Of a stretch of DNA of 64,000 bases, positions 1 through 64,000 are shown piece after piece (positions within the stretch are counted from its first letter, which is position 1; every line of letters starts with the position of its first letter). The notes below the pieces were generated by a model. That model was not told the DNA's origin. It worked only from the letters and a program-made list of their open reading frames with translations, and searched no databases. The stretch spans positions 232,448 to 296,447 of the forward strand of contig PAQY01000002.1 in NCBI GenBank assembly GCA_002709955.1, read 5' to 3'. The translations under genes were made by a program, and so were the position numbers. This stretch comes from Rhodospirillaceae bacterium (GTDB lineage: Bacteria; Pseudomonadota; Alphaproteobacteria; UBA8366; Aestuariispiraceae).

Positions 1-81
1 CAGCGGCTGGACCGGGTGATAGAACCCAGCGGCAAATATACCTTGCGGGGGTTCCTGATGCCCAAGGATGCCGCCCAATGA
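1..81 (+). CDS. C-terminal end of an unidentified protein (5' end outside window)
   Basis: The first 26 codons form an open frame that ends in TGA at 79-81. The tail reads ...GKYTLRGFLMPKDAAQ. The stop overlaps the ATG of the next gene in an ATGA, which suggests translational coupling. Too little is present to assign a family; I call it coding only because of the overlap and the uninterrupted frame. Confidence 0.45.
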   Translation, partial: QRLDRVIEPSGKYTLRGFLMPKDAAQ

Positions 82-773
82 TCCCCAAGGGCTGTTCGGA
101 GCGTCCTTTCGATGCCTCCATACTGGGCCGCCCGGTCTGGTGTCTTGATGATGTTGCCCAGGCCGAAAATGCGGTGAATGGTGCCCGACAGGAATCCGTG
201 GGTCTGATGTTCCGGCGGGGGGACGCCTCTGAAGGGGCAATTCTGGACCCCCTAGGTTTTCGTAAAATTGAGACATTGATAACGCTTGGCTGCGCAATAT
301 CGGATCAGAAGCAAAGGCTTCCTGCCGGGATTGGTATCGCACAGACCACAGATGCGGATGCAATCGCAGACCTTGCGGCAAGGGCCTTTCGCAGTGACCG
401 CTGGCACAGGGATCCTGAAATTCCAGATGACCGCGCGGATGCCTATAAGGCGGCCTGGGCCCATAATGATGTTTTGGGACGTGCAGGTGTCACCCTGGTG
501 ACCCTGAATGCCGCAGGGGTAATCACGGGGTTCAACGCCCTGTTGTTTCGCGACGATACGCTGGTTGTCGACCTGATCGCCGTTGCACCGGATCATCAGG
601 GACAGGGACATGGCAGCCGTCTGGTCACAGCCGCAATCGCATACGGGGCAGGGCGCTTTAAAACCCTACAGGTTGGTACCCAGGTGGCAAATCCTGCATC
701 GATACGCCTGTATCAGAAACACGGCCTGCAAGAAATCGGGCGTGCCGATACCTGGCACTGGACACCGTCCTGA
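78..773 (+). CDS. GNAT-family N-acetyltransferase
   Basis: 231 aa. The C-terminal half (about residues 85-230) has the GNAT fold signature: a DLIAVAPDHQGQGHGSRLV stretch matches motif A (Q/RxxGxG/A, acetyl-CoA pyrophosphate binding), followed by a NPASIRLYQKHGL motif B typical of GNATs. The N-terminal 80 residues are less conserved and may form a second, degenerate acetyltransferase-like half, as in enzymes that acetylate amino sugars. Its start overlaps the upstream stop in ATGA, so it belongs to an operon entering from the left edge. The substrate cannot be read from the sequence. Confidence 0.8.
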   Translation: MIPKGCSERPFDASILGRPVWCLDDVAQAENAVNGARQESVGLMFRRGDASEGAILDPLGFRKIETLITLGCAISDQKQRLPAGIGIAQTTDADAIADLAARAFRSDRWHRDPEIPDDRADAYKAAWAHNDVLGRAGVTLVTLNAAGVITGFNALLFRDDTLVVDLIAVAPDHQGQGHGSRLVTAAIAYGAGRFKTLQVGTQVANPASIRLYQKHGLQEIGRADTWHWTPS

Positions 774-797
774 GCACGGGGACAATGATCAGCCCCG

Positions 798-1547
798 TCA
801 TTCCTTCTGTGGCAGGCGCGAGAGCAGGCGTGTGCCAAGTCCGCTGGGCAAGGCCCGCAATATCCAGCCGATACAGCGCATTTGCCAGGGAAAGGATATC
901 TTTGCCGTTCCCTTGTTCAACCCTGTCAGAATGATCTGTGCGGCGCGGTCCGCTTCCATGAAAAAGGGCATGCTGAATGTGTTCTGATCCGTGATGCGAC
1001 TGCGCACGAAGCCGGGACAGATCACACATATCGCCACGCCGCGATGCGCGTAGCGGCCCCGCAACCCTTCACCATAGGCCAGGACGGCGGCTTTGGCGGC
1101 GCTGTAGGCCGGTGCGCTGGGCAGGCCGCGATTGCCGGCGATGGAACTGACCATCCCGATGGTACCCCGCCCGCGCGCGATCACACAGTCCAGGGCCGGA
1201 TGGACGGTATTCAAGACGCCGGTCAGGTTGATATCAAAGATGCGGCGTGTGGTGGCTTCATCCTCGCCGCCTGAAATGCCTGCATTGGCCAGCACAATAT
1301 CCAGGGGTGCAGCAGTGTCTGCATCACTGATCCATTGGCGCATCGCCGCCTGGTCTGTGACATCAATAACCGTGGCCGATACGGTGGCACCGCTTGCCCG
1401 GCAGGCTGTTGCGACAGCCTGTAAACGATCTGCATCGCGACCGGACAGGGCAAGCGTGCAGCCCCCCTGACCATAGCGTTGGGCATAGGCCAGGGCGACT
1501 GCTGCGCCAATGCCGCTGGACGCGCCGGTGATCAGGATCGATTTCAT
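798..1547 (-). CDS. SDR-family NAD(P)-dependent oxidoreductase
   Basis: 249 aa, the usual length of a classical short-chain dehydrogenase. Visible motifs: the cofactor-binding TGASSGIG at residues 7-14, the structural NAG after beta-4 (LANAGISGG), the catalytic Ser of MVSSIAG and the YSAAK catalytic Tyr/Lys, then CPGFVRS after the active site. The C-terminal part after about residue 200 is hydrophobic and basic (WILRALPSGLG), which may associate with membrane as in several lipid-acting SDRs; that last point is inference. It stands alone on the reverse strand, convergent with the GNAT gene. Substrate unknown. Confidence 0.88.
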   Translation of the reverse strand: MKSILITGASSGIGAAVALAYAQRYGQGGCTLALSGRDADRLQAVATACRASGATVSATVIDVTDQAAMRQWISDADTAAPLDIVLANAGISGGEDEATTRRIFDINLTGVLNTVHPALDCVIARGRGTIGMVSSIAGNRGLPSAPAYSAAKAAVLAYGEGLRGRYAHRGVAICVICPGFVRSRITDQNTFSMPFFMEADRAAQIILTGLNKGTAKISFPWQMRCIGWILRALPSGLGTRLLSRLPQKE

Positions 1548-1653
1548 AACCGCAATGTGGCAATGGCGGGCGGTGGCTGCAAGCGTCCCATCATGCTTCC
1601 ATAATCTTGCGGATCATGACAAAAGACCCTGAATTACAGAAAGGATGCCCGCT

Positions 1654-2529
1654 ATGACCGTATCCAGCATGACTGGCTTTGCCCGGACGGAGGGGGAAGA
1701 CGACCTGATCCGCTGGGTCTGGGAGGCACGCAGTGTGAATGGGAAATCGCTGGATGCGCGCATTAGGGTGCCGTCCGGCTGGGAACGGTTCGATCCTGTG
1801 ATCCGCAAGGCGGTTCAGGAGCGGTTTAAGCGCGGCAATCTGACGATCAATCTGGAAGTAAAGCCAATCCTCGGAAAATCCACGGTGCGTATTAACGACG
1901 CCTTGTTGGATGATCTGATTCAGCGGTGCGAGGCATTTGGGGAACGCCCGCGTCTGGACATGCTGTTTACCGTGCGCGGCGTCGTAGAGGCTTCGGAGCA
2001 GGATCCAGGCGACCTTGCCAGTGATCCGGATCGCCTGTCGGCGGTTCAGGGCGGCCTGGACGATGTACTGGCCCGCCTATCGGATGCCCGTGCGGAAGAA
2101 GGCGCGCGGATCGCCACGGTCCTGAGAGATCATTTGGGGGAGATTGAGACCCTGGTCGAAGATGCCGAACGGTCGGAAGAGGCAACACCCCAGGCCATTC
2201 GGGATCGACTATGGGCCCAGATTTCAGGCCTGTTGCCCCAGGACGGCGCGATCCCTTCAGAGCGGCTGGCGCAAGAGGCAGCCATTCTGGCGACAAAGGC
2301 AGACGTGCGCGAAGAGATTGACCGCCTGAAGGCACATGTGGATGCGGCGCGTGACTTGCTGCGCGATGGGGTCGGAATTGGGCGTCGATTTGATTTTTTA
2401 TGTCAGGAATTTAACCGCGAGGCCAATACCCTGGCGTCGAAATCCGCCTCTCTGGATCTCACCCGAATCGGACTAAACCTCAAAGCCGTTATCGACCGCC
2501 TGCGCGAGCAGGTCCAAAATCTTGAATAA
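1654..2529 (+). CDS. yicC: YicC family endoribonuclease
   Basis: 291 aa. The N-terminal SSMTGFAR and the C-terminal QEFNREANTLASKS are hallmark YicC motifs, and the whole protein is the family length. In E. coli and other bacteria YicC is an endoribonuclease implicated in RNA turnover. I chose ATG 1654 because the SD AGAAAGG (1638-1644) is 9 nt upstream; the in-frame ATG at 1645 directly abuts the SD. The gene is followed by gmk with about 13 bp between stop and the preferred gmk start, the common yicC-gmk pairing. Confidence 0.95.
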   Translation: MTVSSMTGFARTEGEDDLIRWVWEARSVNGKSLDARIRVPSGWERFDPVIRKAVQERFKRGNLTINLEVKPILGKSTVRINDALLDDLIQRCEAFGERPRLDMLFTVRGVVEASEQDPGDLASDPDRLSAVQGGLDDVLARLSDARAEEGARIATVLRDHLGEIETLVEDAERSEEATPQAIRDRLWAQISGLLPQDGAIPSERLAQEAAILATKADVREEIDRLKAHVDAARDLLRDGVGIGRRFDFLCQEFNREANTLASKSASLDLTRIGLNLKAVIDRLREQVQNLE

Positions 2530-2542
2530 GGGTGCCAAGCCT

Positions 2543-3193
2543 ATGGCCGAACCATCGCACGACCTTTTCCCCATAAAGCGGCGCGGCCTGATGCTGGTGC
2601 TGTCCTCCCCGTCTGGGGCAGGGAAATCGACGATTGCCAGGGCCATCCTGGACAGCGATCCGGAAATCGATATGTCGGTGTCTGTTACCACCCGCCCGAA
2701 GCGCCCAGGTGAAGTGGAAGGCCGCGATTATATCTTTATTGATCGCACGGAATTCGACCTGATGGTCAATCGCGGTCAATTGCTGGAACATGCAAAGGTT
2801 TTCGACAATTACTATGGCACACCAAGAGCAGCGGTGATGGACGCCCTGGCCGAAGGCCGTGACGCGCTGTTTGATATTGACTGGCAGGGCACACAGCAAC
2901 TGGCGGAAAGTGCCATTGATGATCTGGTGCGCGTCTTTATCCTGCCGCCAAACTCCAGGGAGTTGGAGCGCCGCCTGAACACCCGCGCCCAGGATTCCCA
3001 AGCCGTCATCGCCGCACGCATGGCCAAGGCATCAGACGAGATGAGCCATTATGCGGAATATGACTGGGTTATCGTCAATCACAACCTGGAAGAAAGTGTC
3101 GAACAGGTTCGCGCCATCCTGTGCAGTGAGCGCCTGAAGCGTAAGCGACAAGTCGGCTTGGGTGAATTTGTGAAGGGTTTACGTGCGGGGTGA
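2543..3193 (+). CDS. gmk: Guanylate kinase
   Basis: 216 aa. ATP:GMP phosphotransferase that makes GDP in nucleotide salvage and synthesis. The P-loop SPSGAGKST lies at residues 22-30, followed by the GMP-binding region SVTTRPKRPGEVEGRDY, the FDIDWQGTQQL Walker-B-like segment, and the RLNTR lid. ATG 2543 is preferred, with AAGGG (2528-2532) upstream; a TTG at 2522 would overlap yicC and add seven poorly conserved residues. Co-directional with yicC and probably co-transcribed. Confidence 0.97.
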   Translation: MAEPSHDLFPIKRRGLMLVLSSPSGAGKSTIARAILDSDPEIDMSVSVTTRPKRPGEVEGRDYIFIDRTEFDLMVNRGQLLEHAKVFDNYYGTPRAAVMDALAEGRDALFDIDWQGTQQLAESAIDDLVRVFILPPNSRELERRLNTRAQDSQAVIAARMAKASDEMSHYAEYDWVIVNHNLEESVEQVRAILCSERLKRKRQVGLGEFVKGLRAG

Positions 3194-3202
3194 GGCCGCT
3201 GC

Positions 3203-4675
3203 TTACGAAAGATCGCGAAGCGCCTTTCTAAGCACATCCCGCTGGATCTTTCCGGTCGCCGTGCGGGGGATTCTGTCCAGGAAAACCAGTTGTGTCGCCC
3301 CAAACGCTGACGGCAGCAGGGGCGTCAGTTTGGGGGTAATGGCGCTGATATCGGCTTGGGACATCTTATCCTTGCCACCGGTAACAATGGCCAGCCAGAC
3401 CTGATCGCCTTTTTCCGCATCCGGCACCATACACAGGCCGACATCTTTAAAATCAAAGGCATTCAGGATTGCTTCTTCAATGGGTTGGGGGGCAACCTTA
3501 ATACCGCGAATGTTTAGCTGATCATCGGCGCGCCCGATCAATTTCAGGATACGGTTCTGGTTCAGGATTCCCAGATCCCCCGGATAGAACCATCCCTGTT
3601 TGAACATCCGTTTTGTGGTGGCGGGGTCATCGCGATAGCCCTGGATTAAGGTCTCGCTGCGCATCCTGATTACGCCTGGCTGATCATAGACGGGTTCTTC
3701 CGCGTCATTGACCACTTCCAGATCAACACCGGGCAGGATTGCGCCAATACCATCCGCCTGCATGGTACAGATATAGGCGGCTTCGTTCGTTGCATAGCTT
3801 TCAATCAGGTTGGTCGCCAGCCTGTCCTTCACCCGCTGACGGATGGTTCCTGACACCTGGGCACCGATTGCAAAGATGATCAGATTGGTCGGTTTCTGAT
3901 ATTCCGCTGGCAGGTGATCCAGAATATCGATCAGCGCATGGGGGATCAGGGTGACATGGCTGGCATCGTGCTGTTGGATCACATGGGCAAGGGTCTGGCG
4001 GCTGTCAGCAATACAGGTACCCCCCGCACGCAAACAGGCCGTGCAATGGGTATAATAGGCCTGAATGGAAAAACCCAATGCGACGGCATAGCGGGTGGAG
4101 CCTGTCATGCCAGCCAGGAACTGGAACTGCTGCAGCCGACGGTTCTGCATGTCCCAGCTAAGCGTCAGGGTTTTCAGACTGCCGGTCGTGCCCGATGTTT
4201 TGATAATGCGATAGGGGGCATCGGGGGCAAATCGGGTTTGGATCAGGGGTTGTTCTGGCGATTGTTCGCTCAACAGGGTTGCCCAGGCCTGATCCAGGAT
4301 TACCGTGTTTTTTGATTGCGTCGGGGCGTCCTGGGCGGTGCATAAGACAAGATCGAAATCTTGAACAAGTGGTTCAATGCCAGCCGCTTCATTGGCAGCA
4401 AAAGACATTGAACAAATGCCCAATGCTTCCATCCCCAGGGTCAGGATCAGGTGCATATACAGGTTCTTCACCTCCACAGCCGCCTTTGGGTTCTCGCCCA
4501 GGTTCAGGCTGCGCAGATAGGTAACTGTTTTACACACATCCTGGTAAAGCTGGGCATAGCGATAGGGGACGCCATCTTCCAGAACAGCGACATGTTCCGG
4601 ACGGGTGACCGCATAAAAGGCCAGGATATCAATTGTGCCCGTGGGGGGCGGTGTATAGGGCGCTTTGGGGCTCAC
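3203..4675 (-). CDS. AMP-forming acid:CoA ligase-type (adenylate-forming) enzyme
   Basis: 490 aa, slightly short for the ANL superfamily. Core motifs in order: A3 P-loop KTSGTTGSLKTLTLS (about 160-174), A5 ESYATNEA, A7 GWFYPGDLG with the ribose-binding Asp, the hinge A8 GRADDQLNIRGIKVAP, and A10 TATGKIQRD with the catalytic Lys. It therefore should adenylate a carboxylic acid and pass it to CoA or another thiol; the acid is unknown. The GTG start overlaps the TGA of the RraA-like gene (GTGA), so it is translationally coupled to it. Last gene of the reverse-strand cluster that starts near 8124. Confidence 0.85.
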   Translation of the reverse strand: MSPKAPYTPPPTGTIDILAFYAVTRPEHVAVLEDGVPYRYAQLYQDVCKTVTYLRSLNLGENPKAAVEVKNLYMHLILTLGMEALGICSMSFAANEAAGIEPLVQDFDLVLCTAQDAPTQSKNTVILDQAWATLLSEQSPEQPLIQTRFAPDAPYRIIKTSGTTGSLKTLTLSWDMQNRRLQQFQFLAGMTGSTRYAVALGFSIQAYYTHCTACLRAGGTCIADSRQTLAHVIQQHDASHVTLIPHALIDILDHLPAEYQKPTNLIIFAIGAQVSGTIRQRVKDRLATNLIESYATNEAAYICTMQADGIGAILPGVDLEVVNDAEEPVYDQPGVIRMRSETLIQGYRDDPATTKRMFKQGWFYPGDLGILNQNRILKLIGRADDQLNIRGIKVAPQPIEEAILNAFDFKDVGLCMVPDAEKGDQVWLAIVTGGKDKMSQADISAITPKLTPLLPSAFGATQLVFLDRIPRTATGKIQRDVLRKALRDLS

Positions 4676-5385
4676 GTCACCTGTCCAGCCTTATGCGCTT
4701 CATAGCGTCTCTTGTTTTCCTCATTCGCGGGATACAGGCCGGGCAGTTTCGCCCCGTTTTTCACTTCGTTCAAAATCCAGGCTTCCAGGTTTTCCTGTTC
4801 CTGGGCCAGGGGCAGAACCTCGTCAACCATTGCCTGGGGAACGATGACCGCACCATCCTTGTCGGCCACGATCAGATCGTCTGGATAAATCGCTACACCG
4901 CCACAGCCAATTGGTTCCTGCCAGTTCACAAAGGTCAGGCCCGCAACAGAGGGCGGGGCGGCGGCCCCGGAGGACCAGACCGGCAATCCTGTTCCCAAAA
5001 CCCCCTCCAAATCCCGCACAACGCCATCGGTGATCATGGCGGCAACAGACCGGACCTGCATACGCTGGCACAGAATATCCCCAAACACGCCTGCATCCTG
5101 ACAGCCATCGGCGGCGATGACGGCGATACATCCATCCGGCATTGCCTCAATCGCGCTGCGGGTGGAAATGGGGGAGGACCAGGATGCAGGTGTCGCCAAA
5201 TCTTCCCGCGCCGGAATAAAGCGCAGGGTAAAGGCTGGCCCTGCGACGCGTGGTTGTCCTGGCGTCAGGGGAAATGCGCCCCGGATCCAGACATTTCGCA
5301 ATCCCTTTTTCAACAGCACTGTGGTCAGGGTTGCCGTGGTAATTTCCCGGAATTGGGCCAACAGATCAGGCGAATATTTGGACAT
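4672..5385 (-). CDS. RraA-family protein (HMG/CHA aldolase-like)
   Basis: 237 aa. The RraA/MenG-like fold is recognisable from SGAxP-like residues and the conserved block AAMITDGVVRDLEGVLGTGLPVW, followed by GVAIYPDDLIVADKDGAVIVP. Members with the TDG..RD signature include divalent-metal aldolases cleaving 4-hydroxy-4-methyl-2-oxoglutarate and related pyruvate adducts, as well as RNase E regulators. Its place between a Rieske oxygenase and an acyl-adenylating enzyme favours a metabolic (aldolase or decarboxylase) role; that is inference. Its TGA overlaps the ligase start. Confidence 0.82.
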   Translation of the reverse strand: MSKYSPDLLAQFREITTATLTTVLLKKGLRNVWIRGAFPLTPGQPRVAGPAFTLRFIPAREDLATPASWSSPISTRSAIEAMPDGCIAVIAADGCQDAGVFGDILCQRMQVRSVAAMITDGVVRDLEGVLGTGLPVWSSGAAAPPSVAGLTFVNWQEPIGCGGVAIYPDDLIVADKDGAVIVPQAMVDEVLPLAQEQENLEAWILNEVKNGAKLPGLYPANEENKRRYEAHKAGQVT

Positions 5386-5409
5386 GTTATTTGCTTTCTG
5401 GATTTAGCA

Positions 5410-6567
5410 TTAGGACAGGGTGGCGCGGACCCAATCATGGAAACTTTTGACATACTGTTCTTCCGGCATCAGGACGCCGTGATCATAACGCAGTGAGCGT
5501 GAACCCTTCTGGTTCAATTCTGATGCTTTGGCATCCTGATCCATCACCATGATCGCGAAATCAGTGATATTCTCCAATCTGAAATCCGGTCGTTCCAGGG
5601 TTTCCGGCAGGAACAGCCATTCCACCTCAATCTCCGTCTCTTCCGGTCCTGTGGGTAGGACACGCACGGTGCGCATATAGTCACGATGCCCGGCAATAAA
5701 GACCGATGGCAGGCTAATAAAATAAACCTGACCACGGTCTTTTTCCGCCTGAGTCAGGGTCTTGAACCCATCGGGCAGGGCGGTGCCATCGCAAGACCAG
5801 CTTTCCGCGCCCGGTCGCAAGCCACCGCGATAGCGCGCGTCGGGATCTGATTTATGCTGGGACCAATCCGGATCATCCCGTGGGCCGGAGATGCGGCGCT
5901 TATAAATCGGCACCAGATCACACAATTCCGGGTGGATGTTCGGGCAATGCAGGCATTCATTGAAATTTTCCCAGAAGACCTTCCAATTGCACTGCATTTT
6001 CTTGCGCCAGGTATGCCCAACCTTCAGGGACTCCAGGGGCCAATTGTCGATCCGGTCGCTGCCCCGGTCGAAGCTGTCTTCCAGTTTTGGGGGCGTATCG
6101 GCAAGGCAGACAAAGACGCATCCGCGCCATTCCCGCACCGCGACCGGGTGCAGGGGATAATCTGCCTTATTGAAATCCGGCGCTTCGGCCAGGGATGTGG
6201 TCGCCAAAAGGCGTCCATCCAGCCCATAGGCCCATTGGTGATAAGGACAGCGAATGCTGCGGGTTTTCAGCTTTCCCTGTGCCTCCTGACACAGGATCGA
6301 GCCACGATGGCGGCAGGAATTGTGGAATCCACGCAGGGTGCCATCCTCGTCCCGGACCAGGAAAATTCCCTGCGTCCCGATGGTGAAGCTGCGAAAAGCG
6401 CGGGGCTCGATAAGGCTGCTGGCATGGCACAGATACAGCCAGCCGCTATAAAAGATCTGGTTCAGTTCACGCCGGTACCAACCGTCGTCCCAATAGGCCG
6501 CGCCGGGCAGGGTCGCCACGGTTTCAGTCAGGCCGTCGAAATCTTCTTCACCGGTCAGGATGCGCAT
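5410..6567 (-). CDS. Rieske [2Fe-2S] aromatic-ring-hydroxylating-type oxygenase, alpha subunit
   Basis: 385 aa. Rieske ligands are visible as C85-x-H87 (SCRHRGS) and C107-x2-H110 (RCPYHQW). The mononuclear iron site follows in NWKVFWENFNECLHCPNIH, with H207 and H212 fitting the NWKxxxENxxExxHxxxxH pattern of the alpha-subunit catalytic domain. It should hydroxylate or demethylate a small organic acid or amine with O2, needing an external reductase that is not encoded nearby. ATG 6567 lies downstream of a GGGAGAG SD; a TTG one codon earlier is a poorer start. 24 bp separate it from the RraA-like gene, and both are probably one transcript with meaB upstream. Confidence 0.88.
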   Translation of the reverse strand: MRILTGEEDFDGLTETVATLPGAAYWDDGWYRRELNQIFYSGWLYLCHASSLIEPRAFRSFTIGTQGIFLVRDEDGTLRGFHNSCRHRGSILCQEAQGKLKTRSIRCPYHQWAYGLDGRLLATTSLAEAPDFNKADYPLHPVAVREWRGCVFVCLADTPPKLEDSFDRGSDRIDNWPLESLKVGHTWRKKMQCNWKVFWENFNECLHCPNIHPELCDLVPIYKRRISGPRDDPDWSQHKSDPDARYRGGLRPGAESWSCDGTALPDGFKTLTQAEKDRGQVYFISLPSVFIAGHRDYMRTVRVLPTGPEETEIEVEWLFLPETLERPDFRLENITDFAIMVMDQDAKASELNQKGSRSLRYDHGVLMPEEQYVKSFHDWVRATLS

Positions 6568-6637
6568 CAAACTCTCCCTTCAGGCATCAGTTTGCCACGG
6601 GGAAGGATGGGGTATGCAACCCCTTTTATGGAGGATC

Positions 6638-7675
6638 TTAGTCTTTCAGCAAGGCATCAATCAGTTTACGCGCCCCAATGGGTGCCGGGCTTTCGCCCGC
6701 TGCAACGGCATCCTGAACGGCAGGTAACAGGTCGCGCAGTTTCGGGTCCTGGCGCAGGCGATGGGCGAATTCGGCAATCAGTTCATCCCATAGCCAGGTT
6801 TTGGCCTGATTTGCCCGACGTTCGGCCAGGGTGCCTGCCTTGGCCAGGGAGTCATGGAACGCGCCGATCTTTTCCCAGGCTTCTGGAATGCCTTTCCCGG
6901 TCAGGGCGGAACAGGGCAGGACAGGCACGGACCAACTGTCCCCGCCCTTGCTTAACAGGCGCAGCGCGCCGTGATAATCGGCCGCTGTGCGCTGGGCCTG
7001 ATCGCTCAATTCGCCATCCGCCTTGTTGACCAGGATCATATCGGCCAGCTCAACAATCCCCTTCTTCAATCCTTGCAGTTCATCCCCGCCGGCGGGCAAC
7101 AGCATCAATAGGAACATGTCGGTCATATCCGCTACGGCGGTTTCGCTTTGCCCGACGCCAACCGTTTCCACCAGGATGACATCAAACCCGGCCGCCTCGC
7201 ACAGTAGGATGCTTTCGCGGCTGCGTCTGGCAACGCCGCCCAGTGTCTGCCCGGCGGGAGAGGGGCGGATGAAGGCATTTGGATTGCGCGATAAGTCTTC
7301 CATCCGTGTCTTATCACCCAGGATGGATCCGCCGCCGCGTTTGGAACTGGGGTCAACGGCCAGCACTGCCAGACGGTGGCCCAGCCCGGTGACATGCGCG
7401 CCAAAGGCTTCAATGAAGGTGGATTTCCCAACACCTGGCACACCAGAAATCCCGATGCGCATGGCGGTGCCCGTATGGGGCATGATCTGTGCGATCAGGT
7501 TTTCTGCCTGCAGGCGATGATCCGTGCGGGATGATTCAACCAGGGTGACGGCTTTCGCAAGGGCGCGTCGGTCCCCGGCCAAAAGTTTGGCCGCCAGACT
7601 ATTGGCAACAAGGGCGCTGGGATCGCTGGATACTGGGGAGGAGGCCGCAGGGTTACGCACAATTATACAGGTCAC
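6638..7675 (-). CDS. meaB: MeaB/ArgK-type G3E P-loop GTPase
   Basis: 345 aa. Chaperone GTPase that loads and protects adenosylcobalamin in methylmalonyl-CoA mutase. Walker [10 protein letters not shown] spans residues 78-86; the [18 protein letters not shown] and ETVGVGQSE segments and the NKAD base-recognition motif are diagnostic for the MeaB family. The GTG start overlaps the TGA of the upstream small gene (GTGA). No mutase gene lies in the window, so which mutase it serves cannot be said. The Rieske gene follows after 70 bp. Confidence 0.92.
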
Positions 7676-8124
7676 TTCTTGGGCTTAGAGGAAACGCCAA
7701 GCGAGGTTTCGGCCATTTGGCGCAAACGGTCCCGCTCTGCGGGGCTCAGATCACTCAACGCATTTTGCTTGAAACGATGAACACTCAGCGCAGCATGGAT
7801 CAGATGGCGTTTGCGTTCAACCGCGGCGGCGGGATCTTCCGATATACCATTGCTGTTGGATCTGGCTTTAGCTTGTGCGCGGGCGGATTGCTGCAATCGT
7901 TCCTCCCGGTCGGCCAATTCTTTCTTGGCCGTCTCAATGGCGGCCAATACGGTCAGCGCGTCTATTTGATCCTTGCTGGGCTCTGCGGATCGTCCAGATG
8001 GCTTGCCACGCGCAGGCGCTTCGACACTTTCGTTCGGGGCCATGATGGGGGGCATTGCGGCCTTTGCCTGAATTTTAGCAGACTTTTCGGCCTTTTTCTT
8101 GCCGCCAAATAAGTTCCATGCCAT
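7672..8124 (-). CDS. Hypothetical helical protein upstream of meaB
   Basis: 150 aa, no family recognised. The N terminus [14 protein letters not shown] is very basic; the middle (about residues 60-95) is a charged, heptad-like helix ([18 protein letters not shown]) that could be a short coiled coil; the end is basic. No signal peptide or membrane segment. ATG 8124 is preferred because GGAGGG sits 6 nt upstream; the longer frame from 8169 has no SD. Its stop overlaps the meaB start (GTGA), so it heads this reverse-strand operon. Confidence 0.7.
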
Positions 8125-8247
8125 CGGTCCCTCCAACAAAAAGTGGTCCAACACATCCTGTGTTTCCAAAAGCGCCTGTTCGATACGCCAGCACTGTCTT
8201 TCTGCAAATCCACCCTTGTAAACACCACTGCTTACTGAGGGCTTGTT

Positions 8248-8796
8248 TCAGCATTCCGGATCAATGCAATCCTTGGGCCCAATCCATTTCGCCATATAAA
8301 TTTCATCGCCATATCGGACCAGCGCGGATGACGGCTGCGGTCCAAAACGAACCGAACGTCGACGACAACCTTCCTCAGTATAACCGAGTCTTTTATAGAA
8401 GTCCCGCGCCCGTCGATTATGCGACAATACAGTGAATTCCAAACGTTCCAGAGAATCCTTGCGGGCGCGCTCTTCCAGGTCGGCCATCAGTATTTGGCCC
8501 AAACCCTGGCCCCAATGGCTGCGTAAAACGCCAATTCCCAACATACCGATATGGGCGGTGCGATACAGGGTGCCGGGTACTAGTATTCCTTCGGCGATGG
8601 CCTGATCGCCCTTCCAGATATTGATCATATGCCACCCGTGTCTTTCCTTATAGGCGGCAGCAATTTCCGCCATGCCCATCGCGTCAATGGCGCGTTCTTC
8701 GGGCAGTCTTGTATAGAAGTCGGTCTCAGAAAGCAGGGTTTGCCCAAGCAACAGCAATTGCGCGCTGTCTTGCGGCAGGGCCTCGCGTAGGCTCAT
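8248..8796 (-). CDS. GNAT-family N-acetyltransferase
   Basis: 182 aa from ATG 8796. Motif A is IGMLGIGVLRSHWGQGLGQ (acetyl-CoA binding, Q-x-x-G-x-G), followed by LEFTVLSHNRRARDFYKRLGY, motif B, and a C-terminal YMAKWIG strand. This pattern resembles the RimI/RimJ-like and polyamine-type small-molecule GNATs. An in-frame TTG at 8832 would add 12 residues; neither start has a clear SD, and ATG 8796 puts the usual LREA strand at the N terminus. Single gene, convergent with nothing; substrate unknown. Confidence 0.82.
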   Translation of the reverse strand: MSLREALPQDSAQLLLLGQTLLSETDFYTRLPEERAIDAMGMAEIAAAYKERHGWHMINIWKGDQAIAEGILVPGTLYRTAHIGMLGIGVLRSHWGQGLGQILMADLEERARKDSLERLEFTVLSHNRRARDFYKRLGYTEEGCRRRSVRFGPQPSSALVRYGDEIYMAKWIGPKDCIDPEC

Positions 8797-9059
8797 GCTG
8801 GGTGGTAGCCTGGATTTGGGGGACTGGATCAAGGGTCCGTCTGCCTTATCGTGATGGAAGCCAAGCGCGTGGAGATATAGGATAGTATATTATTCCTGCC
8901 CAAAGGGCGATTATGGTAAACAACTGGCTTGTGGTCTGGTAAAAATATACTTTACCTAGGCTGAAGCGGTGCTTGGGGGCATTGTGAAAATTTGGTTCGT
9001 GTTCAGGTGTTCAGTCGTGTTTTCTGACAGGTTTTTATCTTTGTAAGGGTTTGTTACGG

Positions 9060-10202
9060 ATGTCTAGCCCGCCGGAAAAAGGTGTGACGAACAGAAAAGC
9101 AAAAAATCCTTTGCTGCCAGAGACATTTGAGCAACGCGGGGTCTATGTTCCCTTTACGACGCCTATTCTGGCCTATGCACGGTTGCGGCGTCCCATTGGC
9201 GGATCGTTGGAGGTCCTGATCCCCGGCCTGGCGGGGGGCTCTGAAACCTACATAATTCCTTACAAAGTATTGCCCGATGTCCTGAATTTGCTGGTACATG
9301 ATCGCGCCTTGCATGAGGAATTGTTGAATTTGCGCAAGATTTCACCGGGGCGCGTGCGCCAATCTGCGAATCTGGTTGCGATGACCGGGTTAGGGGGGCC
9401 GGCCCTTGCGAAACGCGCAAAGCAGGACAGGCAGTCTGAACAGGAATTACCGACCCTGATTCTGTTCAGTTTGATTCGAAATGCAATCAGCCAATTGGCC
9501 CCCAGTCATCCCGGTGTCGCAAATCTGGATGGACGGCAAATTGCGACCCCTGAAGGATTGAATTTGGCCCGTGAGGCATTGGGGGGCTATGGTCAGACAA
9601 TCGGTGAAAGCGGGAACAAAATTTACGCGCGCCTGGAACGCTGGGCCAATGTTCTGGCCCCGCTGGGCATGTCGGATGGGTCGATCAAGGGTCCATTGCT
9701 GATCCTGTTGACGACGCTGGAAGATTTGACGGTGGAATTGTCAAAATGGCTTATTCAGGAACCCCCGGATACGGCAGAAATGGCCCAGCGGACAGTGACC
9801 GCAGCCCGTGCTGCGGCCCAAAGAGCCCGGGATCATTTGAATGCGATTGCGGAAATGGAAAAGGCCATGGCGGAACCATTGCGCAGCTTCGATGAAACGG
9901 AAAACAAGATCACCCTGCATATTGAGCGGATTTCCCTGATGCTGGACGGGTGGCAACGGGTTATTGACCTGTGGGAAATGGGGCGCGACGGGGACCGTTT
10001 TTTCCAACGCGATACGTTGGAAGGCTTTGCACATTATTTGCCGATCCTGCCGCTGGAGGCTGTGGGAGAGAATGTAGAATTGTGGGAAAACCTGCGGGAG
10101 AGTCAGAACCGGTGGGGCCGGACCAGCGAACACGGTATTGATGCCGGGATGGATCAGGAGACAAAAGCCAAGCTGTCCAAGTTCCGAAAGGAACCGGTAT
10201 GA
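9060..10202 (+). CDS. Conserved-looking protein of unknown function (gene A of a two-gene unit)
   Basis: 380 aa, family not recognised. No signal peptide and no membrane segment, so cytosolic. The N-terminal third holds a beta-rich stretch (YARLRRPIGGSLEVLIPGLAGGSETYIIPYKVLP); the rest is predominantly helical, with an Ala/Arg-rich helix pair about 245-290 that could be coiled coil. ATG 9060 is chosen because TAAGGG (9044-9049) is 10 nt upstream; a TTG at 9051 is closer than an SD allows. The stop overlaps the next ATG in ATGA, so the two products are made together and may form a complex; that is inference. Confidence 0.75.
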   Translation: MSSPPEKGVTNRKAKNPLLPETFEQRGVYVPFTTPILAYARLRRPIGGSLEVLIPGLAGGSETYIIPYKVLPDVLNLLVHDRALHEELLNLRKISPGRVRQSANLVAMTGLGGPALAKRAKQDRQSEQELPTLILFSLIRNAISQLAPSHPGVANLDGRQIATPEGLNLAREALGGYGQTIGESGNKIYARLERWANVLAPLGMSDGSIKGPLLILLTTLEDLTVELSKWLIQEPPDTAEMAQRTVTAARAAAQRARDHLNAIAEMEKAMAEPLRSFDETENKITLHIERISLMLDGWQRVIDLWEMGRDGDRFFQRDTLEGFAHYLPILPLEAVGENVELWENLRESQNRWGRTSEHGIDAGMDQETKAKLSKFRKEPV

Positions 10203-11593
10203 GCAGCGCTGGGGAGCAATTACAGGGTTTCCTGAATCAACTTCCTGAAAAGGAGTTGAAGATTCTGGCTGCAAAAATTGAACTGGATCGTGGTGAAAAC
10301 AAGTTTGGCATTCCCCATGATGCCATTATGGCGCTGTTGCGCCCACGCCTGGCCGAAACGCGGGCACCGCGCATATTCACACCGCAACGGTTACTGTGTC
10401 TGCCATTTGAAGACATGCTGATCTTTAAGGATCCAGATCCAAAACAGCCGGGTAAAATTGCGCGCGCAACAATTGGACCGATGTGGAACCTGTTGATGGA
10501 GCGCGCAAAGCCAAAATGGGACCCGATTGCTGAGGCCTTTGTCGTGGCTCAGAAAAAGGGCGATGAGACGACGAAAAACCAGACCGCATCAGCCCTATGG
10601 GCATTGGCGGCGCAGACGTTGAAGGAATGGGATACCGAGCTTGGCACAGATGCCGGTGAAATTCGCGCGGCGGCAAAAAAGATCGGCGGCACCAAGCGAT
10701 TGGAAGACCTGCGGGAAATGACGGCGATCCTGGCCATCGCGGATATTGTCGAATCCCTGAAGGAAAAGCTGCCCCGGAAGCCGATCCTGAATTTCACCCC
10801 TGAACATGTGACGATTGTGAAGCGTCATTATGACATGGTGGGCGATCAGGCGGCGGATCATGAGGTGTTTTTGCTGTTGGCCCTGATGGGACGATTGCTG
10901 CAACCCTTTCCAATTCTGAAGGTGTTCCGGGCCTTATCGCGCAAGCTGGATGACACGCTGACCAGCAGCACGGATTTGGGCATTGCTGGAAATATTGTCA
11001 TAGAAGCGCTGGAGCGAGATGCCGATGCCGTTGCTGAGGCCGCGCATGCACCCAATGCCACAGAAACAGACGTGATTGCCAAGGCCAAACGATTCTCATT
11101 GGCGTTCAAGGGCATTACGGCTGATATCGGTATCCGTCGGGATGGGGATTGGGGCAAACGCATGTATGGATGCCGTGGCAAGGTCAGTCATGCGATTGAA
11201 AATCTGGTTCTGTCGAATGCCCAGGATGTGATCCTGAACATGCTGCCCAATAAGGGGAAGGGCATTCCGGATTTTTCAGATTTCCCAGATGAGGAGAAGT
11301 TTGAATTGGCCGAGCGGCGGGCGCGGGCGCTGGGGGAGGCATCGCGCATGGCGGAACAGATCGGGCTGCAATCTGCCTGTCAAAGCAAGGTCAACCAATT
11401 GCGCAAAGACCTTGAACAATACGCAGCCAAAATCATTGAAAAACTGCCCAAGGTCGGCCCCGATAACAAGCCAGAGGCCAGTGCCCATCTGGCAACAACC
11501 GTGCGATTGGTTGAATTGATCACCAATTCTGACACAGCCGATTTGCTGCGGCGGCGCGGAAATGCGTCCCTTACCGGCAAGACGTTGAGCTAG
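10199..11593 (+). CDS. Conserved-looking protein of unknown function (gene B of a two-gene unit)
   Basis: 464 aa, family not recognised. Entirely soluble and helical, rich in Lys/Glu/Ala. It begins with a helix (EQLQGFLNQLPEKELKILAAKIE) and has a short conserved-looking segment LLCLPFEDMLIF near residue 65 and a WGKRMYGCRGKVSHAIENLV segment near 320. No nucleotide-binding, protease or DNA-binding motif can be seen. It is translationally coupled to gene A by ATGA. The two lie between a GNAT gene and the guanidine riboswitch, with their own upstream region of 218 bp or more, so they form a self-contained unit. Confidence 0.75.
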   Translation: MSSAGEQLQGFLNQLPEKELKILAAKIELDRGENKFGIPHDAIMALLRPRLAETRAPRIFTPQRLLCLPFEDMLIFKDPDPKQPGKIARATIGPMWNLLMERAKPKWDPIAEAFVVAQKKGDETTKNQTASALWALAAQTLKEWDTELGTDAGEIRAAAKKIGGTKRLEDLREMTAILAIADIVESLKEKLPRKPILNFTPEHVTIVKRHYDMVGDQAADHEVFLLLALMGRLLQPFPILKVFRALSRKLDDTLTSSTDLGIAGNIVIEALERDADAVAEAAHAPNATETDVIAKAKRFSLAFKGITADIGIRRDGDWGKRMYGCRGKVSHAIENLVLSNAQDVILNMLPNKGKGIPDFSDFPDEEKFELAERRARALGEASRMAEQIGLQSACQSKVNQLRKDLEQYAAKIIEKLPKVGPDNKPEASAHLATTVRLVELITNSDTADLLRRRGNASLTGKTLS

Positions 11594-11675
11594 AACACCA
11601 ATTCGAAACGTTTAAGGCATTTAGAATTTCTGGTGGATCAACTGTTTCTCGCATTTTAGAATGGTCCTCTTGACA

Positions 11676-11747
11676 GGAGGACGACCTCCCCCAATTGCGG
11701 GCAGTAATGACCAGGACGGCCTGGCCTCGTTAGAATTGGGAGAGGTC
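11676..11747 (+). promoter_or_regulatory. Guanidine-II (mini-ykkC) riboswitch
   Basis: Two hairpins with the diagnostic ACGR tetraloop: P1 GGAGG-ACGA-CCTCC (11676-11689) and P2 CCAGG-ACGG-CCTGG (11711-11724), followed at once by the SD of an SMR exporter gene. Known guanidine-II RNAs bind one guanidinium per ACGR loop and the two loops kiss. The segment 11683-11696 (3' half of P1 plus linker) is complementary in 13 of 14 positions to 11734-11747, which contains the SD GGGAGAGG. So without ligand the SD can be paired, and guanidine stabilising P1 should free it: a translational ON switch. Confidence 0.93.
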
Positions 11748-11748
11748 A

Positions 11749-12066
11749 ATGCCTTGGTTATATCTTCTGGTTGCCGGTCTTCTTGAAATCGTGTGGGCCT
11801 ATACGATGAAGCAGTCTCATGGCTTCACGCGGCTGATACCATCTCTGATCACATTTGCTACGATGGGGGCCAGCTTCTGGCTGTTAGCCCTGGCAATGCA
11901 AACAATTCCGCTTGGAACCGCCTATGCGATCTGGACGGGAATAGGTGCCGTAGGGGCCTTTATCATCGGAATAGTCTTCTTGGCGGAACCTGTCAGCGCC
12001 TTGAGACTCATCGCCATTACCCTGATTGTTTCAGGATTGGTGTTGTTGAAGGTATCCAGCGACTGA
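11749..12066 (+). CDS. gdx: Gdx/SugE-type SMR guanidinium exporter
   Basis: 105 aa with four membrane helices, the size of the small multidrug resistance family. Glu13 (GLLEIVW) is the conserved membrane carboxylate that exchanges protons for substrate, and KQSHGFT at about residues 21-27 is typical of the Gdx/SugE branch rather than EmrE. Gdx proteins work as antiparallel dimers that export guanidinium. The guanidine-II riboswitch directly upstream supports this substrate. SD GGGAGAGG lies 4-11 nt before the ATG. Confidence 0.93.
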   Translation: MPWLYLLVAGLLEIVWAYTMKQSHGFTRLIPSLITFATMGASFWLLALAMQTIPLGTAYAIWTGIGAVGAFIIGIVFLAEPVSALRLIAITLIVSGLVLLKVSSD

Positions 12067-12090
12067 CCTTATCGGGCTTAAATCCGGGTG

Positions 12091-12132
12091 GTCCACGGCC
12101 AAAGGGCCAGCCGCGTGTGTGCTTTATTTTTT
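12091..12132 (+). terminator. Probable intrinsic terminator after gdx
   Basis: A GC-rich imperfect hairpin built around GGCC-AAAG-GGCC (12097-12108), with outer CACGG/CCGCGTG partners, is followed by a T-rich tract TTTATTTTTT (12123-12132). Position and shape fit a Rho-independent terminator separating gdx from the leader RNA downstream; the spacing between stem and T tract is longer than ideal. Confidence 0.45.
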
Positions 12133-12133
12133 G

Positions 12134-12436
12134 AGTGGGGCAGTCGTGCAATTTACGCATGGCTCCCCTGCGGAATGAAGGGTACTCGTCAGCGTCACTT
12201 GGCTTTATATCGATTTTCAGAAGACAGACGCTCGAAGCACGTGCCACTGGCCCCTGCGATCGGGAAAGGCCTCCCAAGAAATTGGATATCCCGGCCCCAC
12301 CGATCCTGTCCCCCCTCGGCGAAAGCCGTTTGAGGATGGGTGTATGTAACGACGGAGGCGTCCTTTTTGGACAGTTTGGGTAAAGCGGTTCCAATAGTGG
12401 GATCGTCCTACCCCATCCTTAAGGGAGTGCCGGGAT
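12134..12436 (+). ncRNA. Structured 5' leader, candidate alphaproteobacterial speF leader RNA
   Basis: This stretch of about 300 nt has no plausible gene but many complementary segments: a GGGG/CCCC-closed hairpin (12137-12169, loop AATTTAC), an AGCGTC/GACGCT stem (12191-12196 with 12227-12232), GGGA/TCCC (12262-12275), a GAAA-capped CGGC/GCCG hairpin (12317-12328), a long-range GGATGGG/CCCATCC pair (12334-12340 with 12412-12418), and GACG/CGTC followed by CTTTTT (12351-12368), which could terminate. A leader RNA called speF is known upstream of ornithine decarboxylase genes in Alphaproteobacteria; identity here is inferred from position and structure, not from a covariance search. Confidence 0.6.
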
Positions 12437-13684
12437 ATGACTATCGTACACGGCGGCCTAGCGGTCGCTGCAACCTCTGCTATTTCTATCGACAATGCGC
12501 ATGCCCATGGTCTGCATCTGGTGGATGCTGGTACGCCAGCTCCAACGACACTGACCGGGCGTTTGGCGGATTTTGTTGCCAATGCGCGTTTTGACCGCCC
12601 AACCCTGGTTATGGACCTGGATGCGGTGGCGGAACGCTATCGTCTGTTGGCTGCCGCACTGAATCCAGCCCATATCCATTATGCTGTAAAGGCGAACCCA
12701 GCCCCGCAATTGCTGGCCCGTCTTGCCGCCGAAGGCTCCAATTTCGATGTCGCCAGCCGTGGTGAGATTGAACAGTGCCTGGCCCTGGGGATCCCGGCGG
12801 CTCGCCTGTCCTATGGCAACACGATCAAGCGCCGCGCTGATATCGCCTTTGCTGCAGCCGCTGGCGTGACCATGTTCGCCTTCGACTCTGAAGCGGAATT
12901 GACCAAACTGGCCGATGTCGCCCCGAACACGACGGTTTACTGTCGCGTTCTGGTCGATGGAACCGGCGCGGAATGGCCCCTGGGCAAGAAATTTGGCTGT
13001 GCGGATCAAATGGCGGAAGAATTGCTGGTTCGTGCGGTGGAGCTTGGCTTCCAGCGTCCTGGAATCAGCTTCCATGTTGGCTCTCAACAGACCGATCTGG
13101 GTGCCTGGGACCGATGCTTTGCCCGTGCCCGCGCCTTGATTGATCGTCTGGCGGCCCGTGGCGTTGACATTGGCCTGATCAATCTGGGGGGCGGCTTCCC
13201 ATCCACCATGACCCGATCAAAGGCTCAGGAACCGCGCGTTTATGCGGAAACTGTTCGCGCCCATGCGTTGCGTCATTTTGGCGATCTGGACGTTCATATG
13301 ATCGCAGAACCCGGCCGCGGCCTGGTGGCCGATGCGGGATGTATTGTATGCGAAGTCGTGCTGGTGTCTGAAAAAGGCGATGGCGACGATCGTCGTTGGG
13401 TTTACCTGGATATCGGAAAGTTTTCCGGCCTGGCAGAAACCATGGACGAAGCAATTCGCTATAACTTTGAAACACCCGATAATGGCGGCCCGGAAGGCCC
13501 TGTTGTAATCGCAGGCCCCAGCTGTGACAGCGCAGATGTGATGTATGAGAAGAATGCCTACAGCCTGCCCGTTAGCCTGCAGGAAGGCGACCGGGTGCTG
13601 ATCCTGGCGACCGGTGCTTATACAACCACATACAGCTCTGTTGGGTTCAACGGGTTCCCTCCGCTGGATGCGGTCTGCCTGTAA
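12437..13684 (+). CDS. speF: Type III PLP-dependent ornithine/lysine decarboxylase family protein
   Basis: 415 aa. Makes putrescine (or cadaverine) by decarboxylation. PLP lysine K85 lies in YAVKANP; HVGSQ (213-217), GGGFP (251-255) and EPGRG (291-295) bind cofactor phosphate and substrate; C363-D364 in GPSCDSADV is the catalytic Cys/Asp contributed across the dimer, as in eukaryote-like ODC. The first 35-40 residues precede the normal start of the fold. SD AAGGGAG (12421-12427) is 9 nt from ATG. The structured leader suggests RNA-level control by a polyamine-related signal. Substrate choice between ornithine and lysine is not settled by sequence. Confidence 0.88.
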   Translation: MTIVHGGLAVAATSAISIDNAHAHGLHLVDAGTPAPTTLTGRLADFVANARFDRPTLVMDLDAVAERYRLLAAALNPAHIHYAVKANPAPQLLARLAAEGSNFDVASRGEIEQCLALGIPAARLSYGNTIKRRADIAFAAAAGVTMFAFDSEAELTKLADVAPNTTVYCRVLVDGTGAEWPLGKKFGCADQMAEELLVRAVELGFQRPGISFHVGSQQTDLGAWDRCFARARALIDRLAARGVDIGLINLGGGFPSTMTRSKAQEPRVYAETVRAHALRHFGDLDVHMIAEPGRGLVADAGCIVCEVVLVSEKGDGDDRRWVYLDIGKFSGLAETMDEAIRYNFETPDNGGPEGPVVIAGPSCDSADVMYEKNAYSLPVSLQEGDRVLILATGAYTTTYSSVGFNGFPPLDAVCL

Positions 13685-13727
13685 AATACTATCGTTCGAA
13701 CCGACGGAAATCATAATGTAGTGCGTT

Positions 13728-13761
13728 ATTACCTCTCAGATGAAACACTCTGAGAGGTAAT
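13728..13761 (+). promoter_or_regulatory. 13-bp perfect hairpin enclosing the SD of the next gene
   Basis: Left arm 13728-13740 (ATTACCTCTCAGA) and right arm 13749-13761 (TCTGAGAGGTAAT) are perfect inverted repeats around an 8-nt loop. The right arm contains GAGAGG, the only SD-like element before the ATG at 13765. The hairpin is followed by TTTAT, so it may also end the transcript of the decarboxylase gene; both roles are possible. Confidence 0.6.
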
Positions 13762-13764
13762 TTT

Positions 13765-14400
13765 ATGATGGGTTCCACAAGGGTACTGAGTGCGCTGATT
13801 TTAGCAGCATTTTGCGCATCACAGCTTCCTGCAAGCGCACATGCTGCCCCGCCAGCCCATGCGCCGGCCCATGGATGGCGCGATAAACATCAGCATGACC
13901 ATTACCGGCATGATGATCGTTATGACCGGAATTATCGCAACAAGAACGCGTATTCCCGGAACCATGCCCTGCCACACCAAAACACCGCTTACAGTGGGTC
14001 CATGTTTGGCTGTAATGGAGATGTTCTTGGCGGCCTTGTTGGTGGTATCGCCGGGGCCGCGCTTGGATCACAGTTCGGAAAGGGAGATGGTAAGATCGTC
14101 GCGATTATCAGTGGTGCGATTGTTGGCGTTATGGCAGGCGGCAGCATTGGGCGCAGTGTCGATATTACCAACAACAATTGTATCGCCCAGACGATGGAAC
14201 AAATTCCTGACGCACAGCCGGTTGTTTGGCGGGGTGCACAAGACCGGACCTATTCCATTACCCCGACGAAAACCTTTGACGTTGCCCCAGGCGCCTATTG
14301 CCGGGAATATACCAGCACCGCCACTGTCGCGGGTCAGCAGCAACAGGTCTATGGGACCGCATGCCGTCAACCGGACGGGGCCTGGAAAATTATCGGATAG
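13765..14400 (+). CDS. Exported glycine-zipper (17 kDa surface-antigen-like) protein
   Basis: 211 aa (ATG at 13765 or 13768). Signal peptide with Ala-rich cleavage region ending near residue 28 (SAHAA). Then a His/Tyr/Arg/Asn-rich low-complexity linker (about 35-72), and a glycine-zipper 2TM segment (about 85-132: [17 protein letters not shown] and [13 protein letters not shown]). The C-terminal domain (about 150-211) has paired Cys (YCREYTSTA... [12 protein letters not shown]), the RT0821/Lpp1724 surface-antigen pattern. Probably outer-membrane or periplasmic. Its SD lies in the 13-bp hairpin just upstream. Confidence 0.82.
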
Positions 14401-14486
14401 CTGTAAGGGCCTCTAAATCTGGTATTTTCTGTTCAGCCCTGCTATCTGCTAGTCCGCAGTCACGCCAGCGCGGAAGGAACAGCACA

Positions 14487-15086
14487 ATGCGGCAGGCATC
14501 GGTTGAGCGAAATACAAAGGAAACCAAGATATCAGGCACCGTCGGAATCGATGGGGAAGGGCGCTATGACGTCGCAACCGGTATTGGGTTCCTGGATCAT
14601 ATGCTGGAGCAACTGTCCAAGCACAGTCTGATTGACCTGACGCTGCGGGCCGAGGGGGATCTGCACATTGATTACCACCACACGACCGAAGATTCCGGCT
14701 ATGTGGTTGGTGAAGCCCTGATCAAGGCCCTGGGCGATCGCAAGGGGATTGAGCGCTATGGTCATGCCTATATCCCGATGGATGAAACGCTGACCCGCGT
14801 CTCCATTGATCTGTCGGGCCGTCCCTATCTGGTGTGGAAGGTGAATTTCACCCGCCCGAAGCTGGGGGATTTCGATACAGAGCTTTTCAAGGAATGGTTC
14901 GCCGCCTTTGCCCAATCGGCGGGGGCGACGCTGCATGTCGAAAACCTGTATGGCGAAAACAATCACCATATCGCGGAAAGCTGCTTTAAGGGGCTGGCCC
15001 GGGCCTTGAAGGCTGCGGTGACGCTGGACCCGCGAAAGGCGGATCAGATCCCCTCCACCAAGGGTACATTGGGTGGGACCCTGTAA
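14487..15086 (+). CDS. hisB: Imidazoleglycerol-phosphate dehydratase
   Basis: 199 aa, monofunctional enzyme of histidine synthesis (IGP to imidazole-acetol phosphate). Metal-binding repeats are visible: [17 protein letters not shown] and [22 protein letters not shown] 14487 follows the SD GGAAGGA; the long upstream frame overlaps the previous gene and has no support. First gene of hisB-hisH-hisA-hisF-hisE, with 3 bp to hisH. Confidence 0.97.
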
Positions 15087-15089
15087 TCG

Positions 15090-15722
15090 ATGCTGACCAC
15101 AATCGTTGATTATGGGTCGGGCAACCTGCATTCCGCCGCGAAAGCGTTTGAGCGGATGGCGGGGCCGTCTGATCGGATTTCTGTCACGGATGATGTCGCT
15201 GTCATCGCCGGGGCGGATCGCATTGTGCTGCCCGGCGTGGGCGCGTTTGGAGATTGCCGTGCTGGCCTGATGAAGGTTGAGGGACTTTACGAAACCTTGC
15301 AGACAGCCGTGATCGACAAGGCCCGCCCGTTTCTGGGAATCTGTGTCGGGATGCAGTTAATGGCGACATTGGGGGAAGAACACGGGGCACATGATGGGTT
15401 CGGGTGGATCGCAGGCAGGGTGACCGCGATCCGGCCGGATGATCCCACCTTGAAGGTTCCGCATATGGGCTGGAACAATCTGGTGAATTGTGCGGCGCAT
15501 CCCGTATTGGATGGCATATCAACGGCGGCTTATTGTTATTTTGTGCACAGCTTTCATTTGAAGACGGACAAGGCCACAGACTGTCTGGCACAGGTTGACT
15601 ATGGTGAAAAACTGACGGCGATGGTCGGGCGTGACAATATGGTTGGTGTCCAATTCCATCCAGAGAAAAGTCAGGCCCCTGGATTGCGATTGATTTCCAA
15701 TTTCCTAACCTGGAAGCCTTAA
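15090..15722 (+). CDS. hisH: Imidazole glycerol phosphate synthase, glutamine amidotransferase subunit
   Basis: 210 aa. Class I glutaminase that feeds ammonia to HisF. Catalytic triad: C85 in [10 protein letters not shown]190 and E192 in [10 protein letters not shown]-terminal [10 protein letters not shown] and PHMGWNN are family signatures. Tight spacing to hisB (3 bp) and 19 bp to hisA indicate one operon. Confidence 0.97.
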
Positions 15723-15741
15723 GCGGCAAAGGGAGTTCCCA

Positions 15742-16476
15742 ATGATTCTGTACCCCGCGATTGATCTGAAAGACGGCCATTGCGTGCGCCTGTTGCGTGG
15801 CGATATGCAGGCGGCGACTGTCTTTAATGAAGACCCCGCCGCCCAGGCCATGGCCTTTGTAGAGGCTGGGGCGAGCTGGATCCATGTCGTGGACCTGAAT
15901 GGTGCATTTTCGGGAAAGTCAGAAAATGCCGATGCTGTGTCATCCATACTCAAAGCTGTTGGCAGCCGGGCAAAGGTTCAGCTTGGCGGGGGCATTCGGT
16001 CGGTTGGGCATGTATCCGCCTGGTTGGATCGGGGCGTATCGCGGGTAATCCTGGGTACAGTTGCGGTGAAAGACCCCCGTACCGTCCGGGCCGCCTGTGC
16101 GGCTTTTCCCGGCTGTGTCGCGGTGGGGATCGACGCACGCGATGGTAAGGTCGCAGTCGAAGGCTGGGCGGAAACGACAGAGATCGAAGTGCTGGACCTG
16201 GCCCGAAAATTTGAAGACGAGGGGGTTGCTGCCATCATCTATACCGATATTGATCGGGACGGGGCCTTGCAGGGGGTCAATGTCACGGCAACCAAGGCCC
16301 TGGCAGATGCGCTATCGACGCCGGTGATTGCCTCGGGCGGCCTGTCTTCGTTAGATGATTTGAAGGCTTTGCAGGCTGTCGGTGGTATCGCTGGGGCGAT
16401 TTCCGGTCGGGCCTTGTATGACGGGCGTATGGATCTTGCCGAAGCCCTGGCTGTGCTGAAGCAAAAGAAGGATTAG
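15742..16476 (+). CDS. hisA: ProFAR isomerase
   Basis: 244 aa, (beta-alpha)8 barrel that isomerises the aminoaldose ProFAR to PRFAR. Catalytic Asp8 (YPAIDLKDG) and Asp131 ([11 protein letters not shown]) are present, as are the two half-barrel phosphate sites (LGGGIRS and ASGGLSS). SD AAAGGGAG precedes the ATG. Five bases separate its stop from hisF. Confidence 0.97.
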
Positions 16477-16481
16477 GCGCG

Positions 16482-17276
16482 ATGCTGACCACCCGCGTAA
16501 TTCCCTGTCTGGACGTGAAAGACGGTCGCGTGGTCAAGGGTGTGAATTTCGTCGGTTTGCGTGATGCGGGCGATCCGGTGGAACAGGCCCGGATTTATGA
16601 TGCGGCCGGCGCGGATGAACTGACCTTTCTGGATATCACCGCCAGTTCGGACAATCGCGAAACCATCTATGATGTGGTTTCCCGCACGGCAGAGGTTGCC
16701 TTCATGCCCCTGACCGTGGGCGGTGGGGTGCGTGTCGTTGATGATATCCGCAAATTGCTGCTGGCCGGGGCCGATAAGGTATCGATCAACACGGCTGCGG
16801 TGAAGCGCCCCGAATTTGTGGCGGAGGCGGCGGAGCGGTTCGGGTCGCAATGTGTTGTCGTGGCGATTGATGCCAAAGCAGTGGCCCCGGATCGATGGGA
16901 GATTTTCACCCATGGCGGTCGGGAAGCGACCGGCATTGATGCCATTGCCTTTGCCAGACAGGTTGTCAGCCTGGGGGCGGGGGAAATCCTGCTGACCTCC
17001 ATGGACAAGGATGGCACCAAGAGTGGCTTCAACATTCCGTTGACCCGGGCGATATCGGATGCGGTTTCTGTGCCCGTCATTGCATCGGGCGGTGTTGGCA
17101 CCCTGGATCATCTGGTGGAAGGTGTGCGCGATGGCCATGCCTCTGCGGTTCTGGCTGCGTCCATTTTCCATTTTGGCGAATTTTCCATTGCCCAGGCCAA
17201 GGCCCATATGGCGAAAAATGGCATATTGGTGCGCCCCGTGGATGGCGGCAGCGCCGCTGTTGTTGAGAAGGAGTAA
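16482..17276 (+). CDS. hisF: Imidazole glycerol phosphate synthase, cyclase subunit
   Basis: 264 aa barrel, partner of HisH; uses PRFAR plus ammonia to make IGP and AICAR. Catalytic Asp11 (IPCLDVKDG) and Asp130 (VVAIDAK) are present, with the VGGGVR and ASGGVGT phosphate-binding loops. Internal similarity to HisA reflects their common ancestry. Overlapping operon context with hisA and hisE. Confidence 0.97.
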
Positions 17277-17280
17277 GCTG

Positions 17281-17616
17281 ATGTCGATGCCCGCAGATGC
17301 CGCAATTCTGGACCGGTTGTATCAACGCGTGGCAAGCCGGAAGGGCGCGGATCCGACGACGTCCTATACGGCAAAACTGTTTTCAAAAGGTCGCCCCAAA
17401 ATCGCCCAGAAGGTGGGGGAAGAGGCGGTGGAAACTGTCATTGAGGCACTGGGCGGAGACAAGGATGCGCTGGCCTCAGAAAGTGCTGATCTGTTGTATC
17501 ATCTTTTGGTGCTATGGGCCGATGCAGGCTTGAAGCCCGAAGAGGTTTGGGCGAAGCTTGCCGCGCGTCAGGGCACATCGGGCCTGGCGGAAAAAGCTGC
17601 GAGGCTTAAGGAATAA
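17281..17616 (+). CDS. hisE: Phosphoribosyl-ATP pyrophosphohydrolase
   Basis: 111 aa all-alpha MazG-like enzyme, second step of histidine synthesis. The metal-binding KVGEEAVETVIEA and SESADLLYHLLV helices are present. ATG 17281 is 7 nt after the SD AAGGAG that sits in the hisF stop region; a longer frame reading through hisF is spurious. Separate from hisI, which is not in the window. Its TAA overlaps the HIT-gene ATG by one base. Confidence 0.95.
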   Translation: MSMPADAAILDRLYQRVASRKGADPTTSYTAKLFSKGRPKIAQKVGEEAVETVIEALGGDKDALASESADLLYHLLVLWADAGLKPEEVWAKLAARQGTSGLAEKAARLKE

Positions 17617-18014
17617 TGGGGAAAGACGGGAACGGGATCACGGCAATGACCTATAATGATCAGAACATTTTTGCGAAGATTCTAAGGGGCGAAATTCCGT
17701 GCAACAAGGTCTATGAAGACGATCATGCACTGGCCTTTCACGACATTGCGCCCCAGGCCCCGGTCCATGTTCTGGTAATCCCTAAAGGTCCTTATGTTTC
17801 CCATGCGGATTTTTCAGAGAAAGCCAGCGATGCCGAAATCGCTGGTTTCTATCGCGCCGTTGGTACGGTGGCGCGTCAGTTAGACTTGGACGAGCCGGGC
17901 TATCGCCTGATTGCCAATCATGGCCCTGCATCCTTTCAGGAAGTCCCACATCTGCATGTTCATATCCTGGGTGGCCGCCCGATGAAGGGCATGGTGCCGA
18001 AGGCTGAGTCCTGA
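17616..18014 (+). CDS. HIT-family (histidine triad) nucleotide-binding protein
   Basis: 132 aa, HinT-like. The triad PHLHVHILGG puts His at 112, 114 and 116, the active site of AMP-lysine and nucleoside phosphoramidate hydrolases. IFAKILRGEIPCNKVYEDD is the standard N-terminal strand-helix. Start: ATG 17616 overlaps hisE's TAA by one base and has AAGGA just upstream; ATG 17646 is an alternative giving 122 aa, closer to usual HinT length. Last gene of the his operon, a common association in Alphaproteobacteria. Confidence 0.93.
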   Translation: MGKDGNGITAMTYNDQNIFAKILRGEIPCNKVYEDDHALAFHDIAPQAPVHVLVIPKGPYVSHADFSEKASDAEIAGFYRAVGTVARQLDLDEPGYRLIANHGPASFQEVPHLHVHILGGRPMKGMVPKAES

Positions 18015-18016
18015 CC

Positions 18017-19276
18017 TCATTCCGCCGGTTGCGCCAGGGGGCGGGAGGCGGACAGCGTGGTTTCGTTCCCTTCGCGCGGATCCCTGGGAATCAGCAGGGC
18101 CAACAGCAGTGATATCACGGCCATGCCTGCGCCGATGAAGAAGACCAGCGATGGGTTCCCCAGCCAGATGAACCCAAATGCAGCAGGAATGCCCACGGCT
18201 GCGATATGGTTGATGGTGAAACTGACCCCTGCGGTCGACGCGATGTCCTTGGGGGCAGCGATCTTCTGAAAATACGTCTTGATGGAGATCGCGAAGGCAA
18301 AGAACAGGTGATCCAGGACATACAGGGCGGCAGCGACGATATGATCGTCTACAAAGGCATAGCCGGTGAAGACACAGATCAGACCGACATATTCAAAGAT
18401 CAGTGTATTGCGCTCCCCAAACCGGCGGATCAACCGTCCCAGCGTCGGTGCGATGAAGATATTGGCAATCAGGTTGATCATATATAACAGCGTGATTGCT
18501 GTAACGTCATAGCCAAATTTCTCCACCATCAGGAAGGCGGCAAAAACCATAAAAATCTGGCGACGCGCCCCGCCCATGAAGGTCAGCGCGTAATACAGCC
18601 AATAGCGGCTGCGCAGAAACAGGGTTTTTGTCTGAAGCTCCGGCCCTTCATAAAACGGATAATAGGCCCGGCAGAAAACGGCGACGGCTAATGTGAAAAG
18701 ACCGGCCCCGACATACAGTGGCACATAGCCCAGATTGAACCCCAAGAAGGGATCTTCGACGCCAAAGAAGGCCTGCACCACCAGCATCAGTTTCTCGTCA
18801 AAGCAGATCATGATCACGACGAAGATTGCCAAGGTGCCCAAAGAGGCTGCTTTCATCTGACTTGCCAGATGCACGGCCGCGCTTTTCTTGTCGATCAATT
18901 GCAGCGTCAGCGACTGGTTCATGGTCTCGTAATAGTGATATCCCGTCGACATCAGCAATGTTGTTGCATACAGCCCGAATTCGGTTGGGAAATAGCCAGT
19001 AAGTGCCGTGCCTATGCCCAGCATTGCAAGGGACAGAAAGGCCAGGTTCTGCTCCCGGATAAAGGGCAGTAACAGCACCGCTGCGAAGGACAGAAAGCCC
19101 GGAATCTCCCGGATCGACTGAAGGAACCCGATTTCCTTTCCCGTAAAGGCCGCCCGTTCCACCACAAAGTTGTTCAACAATGCAAACCAGGCATTCATGC
19201 TGACCGCCATGGCAAAGGCCATCAGGATCAGCATTCCACGCGGGCCTTGCAGAAATGCGGGGACATAACGGGACAT
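18017..19276 (-). CDS. MFS transporter
   Basis: 419 aa with about 12 hydrophobic segments. The cytoplasmic loop between helices 8 and 9, LGRLIRRFGERNTLI, matches the MFS loop motif. No signature of a particular substrate family. ATG 19276 is chosen with GGAG upstream; the extra 14 residues of the longer frame lack support. Convergent with the HIT gene with only 2 bp between stops. Confidence 0.85.
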   Translation of the reverse strand: MSRYVPAFLQGPRGMLILMAFAMAVSMNAWFALLNNFVVERAAFTGKEIGFLQSIREIPGFLSFAAVLLLPFIREQNLAFLSLAMLGIGTALTGYFPTEFGLYATTLLMSTGYHYYETMNQSLTLQLIDKKSAAVHLASQMKAASLGTLAIFVVIMICFDEKLMLVVQAFFGVEDPFLGFNLGYVPLYVGAGLFTLAVAVFCRAYYPFYEGPELQTKTLFLRSRYWLYYALTFMGGARRQIFMVFAAFLMVEKFGYDVTAITLLYMINLIANIFIAPTLGRLIRRFGERNTLIFEYVGLICVFTGYAFVDDHIVAAALYVLDHLFFAFAISIKTYFQKIAAPKDIASTAGVSFTINHIAAVGIPAAFGFIWLGNPSLVFFIGAGMAVISLLLALLIPRDPREGNETTLSASRPLAQPAE

Positions 19277-19376
19277 AGGGGGGCTCCAAAGAAAAGTGTG
19301 GAGACAGATATACGCCACGGTTTGTCGTCTTGCTTGCGATATAATGACAATCGATATCTAGAAATTGCCAGGCGGA

Positions 19377-20327
19377 TTAATTGAACATGCCGATCAGTTC
19401 AACGGTTTCCCCGCCCATGCCTTCTTTGAATGTTTTTACCGCACGGGCGGCCCCATCGCTGACGCCCCCCAGGTCGAAATCCTGGATTTTGCGCTCCCGC
19501 ATGACCTGCATACCGTTCCACAACAGCAGGTTATGCGCACTGACCGCGCGGCCTGCCGGGGTCGTCCAGCCGGTTTGATAGGTGGCACTGCGCCCATGAC
19601 ACAGGATCATGATGGCCGCAACGGTTGTCGTCCCTTGCAGGGCGCGCCCGATAAGAAGGTTCTTTTGCACACTGAAATATCGGGCCAGAATTTGCAGCAG
19701 CTTGGGCGAAGGCCCCTGATATCCCCGGTTTCCTTTGTCAGCGACATAGCCGTTTAAAAGTGTTGGGAAGGATGTGCCATCGCTGTCCCACTGAATCTCC
19801 AGGTCTGATCGTTCTGCCTTGGAGAGGGGCCCACGCCATTTGCTTTTCAGATTTGACCGCAGGACATCGGGGTCGGGGCGCAGGTCCAGCCAGATGGTTT
19901 GATAACCCGGCCCGGCAAGGCGCTTGAAGCCCAGGTTTTCCAGATCCGCCGCCGACCCTTCTTTTACTGTTAGCTCCGGAAAAATGCGCCGCTTGCGTCC
20001 CAACCGCCGTTTATACAGTCGATCAAACTCAGCCCAAAACGCGATGTGATGATCTTTTGTGCCATATCCATCCAGCCACAGCGGACCGCGATCCACAATG
20101 ACCGCATGAATGGCATTGTTCAGAACACCAGCCTCCATCAACTGGCATATGCCAGCCGGTTGCCCATCAATTTCAATAAAGGCTTGGCGCGGCTTCTGAC
20201 CCATGAATTGCCCATAGGACAGGCCATATTCAATGCTTTGTAACAGGTTGGCGCGGCGGATTTGGGCGAAGTGTGATTGCCATTTCGCCATATCTCCCAA
20301 TGTCTTGCAGATCGTGATTGATATCAT
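19377..20327 (-). CDS. FemAB/GNAT-like acyltransferase
   Basis: 316 aa. Two-lobed GNAT-type protein of the FemAB/LPG kind: the first lobe carries QSIEYGLSYGQFMGQKPRQAF, the second YQTGWTTPAGRAVSAHNLLLWNGM followed by FDLGGVSDG, which matches the lipid II:glycine glycyltransferase pattern (DxGG near the end). Such proteins transfer aminoacyl or acyl groups to cell-wall or exopolysaccharide precursors; the target here is unknown. No SD is obvious at ATG 20327; ATG 20291 is an alternative. Divergent from the AraC gene across 110 bp. Confidence 0.75.
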   Translation of the reverse strand: MISITICKTLGDMAKWQSHFAQIRRANLLQSIEYGLSYGQFMGQKPRQAFIEIDGQPAGICQLMEAGVLNNAIHAVIVDRGPLWLDGYGTKDHHIAFWAEFDRLYKRRLGRKRRIFPELTVKEGSAADLENLGFKRLAGPGYQTIWLDLRPDPDVLRSNLKSKWRGPLSKAERSDLEIQWDSDGTSFPTLLNGYVADKGNRGYQGPSPKLLQILARYFSVQKNLLIGRALQGTTTVAAIMILCHGRSATYQTGWTTPAGRAVSAHNLLLWNGMQVMRERKIQDFDLGGVSDGAARAVKTFKEGMGGETVELIGMFN

Positions 20328-20437
20328 GGGCGCGGCTGAACCTTATTGTCTTTGGGCAGATATGCATGGGACAGTATCAGCCTGTCGCTGAAAAGAAACA
20401 TCGCTTTCTGGGCGGTTTTACGATATATAATTAGATT

Positions 20438-21226
20438 ATGATGCAAAACAGACAAAGCCCGCGTCCGGCGGTCCCCACGGGACTGGTTCGACCCGTCGAA
20501 GTTCGTGCCTTTGATATGGCGCGGGAGGAACAGTTTAATATCCACGCCCATGACTGGGCGCAATTCACCTATTCCGCAGAGGGTGTATTGACGGTCGTGA
20601 CGGATCAGGGGCGGTTTCTGGCGCCACCTGCCATGGCGGTTTGGTTGCCGCCAGGCGTCATGCATACGATTGAAACCGTCAGTTTCGCAAAGTTCCGCAG
20701 CCTGTATATCGCCCCGGATCGGATTGGGGGAATGCCTGAAACCTGCACGGTCCTGTCGGTTGATCCATTGCTGCGGAACCTGATCCTGGCGGCGGCGGAA
20801 ATGCCGCGTGAATGGGATGAAGGCGGAGCTGATGGTCGCCTGATGGCATGCCTGTTGGACCGTATTCGCGCGGCAATGCCCGCCTTCCTGCATCTGCCGC
20901 TGCCCAATGACCCCCGGTTGAAGGCGGCGACCGATGCCTTACTGGCCGATCCGTCTGATCGTCGCCCGTTGGAAGAAATAGCCAATAGTGTCGGTGCAGC
21001 AGGGCGAACCCTGGCACGATTGTTTCAGCAGGAAACGGGGATGACCTTCGGGGCATGGCGACGACAGCGGGTACTGTTATCAGCATTGGAGCGTTTGTCT
21101 GCTGGAACGCCGGTGACAACGGTTGCACTGGATTTGGGCTATGAAAGCCCGTCTGCTTTCATTGCCATGTTCCGCCGGACTTTGGGGGATACGCCCACAC
21201 GCTATTTACAGGCGGACCATCGCTGA
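20438..21226 (+). CDS. AraC-family transcriptional regulator with cupin sensor
   Basis: 262 aa. N-terminal AraC-type cupin (about 30-120: HAHDWAQFTYSAEGVLTV, PPGVMHTIE). C-terminal double helix-turn-helix (about 165-258), with VALDLGYESPSAFIAMFRRTLGDTPTRYL as second recognition region in two pieces. Architecture and length match the NimR/YeaM group that regulates nearby transporters. The divergent FemAB-like gene or the MFS gene beyond it are possible targets; that is inference from position. Confidence 0.88.
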   Translation: MMQNRQSPRPAVPTGLVRPVEVRAFDMAREEQFNIHAHDWAQFTYSAEGVLTVVTDQGRFLAPPAMAVWLPPGVMHTIETVSFAKFRSLYIAPDRIGGMPETCTVLSVDPLLRNLILAAAEMPREWDEGGADGRLMACLLDRIRAAMPAFLHLPLPNDPRLKAATDALLADPSDRRPLEEIANSVGAAGRTLARLFQQETGMTFGAWRRQRVLLSALERLSAGTPVTTVALDLGYESPSAFIAMFRRTLGDTPTRYLQADHR

Positions 21227-21250
21227 AAATCCAGACTATCGACGGATTTT
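21226..21250. terminator. Possible bidirectional hairpin between araC-type gene and lapG-like gene
   Basis: AAAATCC (21226-21232) and GGATTTT (21244-21250) form a 7-bp stem with A and T tracts on the proper sides for termination in both directions. It spans the space between the two convergent stop codons. The stem is A/T-rich, so strength is uncertain. Confidence 0.4.
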
Positions 21251-21906
21251 TAGCTGCGATGCAGCCACCAGCGCCCGTCTGTGATGGAGAAAATGGGCTT
21301 GTAATGTTTGATACGGGTTGAATCGATGACCTGCGGAATCTGATTGTCCAGCACAAGCGCCTGATCGTTGATATACACAACCAGGATGGCATGGGCGACA
21401 TTCAGGTTCTGATCCTGCAAGACGACAATGCGCATGTTTTCCTTGGGCCATCCCAAATGAACCAGAGATACATATTTGCTGATCGCATAGTCTTCGCAAT
21501 CGCCGGTGCGATACATGAATTCCTTTGGGGTCGCCCAGTAATCTTTTTTTCCATAGTTGATGGGATCGAGAAGATAGGCGTATTGGTTCAGGTATTTATT
21601 GACGTATTCCAATTGATCCATTGGTGCCACGCCTTTGAGTTTATTCAGGAAAATACGCCATTTGGCGATGTGGCATGGCTCTGATCCCGTAATCTGGCAT
21701 TTCGCCAAGTCATTGGGCTCATCCTTGGCATAGCGCTCCAGAACGCCTGTCCATTTCTCAAATTTTTCAAGCTTTGTGGAACTGAGTTCCTTGCTGCCGA
21801 ATAAATCAACCGCAGCGGATGCGCTGTTCAGCCATACCGGTGCCAATATCAGTTGGGCGGCAAGAAATCCCGCCACGCACACCCATTTTGATCTATTCCG
21901 CGCCAT
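21250..21906 (-). CDS. LapG-like periplasmic transglutaminase-like cysteine protease
   Basis: 218 aa with a signal peptide (cleavage about residue 31, SASAA). The bacterial transglutaminase-like cysteine proteinase triad is visible: C137 in RTGDCEDYAISKY, H172 in NVAHAILVV, D187 in VLDNQ. The family includes LapG, which clips large surface adhesins at a di-Ala site under c-di-GMP control through the receptor LapD. No LapD or adhesin is in the window. SD AAGGGG precedes ATG 21906. It is divergent from a membrane receptor with a degenerate HD-GYP domain. Confidence 0.85.
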   Translation of the reverse strand: MARNRSKWVCVAGFLAAQLILAPVWLNSASAAVDLFGSKELSSTKLEKFEKWTGVLERYAKDEPNDLAKCQITGSEPCHIAKWRIFLNKLKGVAPMDQLEYVNKYLNQYAYLLDPINYGKKDYWATPKEFMYRTGDCEDYAISKYVSLVHLGWPKENMRIVVLQDQNLNVAHAILVVYINDQALVLDNQIPQVIDSTRIKHYKPIFSITDGRWWLHRS

Positions 21907-22160
21907 AAAGGCCCCTTGAATTCAAACCGACAATGGCGGGACTATAGGATCAATCTGACGGGCCTGCAAAAATTTTGCATGAAAATTTGATCGAATGTCA
22001 GGGACCTTTTAAATTTTGTTGTAAAGGGTGTACGAGCGCTTGGTTTTTGGGCATTATCGCTGCGCGCTGAAGCGTGAATTGGCCTGAGCGCTTTTGGCGA
22101 ACAGGTCGATCAGACTAAGTGGCATTCAGATTATGTGGCTTTGACCGGGGGGAAGGTTTC

Positions 22161-24293
22161 GTGAGCAGCACGACCAAAGACGAAAAGAAATCAGGCAAGG
22201 CAGGCATGAGCGCCGGCCTGAAAATGGCCCTAACGGGTGTTGGCGTAGCGATTTTCATCGCCGTTGGCATCTTCCTGATGATGCAGTTCGCAGCGTCCGA
22301 ACGGGACCGCGAAATGCGCCAGTGGCAAAGCCGCATGTCCATTGTCATCGACAGCCGCTATACGGACATCAACCGCTGGATTGATCGTCAATTGGCAGAT
22401 TTACGCGGTATCGCAGACAATGCGTCGGTGCAGTTATACCTGACCGTTTTCCATGAATCCGGCACCAGTGCCAGTGCAGATGATGCCCCGCCGGAATTGG
22501 GATATCTGGGCAATTTATTGGAAGTGGTCGGGGAGCGCGCCGGTTTTAAAAGCGAAATTCAAGGACCCCAGGTAAACGCCAATGTGCAAAAAGCCGGTGT
22601 TGCTGGCCTGGCCCTGATCGACATGGATAATTTCATCATCGTTTCCAGTTCAGGATTCCCCCCGCTGCAAGGACCTGTTCGGGCGTTTCTGGAACAAGCA
22701 GAACGAGGGGTAACTTCTGTTTCTGACGTGTTCATTAATGAACGTGGCAATTCCGCCATGGCCTTCCTTGTACCGGTTTATGCGGTGCAGGCCGATGAGT
22801 CTGCGGAATCGCAATTGGGTTATGTGGTTGGTGTTAAGGAGATTGCAGAGGAACTGTATCCCCTGTTGGAACAGCCCGGCGCGACGGAAGACACGGCTGA
22901 GACCATGATCGTGCGTCAGAATGGCAACAAGATCGAATATCTTACGCCGCGTGCCGATGGGACAGCTCCGCTGCAGAAAAGTCTGGCCGCTGATACGCCC
23001 AATCTGGCATCGGCCTGGGCGGTGCGCACCGTTGGCGGCTTTGCAACCGTAACCGACTATGTCGGGAACGAGGTTCTGGCAATCTCCCGGGCCTTCAATC
23101 AGGTGCCCTGGACGCTGGTCTATAAGGTGGATACAGCGGAAGCCCTGAAAGAATCCGAAGACCGGTTGCAATTGCTGATGATCGTTTTCGGGGTGATCAT
23201 CATCCTGGTTCTGATCGGGATGCTGGCCCTGTGGTATTATGGAACGTCCCAGCGTGCGACGGAAGCGGCGGCTAAATTTGAAGAACTGGCCAATCGTTTC
23301 CAGGGTCAGCGGAACTTTATGCATACCGTGACCGACAGCCAGCCCAACAGCATCGTGATCCTGGATGAAAATGGTCATTACCGCTGGTTCAATAAAACCG
23401 CGCTGCAATTGTCCCGTATGGATCGGTCTGACATGTTTGATAAGCATGTCTCCGCCATTCTAGGGCCGGTTGAAGGCAAGCGCATTCATGCCTGGGTTAA
23501 AGAGGCCTTGGCCAAGAATGAGCGTCTGACCGTTACCCATGAAATGGAATTGGGGAATGATGGGCCTAAGGTCTATCGGACGGATTTCCAGCCACTTCCC
23601 GCGCGGGAAGACTTCCCACCGGGCGTGCTGATGGTCAGCCAGGATATCACCGAAAGCGTGCTGGAACGTGAAAAGCGTGAAACCGTGATGCGCCAGTTGG
23701 TTGGTACCTTGGTGTCGGTGGTGGATCGCCGCGACCCATTCTCTGCCAATCATTCGGTCCGTGTGGGTGAAGTGTCGCGCGCCGTTGCACAGGAAATGCA
23801 GGCCGAACGGGTGATGATGGAAACCGCTGCGATCGCAGGCAGCTTGATGAATCTGGGCAAGATCACTGTTCCCGAAGAACTGTTGACCAAACAGGGCAAG
23901 CTGACGGATGAAGAGGTCAGGATGATCCAGGAATCGGTGCTGACCAGCGCCGAACTGGTGTCTAAAATCGACTTTGACGGGCCGGTCTATGATACCCTGC
24001 GCCACTTGCAGGAACACTATGACGGCACGGGCACACCTGATGGTCTGGCGGGCAAGGATATCGTCGTTACGGCGCGCATTGCAGCCGTTGCCAATGCCTT
24101 TGTCGGCATGGTCAGTGCGCGGGCCTGGCGGTCGGGCATGAGTGTCGATAAGGCCCTGGATATCCTGCTGGCCGATGGTAACAAGAAATATGACCGCGCC
24201 GTTGTGGTGGCGTTGGCCAATTATCTTGATAACCGCGGTGGTCGCGAAGAATGGGCCAGCTATGGCGAGGCCCCCACGGAAACAGGAGCTTAA
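22161..24293 (+). CDS. Membrane Cache-PAS receptor with degenerate HD-GYP domain
   Basis: 710 aa from GTG 22161, 4 nt after GGGGGGAAGG; the GTG at 22119 has no SD. TM1 about 22-45, large periplasmic Cache-like region 46-337, TM2 338-360, PAS about 385-500, HD-GYP-like domain about 510-690. The family's metal ligands are mostly lost: the HD pair is MN (GSLMNLGK), the later His residues are replaced, HHExxDGxGYP reads LQEHYDGTGTP, and the last Asp is gone (AVANAF). It is thus unlikely to hydrolyse c-di-GMP and may be a nucleotide-binding or protein-interaction module. Confidence 0.85.
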   Translation: MSSTTKDEKKSGKAGMSAGLKMALTGVGVAIFIAVGIFLMMQFAASERDREMRQWQSRMSIVIDSRYTDINRWIDRQLADLRGIADNASVQLYLTVFHESGTSASADDAPPELGYLGNLLEVVGERAGFKSEIQGPQVNANVQKAGVAGLALIDMDNFIIVSSSGFPPLQGPVRAFLEQAERGVTSVSDVFINERGNSAMAFLVPVYAVQADESAESQLGYVVGVKEIAEELYPLLEQPGATEDTAETMIVRQNGNKIEYLTPRADGTAPLQKSLAADTPNLASAWAVRTVGGFATVTDYVGNEVLAISRAFNQVPWTLVYKVDTAEALKESEDRLQLLMIVFGVIIILVLIGMLALWYYGTSQRATEAAAKFEELANRFQGQRNFMHTVTDSQPNSIVILDENGHYRWFNKTALQLSRMDRSDMFDKHVSAILGPVEGKRIHAWVKEALAKNERLTVTHEMELGNDGPKVYRTDFQPLPAREDFPPGVLMVSQDITESVLEREKRETVMRQLVGTLVSVVDRRDPFSANHSVRVGEVSRAVAQEMQAERVMMETAAIAGSLMNLGKITVPEELLTKQGKLTDEEVRMIQESVLTSAELVSKIDFDGPVYDTLRHLQEHYDGTGTPDGLAGKDIVVTARIAAVANAFVGMVSARAWRSGMSVDKALDILLADGNKKYDRAVVVALANYLDNRGGREEWASYGEAPTETGA

Positions 24294-24356
24294 GGCATTC
24301 TGGACCCGGACCTTGCGTCGAAACATTGCGCACCACAGGGCGATTGCCTGATAGCG

Positions 24357-25070
24357 GTGGGTGACGTTCACGGCCATCTGGACTTGCTGGATGATCTGCT
24401 GAACCAAATTTCCAGCCGCCCCGATCGTGCAGGACAGGGCGGGCAGGATCGTCTGATCTTTCTGGGGGATTATGTGGACCGTGGTCCAAACTCCGCCCAG
24501 GTAATAGATCGCCTGTGTCAGGTCCAGCAAGACGCCCCGAATGCGGTGTTCCTGAAAGGCAATCATGAAGAAATGATGGTGTCCTTCCTGCAAGCAGGGG
24601 ATTTGACCAAGGGCTATCACTGGCTGCGTAATGGTGGTGATGCGACATCGGAAAGCTATGGAGTCAGGCCCCCGGATGACCTGGAGGATACCAATGCACT
24701 GCTTGAATTCCGCAGTGAATTGGCCGCCGTGGTGCCCGACGCGCATTGGCAGTTTCTGGATGCCTTGCAGGTTTCTTATCGGGCGGGGGATTACATCTTT
24801 GTCCATGCAGGCCTGCGCCCCGGCATTCCCTTTGCGGATCAGCGGGACGAAGACATGATCTGGATTCGGGATCGCTTTCTTCACTCCGATGCTGATTTTG
24901 GGGGATGCGTGGTTCATGGGCATTCGCCCAGTCCCAGACCCGATATTCACCCCAACCGGATCGGTTTGGATACTGGCAGCGGGAAGGGTGGATATTTGAC
25001 GGCGGGACTGTTCTGGAGTACCGAGGGAGCCTTCCTTCATGCCTATCCAGACAGGATTAGACACCAATGA
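24357..25070 (+). CDS. PPP-type metallophosphoesterase
   Basis: At least 237 aa. Calcineurin-like phosphatase motifs are all present: GDVHGH, GDYVDRGP, GNHEE, VHAG and VHGHSP (two-metal site). Related to bacterial serine/threonine phosphatases and ApaH. The annotated GTG 24357 starts exactly at MGDVHGH, removing the first beta strand; the open frame continues upstream (…DCLIAVGDVHGH) to the preceding gene's stop at 24293 but contains no ATG, GTG or TTG. An ATT at 24297 or CTG at 24300 lies 8-11 nt after AGGAG, so a rare start codon is likely. ATGA overlap with hldE. Confidence 0.85.
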   Translation: MGDVHGHLDLLDDLLNQISSRPDRAGQGGQDRLIFLGDYVDRGPNSAQVIDRLCQVQQDAPNAVFLKGNHEEMMVSFLQAGDLTKGYHWLRNGGDATSESYGVRPPDDLEDTNALLEFRSELAAVVPDAHWQFLDALQVSYRAGDYIFVHAGLRPGIPFADQRDEDMIWIRDRFLHSDADFGGCVVHGHSPSPRPDIHPNRIGLDTGSGKGGYLTAGLFWSTEGAFLHAYPDRIRHQ

Positions 25071-26542
25071 GAGATACCGATCTTGCGGCCATTCTGGAGC
25101 AGATAAGCGCAGCCGCCGTGCTGTGTGTCGGCGATGTGATGCTGGACCGGTTCGTTGAAGGTCAAGTGGAACGGATTTCACCAGAAGCCCCGATCCCGGT
25201 CTTGAGTGTAACGCGTGAGCGTGCCGCCCTGGGCGGGGCTGCCAATGTGGCGCGAAATGTCTGTGCCTTGGGCACACGCTGTGTTCTGGTCGGTGTGGTT
25301 GGCGAAGACGTTGCCGCACAAGAGGTTCAGGGGTTGATTGATGGTGTTGCGGGGGCGAAGGCGCATCTGATCCCCGCTAGCGACCGCCCGACAGCGGTAA
25401 AAACGCGGTTTATGGCCGGGCGTGCGCAATTGTTACGCGCCGATCAGGAACGTCGCGGCCCTTTGGAGGCCCTGACGGCAGATGCGGTGCGCGATGCGGC
25501 CTTGTCGGCCCTGCCTTCTGTTGGTGCGCTGATCCTGTCTGACTATGGCAAGGGGGTGCTGTCCGACAGTCTGATTCAGGATCTGATTGCGGCAGCGGCC
25601 AGTCAGGGATGCCCGGTGATCGTGGACCCAAAGGGGCGGGATTTCTCCAAATATCGCGGCGCGGATCTGGTGACGCCCAACCGTGCCGAATTGGCGCTGG
25701 CCAGCGATGCGCCAACCGACAGCGATCAGGCCGTGATCGCGGCCTGTGAAACTGTGATCAGGGTTAGTGGTGTAAGGGGGGTCTTAGCGACCCGTTCTGA
25801 ACAGGGCATGACCCTGTATCGACAGGATCCGTCGGGAACCGTGTCCGTCGATCATCTGCCCGCCCGCGCACGGGAAGTGTTTGATGTGGCCGGGGCGGGG
25901 GACACGGTGGTTGCGGCCCTGGCGGCGGGATTGGCCGCGGGCCTGTCACAGAAAGACGCGGCAACGCTTGCCAACCGGGCTGCGGGGATTGTCGTTGCAA
26001 AAACCGGCACCGCCGTTGCCTATCCCGGCGAAATCTTAAATGACAGCCATGAAGAAAGCTTCGCACGGGGGGAGGCCAAGGTCCTGACCCTGGCAGAAGC
26101 GCAGGATCGGGTTGCCGCCTGGCGACGGGCCGGGAAATCTGTCGGATTCACCAATGGCTGTTTCGATCTGCTGCATCCAGGTCATATCTCCCTGATTTCG
26201 CAGGCGCGGGCAGCATGCGACCGGCTGGTTCTGGGCCTGAACAGCGATGCGTCTGTTGCGCGCCTGAAGGGCCCCAGCCGCCCAGTTCAGGCAGAGGTCG
26301 CCAGGGCCAGTGTCCTGGCCGCGCTGGCCGATGTCGATATGGTCGTGATCTTTGGTGAAGACACCCCCATGACCCTGATCAAGGCGCTGGAACCGGATGT
26401 TCTGATCAAGGGGGCTGACTATACAAGGGAAACCGTGGTCGGCGCTAAGGAAGTGGAATCCTGGGGCGGTCGGATCGTTCTGGCCCAATTGGTGGAGGGG
26501 CAATCCACCACCAACACCATCGCCCGTCTGTCAGCAAAATAG
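25067..26542 (+). CDS. hldE: Bifunctional heptose-7-phosphate kinase / heptose-1-phosphate adenylyltransferase
   Basis: 491 aa, two domains for ADP-heptose synthesis used in LPS inner core. Residues about 1-320 are a PfkB/ribokinase-fold kinase (GDVMLDRFVEGQVERISPEAPIPV in two parts, and the VAGAGDTVVAALAAG anion hole with catalytic Asp). Residues about 345-491 are a nucleotidyltransferase with FTNGCFDLLHPGHISL (HxGH). The ATGA overlap couples it to the phosphatase gene, which suggests but does not prove that the latter acts in the same pathway (a heptose-1,7-bisphosphate phosphatase step is needed). Confidence 0.96.
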   Translation: MRDTDLAAILEQISAAAVLCVGDVMLDRFVEGQVERISPEAPIPVLSVTRERAALGGAANVARNVCALGTRCVLVGVVGEDVAAQEVQGLIDGVAGAKAHLIPASDRPTAVKTRFMAGRAQLLRADQERRGPLEALTADAVRDAALSALPSVGALILSDYGKGVLSDSLIQDLIAAAASQGCPVIVDPKGRDFSKYRGADLVTPNRAELALASDAPTDSDQAVIAACETVIRVSGVRGVLATRSEQGMTLYRQDPSGTVSVDHLPARAREVFDVAGAGDTVVAALAAGLAAGLSQKDAATLANRAAGIVVAKTGTAVAYPGEILNDSHEESFARGEAKVLTLAEAQDRVAAWRRAGKSVGFTNGCFDLLHPGHISLISQARAACDRLVLGLNSDASVARLKGPSRPVQAEVARASVLAALADVDMVVIFGEDTPMTLIKALEPDVLIKGADYTRETVVGAKEVESWGGRIVLAQLVEGQSTTNTIARLSAK

Positions 26543-27133
26543 CTAACTGCCGCTGGCATCCTGAACATAGGTGGTGATCGCGGCTGCGATCGCTGATGGG
26601 GCGCTGTCATGGGGGAACAGGGTCAGAAACCCGCCATCCGGCCCCATCAGATAGGCATTGGGGGAATGGCTGACCAGATAATCTTCCGGCGCGGCCCCTT
26701 CCGGGAAAACTTTTGCCCGATGGACACGATAGGCGATCACCGCCTGCTTCACAGCATCCGGGTCGCCCGACAGGCCCAGGAATTTTGGATGAAAGGCGGC
26801 AGCATAGGGACCGGCAATGTCAGGCGTGTCGCGCTCCGGGTCCACGGTGATGAAGATCGGCTGTACCTTGTCGATAATGCCAGGTGGGGTATCGTCCAAG
26901 GCTGTTGCCAGCCTAGACAAATCACCCGGACAGATGTCGGGGCAGAATGTATAGCCGAAATAGATCAACATGAACTGACCGCGAAAGTCTGAACTTGTGA
27001 CCGTGTTTCCCCTTTCGTCCGTCAGGCTGAAGGGACCACCAAACAGATTGGGAGGAAACACGGTATCCGCCCGGGCGGATCCGATCCCGATCAGGATAAG
27101 GAGGGCGGTCAACAACGCCTTATTGCGGAACAT
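26543..27133 (-). CDS. SCO1/SenC-family copper chaperone (thioredoxin fold)
   Basis: 196 aa with a signal peptide or N-terminal anchor (cleavage near ARA/D23). Copper ligands C64 and C68 in FCPDICPG and H156 in VSHSPNAYL match SCO1, which matures the CuA site of cytochrome c oxidase. Its stop directly abuts the hldE stop. It overlaps the end of the upstream exported gene by 14 bp, so the three reverse-strand genes 28078-26543 are one unit. Confidence 0.92.
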   Translation of the reverse strand: MFRNKALLTALLILIGIGSARADTVFPPNLFGGPFSLTDERGNTVTSSDFRGQFMLIYFGYTFCPDICPGDLSRLATALDDTPPGIIDKVQPIFITVDPERDTPDIAGPYAAAFHPKFLGLSGDPDAVKQAVIAYRVHRAKVFPEGAAPEDYLVSHSPNAYLMGPDGGFLTLFPHDSAPSAIAAAITTYVQDASGS

Positions 27134-27638
27134 AGGTCACGCCCGGCAGGCCCAGAATGCCAGTTCTTTCCAATTCCGCCTTGATTGTCGGGTCATTTTC
27201 GAACCAGCGAGCCGCGTCCTGGCCATTGCGTTCTGACCAATCCCTGGTGAACCAATTGGCGCGGCTCCATTTACCATCGGGCAATTCCCGTTTGAACTGT
27301 AGCGCGAACATGGTGATCTGATCTTTTTTGATCAACAGACCATCGGCTTCGATCTTCTTGCCACAGAAGGGGATTAGATCCGCCGTTGCGCCAGCGAAAA
27401 TATCATTATTCTTAGCCGGTAGCAGCAGGGTTCCATCCTCCTGTAACAGGCCCAGTTGACGTTTTCCGTCACCACAATTTTCGGCGCAGTTTCCAGTCAA
27501 TTCGCATAAAAGGTCGACCACGGTGACCTGAATGCGCGCCTTTTCTTCCCCATCAATGCCCCATGAATCAGCGGCTAGACTGGGATTGGAAACGCTTAAC
27601 AGGCCGAATAAAAGGACGGGAAGGGATCGCATTTTCAT
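27120..27638 (-). CDS. Exported protein of unknown function, Cys-rich
   Basis: 172 aa, family not recognised. Signal peptide with cleavage after about residue 22 (SLA-A). The mature part has a Cys cluster LLCELTGNCAENCGDG (about 44-57) and a further FCGKK Cys near 92, so four or five Cys in an exported protein, suited to disulfides or metal binding. C-terminal half is Trp-rich (WSRANWFTRDW). It lies between the SCO1 gene (14-bp overlap) and another exported Cys/His protein, suggesting a role in copper delivery or respiratory oxidase assembly; that is inference. Confidence 0.75.
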   Translation of the reverse strand: MKMRSLPVLLFGLLSVSNPSLAADSWGIDGEEKARIQVTVVDLLCELTGNCAENCGDGKRQLGLLQEDGTLLLPAKNNDIFAGATADLIPFCGKKIEADGLLIKKDQITMFALQFKRELPDGKWSRANWFTRDWSERNGQDAARWFENDPTIKAELERTGILGLPGVTYVPQ

Positions 27639-27652
27639 GATGGGTGCTCCGC

Positions 27653-28078
27653 TCAGAAAGGCTGGATGCCGAAATCTTCGTGATTGATATGGACGATGCC
27701 ATGATCGTCGGCGACCTGATCGACAATCAGGTAATTGACACCGTCGCGGGCGTATAAATCGCCATTTACGGTGACCTGATGGGTCTGAATTTCCACCAGT
27801 CGGGGATTGGCGACGCTGGTGTCATCCTCTTCCACTTTCAGGATCACATAGACCTGATCATCCTCCGTGCGAATGCTGACGGGAATCCCGCCCACGGCGC
27901 ACCACACCGCGCATTTGTGATGCGCCGTGCCCAGCGCATACATGATTTCAGATGTGTAACACCAGGTATCAATCAACTCCCCGGTCAGGGTGACGCGCTG
28001 CCCTTCGGCGGCGTGCGTTGAAGACAGGGTGAAGCTGGATAGGGCGAAACACAGGGCGAAAGTCAGTTTCTTCATCAA
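27653..28078 (-). CDS. Exported Cys/His-motif protein
   Basis: 141 aa. Signal peptide (cleavage near THA-A). A single compact beta domain with the conserved cluster LIDTWCYTSEIMY and AHHKCAVWCAVGGIPV: three Cys and two His in about 25 residues, a likely metal- or heme-binding site. I have seen this WCY...HxxCAxxCxxxGxPV pattern in small exported proteins but cannot name a characterised member. It is first of a three-gene reverse-strand unit with the Cys-rich exported protein (14 bp gap) and SCO1. Confidence 0.78.
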   Translation of the reverse strand: MMKKLTFALCFALSSFTLSSTHAAEGQRVTLTGELIDTWCYTSEIMYALGTAHHKCAVWCAVGGIPVSIRTEDDQVYVILKVEEDDTSVANPRLVEIQTHQVTVNGDLYARDGVNYLIVDQVADDHGIVHINHEDFGIQPF

Positions 28079-28242
28079 ACTTTACCTTATCCTTTGGTGT
28101 GTTGATCCACTGATACCATAGGGTCGGGTTTTTGATCCGCACAAATCACAGTCGCTTTATCACAAGTTTACCGCATGGAACGGATTGACCCCAGGGCCAG
28201 ATCGTCCGAAAGAGGATGACCATTCATTTTAGCTGAGGCCGT

Positions 28243-29535
28243 ATGACCCAAACATCCCGACTGTCGGAGTCACAGCGCGTTATTACCCCGCCGCCCTTTG
28301 CCGTTGCGGGATTGATCTTGTCCATGGCGCTGGTGGCGGTTGGCAATGGTCTGATTTTCGCCTATGTGCCGACGCGGTTGGGGGGATTGGGCTATCCCCC
28401 CTCGATGGCGGGATGGATACTGACGGGCATGGCGGCAGGGGGGTTCCTGGGGTGTCTGGCCGTTGGGCCTCTTGTGAAGCGGGTAGGGCATGCGCGGGCC
28501 TTTATGACATTGGCGGCGGTCATGTTGCTGACCCATCTTTTGATCGGCATGACCCTTGATCCGATCCTGTGGATTGGGGCGCGGTTCGCCTATGGTTTTT
28601 CTGTAACAGGCCTGTTCATCATCGCGCAAAGCTGGATGAATGATTCCTGCCCCAATGAGTGGCGCGGCCGCGTTATGGCGATTTTTTATATGTCCTATGT
28701 GCTATGTATCGGTCTGGGCGGGTATCTGATCGCGTGGATTGACCTTGAGACACCAATTGGTCCGATGATCGCGGTATTGTTTGGAACATTGGCAATCTTG
28801 CCAGTTGGGCTGACCAACTTACCCTCCCCACCACCGCCAGAGGCCGTCAAGGTTGCGCTGCGCGCGGTTTGGCGTATTTCCCCAGTCGGCCTTGCCGGGC
28901 TGATGGCGGTTGGGGGGCTGACCATGATGGTGCAGGGGTTTGCGCCGATTTATGCCCAGGAAACGGGGTATTCCCAATCAGATATAGGGTTGCTGGTTTT
29001 CCTGATGCAGTTTGGCATGATCGCCGTACAGATGCCCCTGGGTGCCCTGTCGGATCGTATGGATCGCCGGATCGTGCTGATAATTGCCTGTGTGATCATC
29101 GTGATTTTTGCATTGATCTGTACGCGGCTGGAGGGAATGAACCTGTGGCTGATGATTGCCTTGTTCGGGATCTGGGCTGGGGCCACGGAAACGATTTATG
29201 CCGTCGCGACGGCCCATGCCAATGACCGGGCAGAGCCGCAGTATTATGTTTCGCTGTCCATGACGATGTTGTTTGCGTGGTCCGCATCGGCCTTCATCCT
29301 GCCCGGTGCGACAACAGTTCTGACCGACCTTCTAGGGGTTACGGCCTATATGTATGTGGCTGTGGTGATCGCGTTGAGCTATGGGCTGTTTGTTGCCTAT
29401 CGCATCATGCGAAAAGAGCCTGTGCCGGAGGAGGATCAGGAAGCCTATGAACCCCGCGCTGCCCAGGCCGCCTATGCCCCGGATCTCGCCGCCCCTGCCA
29501 TCGCGGATGAAATAGACCAGCAGGTGCCCCGGTAA
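28243..29535 (+). CDS. MFS transporter
   Basis: 430 aa with 12 predicted membrane segments. The loop 2-3 region GPLVKRVGHARAFM and loop 8-9 LGALSDRMDRRIVL match the MFS G-x-x-x-D/R-x-x-G/R pattern. The layout resembles YcaD-type transporters. The C-terminal 40 residues form an acidic cytoplasmic tail. Substrate unknown. Immediately downstream lies the 38-bp tandem hairpin repeat. Confidence 0.87.
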   Translation: MTQTSRLSESQRVITPPPFAVAGLILSMALVAVGNGLIFAYVPTRLGGLGYPPSMAGWILTGMAAGGFLGCLAVGPLVKRVGHARAFMTLAAVMLLTHLLIGMTLDPILWIGARFAYGFSVTGLFIIAQSWMNDSCPNEWRGRVMAIFYMSYVLCIGLGGYLIAWIDLETPIGPMIAVLFGTLAILPVGLTNLPSPPPPEAVKVALRAVWRISPVGLAGLMAVGGLTMMVQGFAPIYAQETGYSQSDIGLLVFLMQFGMIAVQMPLGALSDRMDRRIVLIIACVIIVIFALICTRLEGMNLWLMIALFGIWAGATETIYAVATAHANDRAEPQYYVSLSMTMLFAWSASAFILPGATTVLTDLLGVTAYMYVAVVIALSYGLFVAYRIMRKEPVPEEDQEAYEPRAAQAAYAPDLAAPAIADEIDQQVPR

Positions 29536-29671
29536 AGCATCATGCGTCCGCATGAGCTTAATATAAAAACCGCAGCATCACGCGTCCGCGTGAGCTTAAT
29601 GTAAAAACCGCAGCATCATGCGGTCGCATCAGCTTAAGACAAACCAGCATCACGCATCCGCGCGTTGCTGG
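29536..29671. repeat. 38-bp tandem repeat with covarying hairpins (3 units plus a diverged fourth)
   Basis: Units begin at 29536, 29574 and 29612, exactly 38 bp apart, each starting AGCATCA and containing AGCTTAA, with a diverged unit at 29646. Each unit holds a short hairpin whose arms change together: CATGCG-TC-CGCATG in unit 1, CACGCG-TC-CGCGTG in unit 2, and CATGCG-GT-CGCATC in unit 3. It sits between convergent genes (MFS and gatA). A related single copy lies at 57497-57521. Confidence 0.8.
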
Positions 29672-29673
29672 TG

Positions 29674-31149
29674 CTACGCGCGTAATCCTGCGACGGCAGA
29701 AAACTGTGCGGCGTCTTCCAGGGCTTGTGCCGTTTGCAGCAAGGTTTCCTCATCAAACGGTTTGCCGATCAATTGCAGGCCCAGCGGCAGGCCCTTGTGG
29801 TCCAACCCGGCGGGAACGGAAATTCCTGGCAGACCGGCCAGATTTACGGTCACGGTGAAGACATCGTTCAGATACATCTGGATCGGGTCATCCTGCTTGT
29901 CATCTATACCAAAGGCGGCAGACGGGGTGGCAGGGGTCAGCATGACATCGCATTGGGACCAGGCATTGCGGAAGTCTTCTGCAATGCGCGCGCGCACCTT
30001 CTGTGCTTTCAGATAATAGGCATCATAATACCCGGCAGACAGGACATAGGTGCCAATCAGAACCCGGCGCTGTACTTCATCCCCAAAGCCATCGCGACGG
30101 GTGTTCGCGTACATCTCGTCCAGGGTCTTGCCCTCGCTGCGCAGGCCATAGCGTACGCCGTCATAGCGGGCCAGGTTGGATGACGCCTCCGCCGGGGCGA
30201 TGATGTAATAGGCAGGCAGCGCATATTTCGTGTGGGGCAGCGAGATATCGACGATTTCCGCACCGGCCGCCCGCAGCCAATCAATGCCGCGCTGCCACAG
30301 ATCATCAATTTCATTGGCCAGGCTTTTCAGGCGGTATTCCTGGGGAATGCCGATACGCAGCCCTTTGACCCCGCGCTTAAGGGCGGCTTCAAAATCAGGA
30401 ACGGCGATGTTGGCGCTGGTTGAATCCTTTGCGTCATGTCCGGCCATCGCGCCCAACATGATTGCACCATCGCGAACCGTTCGTGTGAAGGGCCCGGCCT
30501 GATCCAGGGAACTGGCGAAGGCGACGACACCCCATCGGCTGCACCGGCCATAAGTCGGTTTCAGGCCCACAGTACCGGTCAGGGCCGCAGGCTGGCGGAT
30601 GGATCCACCCGTATCTGTACCAATGCTGGCCAGGGCGGAGCGTGCGGCAACAACCGCCGCCGACCCGCCGGACGACCCGCCGGGCACCAGGGCCTTGTCC
30701 GGATCGGTCTTATCCTGCCAGGGATTGCGCACAGGCCCATAGTAACTGGTCGTGTTGGACGACCCCATGGCGAATTCGTCCAGGTTGGTTTTGCCCAACA
30801 GCACGGCACCCGCCGACCACAGCTTGCTGCTGACCGTCGATTCATAGGGCGGTTTGAACCCGTCCAGAATGTGAGAGGCCGCCGTCGTCAGCACCCCTTC
30901 GGTGCAGTACAAATCCTTAACGCCCAGGGGAATGCCTTCCAATGGGCCCGCTGTACCTGCGGCCAATCGTTCATCACTTTTCACAGCCATAGCGCGGGCC
31001 TGGTCTGGCGTTTCAGTGATATAGGCATTCAGCGCCCTGGTCTTATCCATGGCGGCCAGATAGGCCTCCGTCAGTTCGACAGCGGTGAATGCTTTCTTGC
31101 GCAGGCCGTCTCGGGCATCTGTCAGGCTTAAATCCAGAAGGTCGTTCAT
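29674..31149 (-). CDS. gatA: Asp-tRNA(Asn)/Glu-tRNA(Gln) amidotransferase subunit A
   Basis: 491 aa amidase-signature protein; releases ammonia from glutamine for transamidation of misacylated tRNA. Ser-cisSer-Lys triad: K78 in LGVKDLY, Ser in [10 protein letters not shown] (about 159) and S183 in DTGGSIRQP. It follows gatC by 12 bp in the same direction. gatB is not present downstream in this window; the region beyond the stop holds the tandem repeat and a convergent gene. Confidence 0.97.
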
Positions 31150-31161
31150 CGCCCCCAGCTC

Positions 31162-31449
31162 CTATTCAACAACTTTGGGGACGGAGAAGAAATGACCGAC
31201 CGGGTCTGGCGCATTGGCGACGATTTTTTCCGGATAGCCACCATCTGTCACTTTATCCTCCCGCCATTGGGCGGTCATCTCAACGGCCGATGACATGGGT
31301 TGCACGCCGTCCGTGTCCACTTCGGACAATTGCTCGACCCAGGCGACGATCGTATCCAGTTCCGATGCCAGCGTTTCCTGACGGTCTTCTGGCAAGGCGA
31401 TGCGCGCCAGATGGGCAACGCGGGCGACGGTTTTGGTATCAATGGCCAT
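31162..31449 (-). CDS. gatC: Asp-tRNA(Asn)/Glu-tRNA(Gln) amidotransferase subunit C
   Basis: 95 aa, normal GatC length. VARVAHLARIALPEDRQETLASELDTI is the conserved N-terminal helix pair in two parts, and the end VGHFFSVPKVVE is the typical GatC tail that wraps between GatA and GatB. ATG 31449 gives the standard start MAIDTKTV; 30 further codons upstream overlap the divergent ruvX region and are not conserved in the family. Operon with gatA. Confidence 0.95.
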   Translation of the reverse strand: MAIDTKTVARVAHLARIALPEDRQETLASELDTIVAWVEQLSEVDTDGVQPMSSAVEMTAQWREDKVTDGGYPEKIVANAPDPVGHFFSVPKVVE

Positions 31450-31565
31450 GGGCGGCTCTCTGCGTTGGATATCGGGATGAATTTGTGCGCGGAAACTATC
31501 ACCCGCCTTCCAGCGCGGCAAGTCGTCAGGCTTGCCCAAAGGCCAAACCCGCCCTATGCACAGTC

Positions 31566-32033
31566 ATGATCTTAGAAACCGTCTATGACCTGCCTGCAGG
31601 CGTCAGCCTTTTGGGCCTCGATCTGGGGGAAAAAACCATCGGGGTCGCCATTGGTGACCCGGCCGGCAGCATTGCGTCGCCCCTGGAAACCATCCGGCGT
31701 GCAAAGTTCACGCAGGATGTCGCGCGGCTGGGGGAAATCGTGGCGGATCGCCGGATTGGCGGCCTGGTCATCGGCCTGCCGGTCAATATGGATGGGACGG
31801 AAGGCAAGCGCTGTCAGTCATCGCGCCAATTCGCCCGCAATCTGATCTCTGTCGCCAAATGGGACATGCCCATCGCCTTCTGGGACGAACGCCTGTCAAC
31901 CAGTGCGGTGGAACGGGTGCTGATCGAACAAGCGGATATGACACGAGCGCGCCGCGGTCAGGTGGTCGATAAAATGGCAGCCAGCTTTATTCTGCAAGGC
32001 GCATTGGACGCACGGCGACTGCGCCCGCTATAG
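31566..32033 (+). CDS. ruvX: RuvX/YqgF-family putative pre-16S rRNA nuclease
   Basis: 155 aa, RNase H fold. LLGLDLGEKTIGVAIGDP carries the first catalytic Asp; LVIGLPVNMDGTEG and FWDERLSTSAVER are the second and third conserved strands, with a DKMAASFILQGAL ending. Known members process the 5' end of 16S rRNA and were earlier proposed as Holliday junction resolvases. ATG 31566 chosen; the long upstream frame is antisense to gatC. Divergent from gatC and overlapping the SDR gene at the stop codons (CTATAG). Confidence 0.92.
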   Translation: MILETVYDLPAGVSLLGLDLGEKTIGVAIGDPAGSIASPLETIRRAKFTQDVARLGEIVADRRIGGLVIGLPVNMDGTEGKRCQSSRQFARNLISVAKWDMPIAFWDERLSTSAVERVLIEQADMTRARRGQVVDKMAASFILQGALDARRLRPL

Positions 32034-32789
32034 CATGCTGGTATGGCCGTCCACGCTGATCGCCTGGCCGGAAATCCTTGCCCCTGCCTTGGAACACAGA
32101 AACAGCGCCATTTCGGAGATGTCTTCTGCGGTGACGAAACAGCGCATGCTGGTGTCCTTCACGTAATCGTCGCGGATCTGATCAACACTTTTACCGGTCG
32201 TTAAGGCCTCGTCCGCGATCACGCGGTCCATGCGGTCGCCTTCGACGGAGCCGGGACACAGGGCATTGACCCGCACACCGAATGGGCCAGCCTCTGCCGC
32301 GGCCGTTTTGGTCAGGCCGATAATTGCCCATTTCGCCGCACAATAGGGGCTGCGTTCCGGATAGCCATACAGGCCGCCTGTTGAGGAAAAATTGATGATA
32401 GAGCCGGAACCCTTTGCCTTCATCGGCCCCAATACGCGCCGAAGGCAATGATAGGCCCCGGTCAGGTTCACAGCGACACAGGCCGCCCAGGCTTCGGGAT
32501 CGGTATCCTCGATCACCCCGGTCGGTCCTTTTATCCCAGCGGCATTGATCAGAATATCCACGCCCCCTAAATGGGCCAAGGCAGCATCAAAGAACGCATC
32601 AACCTCCACACGGTTTGAAACGTCACAGCGCTGGTGCGCAATGCCATCGGGCAGGCTGGACAGGCCCTTGGTATCGACATCGCCTGCAAAGACCGCAGCC
32701 CCTTCACGATGCAACTGCTCCGCAATGGTCCGTGCGATGCCACCCCCCGCGGCGGTCACGATGGCGCGTTGTCCGGCGAATCTGCTCAT
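32028..32789 (-). CDS. SDR-family oxidoreductase
   Basis: 253 aa. Catalytic Tyr/Lys in YCAAK and NxAG in INAAGIKG are standard, and the C-terminal GQAISVDGHTSML is typical of the sugar/acyl dehydrogenase branch. The cofactor loop reads TAAGGGIA instead of TGxxxGxG, so the second and last Gly are changed; it is otherwise intact. ATG 32789 follows GAGG by 8 nt. Convergent with ruvX, with a 6-bp overlap. Substrate unknown. Confidence 0.87.
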   Translation of the reverse strand: MSRFAGQRAIVTAAGGGIARTIAEQLHREGAAVFAGDVDTKGLSSLPDGIAHQRCDVSNRVEVDAFFDAALAHLGGVDILINAAGIKGPTGVIEDTDPEAWAACVAVNLTGAYHCLRRVLGPMKAKGSGSIINFSSTGGLYGYPERSPYCAAKWAIIGLTKTAAAEAGPFGVRVNALCPGSVEGDRMDRVIADEALTTGKSVDQIRDDYVKDTSMRCFVTAEDISEMALFLCSKAGARISGQAISVDGHTSML

Positions 32790-32832
32790 TTTGCTTGCCT
32801 CATAGGGTGGCGACCAACACTGTTCGCGCACC

Positions 32833-33195
32833 ATGCTGGACACGGAACAAAGCGACAAGAATGAAGTGCAGGAAGGGCAGGGCGATGATCGTCTTTTCTG
32901 TGCGAAATGCCATGCCACAGTGACGCGGCAATGTTTCGCCATTGATCGGCGCGGCGCACATCAACACACGGTCTTCAATCCAGCAGGCCATGTCTTCACG
33001 GTACAGTGTTTTATTCATGCACCAGGCGCCGGAATGTTGGGCCGACCCAGCACGCAATTTTCCTGGTTTCCGGGACTCGCATGGCGGGTGGCGCTGTGTG
33101 TTGAATGCGGCACCCATATCGGGTGGGAATTCAGCGGCCCTGAAACATTCTTTGGCCTGATCAAACCCGCTTTGACGACCAGCCCAAACCCTTAA
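32833..33195 (+). CDS. Cereblon-like CULT-domain protein
   Basis: 120 aa, a single CULT domain, the thalidomide-binding fold of human cereblon; the best known bacterial member is MsCI4 of Magnetospirillum. Zinc ligands C23-x2-C26 (FCAKC) and C89-x2-C92 (LCVEC). The aromatic cage is W78 and W84 (SWFPGLAW) and W98 (IGWEF); the fourth position, Tyr in MsCI4, is F100. HTVFNPAGHVF and TFFGLIK are also conserved. Function in bacteria is unknown; uracil and other cyclic imides bind in vitro. ATG 32833 has no clear SD; GTG 32866 is an alternative. Convergent end overlaps the MoxR gene end by 4 bp. Confidence 0.88.
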   Translation: MLDTEQSDKNEVQEGQGDDRLFCAKCHATVTRQCFAIDRRGAHQHTVFNPAGHVFTVQCFIHAPGAGMLGRPSTQFSWFPGLAWRVALCVECGTHIGWEFSGPETFFGLIKPALTTSPNP

Positions 33196-34043
33196 CCCCT
33201 TGATCCTTCGCGGCGGGACAGGAAGGCCAGACGCTCAAACAGATGAACGTCCTGTTCATTCTTCAATAATGCGCCATGCAGCGGGGGGATGGCCTTGCTG
33301 GGATCTGTTTCACGCAATGTTTCGGGGGAGATATCTTCCACCATCAACAATTTGATCCAATCCAGTAATTCGGAGGTTGAGGGGCGCTTTTTCAGGCCTT
33401 GAACCTCGCGCACCTGGAAGAACAGGGCCAGGGCCTCACTCAACAGGCGCTTTTTGATGTCGGGGAAGTGAACCTGAACGATCTGTTCCATCGTCTCAGG
33501 GTCCGGGAAGCGGATGAAATGGAAGAAACAGCGCCGCAGGAAGGCATCGGGCAGTTCTTTTTCATTATTCGATGTGATGATCACGATGGGGCGCTTTTCC
33601 GCCCGGATCACTTCCTTCGTCTCATAGACATGGAATTCCATGCGATCCAGTTCCAGCAACAGATCATTGGGGAATTCGATATCGGCCTTGTCCACCTCGT
33701 CAATCAGCAAGACAGGCGCGGGGTCGGATGTAAAAGCCTCCCACAGTTTTCCCTTAATGATGTAATTGCGGATATCGTGGACCCGTTCGTCGCCCAACTG
33801 GCTGTCGCGCAGGCGGCTGACCGCATCATATTCATACAGGCCCTGCTGTGCCTTGGTGGTGGATTTCACATGCCATTCGATAAAGGGACGGTCCAGGGCG
33901 GTTGCGATTTCTCGCGCCAATTGGGTTTTACCCGTGCCAGGCTCCCCCTTGACCAGCAAGGGGCGTTGCAGCGTGACCGCTGCATTCACGGCAACGGCAA
34001 GATCTTCGGAGGCGACATAGCTGGACGTGCTGGTAAAACGCAT
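33192..34043 (-). CDS. MoxR-type AAA+ ATPase
   Basis: 283 aa. Walker A GEPGTGKTQ (about residues 34-42), Walker B VLLIDEVDKAD, sensor 1 ITSNNEKELPDAFLRRC, and the arginine finger region. The MoxR family helps assemble or activate partner proteins, usually with a VWA protein coded next door. Here the CoxE-like VWA gene is at 48593, about 14.5 kb away. ATG 34043 is preferred over the frame's first codon at 34064. Convergent with the CULT gene, ends overlapping by 4 bp. Confidence 0.9.
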   Translation of the reverse strand: MRFTSTSSYVASEDLAVAVNAAVTLQRPLLVKGEPGTGKTQLAREIATALDRPFIEWHVKSTTKAQQGLYEYDAVSRLRDSQLGDERVHDIRNYIIKGKLWEAFTSDPAPVLLIDEVDKADIEFPNDLLLELDRMEFHVYETKEVIRAEKRPIVIITSNNEKELPDAFLRRCFFHFIRFPDPETMEQIVQVHFPDIKKRLLSEALALFFQVREVQGLKKRPSTSELLDWIKLLMVEDISPETLRETDPSKAIPPLHGALLKNEQDVHLFERLAFLSRREGSRG

Positions 34044-34129
34044 TGACGATGATCCTGAAGGCAAGGGTTACGGATGGGCACAGACCCTAGTGTGCGCCCC
34101 TTGCGCAATCAAGACTCTCGCGCACCATT

Positions 34130-34684
34130 CTAGCCTTGAAGGGCGATTAAGGTGCGCAATGTTCCAGACGCCAGATTTGAGGAAAATCCCGCATTGATCT
34201 GTGCGGTTCCCGTGGCATTCGCCGCCGCCAGATTGGAGAGCAGGGATACCTGGGCCGCCAGGGAGTCTGTTGGCTCACCAGCCGCCTTTGCCTGGGACAG
34301 GGCTGATTGCATGAAGCCCAGCAGGTCGGTCTTTTCGTCCAATTTTCCGCCAGAGTAATAATTGCCCGGCAGATTTGACAGGAATTCGGCACCCTTGGTC
34401 TGGAGTTGCAGGATGTCCTGATCGCTGACAACGCCGCTGTCTTTTAATGCGCCAGCCAGTTGGTCCACTTCCGTGGGGGAAATGCCATTGACGTCGAACA
34501 TTTTCGCGATGTCGGCAAAGGACAGGCTTGTTGATTTTACGTCTTTATCGATTGTATTGAACAGGTTGGCGATAAAGGAATTTGCATTTGAATCGGCAAC
34601 GTCCTCTTTTTCCGGACGCTTTTCCGTTCCCGTTAATAGGGAGGCTCCTGCACTGAAAAGACTAAACGTTGCGGCTTCCAGCAT
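34130..34684 (-). CDS. Hypothetical protein
   Basis: 184 aa, family not recognised. The first 20 residues are hydrophobic (LEAATFSLFSAGASLL) but lack a clean signal-peptide charge pattern. The rest is acidic and Ser/Ala/Leu-rich, with a segment SFADIAKMFDVNGISPTEV that reads like a short helix-turn-helix-like or EF-hand-like element, without the Ca ligands. ATG 34684 follows GAGG by 9 nt. Between the MoxR gene and phnF; no operon partner. Confidence 0.65.
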   Translation of the reverse strand: MLEAATFSLFSAGASLLTGTEKRPEKEDVADSNANSFIANLFNTIDKDVKSTSLSFADIAKMFDVNGISPTEVDQLAGALKDSGVVSDQDILQLQTKGAEFLSNLPGNYYSGGKLDEKTDLLGFMQSALSQAKAAGEPTDSLAAQVSLLSNLAAANATGTAQINAGFSSNLASGTLRTLIALQG

Positions 34685-34747
34685 AACCCAAATCCTCAAT
34701 CGGTTTGCATTGAGGGTAGATAAGCAAATTTTATGCCATAGTACGAG

Positions 34748-35503
34748 TTATGCAGGCTTCTTGAGTGCCGAGTGCTCTCTCAGGGGTTCGCTTTCCACAA
34801 TCAATTGGGTGCGGTCACTGGCATAATAGGACAGTCCGTATTCAATTGCGCGTCCATCCATGTCCACATTGATGCTTTCTGTCTGCAAGACCGGGCGTGT
34901 CGGTGGCTGCTGTAGGTGGGCTGCCAGTTGGCGCGTTGGCATGGTGGCGGTGATGCGTGTGGAAAACCTTTTGTAATCATGTACGCCACAGGCATCCAGG
35001 GCTGCGGTGATCGATAAAGTGTCACGAAAGGCTGCAATCATCCCCTCAAATCGCTTTGCGGGGAAATAATGGGTGGCAACACTGATTGGGCGACCGTCAA
35101 CTTCACTGACAGCTTCCAACAGCACGACGGGGGCACCTTTTCGCAGGTCTAGATTTCGCGCAATGACCGCATCGGCACGGACCTGTTCGGTCCGCAACAG
35201 GGTTTTGCTGGGCATGCGGTTGCCGCTGGTGATGTTTTGGGTAAAGCGGGTACGCTCCCCAATGGGATATTCGATCAGGTCGCTTTGAACAAATGTGCCG
35301 CGCCCTTGCTCAATTCGGACCTTGCCAACTTCCTGAAGGTGACTCATCGCGCGACGAACGGTGTGACGATTTACAGCAAAGCGACGGGACAGGTCCGCCT
35401 CTGTGGGAAGGCGGTCCCCAGGCTCATAGACACCCTGGTCTATTTCGGCCTCTAAAGTGCCGGCAATTTGTCGCCAGATTGGTTCTCCATCAGTTAGATA
35501 CAC
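34748..35503 (-). CDS. phnF: PhnF-type GntR/UTRA repressor of phosphonate genes
   Basis: 251 aa. N-terminal GntR winged helix (about 8-75: PTEADLSRRFAVNRHTVRRAM) and C-terminal UTRA ligand domain (about 95-245). Family members repress phn genes and sense phosphonate-pathway intermediates or phosphate. It is divergent from phnG across 192 bp that hold palindromic GTCTAGAC sites, the expected operators. Confidence 0.92.
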   Translation of the reverse strand: MYLTDGEPIWRQIAGTLEAEIDQGVYEPGDRLPTEADLSRRFAVNRHTVRRAMSHLQEVGKVRIEQGRGTFVQSDLIEYPIGERTRFTQNITSGNRMPSKTLLRTEQVRADAVIARNLDLRKGAPVVLLEAVSEVDGRPISVATHYFPAKRFEGMIAAFRDTLSITAALDACGVHDYKRFSTRITATMPTRQLAAHLQQPPTRPVLQTESINVDMDGRAIEYGLSYYASDRTQLIVESEPLREHSALKKPA

Positions 35504-35601
35504 GACTTGCCCCTTTGGTTATGCCATTCGTCACAAGAATTTCATCAACAACGCCATGCTTCGATCTTGCAATTGGGTCTAAGCTTAGGCATCTTATATT
35601 T

Positions 35602-35640
35602 GTCTAGACGTCTATACGAAAATCTAACGACTGTCTAGAC
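35602..35640. promoter_or_regulatory. Paired GTCTAGAC palindromes, candidate PhnF operators
   Basis: Perfect 8-bp palindromes GTCTAGAC lie at 35602-35609 and 35633-35640, with a near copy GTCTATAC at 35610-35617. The first and last centres are 31 bp apart, close to three helical turns, suited to cooperative binding on one face. They sit in the phnF-phnG divergent promoter region. Known PhnF operators are similar GTCTA-type inverted repeats in other bacteria. Confidence 0.65.
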
Positions 35641-35695
35641 CTTTGACTGGTTTGTTGAGTGTCGCAGCATCTTTGTCTGAACGGGAGATAATTTT

Positions 35696-36202
35696 GTGAG
35701 GAATGAAAGTTCCAGCCCAGATACAGGGAACAACCGGTCTTGGGAGGTGCCTTTGTCCGATGACCAGCGCGCCCGACAAGGCTGGATGGGCGTCTTGTCC
35801 ATGGCCCCTTCCGCCCGTCTATGCGACTTGTTCGATGCGCTACCAGAAAAGCCGGGTTTTGAGTTTCTGCGGAAACCGGAAAGCGGTTTGATCATGACCC
35901 AGGGCCGTGTCGGTGGCACGGGCGGCGCGTTCAATATGGGTGAGATGACCGTCACGCGCTGTAGTGTGAAACTGTCAGATGGAACTGTCGGCCATGCCTA
36001 TCAAGCGGGGCGTGACAAGAAAAAGGCGCGCTGCTGTGCGTTGTTGGACGCGATGCTGCAACAGCCGGAGCGTCAACGGGAAATCATGAATTCAATCATA
36101 GAGCCGCTAAAAGCGGAACAAGCGGCGCGAGACCTTGCGCGCGCAAAAAAGGTTGCAGCGACGAAGGTTGATTTTTTCACCCTTGTGCGGGGGGAGGATT
36201 AA
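35696..36202 (+). CDS. phnG: C-P lyase subunit PhnG
   Basis: 168 aa. Part of the PhnGHIJ core complex that transfers methylphosphonate to ATP ribose and cleaves the C-P bond. GRVGGTGGAFNMGEMTVTRCSV and GHAYQAGRDKKKA are the conserved PhnG blocks. GTG 35696 is 8 nt after GGGAG; a TTG at 35753 would give 149 aa, nearer E. coli length, so the N terminus is not certain. First gene of phnGHIJKLMN; 3 bp to phnH. Confidence 0.92.
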   Translation: MRNESSSPDTGNNRSWEVPLSDDQRARQGWMGVLSMAPSARLCDLFDALPEKPGFEFLRKPESGLIMTQGRVGGTGGAFNMGEMTVTRCSVKLSDGTVGHAYQAGRDKKKARCCALLDAMLQQPERQREIMNSIIEPLKAEQAARDLARAKKVAATKVDFFTLVRGED

Positions 36203-36205
36203 ACG

Positions 36206-36808
36206 ATGAGCCTTACCGATTTGGCCCCTGGTTTTGCAGACCCGGTTCGCGATGCTGCTGTCAGCTTTCGGACCATTCTGGATGCGATGGCTAGGCCTGG
36301 CGACGTGAAATCGCTGCCCGTTACGGCCCCGGTTCCGGCCCCTTTCAATGCAGCGGCGATATGCGTTGCCTTAAGCCTGCTGGATCCAGATACGCCCTAT
36401 TGGCTGGCCCCGGATTTGCGCAATGACCGCATCATTGGACATTTCAGCTTCCATACCGGGGCTCCCTTTGAAGCAGATATTCATAAGGCACAGTTTGCTT
36501 TTTTCCCGGTCGCGGATCTGGCGCGGGTCATGAAGGATTTATCGATTGGCACGGATGAATATCCGGACAGATCTGCGACAGCCATTGCTTTGGTGCCTGG
36601 CTTTGATTCCGCTGGTGGCGTTCGGTTGGCCGGGCCTGGTATTGAAACAACATGTGATTTTGCACCAGGTGGAATGACGACGGACGCCTGGAACGCGCTG
36701 GAGCGTAATGCGATGCTGTTCCCGTTGGGAGTGGATACCATTTTCGCGGGGCCAGACAGTCTTGCCGCGATTCCCCGCAGCACACGCCTGACCCAGTTGG
36801 AGGCATAG
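36206..36808 (+). CDS. phnH: C-P lyase subunit PhnH
   Basis: 200 aa. PhnH is a PLP-fold-like subunit without PLP, needed for carbon-phosphorus lyase assembly. FADPVRDAAVSFRTILDAMARPG at the start (in two parts) and LAGPGIE plus FPLGVDTIFAG near the end are the family blocks. Closely packed between phnG and phnI (3-4 bp). Confidence 0.94.
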   Translation: MSLTDLAPGFADPVRDAAVSFRTILDAMARPGDVKSLPVTAPVPAPFNAAAICVALSLLDPDTPYWLAPDLRNDRIIGHFSFHTGAPFEADIHKAQFAFFPVADLARVMKDLSIGTDEYPDRSATAIALVPGFDSAGGVRLAGPGIETTCDFAPGGMTTDAWNALERNAMLFPLGVDTIFAGPDSLAAIPRSTRLTQLEA

Positions 36809-36812
36809 ACCT

Positions 36813-37916
36813 ATGTATGTTGCTGTAAAAGGTGGTGAGCGCGCGATTGACAACGCCCATCGTTTGCTGGCCGAAGATCGACGTGGGAAGACGTCGACGC
36901 CGGACCTAACGGTTGATCAGATCCGCGAACAGATGAAGCTGGCTGTAGATCGTGTGATGACCGAAGGGTCCGTTTATGATCCGGACCTGGCCGCCCTGGC
37001 GCTGAAACAGGCGCGTGGAGATATGATCGAGGCAATCTTTCTGGTGCGTGCCTATCGAACAACATTGGCGCGGTTTGGGTCCAGTTTACCGGTAGAGACC
37101 GGTTCGATGAAGATTGATCGTCGTATTTCCGCCGCCTTCAAGGATGTGCCGGGGGGTCAAATTCTGGGTCCGACATTCGATTACACGCACCGGCTGATCG
37201 ACTTCAAACTGGCGGCAGATGGTGGCGATCCAGAGGAAGCGATTTCCATGGATGACGCAATGCCCCAGGCGCGGCATGTGCTGGACCTGCTGGCGGGGGA
37301 AGGGCTAGTGGAAACCCCAGAAGCATCCCAGGATCAGGCACCGCCTGGTGATATCACCCGCACCCCGGTTGAATTTCCGATGGACCGATCGACGCGCCTG
37401 CAAAGCCTGGCGCGGGGGGATGAGGGATTCCTGCTGGCGCTGGGCTATTCGACCCAGCGTGGCTATGCCCGAACCCATCCCTTTGCCGGTGAAATTCGGG
37501 TTGGCCGGGTTGCGGTGGAATTTCAGCCGGAAGAGCTGGGCTTTCCGATCCAGATCGGTGAAATGGAAATGACCGAATGCAACATGATCAATCAGTTCCA
37601 AGGATCCAAAACCGTTCCGCCCCAATTTACCCGTGGCTATGGAATTGCACTGGGACATGGGGAGCGCAAGGCAATGGCGATGGCGCTGGTAGACCGGTCA
37701 CTGCGGGCAGGGGAATTGGGAGAGGAACGCACAGCCCCGTCTCAGGATGAGGAATTCGTCCTGTCCCATTGCGACAATGTGCAGGCCACGGGCTTCGTGG
37801 AGCATTTGAAGCTGCCCCATTATGTGGATTTTCAGTCAGAGCTTAATCTGGTGCGAAAGATGCGCCGGCAGGTGGAAGACGGCATCGCCTTTGCTGGCAA
37901 GGAGGCTGCGGAATGA
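36813..37916 (+). CDS. phnI: C-P lyase subunit PhnI
   Basis: 367 aa. Catalyses displacement of adenine from ATP by the phosphonate in the core complex. MYVAVKGGERAIDNAHRLL is the conserved start; GYARTHPFAGEIRVG and MTECNMINQFQG with YGIALGHGERKAM are family blocks. ATGA overlap with phnJ. Confidence 0.96.
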   Translation: MYVAVKGGERAIDNAHRLLAEDRRGKTSTPDLTVDQIREQMKLAVDRVMTEGSVYDPDLAALALKQARGDMIEAIFLVRAYRTTLARFGSSLPVETGSMKIDRRISAAFKDVPGGQILGPTFDYTHRLIDFKLAADGGDPEEAISMDDAMPQARHVLDLLAGEGLVETPEASQDQAPPGDITRTPVEFPMDRSTRLQSLARGDEGFLLALGYSTQRGYARTHPFAGEIRVGRVAVEFQPEELGFPIQIGEMEMTECNMINQFQGSKTVPPQFTRGYGIALGHGERKAMAMALVDRSLRAGELGEERTAPSQDEEFVLSHCDNVQATGFVEHLKLPHYVDFQSELNLVRKMRRQVEDGIAFAGKEAAE

Positions 37917-38797
37917 GCACGGAAACACAAGACGACGGGCTGGAATACAATTTCGCCTATCTGGATGAACAGACCAAGCGGATGATCCGGCGTGCCTTGC
38001 TGAAGGCCGTTGCCGTGCCTGGGTATCAGGTTCCCTTTGCCGGGCGCGAAATGCCCATGCCCTATGGTTGGGGCACGGGCGGAATTCAGGTCACGGCCTC
38101 TATCCTGGAACCTGATGATGTTTTGAAGGTGATCGATCAGGGGGCTGATGACACGACCAATGCGGTTTCCATCCGCAAGTTCTTTCAGCGTGTCGCAGGG
38201 GTTGCGACGACGGAAAAGACTGAGGGCGCAACCCTGATTCAAACCCGTCACCGCATCCCCGAAATGCCCCTGCATGAAGGACAGATTCTGGTCTATCAGG
38301 TGCCAATCCCGGAGCCGTTGCGTTTTCTGGAACCGCGTGAGACCGAAACCCGGAAAATGCATGCGCTGGAAGAATATGGCCTGATGCATGTGAAATTGTA
38401 TGAGGATATTGCGCGCCATGGTCACATCGCCACCACCTATGCCTATCCGGTAAAGGTGAATGATCGCTATATCATGGACCCATCGCCAACGCCGAAATTT
38501 GATAATCCGAAAATGAACCGTTGTGCCGCCCTGCAATTGTTCGGGGCGGGTCGGGAAAAGCGGATATATGCCGTGCCACCCTATACCGATGTGGTCAGCC
38601 TGGACTTTGAGGATCACCCCTTTGAAATTCAGGCTTGGGACAATCCGTGCTCTTTATGCGGCGAAACCAACAGTTTTCTGGACGAGGTGATCATGGATGA
38701 TCAGGGCACGCGGATGTTCGTCTGTTCCGATACCGATCATTGTACGACACGTCAGCAGCAGGGCTATCAAGGCCCTGGGCAGGAGGCTGCGGAATGA
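37913..38797 (+). CDS. phnJ: C-P lyase catalytic subunit PhnJ
   Basis: 294 aa. Radical-SAM-type enzyme that breaks the C-P bond of the ribose 5-phosphonate intermediate. The four essential cysteines are C246, C249, C271 (iron-sulfur cluster) and C277 (active thiol), matching C241/C244/C266/C272 of E. coli at a constant offset of five. FAYLDEQTKRMIRRALLKA is the conserved start (split). ATGA overlaps with both phnI and phnK show translational coupling. Confidence 0.97.
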   Translation: MSTETQDDGLEYNFAYLDEQTKRMIRRALLKAVAVPGYQVPFAGREMPMPYGWGTGGIQVTASILEPDDVLKVIDQGADDTTNAVSIRKFFQRVAGVATTEKTEGATLIQTRHRIPEMPLHEGQILVYQVPIPEPLRFLEPRETETRKMHALEEYGLMHVKLYEDIARHGHIATTYAYPVKVNDRYIMDPSPTPKFDNPKMNRCAALQLFGAGREKRIYAVPPYTDVVSLDFEDHPFEIQAWDNPCSLCGETNSFLDEVIMDDQGTRMFVCSDTDHCTTRQQQGYQGPGQEAAE

Positions 38798-39585
38798 CTG
38801 AGACCGAAAACCTGCAAACACCGCTGCTGTCGGTCCAATCTGTTACCAAAACATATGGGCCGCATCTGGGGTGTTCCGACATCAGCTTTGACCTGTATCC
38901 TGGGGAAGTGGTCGGTATTGTTGGAGAGTCCGGGTCGGGCAAGACAACGCTTTTGAACTGTTTGGCCGGTCGGTTGACGCCAGATGCAGGGAAGGTTCTT
39001 TACACGGACCGCCTGGGTTCTGCATTGAATGTGCATACCGTGTCAGAGCCTCAGCGCCGTATGCTGATGCGCACCGATTGGGCCTTTGTGCATCAACATG
39101 CGCGGGATGGATTGCGTATGACCGTCAGCGCGGGCGGCAATGTCGGCGAACGCCTGATGGCAGGCGGCGCGCGCCACTATGGCAATATTCGCGAACAGGC
39201 GCTGGATTGGCTGGAAAAGACAGAAGTGGATGTCAGCCGCATCGATGACCGCCCGGATACATTCTCCGGCGGGATGCAGCAACGATTGCAGATCGCGCGA
39301 AATCTGGTGACCGGTCCGCGTCTGGTCTTCATGGATGAGCCAACAGGGGGGCTGGATGTGTCTGTCCAGGCCCGGCTGCTGGATCTGTTGCGGGGGCTGG
39401 TGTCTGAAATGGGCCTCAGCGCGATCATAGTTACCCATGATCTGGCCGTCGCGCGGTTGTTGTCGCATCGGCTGGTGGTGATGCGGCGCGGACAGATTGT
39501 TGAAACCGGCCTGACCGATCAGGTGCTGGATGATCCGCAAGATGCCTATACCCAATTACTCGTATCCTCCGTCCTGCATCCATGA
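38794..39585 (+). CDS. phnK: PhnK ABC-type ATPase of the C-P lyase system
   Basis: 263 aa. Walker A GESGSGKTT, signature TFSGGMQQRLQIARNL and Walker B LVFMDEPTGGLDV are intact. PhnK docks on PhnJ of the core complex rather than on a membrane permease. ATG 38794 overlaps phnJ's stop (ATGA); an in-frame codon earlier at 38740 lies within phnJ and is not supported. Confidence 0.95.
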   Translation: MTETENLQTPLLSVQSVTKTYGPHLGCSDISFDLYPGEVVGIVGESGSGKTTLLNCLAGRLTPDAGKVLYTDRLGSALNVHTVSEPQRRMLMRTDWAFVHQHARDGLRMTVSAGGNVGERLMAGGARHYGNIREQALDWLEKTEVDVSRIDDRPDTFSGGMQQRLQIARNLVTGPRLVFMDEPTGGLDVSVQARLLDLLRGLVSEMGLSAIIVTHDLAVARLLSHRLVVMRRGQIVETGLTDQVLDDPQDAYTQLLVSSVLHP

Positions 39586-39603
39586 GACGGGGAGGGAGCT
39601 TTT

Positions 39604-40302
39604 ATGACTGAGTTACTGCGCCTGAAAGACGTTGAAAAATCCTTCACCCTGCACAACCAGGATGGGATCACATTGCCGGTCTTCAAGGGTTTGACCATGC
39701 AGGCCCATGCCGGGGAATGTGTTGCCCTGGCGGGGCCATCGGGCATGGGAAAATCCACACTGATGCGCATGATCTATGGCAATTATCTGTGCCAGGGCGG
39801 CCAGGTAGAGGTGCTGCATAAGGGGGACTGGGTCGATATCGCAAAAGCCAATGCACGCGACATCTTGCAGGTGCGGCGCTGGACATTGGGCTATATCAGT
39901 CAGTTTCTGCGGGTCGTCCCCCGGGTGTCGACCCTGAATGTCGTGGCTGAACCCTTGATTATGCGCGGCGTTGATGGGGGAACAGCGCGGGATCAGGCCG
40001 CCGCGATGCTGACAAAGGTGAATTTGCCGGAGTCCTTGTGGCACCTTGCCCCCGCGACATTTTCCGGTGGGGAACAACAGCGTGTGAATATTGCACGGGG
40101 ATTTGTTGCGGATTATCCGGTAATGCTGCTGGATGAGCCAACCGCATCGCTGGATCAGACCAATCGCGAGGCGGTGCTAGATTTGATCAGAACCTCAAAA
40201 GCGGCGGGACGGGCTTTGGTTGGTATCTTTCACGATGCCGATACGCGGGCGGCGGTTTGTGACCGGGAATTCTCCATTGGGGATTTCAAGGTTTCCGCCT
40301 GA
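39604..40302 (+). CDS. phnL: PhnL ABC-type ATPase of the C-P lyase system
   Basis: 232 aa. Walker A GPSGMGKST, signature FSGGEQQRVNIARGF, Walker B VMLLDEPTASLDQ. Forms a second dimeric ATPase layer on the C-P lyase core with PhnK. It has a good SD GGGAGG before ATG 39604. 10 bp to phnM. Confidence 0.95.
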   Translation: MTELLRLKDVEKSFTLHNQDGITLPVFKGLTMQAHAGECVALAGPSGMGKSTLMRMIYGNYLCQGGQVEVLHKGDWVDIAKANARDILQVRRWTLGYISQFLRVVPRVSTLNVVAEPLIMRGVDGGTARDQAAAMLTKVNLPESLWHLAPATFSGGEQQRVNIARGFVADYPVMLLDEPTASLDQTNREAVLDLIRTSKAAGRALVGIFHDADTRAAVCDREFSIGDFKVSA

Positions 40303-40311
40303 ACACAAGAT

Positions 40312-41529
40312 ATGGAATGGGACATGAACGACATTCGAAGCGCCACCAGGAACGCCAATCTGCAAGATGCTCTTGGGACAACCATTTTTGCCAATGCGCG
40401 CGTTATTCTGGCTGATCGCGTTATGCCGGCCGGCCGCGTGACCGTGACGGATGGGCTGATCACGGCCCTTGAAGAAGGGGACGCGGTTCCGTCCTTGCCG
40501 GGTGCGGATGTTATTGATTGCGCGGGGGATTATCTGATGCCCGGCATGATCGAGCTTCATACCGATAACATTGAAAAGCACATCATGCCCCGCCCCGGTG
40601 CGGTGTGGCCGTCTGTTGCGGCCTCTATCGCCCATGACACGCAAATCATTTCTGCGGGCATCACAACGGTTTATGACAGCGTTTCCGTTGGGGCCTTTGA
40701 TGAGGGCGATATTCGCCTGAAGGCGCTGCAGGATATTTGTGATGCGCTGGAGATGGGCGAAAAAGACGGCCTGTTCAAGGCGCGCCATCTGGTTCATCTG
40801 CGCTGTGAAATCTGTTTCCCGGATCTGGAGAGCCTTTTAGCCCCTTTGATCAACCGCCCCTTGACCGGGCTGGTGTCGATCATGGATCACACACCGGGAC
40901 AGCGTCAGTTCGTCGATGAAAGTAAGTATGTCCAATACTACAAACACAAAAAGGGCTTCAACGATGAACAGATGAAGGTCTATATGGATGAACGCCGGGT
41001 GGAACAGGGCCTGTATGGCGAAAAGAACCGCCGCTATGCCGTTGATCTGGCCCATCAGCACGGGCATGCCCTGGCCAGCCATGACGACGCGACCGTAGAC
41101 CATGTTGCAGAGGCCATTTCCGACCGCATGACCATTGCGGAATTCCCAACCACGGTCGCAGCAGCCGAAGCGTCCCATGCGGCGGGCCTGGCCGTCCTGA
41201 TGGGCGCGCCAAATCTGGTGCGCGGCGGGTCGCATTCCGGGAATGTGGCTGCGATTGAATTGGCCAGGCTGGGGCTTCTGGATATTGTTTCCAGCGATTA
41301 TGTCCCGGCCAGCTTGGTCCATTCTGCCTTCTTGCTTGTCGATCAGGCCGACACGATGGACTTGCCAGCCGCCGTGGCGACCGTCACCCGCAATCCTGCA
41401 CGGGCCGCCAAATTGACGGATCGTGGAGAAATTGCCGTGGGGCTGAAAGGTGATCTGGTGCGGGTTCATGACCATCGGCACCATCCTATCCTGCGCGGTG
41501 TTTGGCGCGACGGCGTGCGGGTCTCCTGA
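40312..41529 (+). CDS. phnM: Alpha-D-ribose 1-methylphosphonate 5-triphosphate diphosphatase
   Basis: 405 aa amidohydrolase-fold enzyme that removes pyrophosphate from the phosphonate ribose triphosphate before PhnJ acts. The metal ligands appear in MIELHTDN, VHLRCEI and ALASHDDATVDHV. Start may be ATG 40312 or 40324; the second has GGAATGG just upstream. Follows phnL by 9 bp. Confidence 0.95.
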   Translation: MEWDMNDIRSATRNANLQDALGTTIFANARVILADRVMPAGRVTVTDGLITALEEGDAVPSLPGADVIDCAGDYLMPGMIELHTDNIEKHIMPRPGAVWPSVAASIAHDTQIISAGITTVYDSVSVGAFDEGDIRLKALQDICDALEMGEKDGLFKARHLVHLRCEICFPDLESLLAPLINRPLTGLVSIMDHTPGQRQFVDESKYVQYYKHKKGFNDEQMKVYMDERRVEQGLYGEKNRRYAVDLAHQHGHALASHDDATVDHVAEAISDRMTIAEFPTTVAAAEASHAAGLAVLMGAPNLVRGGSHSGNVAAIELARLGLLDIVSSDYVPASLVHSAFLLVDQADTMDLPAAVATVTRNPARAAKLTDRGEIAVGLKGDLVRVHDHRHHPILRGVWRDGVRVS

Positions 41530-41532
41530 CCT

Positions 41533-42105
41533 ATGAAGACCGGGCGTTTGGAGGCTGGGTGTTTTATTGGGGTGGTCGGGCCAAGCGGTGCTGGCAAGGA
41601 CAGCTTGATTGATGCCGCCCGCCGCCATTTCGGGCAGGATGGTCCCATCCGCTTTGTCACCCGTTCCATCACCCGCCCGCATGACGCAGGTGGAGAGGCC
41701 CATGAGGCCCTTTCTGATGCTGCATTTCAGACCAGAGCCGCCGCTGGAGGGTTTGCCCTGCATTGGCAGGCCCACGGGCTTTCTTACGGTATCCCCAAAG
41801 ATATCGACGGGACGCTGGCGCAAGGGCGCGCGGTGCTGGTTAATTTATCGCGCAGCGTTATCGATGATATCCGCACGCGCTTTGCCAACCGTTTGATTCT
41901 GGTTGTGACCGCCAGTCCGGATATCCTGGCCCAAAGGTTAAGCGCGCGGGGCAGAGAGTCTGCAACAGATATCGAAGCCAGATTGCGTCGATCCCCCCCT
42001 GAATTCCCGCATGGTCCGGATGTTTTGACACTTCGCAATGACGGGGCACTGGCTGATGCAGAAGCAGCATTCATCCGCGCCCTGGATCAACAGGTGCTAT
42101 CCTAA
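41533..42105 (+). CDS. phnN: Ribose 1,5-bisphosphate phosphokinase
   Basis: 190 aa. Guanylate-kinase-like fold that makes PRPP from the ribose 1,5-bisphosphate left by C-P lyase. P-loop GPSGAGKDS and FVTRSITRPHDAGGEAHEAL are the family features. 3 bp after phnM. Its 3' end overlaps the convergent DUF1045 gene by 9 bp. Confidence 0.94.
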   Translation: MKTGRLEAGCFIGVVGPSGAGKDSLIDAARRHFGQDGPIRFVTRSITRPHDAGGEAHEALSDAAFQTRAAAGGFALHWQAHGLSYGIPKDIDGTLAQGRAVLVNLSRSVIDDIRTRFANRLILVVTASPDILAQRLSARGRESATDIEARLRRSPPEFPHGPDVLTLRNDGALADAEAAFIRALDQQVLS

Positions 42106-42789
42106 AGGAATGCGCGCGACGATGCGGAAGGGGCTGCCGTCGTCTGGTTCCCCATATATGCACAAATCCTGTAACAGGGTAGGTGCTGTCAGTATGTGGC
42201 TCATTCTGGGGCCCAAGGCTGCGGCGACTGCCTGCCTGTCCATTTCTTGTAACCGGCTGGTCAGGGTGATGTGGAAGCGGAAGTCATCCAGCACATAGGG
42301 ATAGCCCCAGCGCAGCAGGTTCGCATCCTGATCGGGCGTCAATCCAGCCGCACGTCGCTTTTCAATCTCACCTTCCGATGCGGGGCGTCGAAACTGATCC
42401 AGTTCTGCGACACAGCGTCCTGCCACAATGCGCAAAGAAGGCGATGGTTCGGCGGGACATAAGGCCAGGAACCCACTTAAATCTTTTAAGTATAAGGGCG
42501 ACAGCGTTACGGAACTGAGTGTTACGGCAAGATCTGACACCGCCTGTTTCAAGGCGTCATACTCTGTGCCATCGGCTAAAACAAAAGGCGGCTTCAAGGT
42601 TCCGTGCAGGGCATAGTGCCGGGGTGCCTTGATGATCGTTGAATGCGTATCCTCAGAATATCCGGGCAAGGGACTGGTTGGCAGGGACGCGCCTGTTTCA
42701 GGATCTGTTCCAAACCATGATTTACCGAAATCATGTAAAGGCTCATTGGGCCGTGGTCCAAAATACACGGCATAGCGCTTGTAGCCCAT
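42097..42789 (-). CDS. DUF1045 protein, 2H-phosphoesterase-like, phosphonate-cluster associated
   Basis: 230 aa. RYAVYFGPRPNEPL start, then two HxT-type motifs: YALHGTLKPPF (about 57-67) and FRFHITLTSRL (about 172-182), the catalytic pairs of the 2H fold that opens or joins 2',3'-cyclic phosphates. DUF1045 members occur in phn operons of many Alphaproteobacteria and are thought to act on the cyclic ribose phosphate formed by C-P lyase, in place of PhnP. PhnP is absent here, which fits. Convergent with phnN. Confidence 0.88.
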   Translation of the reverse strand: MGYKRYAVYFGPRPNEPLHDFGKSWFGTDPETGASLPTSPLPGYSEDTHSTIIKAPRHYALHGTLKPPFVLADGTEYDALKQAVSDLAVTLSSVTLSPLYLKDLSGFLALCPAEPSPSLRIVAGRCVAELDQFRRPASEGEIEKRRAAGLTPDQDANLLRWGYPYVLDDFRFHITLTSRLQEMDRQAVAAALGPRMSHILTAPTLLQDLCIYGEPDDGSPFRIVARIPLG

Positions 42790-42799
42790 AGAATGGATC

Positions 42800-43273
42800 C
42801 TAGCCTGTTCTTTTCAGGGACTTGTAGAAGACGGTTCGATCACTCTCAATAAAGTCCAGCGCGGTATAGAACTTCTTTAGATTTTGTTCCAATCCATCCG
42901 GGGTGACAACCACACTGACCATTTCAGCCCCCTGATCCTGACAGAAATCAATGACCGTTCGCATCAGATGCTTTGCCAGCCCTTTCCCACGATAAGCAGG
43001 CAGCACGTAAAGATCCTCCACCTCTGCGCAGGCACCAAATTCCACGCCCCAGGTAATCGTGGCTGTCACAAGCCCGACAAGGCCGCCATCCGGCGCGACC
43101 GCTACCAGCATTTTGGATCCAGGTGCACGGATCATCGCCATCAGGTTTTGCCATTGGCGATCAGGATTCAGCACAATGCCCTCTTCCGCATAAAAAGCGG
43201 AATACAGGGATTGAAGCGCGGGACCATCCTGTTCGGTCGCGTCGCGCAGGGGGAGGGTTTCTGTTTTGCTCAT
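42800..43273 (-). CDS. GNAT-family N-acetyltransferase, possibly PhnO-like
   Basis: 157 aa. Motif A reads VEDLYVLPAYRGKGLAKHLM, then VVVTPDGLEQNLKKFYTALDF for motif B. It lies 10 bp upstream of the DUF1045 gene on the same strand, next to the C-P lyase operon, so it may acetylate aminoalkylphosphonates like E. coli PhnO. Sequence alone does not decide the substrate, and LYVxPxYRGKG also fits general GNATs. Confidence 0.78.
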   Translation of the reverse strand: MSKTETLPLRDATEQDGPALQSLYSAFYAEEGIVLNPDRQWQNLMAMIRAPGSKMLVAVAPDGGLVGLVTATITWGVEFGACAEVEDLYVLPAYRGKGLAKHLMRTVIDFCQDQGAEMVSVVVTPDGLEQNLKKFYTALDFIESDRTVFYKSLKRTG

Positions 43274-43515
43274 GGGACTGTTTTAGGAAGACTTTATTTT
43301 AACGTCAAACTGTTCAATTTGCGCAGCGCATCATATATCAACTTCCGAATTTATCGACAGATCCATTCGTTGCGTATATCGGCGTTGTATTGGAATTAAA
43401 TTCACATGCAACCTTATGGTTATTCTTTGGTTCGACAATGGGTTTCTTTTTAATTATCGGTAAATTGAATTCAATGATAGGGATTGCTGACAGGCAGGGA
43501 TTACTTTGATGGGTC

Positions 43516-44484
43516 ATGTTTTTGGGGAAGCAAAAGGTGACAGGTACTAACACAAATACGCCAATTAGCCGTCATCGGCGCCTACCCTCGTTAAGTGCCT
43601 TGCGGGCGTTCGAGGCGGCGGCCCGCCACAGCAGCTTTCGGATGGCTGCGGATGAGTTGAATGTGACGCATTCCGCCATCAGCCATCAGGTCAAGGCATT
43701 GGAGGATCATTTATCCGTTCCCCTGTTTTCGCGCGGCGGGCGTGCTGTTCACCTGACGGAGGAGGGGCGTATCCTGTTTCCCATCCTGCGGGAGGCTTTT
43801 GATAACATCCTTGCCGGGACGGAAATGCTGCGCCGTCAGCACAGTTCAGGACCGTTGACGATCCAGGTTTATGTCACCCTGGCGGTCAAGTGGCTGCTGC
43901 CGCGCCTTCATTCTTTTTCCAAGGAACATCCAGATGTTCAAATAGCCTTGGCGACATCGTATACCGATTGGGATTTTGCGCGGGGCGAAGTCGATGCGGC
44001 GATTTTGTTCGTTGAGACAAAGCATGCAGACTTGGATTATACATCCCTGGGTAAGGCAAAGTTGTTTCCGGTTTGCGCGCCCAGCCTGTTGGACTCTGGT
44101 CCGCCCTTGACGCGCCCGGAAGATTTACGCCATCACCGATTGCTGGAAGTTTATCCGGCAAAAAATGACTGGCCTGATTGGCTGAATGCAGCGGGCATTA
44201 CCGACCTTAGCCCATCCCCAAAAGGATCGCGTTTCGATAGTTACCTTCTGGCGTTGGAGGAAGCTGCCGCTGGGGAGGGGGTATCCCTGGCGACCCAGGC
44301 TTTTGTGGCGGATGATCTGAATCGTGGACGCCTGGTTAAGCCCTTTGAGTTTTCAGTCGAAAGCCGCGCGCCCTGGTATTTCGTCTGTCCGAAAGAGCGT
44401 CGGAACGAACCGCGTATCCTGAAATTTAAGGATTGGTTACAGGCGTGCCTGAAGACATCAGCCGAAGGGGCCGGGCTTGATTGA
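43516..44484 (+). CDS. LysR-family transcriptional regulator, GcvA-like
   Basis: 322 aa. N-terminal winged helix (about 20-80: LRAFEAAARHSSFRMAADEL, THSAISHQVKALED) and a C-terminal effector domain. LPSLSALRAFEAAARH and HLTEEGR match the GcvA subgroup. A 242-bp A/T-rich space separates it from the GNAT gene on the other strand. No adjacent target gene is obvious. The first 20 residues precede the normal start, so an internal start is possible. Confidence 0.85.
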   Translation: MFLGKQKVTGTNTNTPISRHRRLPSLSALRAFEAAARHSSFRMAADELNVTHSAISHQVKALEDHLSVPLFSRGGRAVHLTEEGRILFPILREAFDNILAGTEMLRRQHSSGPLTIQVYVTLAVKWLLPRLHSFSKEHPDVQIALATSYTDWDFARGEVDAAILFVETKHADLDYTSLGKAKLFPVCAPSLLDSGPPLTRPEDLRHHRLLEVYPAKNDWPDWLNAAGITDLSPSPKGSRFDSYLLALEEAAAGEGVSLATQAFVADDLNRGRLVKPFEFSVESRAPWYFVCPKERRNEPRILKFKDWLQACLKTSAEGAGLD

Positions 44485-44662
44485 GCATGGTTAAATCTAG
44501 ACTCGCATGACGCGCTTTCATCGGGTATGTATTGACGGCCCAGAAGGGTGTTAGGGGATATAAAAGCCATCAACGCACTGAGTCGATTGGCGGGGCATCG
44601 CTGAGCTAAATATCAGTAGATGCGCCACAATCCGGGTCACTGGTATTCGGTAATGGGCAGGT

Positions 44663-46693
44663 ATGACGGATTTCCAAGCAGGGTCGGGCCAGACAGGTTC
44701 GGGAACGGGAAAATCAATTAAGGCAAGGTTCGCGAGGCTCTTTCGAGAGCGTGAACTGCTGCTTAGATCTGAAGGGCAGGTCCGGTATTTAAGGCTAAGG
44801 CCTGTTCCCCAAATGGTTGTGGCCGGTTTGTTCTGTGGGACATTTCTGTGGCTTGCCGGGGCGAATGGTTATGTCTGGCTTCAGAACCAATATCTGGACA
44901 AAAAGCAGATGGAAATTCTGGAAGCGCGCGTTGCCTATGAGCAATTGCGCGGCGACTTGCAGAATTATCAGCATCAGCTTGCCGGGTTGGCAGACGGTAT
45001 TTTAAGCAAGAATAACAATGTCGTCCCTCAGGGCGCGGTAGAATTGCAGGAATTGGCCAGTGTTACCAATGGCATCGAAAGCGCGTTTGATCAGATAAAT
45101 CGCGACCTGGATCTGACCCAGGCGGATCGGGACCGCATTATTCAAAGCCGGGATGCACTGCATACGCGAATTGCAGAATTGGAAGAAGCCCTAGGCGGGG
45201 CGCGAACCACAGTTTCCAACTTAGAAGAAACGGTTTTGGAGCGCGACGTCATTCTGTCCAAGGAACGGCAGAAAATTGCATCCCTGACCGATGCTGGCGA
45301 GGAATTGCGCGATAAGGTGGCGCGGCTGGATTACTCATTGACGCAAGCCAATGGCAAAATCGATACCCTTGAGACCCGGCTTCAGATCACAACTGCAGCG
45401 CTGTCAGAGGAAAGAACCCGCGTTGAAGGGTTGGATGATATTCGCGCGCGTCTGGCGCAGCAGGTTGAGACGCTGCAATCCGGGTTGTCCGCAGCAGAGG
45501 CCCGCGGTGAGCGCCTGACAAACAATGTCGCAAACTTAACCGAAAGCTTAAAGGAACTGGAAACCGAGCGCGTCGCCATGGCGGGGGAGCGGGAGGCGCT
45601 GACATCCGATCTGTCTGTGGTAGAGGCTGAACTGAATCTGCATCAGGCCGCGACCGATAAGACCCGCCATCGCCTGGAAGTCGTTGTTGCCCGGTTGGCG
45701 GAACTGACCAATGACAAATATACCGGACCCAAGGATGCCGGGGATGTTAGTGCCTTGCAGGCGCTTGAATCCCAGATCGGGGATTTGTCGGCGGAACTGC
45801 GCACGGCACGCAACAATGCGGTGGATATGGAAACGGCAATTGGTGAGGTCGTTGTTGGTCTGGCGCAGGTTGCGGGAGATTCGCCCGGTCGATTGGATAC
45901 ACTGGATGCCCCCGAACAAAAAGTATCACTGACCCGTGAATTGCTGGATGAAGTAACCAGTGTTCAGCAAAATCAGGCCGTTCTAATCTCTCGCCTGACG
46001 GACGAGGCAGAGCTTGGGATTTCGCGCAATGAGGCTGTTTTGGAAATGGCCGGGCTGGATGTTGATCGGCTGTTGCGCAGTGCGGGTTTTGAGGCCGGGA
46101 CGGGTGGCCCCTTGGAAATTATACCTGAGACGACTGGGGCGTTGCCGGATCATGGTGTTCAGGTCGCCAGCGCTGACCCCGGGGATGTGATCGGCAGTCC
46201 CGGCGCAGAACTGGCGGAAGATGTTGAAATTCTGCAAAGTCGCCTGGCCCGCATGTCTGCCTTGAACGACCTGATGCGCTGTGTCCCTTTGATCTCGCCG
46301 GTCGATAATTACCAACTGACCTCTCCTTATGGCCAGCGTAAGGACCCGATCAACGGCAAACTGGCGATGCATAGTGGGATTGATATCGGCGGCTGGGCTG
46401 GTATTCCGGTTCATGTTTCTGCGCCGGGCAAGGTGGTTTTTGCCGGACGCAATGCCGGATATGGCTATATGGTTGAAGTGGACCATGGCTGTGGCATCAC
46501 GACGGTTTATGCACATTTACGGCGCATTAAGGTCAAGGTGGGTCAGGTCTTGGAACATCGCACCGTAATCGGTACACTTGGCAGCACGGGGCGCAGCACC
46601 GGGCCGCATGTCCATTATGAGATTCGCGTTGATGGCGCAGCCATGGATCCGGTCGGCTTTATCGAAGCAGGGCGTCATGTTCACAAAATCTAA
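44663..46693 (+). CDS. M23-family metallopeptidase with long coiled coil
   Basis: 676 aa. One N-terminal membrane helix (about 50-72), an extended periplasmic coiled coil (about 90-420, DLTQADRDRI, heptads of Leu/Ala), and a C-terminal LytM/M23 domain (about 545-670). Zinc ligands: MHSGIDIGG (His, Asp) and PHVHYEIR (HxH), with HGCGITTVYAHL. It likely cuts peptidoglycan cross-links or activates amidases at a defined distance from the membrane. The bactofilin gene overlaps its end, a common shape-determination pair. Confidence 0.88.
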   Translation: MTDFQAGSGQTGSGTGKSIKARFARLFRERELLLRSEGQVRYLRLRPVPQMVVAGLFCGTFLWLAGANGYVWLQNQYLDKKQMEILEARVAYEQLRGDLQNYQHQLAGLADGILSKNNNVVPQGAVELQELASVTNGIESAFDQINRDLDLTQADRDRIIQSRDALHTRIAELEEALGGARTTVSNLEETVLERDVILSKERQKIASLTDAGEELRDKVARLDYSLTQANGKIDTLETRLQITTAALSEERTRVEGLDDIRARLAQQVETLQSGLSAAEARGERLTNNVANLTESLKELETERVAMAGEREALTSDLSVVEAELNLHQAATDKTRHRLEVVVARLAELTNDKYTGPKDAGDVSALQALESQIGDLSAELRTARNNAVDMETAIGEVVVGLAQVAGDSPGRLDTLDAPEQKVSLTRELLDEVTSVQQNQAVLISRLTDEAELGISRNEAVLEMAGLDVDRLLRSAGFEAGTGGPLEIIPETTGALPDHGVQVASADPGDVIGSPGAELAEDVEILQSRLARMSALNDLMRCVPLISPVDNYQLTSPYGQRKDPINGKLAMHSGIDIGGWAGIPVHVSAPGKVVFAGRNAGYGYMVEVDHGCGITTVYAHLRRIKVKVGQVLEHRTVIGTLGSTGRSTGPHVHYEIRVDGAAMDPVGFIEAGRHVHKI

Positions 46694-47174
46694 GCGTGAC
46701 AACACAATGTCGAAGCAATCATCTGCTACAGCAAGCACGGCAAAACCACAGCGTCCAGGCCCCCCCTCTATTGTGGCCGCAGATATGCGGATTGTGGGCG
46801 ATCTGGAAACGGAAGGCGATGCGCAAATTGATGGGCGCATTGATGGGGATTTACGCACCCGCACGGTCACGATCGGGCAGGGTGCGACAATTAACGGGTC
46901 CATTTGTGGGGAAACAATTAGAATATCCGGCACTGTGAATGGGGAAGTGCGCGGCGGCACTGTTATCCTGACGGCGACGGCAAAGGTGATTGGGGACATT
47001 CATCACAAAAGCCTGTCTATCGATGCCGGGGCTTTCTTACAGGGGCTGTGTAAGCGGATGGCCGCAGATGCGCCCGATGCAAAGGGGACTTCCCCAGGTC
47101 TGGTGACGCACCAGCCAGAAAAATCAGGGACCGATGCGGCGTCAACCACGGCGACGGTAACCGCACTCTCTTAG
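46677..47174 (+). CDS. Bactofilin
   Basis: 165 aa from ATG 46677, which lies inside the M23 gene's end and follows GCAGGG; ATG 46707 is an alternative without SD. Central beta-helix (about 45-125) with the repeats ADMRIVGDLETEGDAQIDG and GSICGETIRISGTVNGEVRGG typical of bactofilins, and a disordered Ser/Thr-rich tail. Bactofilins polymerise on the inner membrane and localise M23 peptidases in curved and stalked bacteria, so overlap with the M23 gene is meaningful. Confidence 0.88.
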   Translation: MFTKSKRDNTMSKQSSATASTAKPQRPGPPSIVAADMRIVGDLETEGDAQIDGRIDGDLRTRTVTIGQGATINGSICGETIRISGTVNGEVRGGTVILTATAKVIGDIHHKSLSIDAGAFLQGLCKRMAADAPDAKGTSPGLVTHQPEKSGTDAASTTATVTALS

Positions 47175-47204
47175 TATCATTTTGCTTTAAGGAATCTGGC
47201 GCGG

Positions 47205-48311
47205 TCAGCGCACCCAACTGTCGTCTGGTGCACGCCGCCAGGCCGCAAGAACACGCCCGGCCCCCGTGGCATCGATGCGTTCAAAATAGTCGATGATCTT
47301 TGTATAGGCGGATGTCTGGCGGAATTTGTCGGGTTCCCCACCGCCCTGCAACAGGGCCAGCAGGTCCCCAAAATTGCGACGGTCAAAGCCGCAGGCCTTG
47401 CAGGCAATAGCAATGGCTTCCGGGCCGGAATCATACAGTACCCGTGTTGCCCCTTGTTCAGTCAGGTCGGTCAGTTCCTGAAACAATTCTTCAAATCGGA
47501 ACAGATCGTTTTGTTGAAGCGCGCCTACCAATTGGCGGGGATGCGGGCGCAGGCTGGACCCTGGTCGATCCGAATGTCCATCTGGTTGATCCAGGGGGGA
47601 TAGAAAATCTTCCTGTTCCAGCGCTTCGGCGATTGCCTGATCCACAACCTGGTCAATGTCGACCTCAACCTCGCTGCCGCTGGCGACGATTTTTTCTTCC
47701 AGGGCCTTTCGCATGGCATGGCCCACGAATTCATACATTTTCCGGGCCTGGGCGGTCGACAATTCCTGGCGCTGAATCAACAGACCTTGCAGCCCTTCAT
47801 GTTCGCGCGACAGGCAGACGACATCTTCCAGGACGCGCTCAGAAAATTGTGCCCCGGTATTGGACAGCGCGGCGGCGATCACCGATGAATTCTCGGTGCG
47901 AACCAGGGTTTCAGTTACTTTTTGCGGCAGGCTTTCCCGTTGTGCAACGGCGACCTGATGGGATTCCGCCTTGCTGACGATCATGTCGATCAGGTCATTA
48001 TCCTGCAAAACAACACTGCGCATAAGGACGGGGCGGGCGACTTCTATAACGTCATTTGCCAGTGTCACGATCAGGGAATGCGGTGCATCTTTTTGATCCG
48101 CCAACTGGTTCGACAGGGCGGCCCGGACCTGGGACTCAACATCGCGTATCAGGGCGGATATGATGTCATAGGCCAGCGATTTTTCTTTGTTGGACAGGTT
48201 GCGCCCAGTCTTCAGGCACAATTCACCAATCGCTTCCGCCAGGGCTGAACGATCTTCCCGCCGCGCACTGCGCGCGACATCCACCAGATTTTCCACCGGA
48301 ATGTTTCTCAT
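47205..48311 (-). CDS. DUF2336 protein
   Basis: 368 aa. Helical, HEAT-like repeats (SALIRDVESQVRAALSNQLA, ANDVIEVARPVLMRS) that match the alphaproteobacterial DUF2336 family, function unknown. An acidic/proline-rich linker (about 230-262) separates the repeats from the C-terminal helical domain (FGDLLALLQGGG). No signal or TM. Divergent from the VWA gene over an A/T-rich 281-bp region. Confidence 0.85.
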   Translation of the reverse strand: MRNIPVENLVDVARSARREDRSALAEAIGELCLKTGRNLSNKEKSLAYDIISALIRDVESQVRAALSNQLADQKDAPHSLIVTLANDVIEVARPVLMRSVVLQDNDLIDMIVSKAESHQVAVAQRESLPQKVTETLVRTENSSVIAAALSNTGAQFSERVLEDVVCLSREHEGLQGLLIQRQELSTAQARKMYEFVGHAMRKALEEKIVASGSEVEVDIDQVVDQAIAEALEQEDFLSPLDQPDGHSDRPGSSLRPHPRQLVGALQQNDLFRFEELFQELTDLTEQGATRVLYDSGPEAIAIACKACGFDRRNFGDLLALLQGGGEPDKFRQTSAYTKIIDYFERIDATGAGRVLAAWRRAPDDSWVR

Positions 48312-48592
48312 CCCGCGTCCCTAATATTGGATAGCTTTTCACCTGGATCTTGCTGAAAAAACTCCGAATCCAAGCGCTTATCCAATCGCTAAAAGGTCCA
48401 GATTTATTTCTTCTTAAGACCACACATGAGAATAAGGTAATGTGATTCTGGGGGCAAGTCTGATTATTTCGTGCTTCATTCGAAATATTATGTGGTGTTT
48501 CAATTAGTTCAATTTTTTCATAAATGCTTTTGATTCTTGGATACTGTCTTTTTGATCGATAGTATTGTTCAGCGACATAACTGAGGCGATCC

Positions 48593-49768
48593 ATGTTTCC
48601 CACACTTTTTTATAAGCTTAAATCAGCCGGTGTGCCGGTCAGCCTGCGGGAGTATCTTAGTGTTCTGGAAGGCCTGTCTCAGGATATCTGTGGCCGTGAT
48701 ACAGAGCAGTTTTACTATTTCGCGCGCGCAGCGCTGGTGAAGGACGAACGCTATCTGGATCGGTTCGACCGTGTCTTTTCTGAGGTCTTTCAGGGTGTCT
48801 TGTCAGAAGGGGGCCCGGAGGCGATGGCGCTTCCCACCGAATGGCTGATGAAACTGGCGGAAAAGCATCTGACCGACGAGGAAAAGGCGATGGTTGAGGC
48901 CCTGGGGGGCTTTGACAATTTGATGGAAACCCTGAAGCAACGCCTGAAAGAACAGAAGAAACGTCATCAGGGGGGCAGCAAATGGATCGGTACGGTGGGC
49001 ACCAGCCCCTTTGGTGCCTATGGCTATAATCCAGAAGGTGTCAGAATTGGCCAGGAAGAGAGCCGCCATCGCCGGGCAGTGAAGGTGTGGGACAAGCGCG
49101 AATTCAGAAATCTGGATACCAATGAACCCCTGTCCAACCGTAACATGAAAGTGGCTTTGCGCCGTTTGCGTCGCTTTGCCCGCACCGGGTCTGGTATGGA
49201 ATTGGACATGGATGGCACCATTCGCCGGACGGCAGACAATGGTGGCTATGTCGATATTCAATGGCAGCGCGAAAAGCGCAATGCGGTGAAGATCATCGCC
49301 CTATATGATGTTGGGGGCAGTATGGATGATCACATCCTGGACAGCAAAAAGCTGTTCGATGCCATGGGATCGGAATTCAAGCATCTGATATCGCTATATT
49401 TTCATAACTATACATATGAATATCTATTCTCTGATATGCGCAATCGCCATCGCAGCCGGATTTCGACATGGGAATTTCTGCGCACCTATCCAAAGGATTA
49501 TAAGGTCGTCTTTGTAGGGGATGCGACCATGTCACCCTATGAAATCGTCTATCCAGGCGGCAGTGTTGAACATTGGAACGAAGAGGCGGGGCAAGTTTGG
49601 ATGCAACGGATCCTGGAACATTTTGACCGGTCTGTCTGGATCAATCCGCAACCACAGGCGCGCTGGGGCTATCACCAGTCCATCAAATTGGTTCAGCAGC
49701 AGATGGACGGGCGGATGTTTCCAATGACGGTACAGGGTCTGGATGACGCCATGCGGGCTTTGGTTTGA
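48593..49768 (+). CDS. CoxE-like VWA-domain protein
   Basis: 391 aa. MFPTLFYKLKSAGVPVSLREYL is the start typical of VWA proteins that partner MoxR ATPases. The MIDAS region is ALYDVGGSMDDH, with Gly for the first Ser of DxSxS, as often in this subfamily. FVGDATMSPYEI follows in the C-terminal half. The expected AAA partner is the MoxR gene at 33192-34043, far away and on the other strand, which is unusual. No neighbouring gene clearly depends on it. Confidence 0.88.
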   Translation: MFPTLFYKLKSAGVPVSLREYLSVLEGLSQDICGRDTEQFYYFARAALVKDERYLDRFDRVFSEVFQGVLSEGGPEAMALPTEWLMKLAEKHLTDEEKAMVEALGGFDNLMETLKQRLKEQKKRHQGGSKWIGTVGTSPFGAYGYNPEGVRIGQEESRHRRAVKVWDKREFRNLDTNEPLSNRNMKVALRRLRRFARTGSGMELDMDGTIRRTADNGGYVDIQWQREKRNAVKIIALYDVGGSMDDHILDSKKLFDAMGSEFKHLISLYFHNYTYEYLFSDMRNRHRSRISTWEFLRTYPKDYKVVFVGDATMSPYEIVYPGGSVEHWNEEAGQVWMQRILEHFDRSVWINPQPQARWGYHQSIKLVQQQMDGRMFPMTVQGLDDAMRALV

Positions 49769-49820
49769 TCCGATGAAAACAGGCTTGGTTCGTTTGGATA
49801 AATCATGCCATAACCGCGTT

Positions 49821-50126
49821 ATGAAAAAGACGTCGACAATTGCCTCAAGAAAGCTGCTTATCGCCGTCGCCCTATGTGCGGGCGCGCTGTCGGCCTGTTC
49901 GGAGCCACCGGCCCTGACTGGAACCGCTGCAACGCCTCTGTCCAAGGATCCCCTTGTTGGTCTGTGTTATTCCGCCAGCAATACGACGCGGGAAGACCTG
50001 GCGCAATTGGCGCTGGAGGCATGCCCGGATGAAACGCGGCGGGTCGAGGTCTGGGACCACGATACATTTTTCAATGACTGCCCCATCAACAAGAAAAACC
50101 GCGTTACCTATCGCTGTCTTAAGTGA
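49821..50126 (+). CDS. Small lipoprotein
   Basis: 101 aa. Signal peptide ending in the lipobox LSAC (Cys about residue 26), so a lipid-anchored protein. The mature part is acidic with Cys residues near the end (CPDETRR, NDCPINKKN, YRCLK), possibly disulfide-bonded. No family recognised. ATG 49821 is used; longer starts lack an SD too. An exact 18-bp duplication covers its stop codon. Confidence 0.75.
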   Translation: MKKTSTIASRKLLIAVALCAGALSACSEPPALTGTAATPLSKDPLVGLCYSASNTTREDLAQLALEACPDETRRVEVWDHDTFFNDCPINKKNRVTYRCLK

Positions 50127-50152
50127 TGTGACGGTCTTAAGTGATGTGACGG
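50117..50152. repeat. Exact 18-bp tandem duplication across a stop codon
   Basis: TCTTAAGTGATGTGACGG occurs twice head to tail at 50117-50134 and 50135-50152. The stop codon of the lipoprotein gene (TGA, 50124-50126) is inside the first copy, and the pssA stop is 8 bp beyond the second. The repeat unit is a multiple of three. Confidence 0.9.
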
Positions 50153-50159
50153 TCGCGTC

Positions 50160-51011
50160 TCACGATTTCCGCAGCGGGTGAATGGCCGCGCTGTTCTTGT
50201 CCGTTCCGGCTTCGCCCTGGGCACCTGGGGCATCGGCTTGCAGGCGTTCTGCTTCGCTTTTCAGGCGTCGATAACTGGTAATCGATAAGGGGATGGTCCC
50301 CAGATAGGCAAGGCCGACCAGACTTAGAACCTCCCATGGCGCGCTGGCCAGGCCTGCAATCAGCAAGCCGATCGACACCATAAAGGGCAAAACAAATTTA
50401 GGGGCCAGTTTGAATTTCTTGAAGGAATAGGTCGGGACTTCACTGACCATCAACAGGGCGGTACAGACCATCCAAATGCCAGCGGCCCAGGCCGGAATCG
50501 TGCTGGGATCGCCCAGCGTGAAGCCAATCGCCAATGGCAATAAGGCAATTGCCGCCCCCGCCGGGGCTGGGACCCCTTGGAAATAGTTAAAGGCATAGGG
50601 GGGCAATTTGTCCAACCGACTGTTGAAGCGCGCCAACCGCAACCCGCCACAGACCGCATAGAACAAGGCAATGCCCCATCCAATACCGCCCAGTTCTGAC
50701 AGGCCCCACAGCCAGACGATCAGGGCGGGCGACACGCCAAATGCAACAAAGTCGCTTAAAGAATCCAACTGTGCGCCAAAATCACTGGTGGCGCGCAACA
50801 ACCGCGCCATACGCCCATCCAGGGCATCCAGCAGGGCGGCGACCAGAATGGCGGCAACGGCAAATTCCCAACGTCCTTCCAGGGCATACCGAATGCCCGT
50901 CAGGCCAGCACAGGTCGATGCCACGGTGATCATATTGGGGATCATCCGCGCAACGGTCGTACCCTTGAACCGGGGCGGGCGATCCTTATCGGACGGGTGC
51001 TTTCTTAACAT
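50160..51011 (-). CDS. pssA: CDP-diacylglycerol--serine O-phosphatidyltransferase
   Basis: 283 aa, type II membrane enzyme with about six to eight membrane segments. The CDP-alcohol phosphotransferase motif is LDALDGRMARLLRATSDFG, completed by the AQLDSLSDFV segment (DG-x2-AR-x8-G-x3-D-x3-D). It makes phosphatidylserine from CDP-DAG and serine. psd lies 40 bp upstream on the same strand, forming the psd-pssA pair for phosphatidylethanolamine. The C-terminal tail (about 260-283) is hydrophilic. Confidence 0.95.
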   Translation of the reverse strand: MLRKHPSDKDRPPRFKGTTVARMIPNMITVASTCAGLTGIRYALEGRWEFAVAAILVAALLDALDGRMARLLRATSDFGAQLDSLSDFVAFGVSPALIVWLWGLSELGGIGWGIALFYAVCGGLRLARFNSRLDKLPPYAFNYFQGVPAPAGAAIALLPLAIGFTLGDPSTIPAWAAGIWMVCTALLMVSEVPTYSFKKFKLAPKFVLPFMVSIGLLIAGLASAPWEVLSLVGLAYLGTIPLSITSYRRLKSEAERLQADAPGAQGEAGTDKNSAAIHPLRKS

Positions 51012-51051
51012 GACTAGGCCCCTTTGGCGGTCGTTGAATGCAATGAAGCCG

Positions 51052-51759
51052 TCATCGAATTGCGCCTTCCCGCACGCCTTCCTTACCCTTCACGCCGCCC
51101 ATATCAGCCAGCACGGTTTCACCAGCAACGGCGCGTTGACCTTCGCAAACCATCGGCACGACATTGGGGGGCAGATAGACATCGACGCGGCTGCCAAAAC
51201 GTATCATGCCAATGCGCTGACCGGTCTGAACTTCGTCCCCGGTTTCAACATCCGCCAGGATGCGCCGCGCAACCAGCCCGGCGATCTGAATAACCGCCAG
51301 TTCCTTGTTGGTCGGTGTTTCGATGCGATAGGACTGGCGCTCATTGTCTACACTGGCCTTATCCAGGGAGGCATTGAGGAACTTGCCTGGGCGATAGTCC
51401 ATTTTGGTGATCGTTCCATCGACCGGGGACCGGTTCACATGCACATCAAACACGTTCATGAAGACACAGACGCGCCACACGGCCTTGTCGGGCATGTCCA
51501 GTTCCGCAGGGGGAACCGCCTTGCCAACGCTTTGCACAACACCATCGGCCGGACTGATCACCAGGCCTTGTCGCGTCGGGGTGACCCGGTTCGGGTCGCG
51601 AAAGAAATACACACACCAGGCCGTCAGGACGATGCCCACCCCCCATAGCGGGGCCCACAGCATGCCGATTCCCAACCCAAAGACGGCAAAGAGCAGAATG
51701 AACGGATACCCTTCGCGGTGAATGGGTACCATAACTGTTTCTAGCGCGCTCTTCATCAT
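51052..51759 (-). CDS. psd: Phosphatidylserine decarboxylase proenzyme
   Basis: 235 aa, short soluble-type Psd. The self-cleavage site that yields the pyruvoyl cofactor is the GS of IRFGSRVDVYLP, and VFMNVFDVHVNRSPVDG is the conserved mid-domain, with a hydrophobic N-terminal anchor (about 20-45). It converts PS to PE. SD AAGGAT precedes ATG 51759. Operon with pssA. Confidence 0.95.
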   Translation of the reverse strand: MMKSALETVMVPIHREGYPFILLFAVFGLGIGMLWAPLWGVGIVLTAWCVYFFRDPNRVTPTRQGLVISPADGVVQSVGKAVPPAELDMPDKAVWRVCVFMNVFDVHVNRSPVDGTITKMDYRPGKFLNASLDKASVDNERQSYRIETPTNKELAVIQIAGLVARRILADVETGDEVQTGQRIGMIRFGSRVDVYLPPNVVPMVCEGQRAVAGETVLADMGGVKGKEGVREGAIR

Positions 51760-51889
51760 TTCAATCCTTGCCAGTCGATTGCTGCGATACTGTTGTCGGG
51801 CACAGAAGGTCTATTATCCCTAAAGTGGGCGTCCTGCCTGAAAAATCAAATCGAATTCCAGACAGGTTAACGCCGTCAGGGCCCGTGGT

Positions 51890-53065
51890 TCAGTTCTTGG
51901 GAACCTCAAAAACCTGCCCCGGATAAATCAGGTCCGGGTCGATGATCTGGTCGCTGTTGGCCTCATAGATCACCGTATAGTTATAGCCGCTGCCCAGGGC
52001 CCGTCGGGCGATCCGCCACAGGCTGTTGCCGGGTTGCACGATGATAAAGGCATCCCCTTGCAGATCCGTCAGCGGGGCCGCGCGGCTGAATGGAATTTCC
52101 AGGCGGGCAATCACGGAATTGGCGCGCACGGCGTCGAACCGCATCGTATAAATGCCGGGGCTGATTTCCTGACTTGGATTGATTCGCCATTTGCCGCTCT
52201 CATCGACATGGCCGCTGCCAATCAATTGATTGTCCAGATACCCCAGAATGACAGATTCCAAGGGTCCTTTACCCGCGACAGAGATGTTCCCGGCGGAGTC
52301 ATAGTCGATGGTTTCGACGCTTAATGTGCCATCCGCATTCTGCACCCCACCCGGCTCTGACAGGCCACTGCTTCTGGGTGGGGCCTGCAGCAGTTCCGCA
52401 CCCGGCTTGTTCTTGTCAGGGACCAGCACGACAACCGGTGCCTGGGGGGTGTCGCTGTCTGTGTCGCGCCCGGCGATATCCTTGCCTGGGGCAGGGACAA
52501 CCAGAACCACCTTGCCATCGCCGGGGACGGGCTCGTCTTCCGGCATTTTAGATCGCAGGGTTAACTCATGCGGGCCGGGGTCCAGTGGGCTGCCGGGCAG
52601 GAAAACCCATTCGCCCCGACTGTCCGCATCGACCACGCCCAGATCTTTTTCATTGTCGATAATGGTAACTTTGGATCCAGGCTGCGCACGACCGGCAATG
52701 ACCGTATCCCCATTGGGATCAATGCGAACCACATCAAAGCTGGGCGGGCTGACCGCTGTGGGGTCACCGGGTTGTGTATTGGAGGGCTCAGCGGATGTTT
52801 GTTGAGTGTCCGTCACCGTGCCACTGGCGGCCGGCATGTCCGAAGTGCCAGAGTCCGTCTGGGAGGGGGCCTCCGTGCTGGCGGCGTTGCTATCCGTGGC
52901 GGCAGCGCCGGATTCCGTCCCCTCCGATTGCTCTGTCGGGGCTGGGTCCACGGGCGGCGGTGTGCTGTCCGTATTGAGCCATGTAAGAAGCAGGGCGAGC
53001 AAAACCAACACGCCCCCGATCACGCCGATCAATACTGTTCGGTTCACCCTAGCCCCCACTTTCAT
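51890..53065 (-). CDS. LysM-domain envelope protein with Ig-like repeats
   Basis: 391 aa. N-terminal membrane anchor (about 10-30, GVIGGVLVLLALLLTWL), then a Thr/Ser/Glu/Pro-rich linker (about 32-105), Ig-like repeats (FDVVRIDPNGDTVIAGRAQPG and the similar IDYDSAGNISVAGKGP), and a C-terminal LysM (about 340-391: VQPGNSLWRIARRALGSG, IYPGQVFEVPKN). Probably binds peptidoglycan. Not operonic with its neighbours. Confidence 0.88.
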   Translation of the reverse strand: MKVGARVNRTVLIGVIGGVLVLLALLLTWLNTDSTPPPVDPAPTEQSEGTESGAAATDSNAASTEAPSQTDSGTSDMPAASGTVTDTQQTSAEPSNTQPGDPTAVSPPSFDVVRIDPNGDTVIAGRAQPGSKVTIIDNEKDLGVVDADSRGEWVFLPGSPLDPGPHELTLRSKMPEDEPVPGDGKVVLVVPAPGKDIAGRDTDSDTPQAPVVVLVPDKNKPGAELLQAPPRSSGLSEPGGVQNADGTLSVETIDYDSAGNISVAGKGPLESVILGYLDNQLIGSGHVDESGKWRINPSQEISPGIYTMRFDAVRANSVIARLEIPFSRAAPLTDLQGDAFIIVQPGNSLWRIARRALGSGYNYTVIYEANSDQIIDPDLIYPGQVFEVPKN

Positions 53066-53252
53066 TCGACACTCATATCAATCGTGAGTGCTTGTTTCGT
53101 GCCGCAGCATAATGCGCCACGCCGTTTCGTGCAATTCCAACGCTGTGCTTGTTGCATTCAGGGAAATTTCAGCTTTTACCCGTCTGGTCAGGGGCGGTAC
53201 ACTACCCGCACCATCAAACAGACACCCCACGGGGTAAAAGGATATTGAACCA

Positions 53253-53846
53253 GTGCATTCTTCAATTGGATCGGTTTGTGTTTATTGCGGTTCCAGCTTT
53301 GGCGGAAGACCGGCCTTTACCGAAGCGGCCAGACATTTGGGGACCTTGCTGGCGCAGGCGGATATCCGGCTGGTCTATGGCGGCGGGGCTGTTGGGCTGA
53401 TGGGGGTTGTGTCCCAGGCCGTTCTGGATGCAGGCGGGCGTGTGACGGGGATTATTCCGCATTTTCTGGATAAGGCCGAAGTCGGCAAGATGAATGTGAC
53501 GGAGCTGATTCGCACGGAAACCATGCATGATCGCAAGGCCCGCATGGCGGAAATGTCTGACGGCTTTGTGGTGCTGCCCGGTGGATTGGGAACCCTGGAC
53601 GAGACATTTGAAATTCTGACCTGGAAGCAGTTGAACCTGCACACCAAACCCATCGTCCTGTTAAACAGCGAGGGGTATTGGGACCATTTTGTCCATCTGG
53701 TTGAACATCAGGTTCGCGAAGGATTTGTGCGCGAACAGTATTTGCGGCTGTTTCGCGTCGTTGATCAGGTCGAGGATGTCTTGCCAACCCTGATGGAAGG
53801 CGCGGCCCAGGCGCGGACGGGACAAGACCGTCTGGATCGCGCCTGA
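53253..53846 (+). CDS. LOG-family nucleotide 5'-monophosphate phosphoribohydrolase
   Basis: 197 aa. The family motif PGGLGTLDE at about 109-117 and MHDRKARM before it define the LOG/TIGR00730 group, which hydrolyses the N-glycosidic bond of (modified) AMP, giving free cytokinins in plants and some bacteria. VYGGGAVGLMG is the Rossmann loop. GTG 53253 start, with AAGG about 13 nt upstream. No neighbour suggests a particular pathway. Confidence 0.92.
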   Translation: MHSSIGSVCVYCGSSFGGRPAFTEAARHLGTLLAQADIRLVYGGGAVGLMGVVSQAVLDAGGRVTGIIPHFLDKAEVGKMNVTELIRTETMHDRKARMAEMSDGFVVLPGGLGTLDETFEILTWKQLNLHTKPIVLLNSEGYWDHFVHLVEHQVREGFVREQYLRLFRVVDQVEDVLPTLMEGAAQARTGQDRLDRA

Positions 53847-53877
53847 ACCGGCTTTCGTTCAAAAAATGCGGCGGGGC

Positions 53878-54756
53878 TTATTCCGCAGCCTTCAGTTTAT
53901 CCTGGGTCTTGGTGTCAAAATCACTGGCATTATGGCGTTCGTGCAGTTGCTCTGATGGATCCCCGGAAATCCGGTTGACCATTCGGCCACGCTGAACCGC
54001 AGTTCGGGCGGCAATTGCCTTCTGCCAGCGACCGACATGTGTGTAGCTGTCGGCTTCCAGGAAGGTGGCGGCGTCGCCATACTGCTTTCCAGCCACCAGA
54101 TTTCCATACCAGGGCCAGGTCGCTATATCGGCAATGGTATAGTCCTTGCCCGCCAAGTATTCGTTCTCGGCCAGATGACGGTCCAGGACGTCCAATTGAC
54201 GTTTCGTCTCCATGGCAAACCGATCAATGGCATATTCAATCTTGATGGGGGCATAGTGATAGAAATGCCCAAAGCCGCCGCCCAGATACGGCGCGCTGCC
54301 CATCTGCCAGAACAGCCAGTTCAAACATTCGGTGCGCGCCGCAGGATCAGACGGCAGAAAGGCGTTAAACTTTTCCGCCAGATACAGAAGGATCGCGCCG
54401 GATTCAAAGACCCGAACCGGAGGGTTCGTGCTGTGATCCATCAGGGCTGGAATTTTAGAGTTGGGATTCACATCAACAAATCCACTGCCGAATTGATCGC
54501 CATCGCCGATCTTTATCAACCAAGCGTCATATTCCGCACCGCTATAGCCTTGGGCCAGCAGTTCTTCCAGCATGATCGTGACCTTTTGCCCATTGGGCGT
54601 CGCCAGGGAATACAGTTGGAACGGATGTTCCCCAACCGGCAGGTCCTTATCATGGGTCGGGCCCGCAATAGGCCGATTGGTGCTGGCAAACGCACCGCCA
54701 TTTTCTTTTTCCCATTTCCAGACTTTAGGGGGCGTATAGGTCGAAGTATCAGTCAT
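53878..54756 (-). CDS. yghU: YghU-type glutathione S-transferase / disulfide-bond oxidoreductase
   Basis: 292 aa. Full-length match to E. coli YghU: TYTPPKVWKWEKENGGAFAS and NRPIAGPTHDKDLPVGEHP start, the thioredoxin-fold NGQKVTIMLEELL, FVDVNPNSKIPAL (glutathione site) and the LHERHNASDFDTKTQDK end. YghU binds two glutathione molecules and reduces disulfides. SD GAAAGG precedes the ATG. Divergent from the region upstream of icd. Confidence 0.95.
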   Translation of the reverse strand: MTDTSTYTPPKVWKWEKENGGAFASTNRPIAGPTHDKDLPVGEHPFQLYSLATPNGQKVTIMLEELLAQGYSGAEYDAWLIKIGDGDQFGSGFVDVNPNSKIPALMDHSTNPPVRVFESGAILLYLAEKFNAFLPSDPAARTECLNWLFWQMGSAPYLGGGFGHFYHYAPIKIEYAIDRFAMETKRQLDVLDRHLAENEYLAGKDYTIADIATWPWYGNLVAGKQYGDAATFLEADSYTHVGRWQKAIAARTAVQRGRMVNRISGDPSEQLHERHNASDFDTKTQDKLKAAE

Positions 54757-55184
54757 GATTACCTTTCGGGTTGTTAGACGACGCCGGTATCGTTTCCACT
54801 CGGCAGATAGTTGTTCTTGATGGCGAATTCCAGGGCGCCGACGGTTTCAGAAGACTGTAGGCGCAGGAAGGGTACCGTCTGCACGGAGTCATAACATAGG
54901 TTTATTGATCCCGCGTTACCATAACAGGCACAGGTCATAGGACAATGCAGGCTGTTCAATTCTGCGCGACCGGAATTTATGAAATATATGATCTGAAGGC
55001 CTGAGCGGCTGCATGATGGTTCATTTGGATAGCGAACCATATCCACAATCCTGTGCGGGATGATTGCGGGTTCCGGGGCGGTCTTGTATGGTCCGCGCCG
55101 AAAGTCATTGGGATCGATGCCGGGCGCGCGATGCGGCTTGGTCTGCGGTCCCTCCTATCACTGACGTTGAGGGGAGCCCCACGC
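54757..55184. promoter_or_regulatory. Intergenic region between yghU and icd
   Basis: 428 bp that hold no gene I can support. The region contains an inverted repeat ATGGTTC-N11-GAACCAT (55016-55022 with 55034-55040), a possible operator. The icd SD GAGGGGAG (55169-55176) is at the right end and the yghU SD at the left. A 90-codon reverse frame at 54774-55046 is Cys-containing but lacks family or SD support. Confidence 0.4.
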
Positions 55185-56408
55185 ATGTCGAAGATTAAGG
55201 TCGCTAAACCGGTTGTAGAACTTGATGGCGATGAAATGACCCGGATCATCTGGCACTTTATCAAGTCCAAACTGATCCTGCCCTATCTTGATATCGATCT
55301 GAAATACTATGATCTCAGCATTGAAAAGCGCGACGAGACGGATGATCAAATCACCATCGATTCCGCGAATGCGATCAAACAATATGGCGTTGGCGTGAAA
55401 TGCGCGACGATCACCCCCGACGAGCAGCGGGTGGAAGAATTCAAACTCAAGAAGATGTGGCGCTCGCCCAATGGCACGATCCGGAACATTCTGGACGGCA
55501 CCGTCTTTCGCGAGCCGATCGTTTGTCAGAATGTACCGCGTCTGGTGACCAGCTGGTCCAAGCCTATTATCGTGGCCCGCCATGCCTTTGGGGATCAGTA
55601 TAAGGCCACCGACTTCCTGATCCCAGGGGCTGGTCTGCTGTCGATCACCTTCACCCCGGAAGACCCGGATGGGGAAACAATCCGCCACCAGGTCTTCAAA
55701 TTTGAAGGCTCTGGCATTGCGATGGGCATGTACAACCTGGATGAATCGATCCGCGGTTTCGCCCGGGCCTGCATGACCTATGGTCTGGATCGGAAATTCC
55801 CGGTCTATCTGTCGACCAAGAACACCATTCTGAAAGCCTATGATGGCCGCTTCAAGGATCTGTTCCAGGAAGTCTATGAGCAGGAATTCGAATCGATCTT
55901 CAAAGAGGCTGGTATCTGGTACGAGCACCGTCTGATTGATGACATGGTTGCCTTTGCGATGAAGAGCTCTGGCGATTTTGTCTGGGCGGCGAAGAACTAT
56001 GACGGCGATGTTCAGTCGGATTCTGTGGCCCAGGGCTTCGGCTCCTTGGGTCTGATGACCTCTGTTCTGATGACGCCGGATGGCAAGACGGTTGAGGCGG
56101 AAGCGGCCCATGGCACGGTGACACGGCATTATCGCCAGCACCAGGCGGGCAAGGAAACCTCCACCAATCCGATCGCGTCGATTTTTGCCTGGACACGCGG
56201 TTTGAAGGCCCGTGGCACATTCGACGATACGCCCGATGTCATTAAATTCGCTGAAACGGTTGAGCGTGTGTGCATTGAAACCGTCGAAAGCGGCCACATG
56301 ACCAAGGATCTGGCGCTGTTGATCGGTGAGAACCAGAAATGGCTGACCACAACCCAATTCCTGGATGCCATTGATGGCAACCTGAAAAAGGAAATGGATA
56401 CCTGGTAA
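55185..56408 (+). CDS. icd: NADP-dependent isocitrate dehydrogenase (eukaryote-like type)
   Basis: 407 aa, the homodimeric eukaryote-like class, not the E. coli class. [20 protein letters not shown] at the start, substrate loop [28 protein letters not shown], and the nucleotide site [17 protein letters not shown]. Oxidative decarboxylation of isocitrate to 2-oxoglutarate with NADPH formation. ATG 55185 is 8 nt after GAGGGGAG; 44 upstream codons are open but have no support. Followed by two small genes with 8-9 bp gaps. Confidence 0.97.
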
Positions 56409-56417
56409 GGGCGCATC

Positions 56418-56873
56418 ATGGCGGGACTGACCTTTCGTGATATCGGTCCCGCAGACCTGACTACGGTCATTGCCTTGCTTGCGGATGATGATTTAGGCTG
56501 GATCCGGGAAAACCGTGATCCGGCCGATCCGTTGTATCTCAAAGCCCTCGCTGAAATCGATGCAGACCCCAATAACCGTGTCCTGTTGGTGGAGCGAGAG
56601 GGGGAAGCCGTGGGCACGTTTCAATTGACCATCATTCCCAGCATCAGCCTGCAAGCCAAAAAACGGCTGCAGATAGAAGCCGTGCGCGTTCGCAGTGATC
56701 TGCGCGGGCAGGGGATCGGGCGGGACATGATGCTGTGGGCGATTGATCAAGCCAGGGCTGAGGGCTGTGCGCTGGTGCAGTTGACCACCAACACAGCCCG
56801 CACAGACGCAAAGCGCTTTTACGAACAGGTTGGCTTCGTCGCCAGCCATCACGGCATGAAGTTGAACCTTTAA
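56418..56873 (+). CDS. GNAT-family N-acetyltransferase
   Basis: 151 aa. Motif A IEAVRVRSDLRGQGIGRDMM, motif B TNTARTDAKRFYEQVGF. Classic small GNAT. It is 9 bp after icd and 14 bp before the DMSP-lyase-like gene, same strand, so the three may be co-transcribed. Substrate unknown. Confidence 0.87.
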   Translation: MAGLTFRDIGPADLTTVIALLADDDLGWIRENRDPADPLYLKALAEIDADPNNRVLLVEREGEAVGTFQLTIIPSISLQAKKRLQIEAVRVRSDLRGQGIGRDMMLWAIDQARAEGCALVQLTTNTARTDAKRFYEQVGFVASHHGMKLNL

Positions 56874-56887
56874 GCAGGGGGATGTGC

Positions 56888-57487
56888 ATGGACGCCTTTG
56901 AAGCTGAATGCCGCCGCCTGTATGACGATACCTTGCACCTGTTGCGTGGCGAGGCATCGCTGCACGACGTGGTTGCGGAAATGCCGACAATGCCGGTCTG
57001 GCTGGGCGGCGTGGCGCAAACCTTGCCGGTGGTGGAAAAGTTGGCCCGTCTGCCGGCGCAGACCTCGACAAAGACCCATGCTATGGTTCAACGCATCGTG
57101 GATTTGGCGGCGGATCTGCCCTGGCAGCAAACCTATACAGAGGCGCAAGTTGGAAAGCACTACCTGCAGAATTACGGCTGGTTCAATCTACTTTCGCCAG
57201 ACGGTCTGTTTGAGAGCCACAGCCTGCGCATTTCTATCGGCGTCTGGCTGAAGCCGATATTCTATCAGGAACATCGCCACGAACCAGAGGAGGATTATGT
57301 CATCCTGGCCGGTGGCGGCCTGTTCCGTTCCGAAGGGTGTTCCGACCGTGTCTGTGGCGTTGGCGATATCGTTCATCATGTCAGCAATCAAAGCCATTCC
57401 ATCGACATGTCCGACAGCGATCTGCTTGCCCTGGCGCTGTGGCGCGGCGGCGATCTGATGCGCCGGGCGACTCTGGGCGGTCAATAG
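56888..57487 (+). CDS. DMSP-lyase-family cupin (dimethylpropiothetin dethiomethylase-like)
   Basis: 199 aa. The C-terminal half is a cupin with the metal site H129-x-H131-x3-E135-x-Y137 (EHRHEPEEDYVI) and a later His170 (SNQSHSI), the HxHxxxExY...H pattern of DddQ/DddW/DddK DMSP lyases. These cleave DMSP to dimethyl sulfide and acrylate. The conserved Trp/Tyr before the cupin (YGWFNLLSP) is also present. The N-terminal helical part is the family's. ATG 56888 is 6 nt after AGGGGG. Which Ddd group and true activity are not settled. Confidence 0.72.
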   Translation: MDAFEAECRRLYDDTLHLLRGEASLHDVVAEMPTMPVWLGGVAQTLPVVEKLARLPAQTSTKTHAMVQRIVDLAADLPWQQTYTEAQVGKHYLQNYGWFNLLSPDGLFESHSLRISIGVWLKPIFYQEHRHEPEEDYVILAGGGLFRSEGCSDRVCGVGDIVHHVSNQSHSIDMSDSDLLALALWRGGDLMRRATLGGQ

Positions 57488-57496
57488 GGCGTATAT

Positions 57497-57521
57497 CGCA
57501 TCACGCGCTCGCATCAGTTAA
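57497..57521. repeat. Single copy of the hairpin repeat seen at 29612
   Basis: CGCATCACGCGCTCGCATCA followed by GTTAA resembles unit 3 of the repeat at 29612 (AGCATCATGCGGTCGCATCA then GCTTAA): GCATCA-YGCG-x-TCGCATCAG is shared. It lies just after the DMSP-lyase-like gene, again downstream of a stop codon and in a convergent gene space, with the hairpin arms ATCACGCG/CGCATCAG only partly paired. Confidence 0.5.
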
Positions 57522-57594
57522 CACTGGCTGCTTAGAGCCATGATTTCTCAGTAAATGCTTCGTTGCGAACGGGTTCGTTTGCGCAGGCTCTACG

Positions 57595-58566
57595 TTAGCG
57601 ATTCCGCGGCACCGGTGCTTGCGCGGCAAGGGGCGTGCCGCGGATGTTTTCGCGCCAGAAGGAATACAGGCCGCTGCCGATGATAAACAGGATGCCGCCA
57701 ATTGCGATCGCATCGGGGAATTCGTCGAACATGATGACGCCCCACATCACGGCCATGGGCATGGCGATATATTCAAACGGGGCGGCGATGGTGGCTTCGA
57801 CTGATTTGTACCCCTGCGAGATCAGATAGGCCCCACAGGCCGACAAGGCACCGACGCCAATCATGACCAGAAAATCATCCAGCGTTGGCATATGCCATGG
57901 GCGCAGAAGCACCAGTAAGCTGGGGTCTTCCAGACCTTCTGCATAGCGCCCATCCCCGACCAAAAGCCCGGCAGTTGTGCAAAAGCACAGGAAGGTAAGC
58001 TGAATATAGAATGCCATGACGGATGCTTTTTCGGTCACGCCCAAACGGCGGGCGGTGATCTGCATCGTGGCATAGGCAAAGGCGGCCAGGATGGGCGCAA
58101 GTGCGGCCCATTTGAAAGCATCGGTTCCTGGGCGAATGATAATGATAACACCAATCAGGCCAACGCTGACCGCCGTCCAGCGGCGCAAGCCGACCTTTTC
58201 GCCTAGAAAGGGCACGGACAAGGCGGTGATAAACAGCGGGGCGACAAAGAAAATAGCGGTTGCATCAGCAATCGGCAGCGTCGCCATGCCGGTAAAAAAC
58301 GCCATATTGGCGACAATGACACTGCAGCCGCGCAGCATATGCAATGGCATGCGCTTGCTGAGCAAATTTCGATAGCCGCCTTCTAGGGGAATGAACAGAC
58401 CAGCGACAATGCACAGCGCAACAAAGGCCCGCACAAAGATGATTTCATGCAGCGGATAGGTGCCGCCCAACCATTTGATCAGCATGTCGGAGGCGGAAAA
58501 GAACATTACCGCCAGCAGGACACAAATGATGCCCAGCGTGTTGGGACCTTTCAGATTGAATGACAC
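57595..58566 (-). CDS. EamA/DMT-family transporter
   Basis: 323 aa from GTG 58566, with ten membrane segments. Two EamA repeats (about 12-140 and 165-295) typical of drug/metabolite transporters, e.g. LGIICVLLAVMFFSASDMLIKW at the start in two parts and FEYIAMPMAVMWGVIMF near the end. GTG 58566 begins right after the GST gene's stop; the longer frame overlaps the GST gene and adds an Arg/Pro-rich stretch without support. Operon with the GST gene; substrate unknown. Confidence 0.83.
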   Translation of the reverse strand: MSFNLKGPNTLGIICVLLAVMFFSASDMLIKWLGGTYPLHEIIFVRAFVALCIVAGLFIPLEGGYRNLLSKRMPLHMLRGCSVIVANMAFFTGMATLPIADATAIFFVAPLFITALSVPFLGEKVGLRRWTAVSVGLIGVIIIIRPGTDAFKWAALAPILAAFAYATMQITARRLGVTEKASVMAFYIQLTFLCFCTTAGLLVGDGRYAEGLEDPSLLVLLRPWHMPTLDDFLVMIGVGALSACGAYLISQGYKSVEATIAAPFEYIAMPMAVMWGVIMFDEFPDAIAIGGILFIIGSGLYSFWRENIRGTPLAAQAPVPRNR

Positions 58567-58580
58567 GGATCCTGGACCCC

Positions 58581-59243
58581 CTAGTGAAAAAATGCCGAGA
58601 TATTTTCCGCCTCGAACGCGGTCTGAACCTCTGGCAGGGCCTGACACGCCAGCGCATGGCGTCGGATTGCAAGGTTGGTGGAGGGTAGGGGCGAAAGACC
58701 AAACTGCTCCCCCCAACCCGCCAGCATCAGCAGAAAATAATCTGCACAATTAGGGGCATCGCCGCAGATCCAGGGACCGGAAGCGGCCAAATGCTGATCC
58801 AGCGTTTTGAACATGTCCACAAGCCGGGCACCCGCCCTGTCGCGCAGGACGGCCTTTTGTGAGTCTGTCTGGGCGTATCGATAATTATAATTCCAGACCA
58901 TCAGGTCCGCCTGTACCGTGTTGGTCAGGTAGATCAGCCAATCCAGAGCGATGGCCCTTTCACGGCTCTTCGTCGGGGGCATCAATCCGGCCGCGGGAAA
59001 CTGATCATCCAGATACAGGCATATCGCCGCGGCTTCCCGGACGATTGTGTCCCGGTTTTCCGCATCGCGATGCACCAGCGTTGGAACACGCTGGTGGGGG
59101 TTCAAGGCCTTGTACCAATCGCTGTTCTGGTCACACTTGGATTTATCAATCATGACCAAATCAAATGGAACGCTAATCCGGCGCAGCGCAATATGCGGCG
59201 CCAGGGAGGCATTGTCGGGTGCGTAATATAAGGTCAGTGACAT
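58581..59243 (-). CDS. Glutathione S-transferase family protein
   Basis: 220 aa. N-terminal thioredoxin fold (LTLYYAPDNASLAPHIALRR, cis-Pro in QRVPTLV, EAAAICLYL glutathione site) and a helical C-terminal domain (about 90-215). Ser/Tyr catalytic residue may be S13 or Y7. SD not evident. Directly upstream of the EamA transporter gene, so the two form a small unit, possibly for efflux of a conjugate; that is inference. Confidence 0.87.
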   Translation of the reverse strand: MSLTLYYAPDNASLAPHIALRRISVPFDLVMIDKSKCDQNSDWYKALNPHQRVPTLVHRDAENRDTIVREAAAICLYLDDQFPAAGLMPPTKSRERAIALDWLIYLTNTVQADLMVWNYNYRYAQTDSQKAVLRDRAGARLVDMFKTLDQHLAASGPWICGDAPNCADYFLLMLAGWGEQFGLSPLPSTNLAIRRHALACQALPEVQTAFEAENISAFFH

Positions 59244-59479
59244 GGTGCAGGTCCGGAGCGTAACTAAGAGAATATGGCATCATATAGCGGGAACCATATC
59301 GTGCATGGTCTGGTCTGGCGACCCTGCGTTGTGTCCATTCAAGAATAACAGACATGATCTACAGACCTAAACGCCGCATGGTTCCTGATCCGGCTGCTGG
59401 CGTGGAGTTCATTGACTAACGATTGCCTTCCCGTATCCTGCGCCAAGCTGATTCTGGATGGTTTGGTGTAAGGTTTCCG

Positions 59480-60544
59480 ATGGAAAATTTTGAAGATGTT
59501 TTGCTGTCGCAACGCGGCAGTGTGGGGTTCATCGTGTTGAATCGGCCAAAGGCCCTGAACGCGATCACGTTCGATATGGTGACCTGCATTCACGCCGCAT
59601 TGACGAAGTGGGAGGCTGATCCCGCCATCAAGGCCGTTGTGATTGAAGGGGCGGGCGACCGGGCGTTTTGTGCAGGCGGTGACGTCATCGCAGTCAGTAA
59701 GGCCGGTCAGACACAGGATCCTTTAAGTCGTGAATTCTTCCAGGCGGAATATCGGTTGAACCGGGCCATTCACCAGTATTCCAAACCCTATATCGCCTTT
59801 CTGGACGGGATCACGATGGGCGGCGGTGTCGGCTTGTCTGTACATGGTGATTGTCGCATCGTCACCGAACGGACCATGTTTGCCATGCCGGAAACGGGAA
59901 TCGGTCTGTTTCCAGATGTGGGCGGCAGTTATTTTCTGTCACGCTGTCCGGGCCAGGTCGGGCTTTATCTGGGGCTGACCGGCGCGCGATTGGGGGCGGC
60001 CGACATGCTGTCGATTGGACTGGCTGATCACTATATGCCCGCTTCCACGCGGGAGGCTTTCTTTGCCGCGCTGGAAAACGCGGACTGGTCCACAGGATCC
60101 TCAAAAGATGTTGTCGGGGCTTGCGCCAAAGATTTTTTGGCGGATGCGGGAACGGGTGATCTGGAGTTCCAGCGCGATCTGATAGATGAAACATTCTCTG
60201 CCACGACAATGGAAGAAATTCTGGCGCGCTTGCAGGCAGAGGGAAGTGATGCCGCGCAAACCATTCTGAAACACCTGTCCACCAAGTCACCAACCTTGTT
60301 GAAGGTCACACTGGTGCAACTGCGACGGGGCGTGCAGCAGGATTTCGATACGAATATGCAGATGGAATACAGGATGGTTCGCCATGCCCTGAGACCGGGG
60401 TCTGATTTTCATGAAGGGGTCCGGGCGCTGTTGATTGACAAGGATAAGTCCCCACATTGGTCGCCAGACACAGTGCAAGCCGTCCTGGACACAGATGTTG
60501 ATGCATTTTTTAAGGTACCGGCTGAGGGCGATTTGGAATTCTGA
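59480..60544 (+). CDS. 3-hydroxyisobutyryl-CoA hydrolase (crotonase superfamily)
   Basis: 354 aa, the length of HIBCH-type crotonases. GDRAFCAGGDV, the oxyanion-hole GITMGGGVGLSVHG, and the PETGIGLFPDVGGSYFLSR signature are diagnostic for this hydrolase group (EGLFPD in other hydratases is different). Frees 3-hydroxyisobutyrate in valine degradation. ATG 59480 follows TAAGG by 7 nt. The next gene is the matching dehydrogenase, 84 bp downstream. Confidence 0.92.
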   Translation: MENFEDVLLSQRGSVGFIVLNRPKALNAITFDMVTCIHAALTKWEADPAIKAVVIEGAGDRAFCAGGDVIAVSKAGQTQDPLSREFFQAEYRLNRAIHQYSKPYIAFLDGITMGGGVGLSVHGDCRIVTERTMFAMPETGIGLFPDVGGSYFLSRCPGQVGLYLGLTGARLGAADMLSIGLADHYMPASTREAFFAALENADWSTGSSKDVVGACAKDFLADAGTGDLEFQRDLIDETFSATTMEEILARLQAEGSDAAQTILKHLSTKSPTLLKVTLVQLRRGVQQDFDTNMQMEYRMVRHALRPGSDFHEGVRALLIDKDKSPHWSPDTVQAVLDTDVDAFFKVPAEGDLEF

Positions 60545-60628
60545 GTATTTGCGTCGGCGTTTCGGAACAGTAGAATGATAAGGTGGACGCGCTAGGATAG
60601 GGTGCGCCGCGTGTTAGGGAGAAATACC

Positions 60629-61507
60629 ATGAAAATTGGGTTTATCGGTATCGGCAATATGGGGGGACCCATGGCCCGCAATCTGATTGCAACGGGTCAT
60701 GATGTGACGGTCTTTGATTTATCGGAAGAAAACGTCGCGTCCCTGGTCAATGCCGGGGCGACGGGCGCGGGAAGCGCCCGCACGGCAGTCAGCGGGGCCG
60801 ATGTCGTTGTCACAATGCTGCCTGCCGGACCGCATGTTCTGAATGTTTATGAAGGCACAATTCTGGGGTCCGCGCCGGCTGGTACTTTGTTGATCGATTG
60901 TTCTACCATTGACGTGGAAACCAGCCGCATCGTGGCGAAAATGGCGGCTGACAAGGGCTATCCCATGGTCGATGCCCCGGTTTCCGGCGGTGTTGGCGGG
61001 GCAGAGGCTGGCACGTTGACCTTTATGGTCGGGGGCAGCGAAGCAGATTTTGCCCGCGCCAAACCGGTGCTGGAAAAGATGGGGAAAACCATCGTTCACT
61101 GTGGGGGGGCTGGAAACGGCCAGGCGGCGAAAATCTGTAACAATATGATGCTTGGAATTCAGATGATTTCCGTCGCGGAAGCATTTGTTTTGGCAGAGAA
61201 ATTGGGCCTGGATCATCAGAAGCTGTATGATGTGTCATCCAAGGCGTCAGGCCAGTGCTGGTCGCTGACAACCTATTGCCCAGTCCCGGGGCCGGTCCCG
61301 ACCTCTCCCGCCAATCGGGACTACAAGCCGGGCTTTGCTGCGGCGATGATGGTCAAGGACCTGAGATTGAGTCAGGGGGCGTCAAAAAGCTTTCAGGCGC
61401 AGACAGAATTGGGGGCGCGCGCACTGGAAATGTACGAGCGATTTGCCGATTCGGGAAATGAGGGCATGGATTTCTCCGGTATCATAAAAATGGTGCGCGA
61501 GAGTTAG
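60629..61507 (+). CDS. mmsB: 3-hydroxyisobutyrate dehydrogenase
   Basis: 292 aa. GFIGIGNMGGPMARNL is the NAD-binding start; DAPVSGGVGGAEAGTLTFMVGG and the catalytic Lys of GNGQAAKICNNMML are family signatures. Oxidises 3-hydroxyisobutyrate to methylmalonate semialdehyde. ATG 60629 follows AGGGAG; a GTG at 60602 lies upstream of the SD. It follows the HIBYL-CoA hydrolase gene in the same direction. Confidence 0.94.
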   Translation: MKIGFIGIGNMGGPMARNLIATGHDVTVFDLSEENVASLVNAGATGAGSARTAVSGADVVVTMLPAGPHVLNVYEGTILGSAPAGTLLIDCSTIDVETSRIVAKMAADKGYPMVDAPVSGGVGGAEAGTLTFMVGGSEADFARAKPVLEKMGKTIVHCGGAGNGQAAKICNNMMLGIQMISVAEAFVLAEKLGLDHQKLYDVSSKASGQCWSLTTYCPVPGPVPTSPANRDYKPGFAAAMMVKDLRLSQGASKSFQAQTELGARALEMYERFADSGNEGMDFSGIIKMVRES

Positions 61508-61514
61508 GCCCATA

Positions 61515-61548
61515 AATCGAGGCTAGACAAAGCTTTAGCCCGTCGATT
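61515..61548. terminator. Hairpin downstream of mmsB
   Basis: AATCGAGGCTA (61515-61525) pairs with TAGCC-CG-TCGATT (61536-61548), an 11-bp stem with a 2-nt bulge and a 10-nt loop, 7 bp after the mmsB stop. There is no T tract after it, so it may be a processing or Rho-linked end or a stable 3' stem. Confidence 0.45.
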
Positions 61549-61651
61549 AAGGTTGCCGCTATGCGATGGGAGCAAATGGGTGTAACACAATTGTCGTTGG
61601 TGGTTCGGTTGGTCGAATACGCCAAGGCAATGGTAAAACGATAAAAGAGAT

Positions 61652-62116
61652 GTGCCGGTGAAGGAGGAGTATCTTAGCGTCATCCGATTAATCGAACGGC
61701 TGCATCGACAATTTCTCGAAGTGGTCAAAGGTGAGATTGATCGGCTTGGCATTCGCGACATCAACAACATTCAGGCGTTGATTCTCTATAATATTGGAGA
61801 GGATGAACTGACCGTGGGTGAGTTGACGCACCGTGGCTATTACCTTGGCTCCAACGTATCCTATAATGTGCGGAAAATGGTTGAGAATGGCTATCTTATA
61901 CAAGAGCGCTCAACCCATGACCGCCGGTCAATCCGGGTGCGGTTGTCTGAAAAAGGCCTGAATGTTCGCAACAAGGTCAATGACGTTATTGATGAACAAC
62001 AGGTGAAGCTCAGTGAAAGCGGTATCAACGCAGAACAGTTGCAGTTCACCGCAACCGTGCTGAACCGTATCGAACGTTTCCTGCTGCACACCTACGGATA
62101 CGGCCCGGTTCGCTGA
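61652..62116 (+). CDS. LdtR-like MarR-family transcriptional regulator
   Basis: 154 aa. IERLHRQFLEVVKGEIDRLGIRDIN and RGYYLGSNVSYNVRKMVENGYL with ERSTHDRRSIRVRLSEKG match the alphaproteobacterial LdtR type, winged-helix regulators known to control L,D-transpeptidase and stress tolerance genes in Rhizobiales such as Liberibacter. GTG start at 61652 with weak SD; GTG 61658 possible. No L,D-transpeptidase gene lies nearby. Convergent with phaC. Confidence 0.85.
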   Translation: MPVKEEYLSVIRLIERLHRQFLEVVKGEIDRLGIRDINNIQALILYNIGEDELTVGELTHRGYYLGSNVSYNVRKMVENGYLIQERSTHDRRSIRVRLSEKGLNVRNKVNDVIDEQQVKLSESGINAEQLQFTATVLNRIERFLLHTYGYGPVR

Positions 62117-62147
62117 TATCAGCATTGCCAATGTTTTAAAGGGGCAA

Positions 62148-62171
62148 TGGTGCTGGGCAGGCCCAGCACCA
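62148..62171. terminator. Strong hairpin between ldtR-like gene and phaC
   Basis: TGGTGCTGGGC-AG-GCCCAGCACCA is a perfect 11-bp inverted repeat with a 2-nt spacer (effective 4-nt loop), located between two convergent stop codons (62116 and 62205). On the phaC side the hairpin is followed by TGCCCCTTTTAAAA, a modest T tract, so it is best placed to end phaC transcription; on the other side it has no T tract. Confidence 0.6.
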
Positions 62172-62204
62172 CCCATGGATGACACCGCATCAGCGCCAGT
62201 CAAA

Positions 62205-64000
62205 TTACCCAATCCGTGCCTTCACGTAAGAGCCTGGCGCGGGTTCTATTGTCTTTTTGCCACAGCCGGGCGGGCGGGCGTCGGTCTGGGCACCGTCGAA
62301 TTTATCCAGCCAGGTCTTCCATTCCGGCCACCAGGAGCCTTCGTGATGGGTGGCTTTTTCCAGCCAGGCCTCTGGATCCTTCACCTTGCGGTTATACAGC
62401 CAATAGCCATATTTCGGCTTGTCGGGATTGGGCGGGTTGATCACGCCTGCAATATGCCCTGATCCGGCCAGACAGAATTTCACCGGCCCGGAATAGGTAT
62501 TCACGGCGGCATAGGTGGATTTCCAAGGCGCAATATGGTCTTCGCGCGTTGACAGGACAAAGGTCGGCGTCTTGATGCTCGACAGGTCAATCGGCACGCC
62601 ATCCAATTCAATGCCGCCCGGCTCGATCAGCTTATTTTCCAGATACATCTTGCGCAGATAGAAGGAATGCATTGCTGCGGGCATGCGGGTTGAATCGCTG
62701 TTCCAGTATAACAGATCGAACGGGAAGGGGTCCTTACCCATCAGATAGTTATTCACCACAAAGGACCAGATCAGATCATTGGCGCGCAGCATGTTGAACG
62801 TGGTCGCCATTTCCGACCCTTCCAGATAACCGCGCTCATTCATCTTGGCTTCCATGGATGCCAATTGTTCCTCGTCGATGAAGACTTCCAACTCTCCGGC
62901 TTCGGCAAAATCGATCATCGTGGTGAAATAGGTGACGGATTTGACCTTCTTCTCCTGCCCTTTCGCCTTCAGATAGGCCAGTGTCGCAGCGGTCAGCGTG
63001 CCCCCCAGGCAATAGCCGATCATATTCACCGCAGGCTCGCCGGTCAGGTCCATAATCTTGTCAATCGCGGTGACCGGGCCTTCCAGCATATAGTCGGTAA
63101 AGTTTTTCTGGGCCAGGGAGGCGTCCGGGTTCACCCAGGAGACGACAAAAACCGTCAATCCCTGAGAAACCGCCCATTTGATGAAGCTGTTCTTCTCCCG
63201 CAGGTCCAGGATGTAGAATTTGTTGATCCAGGGCGGGACGATCAGCAAGGGCACTTTATGAACTGTTTCCGTGGTCGGGGCATACTGGATCAATTGTATC
63301 AGGTCATTCTGATAGACCACTTCCCCCGGGGATGTGGCCAGATTGCCGCCAACTTCAAACGCGTCAGGGTCGGTCATGGAAATCTTCAGCTTGCCCTTGC
63401 CACGTTCAATATCGTCCAGCATGTTTTCCAGACCGCGAACCAGATTTTCCCCTTTGGTATCCAGGGTTTCCCGCAAAACTTCCGGATTGGTCAGGACAAA
63501 ATTGGTCGGGGCCATCGCATCGGCAAACTGGCGGGTATAGAAGTCGACCTTTTTCATCGCCTTCTCGTCCAGGCCTTCCACATCATGGACCGTTGACTGC
63601 ATATAGCGGGCGGTCAGCAAATAGGACTGTTTGATATAGTCAAATAGTGTGTTTTCAGTCCAGGTGGCATCCTTGAACCGTCGATCATCTTTCTGTGGTG
63701 CAATCGTTTCTTCGGATTCCTGCCCCAGCATTTTGCGGGTCGTTGCCGTCCACAGATTAAGATAGTCCGTCCACAGGGTCAGGTTCGCCTGTAGCACAGA
63801 CGATGGGTTTTTCATCATCGCCTGGGTCATTTCCAGAAAGGTCTGACCGATATGCATCGGGTCGCCATGACCAAAGGGACTTTCCGTGTCTTTTGCCTGG
63901 CGTTGCAGAAAATCCTGAACCAGTCGCTGGCTGCGTTCCGCAATAGCGACCATGTTATGCGACCACTCGACCGGGTCCCCCCAGGTCTGTGGATCGTCGG
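62205..64000 (-). CDS. phaC: Class I poly(3-hydroxyalkanoate) synthase, 5' end outside window
   Basis: At least 597 codons visible. The lipase-like box IGYCLGGTL holds the nucleophile Cys; the catalytic Asp and His follow in STREDHIAPW and AGSGHIAGVINPP. PhaC polymerises 3-hydroxyacyl-CoA into PHB granules. The frame is open from 63953 (a Met) up to the window edge, with the family-like DPVEWSHNMVAIAERSQRLV (split), so the true start is beyond 64000 and the internal Met is not the start. Convergent with the LdtR-like gene. Confidence 0.94.
   Translation of the reverse strand, partial: DDPQTWGDPVEWSHNMVAIAERSQRLVQDFLQRQAKDTESPFGHGDPMHIGQTFLEMTQAMMKNPSSVLQANLTLWTDYLNLWTATTRKMLGQESEETIAPQKDDRRFKDATWTENTLFDYIKQSYLLTARYMQSTVHDVEGLDEKAMKKVDFYTRQFADAMAPTNFVLTNPEVLRETLDTKGENLVRGLENMLDDIERGKGKLKISMTDPDAFEVGGNLATSPGEVVYQNDLIQLIQYAPTTETVHKVPLLIVPPWINKFYILDLREKNSFIKWAVSQGLTVFVVSWVNPDASLAQKNFTDYMLEGPVTAIDKIMDLTGEPAVNMIGYCLGGTLTAATLAYLKAKGQEKKVKSVTYFTTMIDFAEAGELEVFIDEEQLASMEAKMNERGYLEGSEMATTFNMLRANDLIWSFVVNNYLMGKDPFPFDLLYWNSDSTRMPAAMHSFYLRKMYLENKLIEPGGIELDGVPIDLSSIKTPTFVLSTREDHIAPWKSTYAAVNTYSGPVKFCLAGSGHIAGVINPPNPDKPKYGYWLYNRKVKDPEAWLEKATHHEGSWWPEWKTWLDKFDGAQTDARPPGCGKKTIEPAPGSYVKARIG

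Follow-up and report, generated by a model that had tools for sequence, protein, structure and literature searches.

We find that a 64,000-nucleotide stretch of DNA from a Rhodospirillaceae bacterium (the window) almost certainly encodes, as judged from its sequence, a protein of the CULT family, the family of the thalidomide-binding domain of cereblon. The protein itself is an ordinary new member of a family that was already known in bacteria, having been described in 2015. What is new here is that a gene for a short-chain dehydrogenase/reductase (SDR) is kept paired with the CULT gene throughout the genus, a useful fact that offers a handle on the job of the CULT protein. The ligand for which the thalidomide pocket of cereblon evolved is a long-standing question, and bacterial single-domain CULT proteins are its simplest test case. 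The features of the locus are collected in Table 1; G- and L-numbers in the text denote genomes and loci.

Table 1 Features of the CULT locus, in positions of the window
Feature	Position	Strand	Basis or remark
CULT (cereblon thalidomide-binding-domain) protein, 120 aa	32833..33195	+	ATG start, TAA stop; homology and codon bias
N-terminal tail, residues 1-22, before the first zinc cysteine; acidic (7 D/E, 2 K/R)	32833..32898	+	Alignment
First zinc CxxC, C23 and C26; invariant 28/28	32899..32910	+	Alignment
FNPAG, residues 48-52; N, P and G invariant 28/28	32974..32988	+	Alignment
Cage Trp 78 to Trp 84; both invariant 28/28	33064..33084	+	Alignment
Second zinc CxxC, C89 and C92; invariant 28/28	33097..33108	+	Alignment
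Cage Trp 98 (28/28) and fourth cage place, Phe 100 (F 19, Y 9 of 28)	33124..33132	+	Alignment
Short-chain dehydrogenase/reductase (SDR), 253 aa; divergent partner of CULT	32028..32789	-	Best NCBIfam families FabG and 3-hydroxybutyrate dehydrogenase, below cut-off
Spacer between the divergent CULT and SDR start codons, 43 bp	32790..32832	.	37-44 bp in six genus genomes
AAA+ ATPase (MoxR-like by eye), convergent; stop codon overlaps the CULT stop	33192..34064	-	Context only

The CULT reading frame was found exactly as the first-pass annotation had described it, and its identification there as a single-domain bacterial CULT protein is borne out by matches to MsCI4 and cereblon and by intact zinc and cage residues. 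In a phmmer search of PDB sequences, the 120-aa product matched MsCI4 (MGR_0879, Magnetospirillum gryphiswaldense cereblon isoform 4; PDB 4v2y, with 47 PDB entries of that sequence) over residues 16-118 at E = 4.7e-30, with 47 of 96 aligned residues identical (49%), and chains named 'Protein cereblon' at E = 2.8e-17 to 2.9e-14. The family profile gave E = 6.4e-39 for MsCI4 and 1.8e-22 to 2.3e-19 for the cereblon chains. The gene is the single match in a genome that is 99.6% complete. MsCI4 and the window protein have in common a single CULT domain, two CxxC motifs, three cage tryptophans and the FNPAG, FSWF and HxGW motifs; they differ in that the window protein has Phe where MsCI4 has Tyr at the fourth cage place, in its acidic tail, and in the SDR pairing of its genus. 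The thalidomide-binding domain of cereblon is the matching domain there and has the same cage, including the Phe (PMC8900816). However, unlike cereblon, the window protein is only 120 aa long, without LON domain, DDB1-binding region or ubiquitin ligase context; the Pfam scan of the ORF gave no LON family, which speaks against a full cereblon-type E3 receptor.

The Pfam scan also raises the question of whether another beta-tent protein (yippee, Mis18 or MsrB) has been miscalled CULT. The best family for the 120-aa product was Yippee-Mis18 (PF03226, E = 0.003), which has a related beta-tent fold (PMC4287342), and 22 of the 28 aligned rows reach this family at E ≤ 0.01 (best 2.3e-6); MsrB is likewise described as a fold relative of CULT (PMC4287342). 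However, the score of 18.1 bits lies below the Pfam cut-off of 26.6, the E values are 1e-28 to 1e-30 for MsCI4 chains and 3e-17 to 3e-14 for cereblon, the protein carries the CULT-type cage residues that set it apart from Yippee and Mis18, and MsrB families were absent from the Pfam and NCBIfam lists up to E = 1. A miscall is thus next to impossible. No NCBIfam model passed its cut-off with the 120-aa product.

The antisense frame of the gene is also stop-free, with a 105-aa antisense ORF at 32800-33117, so openness alone is no proof of coding, and it is homology and codon bias that decide for the plus strand. Comparison of the window with its orthologue in G002 (90% identical) gave 58 base differences, 44 of them on codon position 3 of the plus frame, with dN of 0.050 and dS of 0.985 (dN/dS ~0.05), and this third-position bias and low dN mark the plus frame as the selected one. 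Against the CULT gene of G004 (98% identical), dN was 0.007 and dS 0.227. The CULT gene is under purifying selection. The ATG start is consistent with the other alphaproteobacterial rows, which also begin with 'ML', and the corresponding start in G001 is a GTG preceded by AAAGGAG. No clear ribosome site was seen by eye before the window ATG, and no sigma-70-type promoter site was found in 32500-33400, where 0.3 would be expected.

The zinc and cage residues that the first-pass annotation had named (C23, C26, C89, C92, W78, W84, W98 and the Phe at position 100) are correct, and its seven cysteines and tryptophans are identical in all 28 aligned homologues. The full set of invariant columns adds N49, P50, G52, F79, G97, F106 and L109; as to FNPAG, a hairpin-tip motif is mentioned in PMC4287342. 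In 8/8 alphaproteobacterial rows the 22 residues before the first zinc cysteine include 6-10 that are acidic and 1-4 that are basic, and the 'ML' start and net acidity are found in all eight; among the rows from the one other, CULT-rich order, several are acidic and others are not. The AlphaFold prediction for the window protein had a mean pLDDT of 48.2 with three sequences (window, L002 and L003) and of 44.8 with the window alone.

The first-pass annotation had put its emphasis on a Tyr-to-Phe change in the cage, and here the comparison points the other way. At position 100, which corresponds to Y101 of MsCI4, Phe is the commoner state (19 of 28 rows, the other nine having Tyr), it switches within the genus (Phe in G000, G002 and G004, Tyr in G001, G003 and G005), and it equals the human state. 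It is the Phe-to-Tyr change at this place that has been described as a substitution in some organisms, MsCI4 included, where the Tyr hydroxyl gives one extra hydrogen bond that is absent in the human protein (PMC8900816). According to the same source, work with MsCI4 Y101F indicates that the extra bond boosts affinity and leaves the binding modes unaltered, and the mutant cage is chemically identical to the human one; chain 4v32, presumably this mutant, also has Phe at the fourth cage place. To judge by its residues, the window protein is a natural protein with a human-type cage, the common state in our sample, and the locus adds a natural case in which all four cage positions are as in human cereblon.

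We hypothesize that this small, presumably cytosolic, zinc-pinned domain acts as a receptor; it carries an acidic tail, and no catalytic machinery was recognised in it. MsCI4 is reported to bind thalidomide, uridine and deoxyuridine in its cage, and a third of its domain to fold upon binding only (PMC4449219; PMC4287342). By analogy, the three cage tryptophans of the window protein would enclose a planar ring of the cyclic-imide or uracil type, and only this binding would let about one third of the domain fold, which would make the protein a ligand-gated receptor. Because the cage residues are intact we expect the same ring specificity here, and on this analogy the protein very probably binds imide or uracil rings; that it is a non-enzymatic receptor is also probable, if somewhat less so. 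As natural ligand we favour the cyclic imide, an aspartimide or a glutarimide, at the C terminus of proteins that have been damaged or cleaved; with its cage occupied, the domain would keep hold of these chains and perhaps pass them on to a protease. C-terminal cyclic imides have been described as degrons read by cereblon (PMC12117711, PMC13001092), and we rank them first as the cellular ligand whose binding by a CULT domain has been shown to have a consequence. We put this forward tentatively: cyclic-imide protein ends as the main ligand have less than an even chance of being correct, and the whole chain, from receptor for such ends to hand-over, is a conjecture of about the same standing. 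As to the natural ligand, the hand-over and any role of the tail or the SDR, we give only what we infer. The first-pass annotation had called the cell role of these proteins unknown, and indeed no function for a bacterial CULT protein was found in titles and abstract openings among the matches listed.

Some of the genomic evidence bears on this proposal. The patchy presence of CULT and the lack of a common neighbour fit a stand-alone receptor. Against the proposal, no protease or chaperone was seen as a recurring CULT neighbour in the part of the neighbours scanned by family. Isoaspartyl methyltransferase has been reported to generate cyclic-imide ends in humans (PMC13001092); its family (PF01135) is present in 52/52 genomes, the window genome included, and in all 14 controls, and therefore does not single out CULT carriers, so we set this co-occurrence aside as uninformative.

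The SDR gene stands back to back with CULT in 6/6 genomes of the genus, the start codons being 37-44 bp apart. SDRs at least 74% identical were found only in these six CULT-bearing genomes among the 14 of the family; the next best were at most 54% identical, and no CULT gene lay near these within the stretches fetched (G007, G008, G009 and G012). The SDR of G002 is truncated where its contig stops and was left out of the SDR tree, in which the other five paired SDRs, all full-length, group together (support 98/97). Beyond the pair the flanks change. In G000, G002 and G004, CULT is followed by the AAA+ ATPase and then by phn-like genes. No such ATPase was found in the fetched CULT stretches of G001, G003 and G005; on the far side of CULT, G001 has a Dpp-type peptide ABC transporter (Pfam and NCBIfam; DppA-type 808.8 bits, cut-off 1005), and G003 and G005 have a related transporter whose binding protein is 26% and whose ATPase is 37-50% identical to those of G001. 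In the window, positions 34748-40302 hold a phosphonate C-P lyase-like run (a GntR-type regulator, then phnG, H, I, J, K and L), named by eye from the ORF list.

The pairing suggests another way of reading the CULT protein, as one that senses, carries or buffers a metabolite of the pyrimidine or imide/lactam type, with the SDR acting on the same compound or on a breakdown product, the two making up a tiny metabolic module. The pair persists in all six genus genomes at nearly constant spacing despite the changing outer flanks, the close SDRs keep to the CULT-bearing genomes of the family, and enzyme partners recur, since a rhodanese gene lies downstream of CULT at 6/20 loci of the other order. 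Enzymes as recurring close partners point more towards a small-molecule role. Furthermore, MsCI4 binds uridine (PMC4449219), and uridine is a better directly supported ligand for a bacterial CULT domain than protein ends are. However, the SDR pairing is confined to the genus of the window: no similar SDR (tblastn E ≤ 1e-6) was found at the other 22 CULT loci (L036, L038-L057 and L077, some of them on short contigs). Since the six genus genomes go back to a single ancestor, the pairing could have arisen just once. The 54% identical SDRs of G007 and G012 may be orthologues without CULT, in which case the SDR may not need it, and the SDR passed no cut-off in the best 25 of its 191 matching NCBIfam families. 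We place a metabolite shared with the SDR a close second, given that the genes fixed beside CULT encode enzymes, and the gap between it and cyclic-imide protein ends is small; as a reading in its own right it, too, has less than an even chance of being correct. A combined form, in which CULT and SDR in the genus would be a two-gene imide/pyrimidine module (with a rhodanese partner in part of the other order), CULT capturing a cyclic-imide or uracil-type compound or protein end and the enzyme acting in the same pathway, is distinctly unlikely.

The presence of the gene in 6/6 genus genomes with one fixed partner makes gene removal and ligand hunting concrete. If true, a CULT-SDR module would indicate what the thalidomide pocket bound ancestrally, and it would be, to our knowledge, the first known physiological context for a bacterial cereblon relative.

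The distribution of CULT is uneven. In the family of the window it is present in 6/14 genomes, which are all six of the genus and none of the eight others, and in the order in 7/43. In the class it was found in 3/385 sampled genomes, two of them from the genus, single-sequence and profile searches agreeing (in the rows listed for the profile search, no genome had more than 11 candidates scored). The phylum sample gave 22/398 genomes, read as the window's own genome, 20 genomes that all belong to the one other order (the order of G091, loci L038-L057), and one spurious match (G426). Within that order, CULT was found by profile in 20/48 genomes. The first-pass statement that such proteins are few therefore stands for the class, but not for the other order or the genus itself. 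These counts cover the phylum of the window, plus one close-relative pattern scan of genome contigs; bacterial CULT proteins have been described as chiefly deltaproteobacterial (PMC4287342). The relatives L002 (98%) and L003 (90%) come from metagenome assemblies labelled Rhodospirillales and Alphaproteobacteria. Two candidates were left out before counting: L004, whose match is antisense in an 852-aa ORF that is aconitase-like by eye, and G426 (L031/L058), with E = 2.9e-4 over 57 residues and one stop, where the three plus frames of positions 1401-1800 hold no zinc-cysteine and cage pattern.

The patchy presence (3/385 in the class) could also mean that CULT is a functionless gene, either decaying or carried along as a selfish passenger. 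CULT does diverge faster than its partner, being 46-48% identical between the window and G001, G003 and G005 where the SDR is 74-77% identical, and the genus proteins fall into three deep branches (G000/G002/G004; G001; G003/G005) that are 44-48% identical to each other. In the CULT tree (29 rows, the 28 and the MsCI4 stretch) the six genus proteins cluster together at a support of 91/89, which is not decisive. However, the dN/dS of the gene already largely refutes a passenger, the zinc and cage residues are invariant in every row, and all six genus genomes have kept the gene. Nor was there a CULT match in the plasmid and phage collections searched, and of the viral contigs 17 stretches fit a pattern but none encodes a CULT relative; we rejected a plasmid or phage origin on these searches. 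A functionless passenger is thus very improbable.

The first-pass annotation had also called for a comparison of neighbours across genomes, and this yielded the SDR pair, fixed in the genus, but no neighbour common to all loci among the neighbours listed. The rhodanese gene of the other order immediately follows CULT, in the same orientation, at six loci from three families (L044, L045, L048, L049, L050 and L057), and the genes are 72-91% identical to that of L045; Pfam confirms a rhodanese in L045 (9299-9748), L049 (3005-3430) and L057 (3649-4074). No rhodanese gene was seen at the window locus. Within ~5 kb upstream of CULT, VWA or VWA-TPR genes are present at 4/20 loci of this order (L040, L047, L051 and L053), recognised by similarity at all four and by Pfam for L040, L047 and one L053 gene. 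These genes, together with the ATPase that converges on the window CULT with overlapping stop codons, would be consistent with CULT as the recognition subunit of an AAA+/VWA-type protein-maintenance system. However, no VWA partner was recognised beside the window ATPase (ORF list, by eye), the ATPase is near only 3/28 and VWA near 4/28 CULT loci (by similarity to single queries), and the combination was chosen after many neighbours had been viewed and so could easily be chance; we consider this role improbable. Catabolism of hydantoins or cyclic imides beside CULT, suggested by a 688-aa neighbour at L034, was rejected, as Pfam gives CoA-ligase-type domains. At L036 (7607-8914; G037), the gene converging on CULT has a C-terminal MsrA domain and a long N-terminal part.

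A link to magnetosomes was considered as an explanation of CULT and dropped. The other order bears magnetosome-type genes: PF18509, the magnetochrome domain (database name MCR), was above cut-off in all 36 genomes tested of the 48 of the other order, 20 with CULT and 16 without, and in 0/14 control genomes and 0/6 of the window's genus; weak matches below cut-off were seen in G011 and G013, CULT-less members of the window's family. Its absence from the genus argued against the link, as did the fact that, among the matches listed, no CULT-bearing genome of the other order had it on the CULT contig, these assemblies being in pieces. In the literature collection searched, no paper combined 'cereblon' and 'magnetotactic'. 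The CULT-rich other order is, we would guess, Magnetococcales, and MsCI4 likewise comes from Magnetospirillum.
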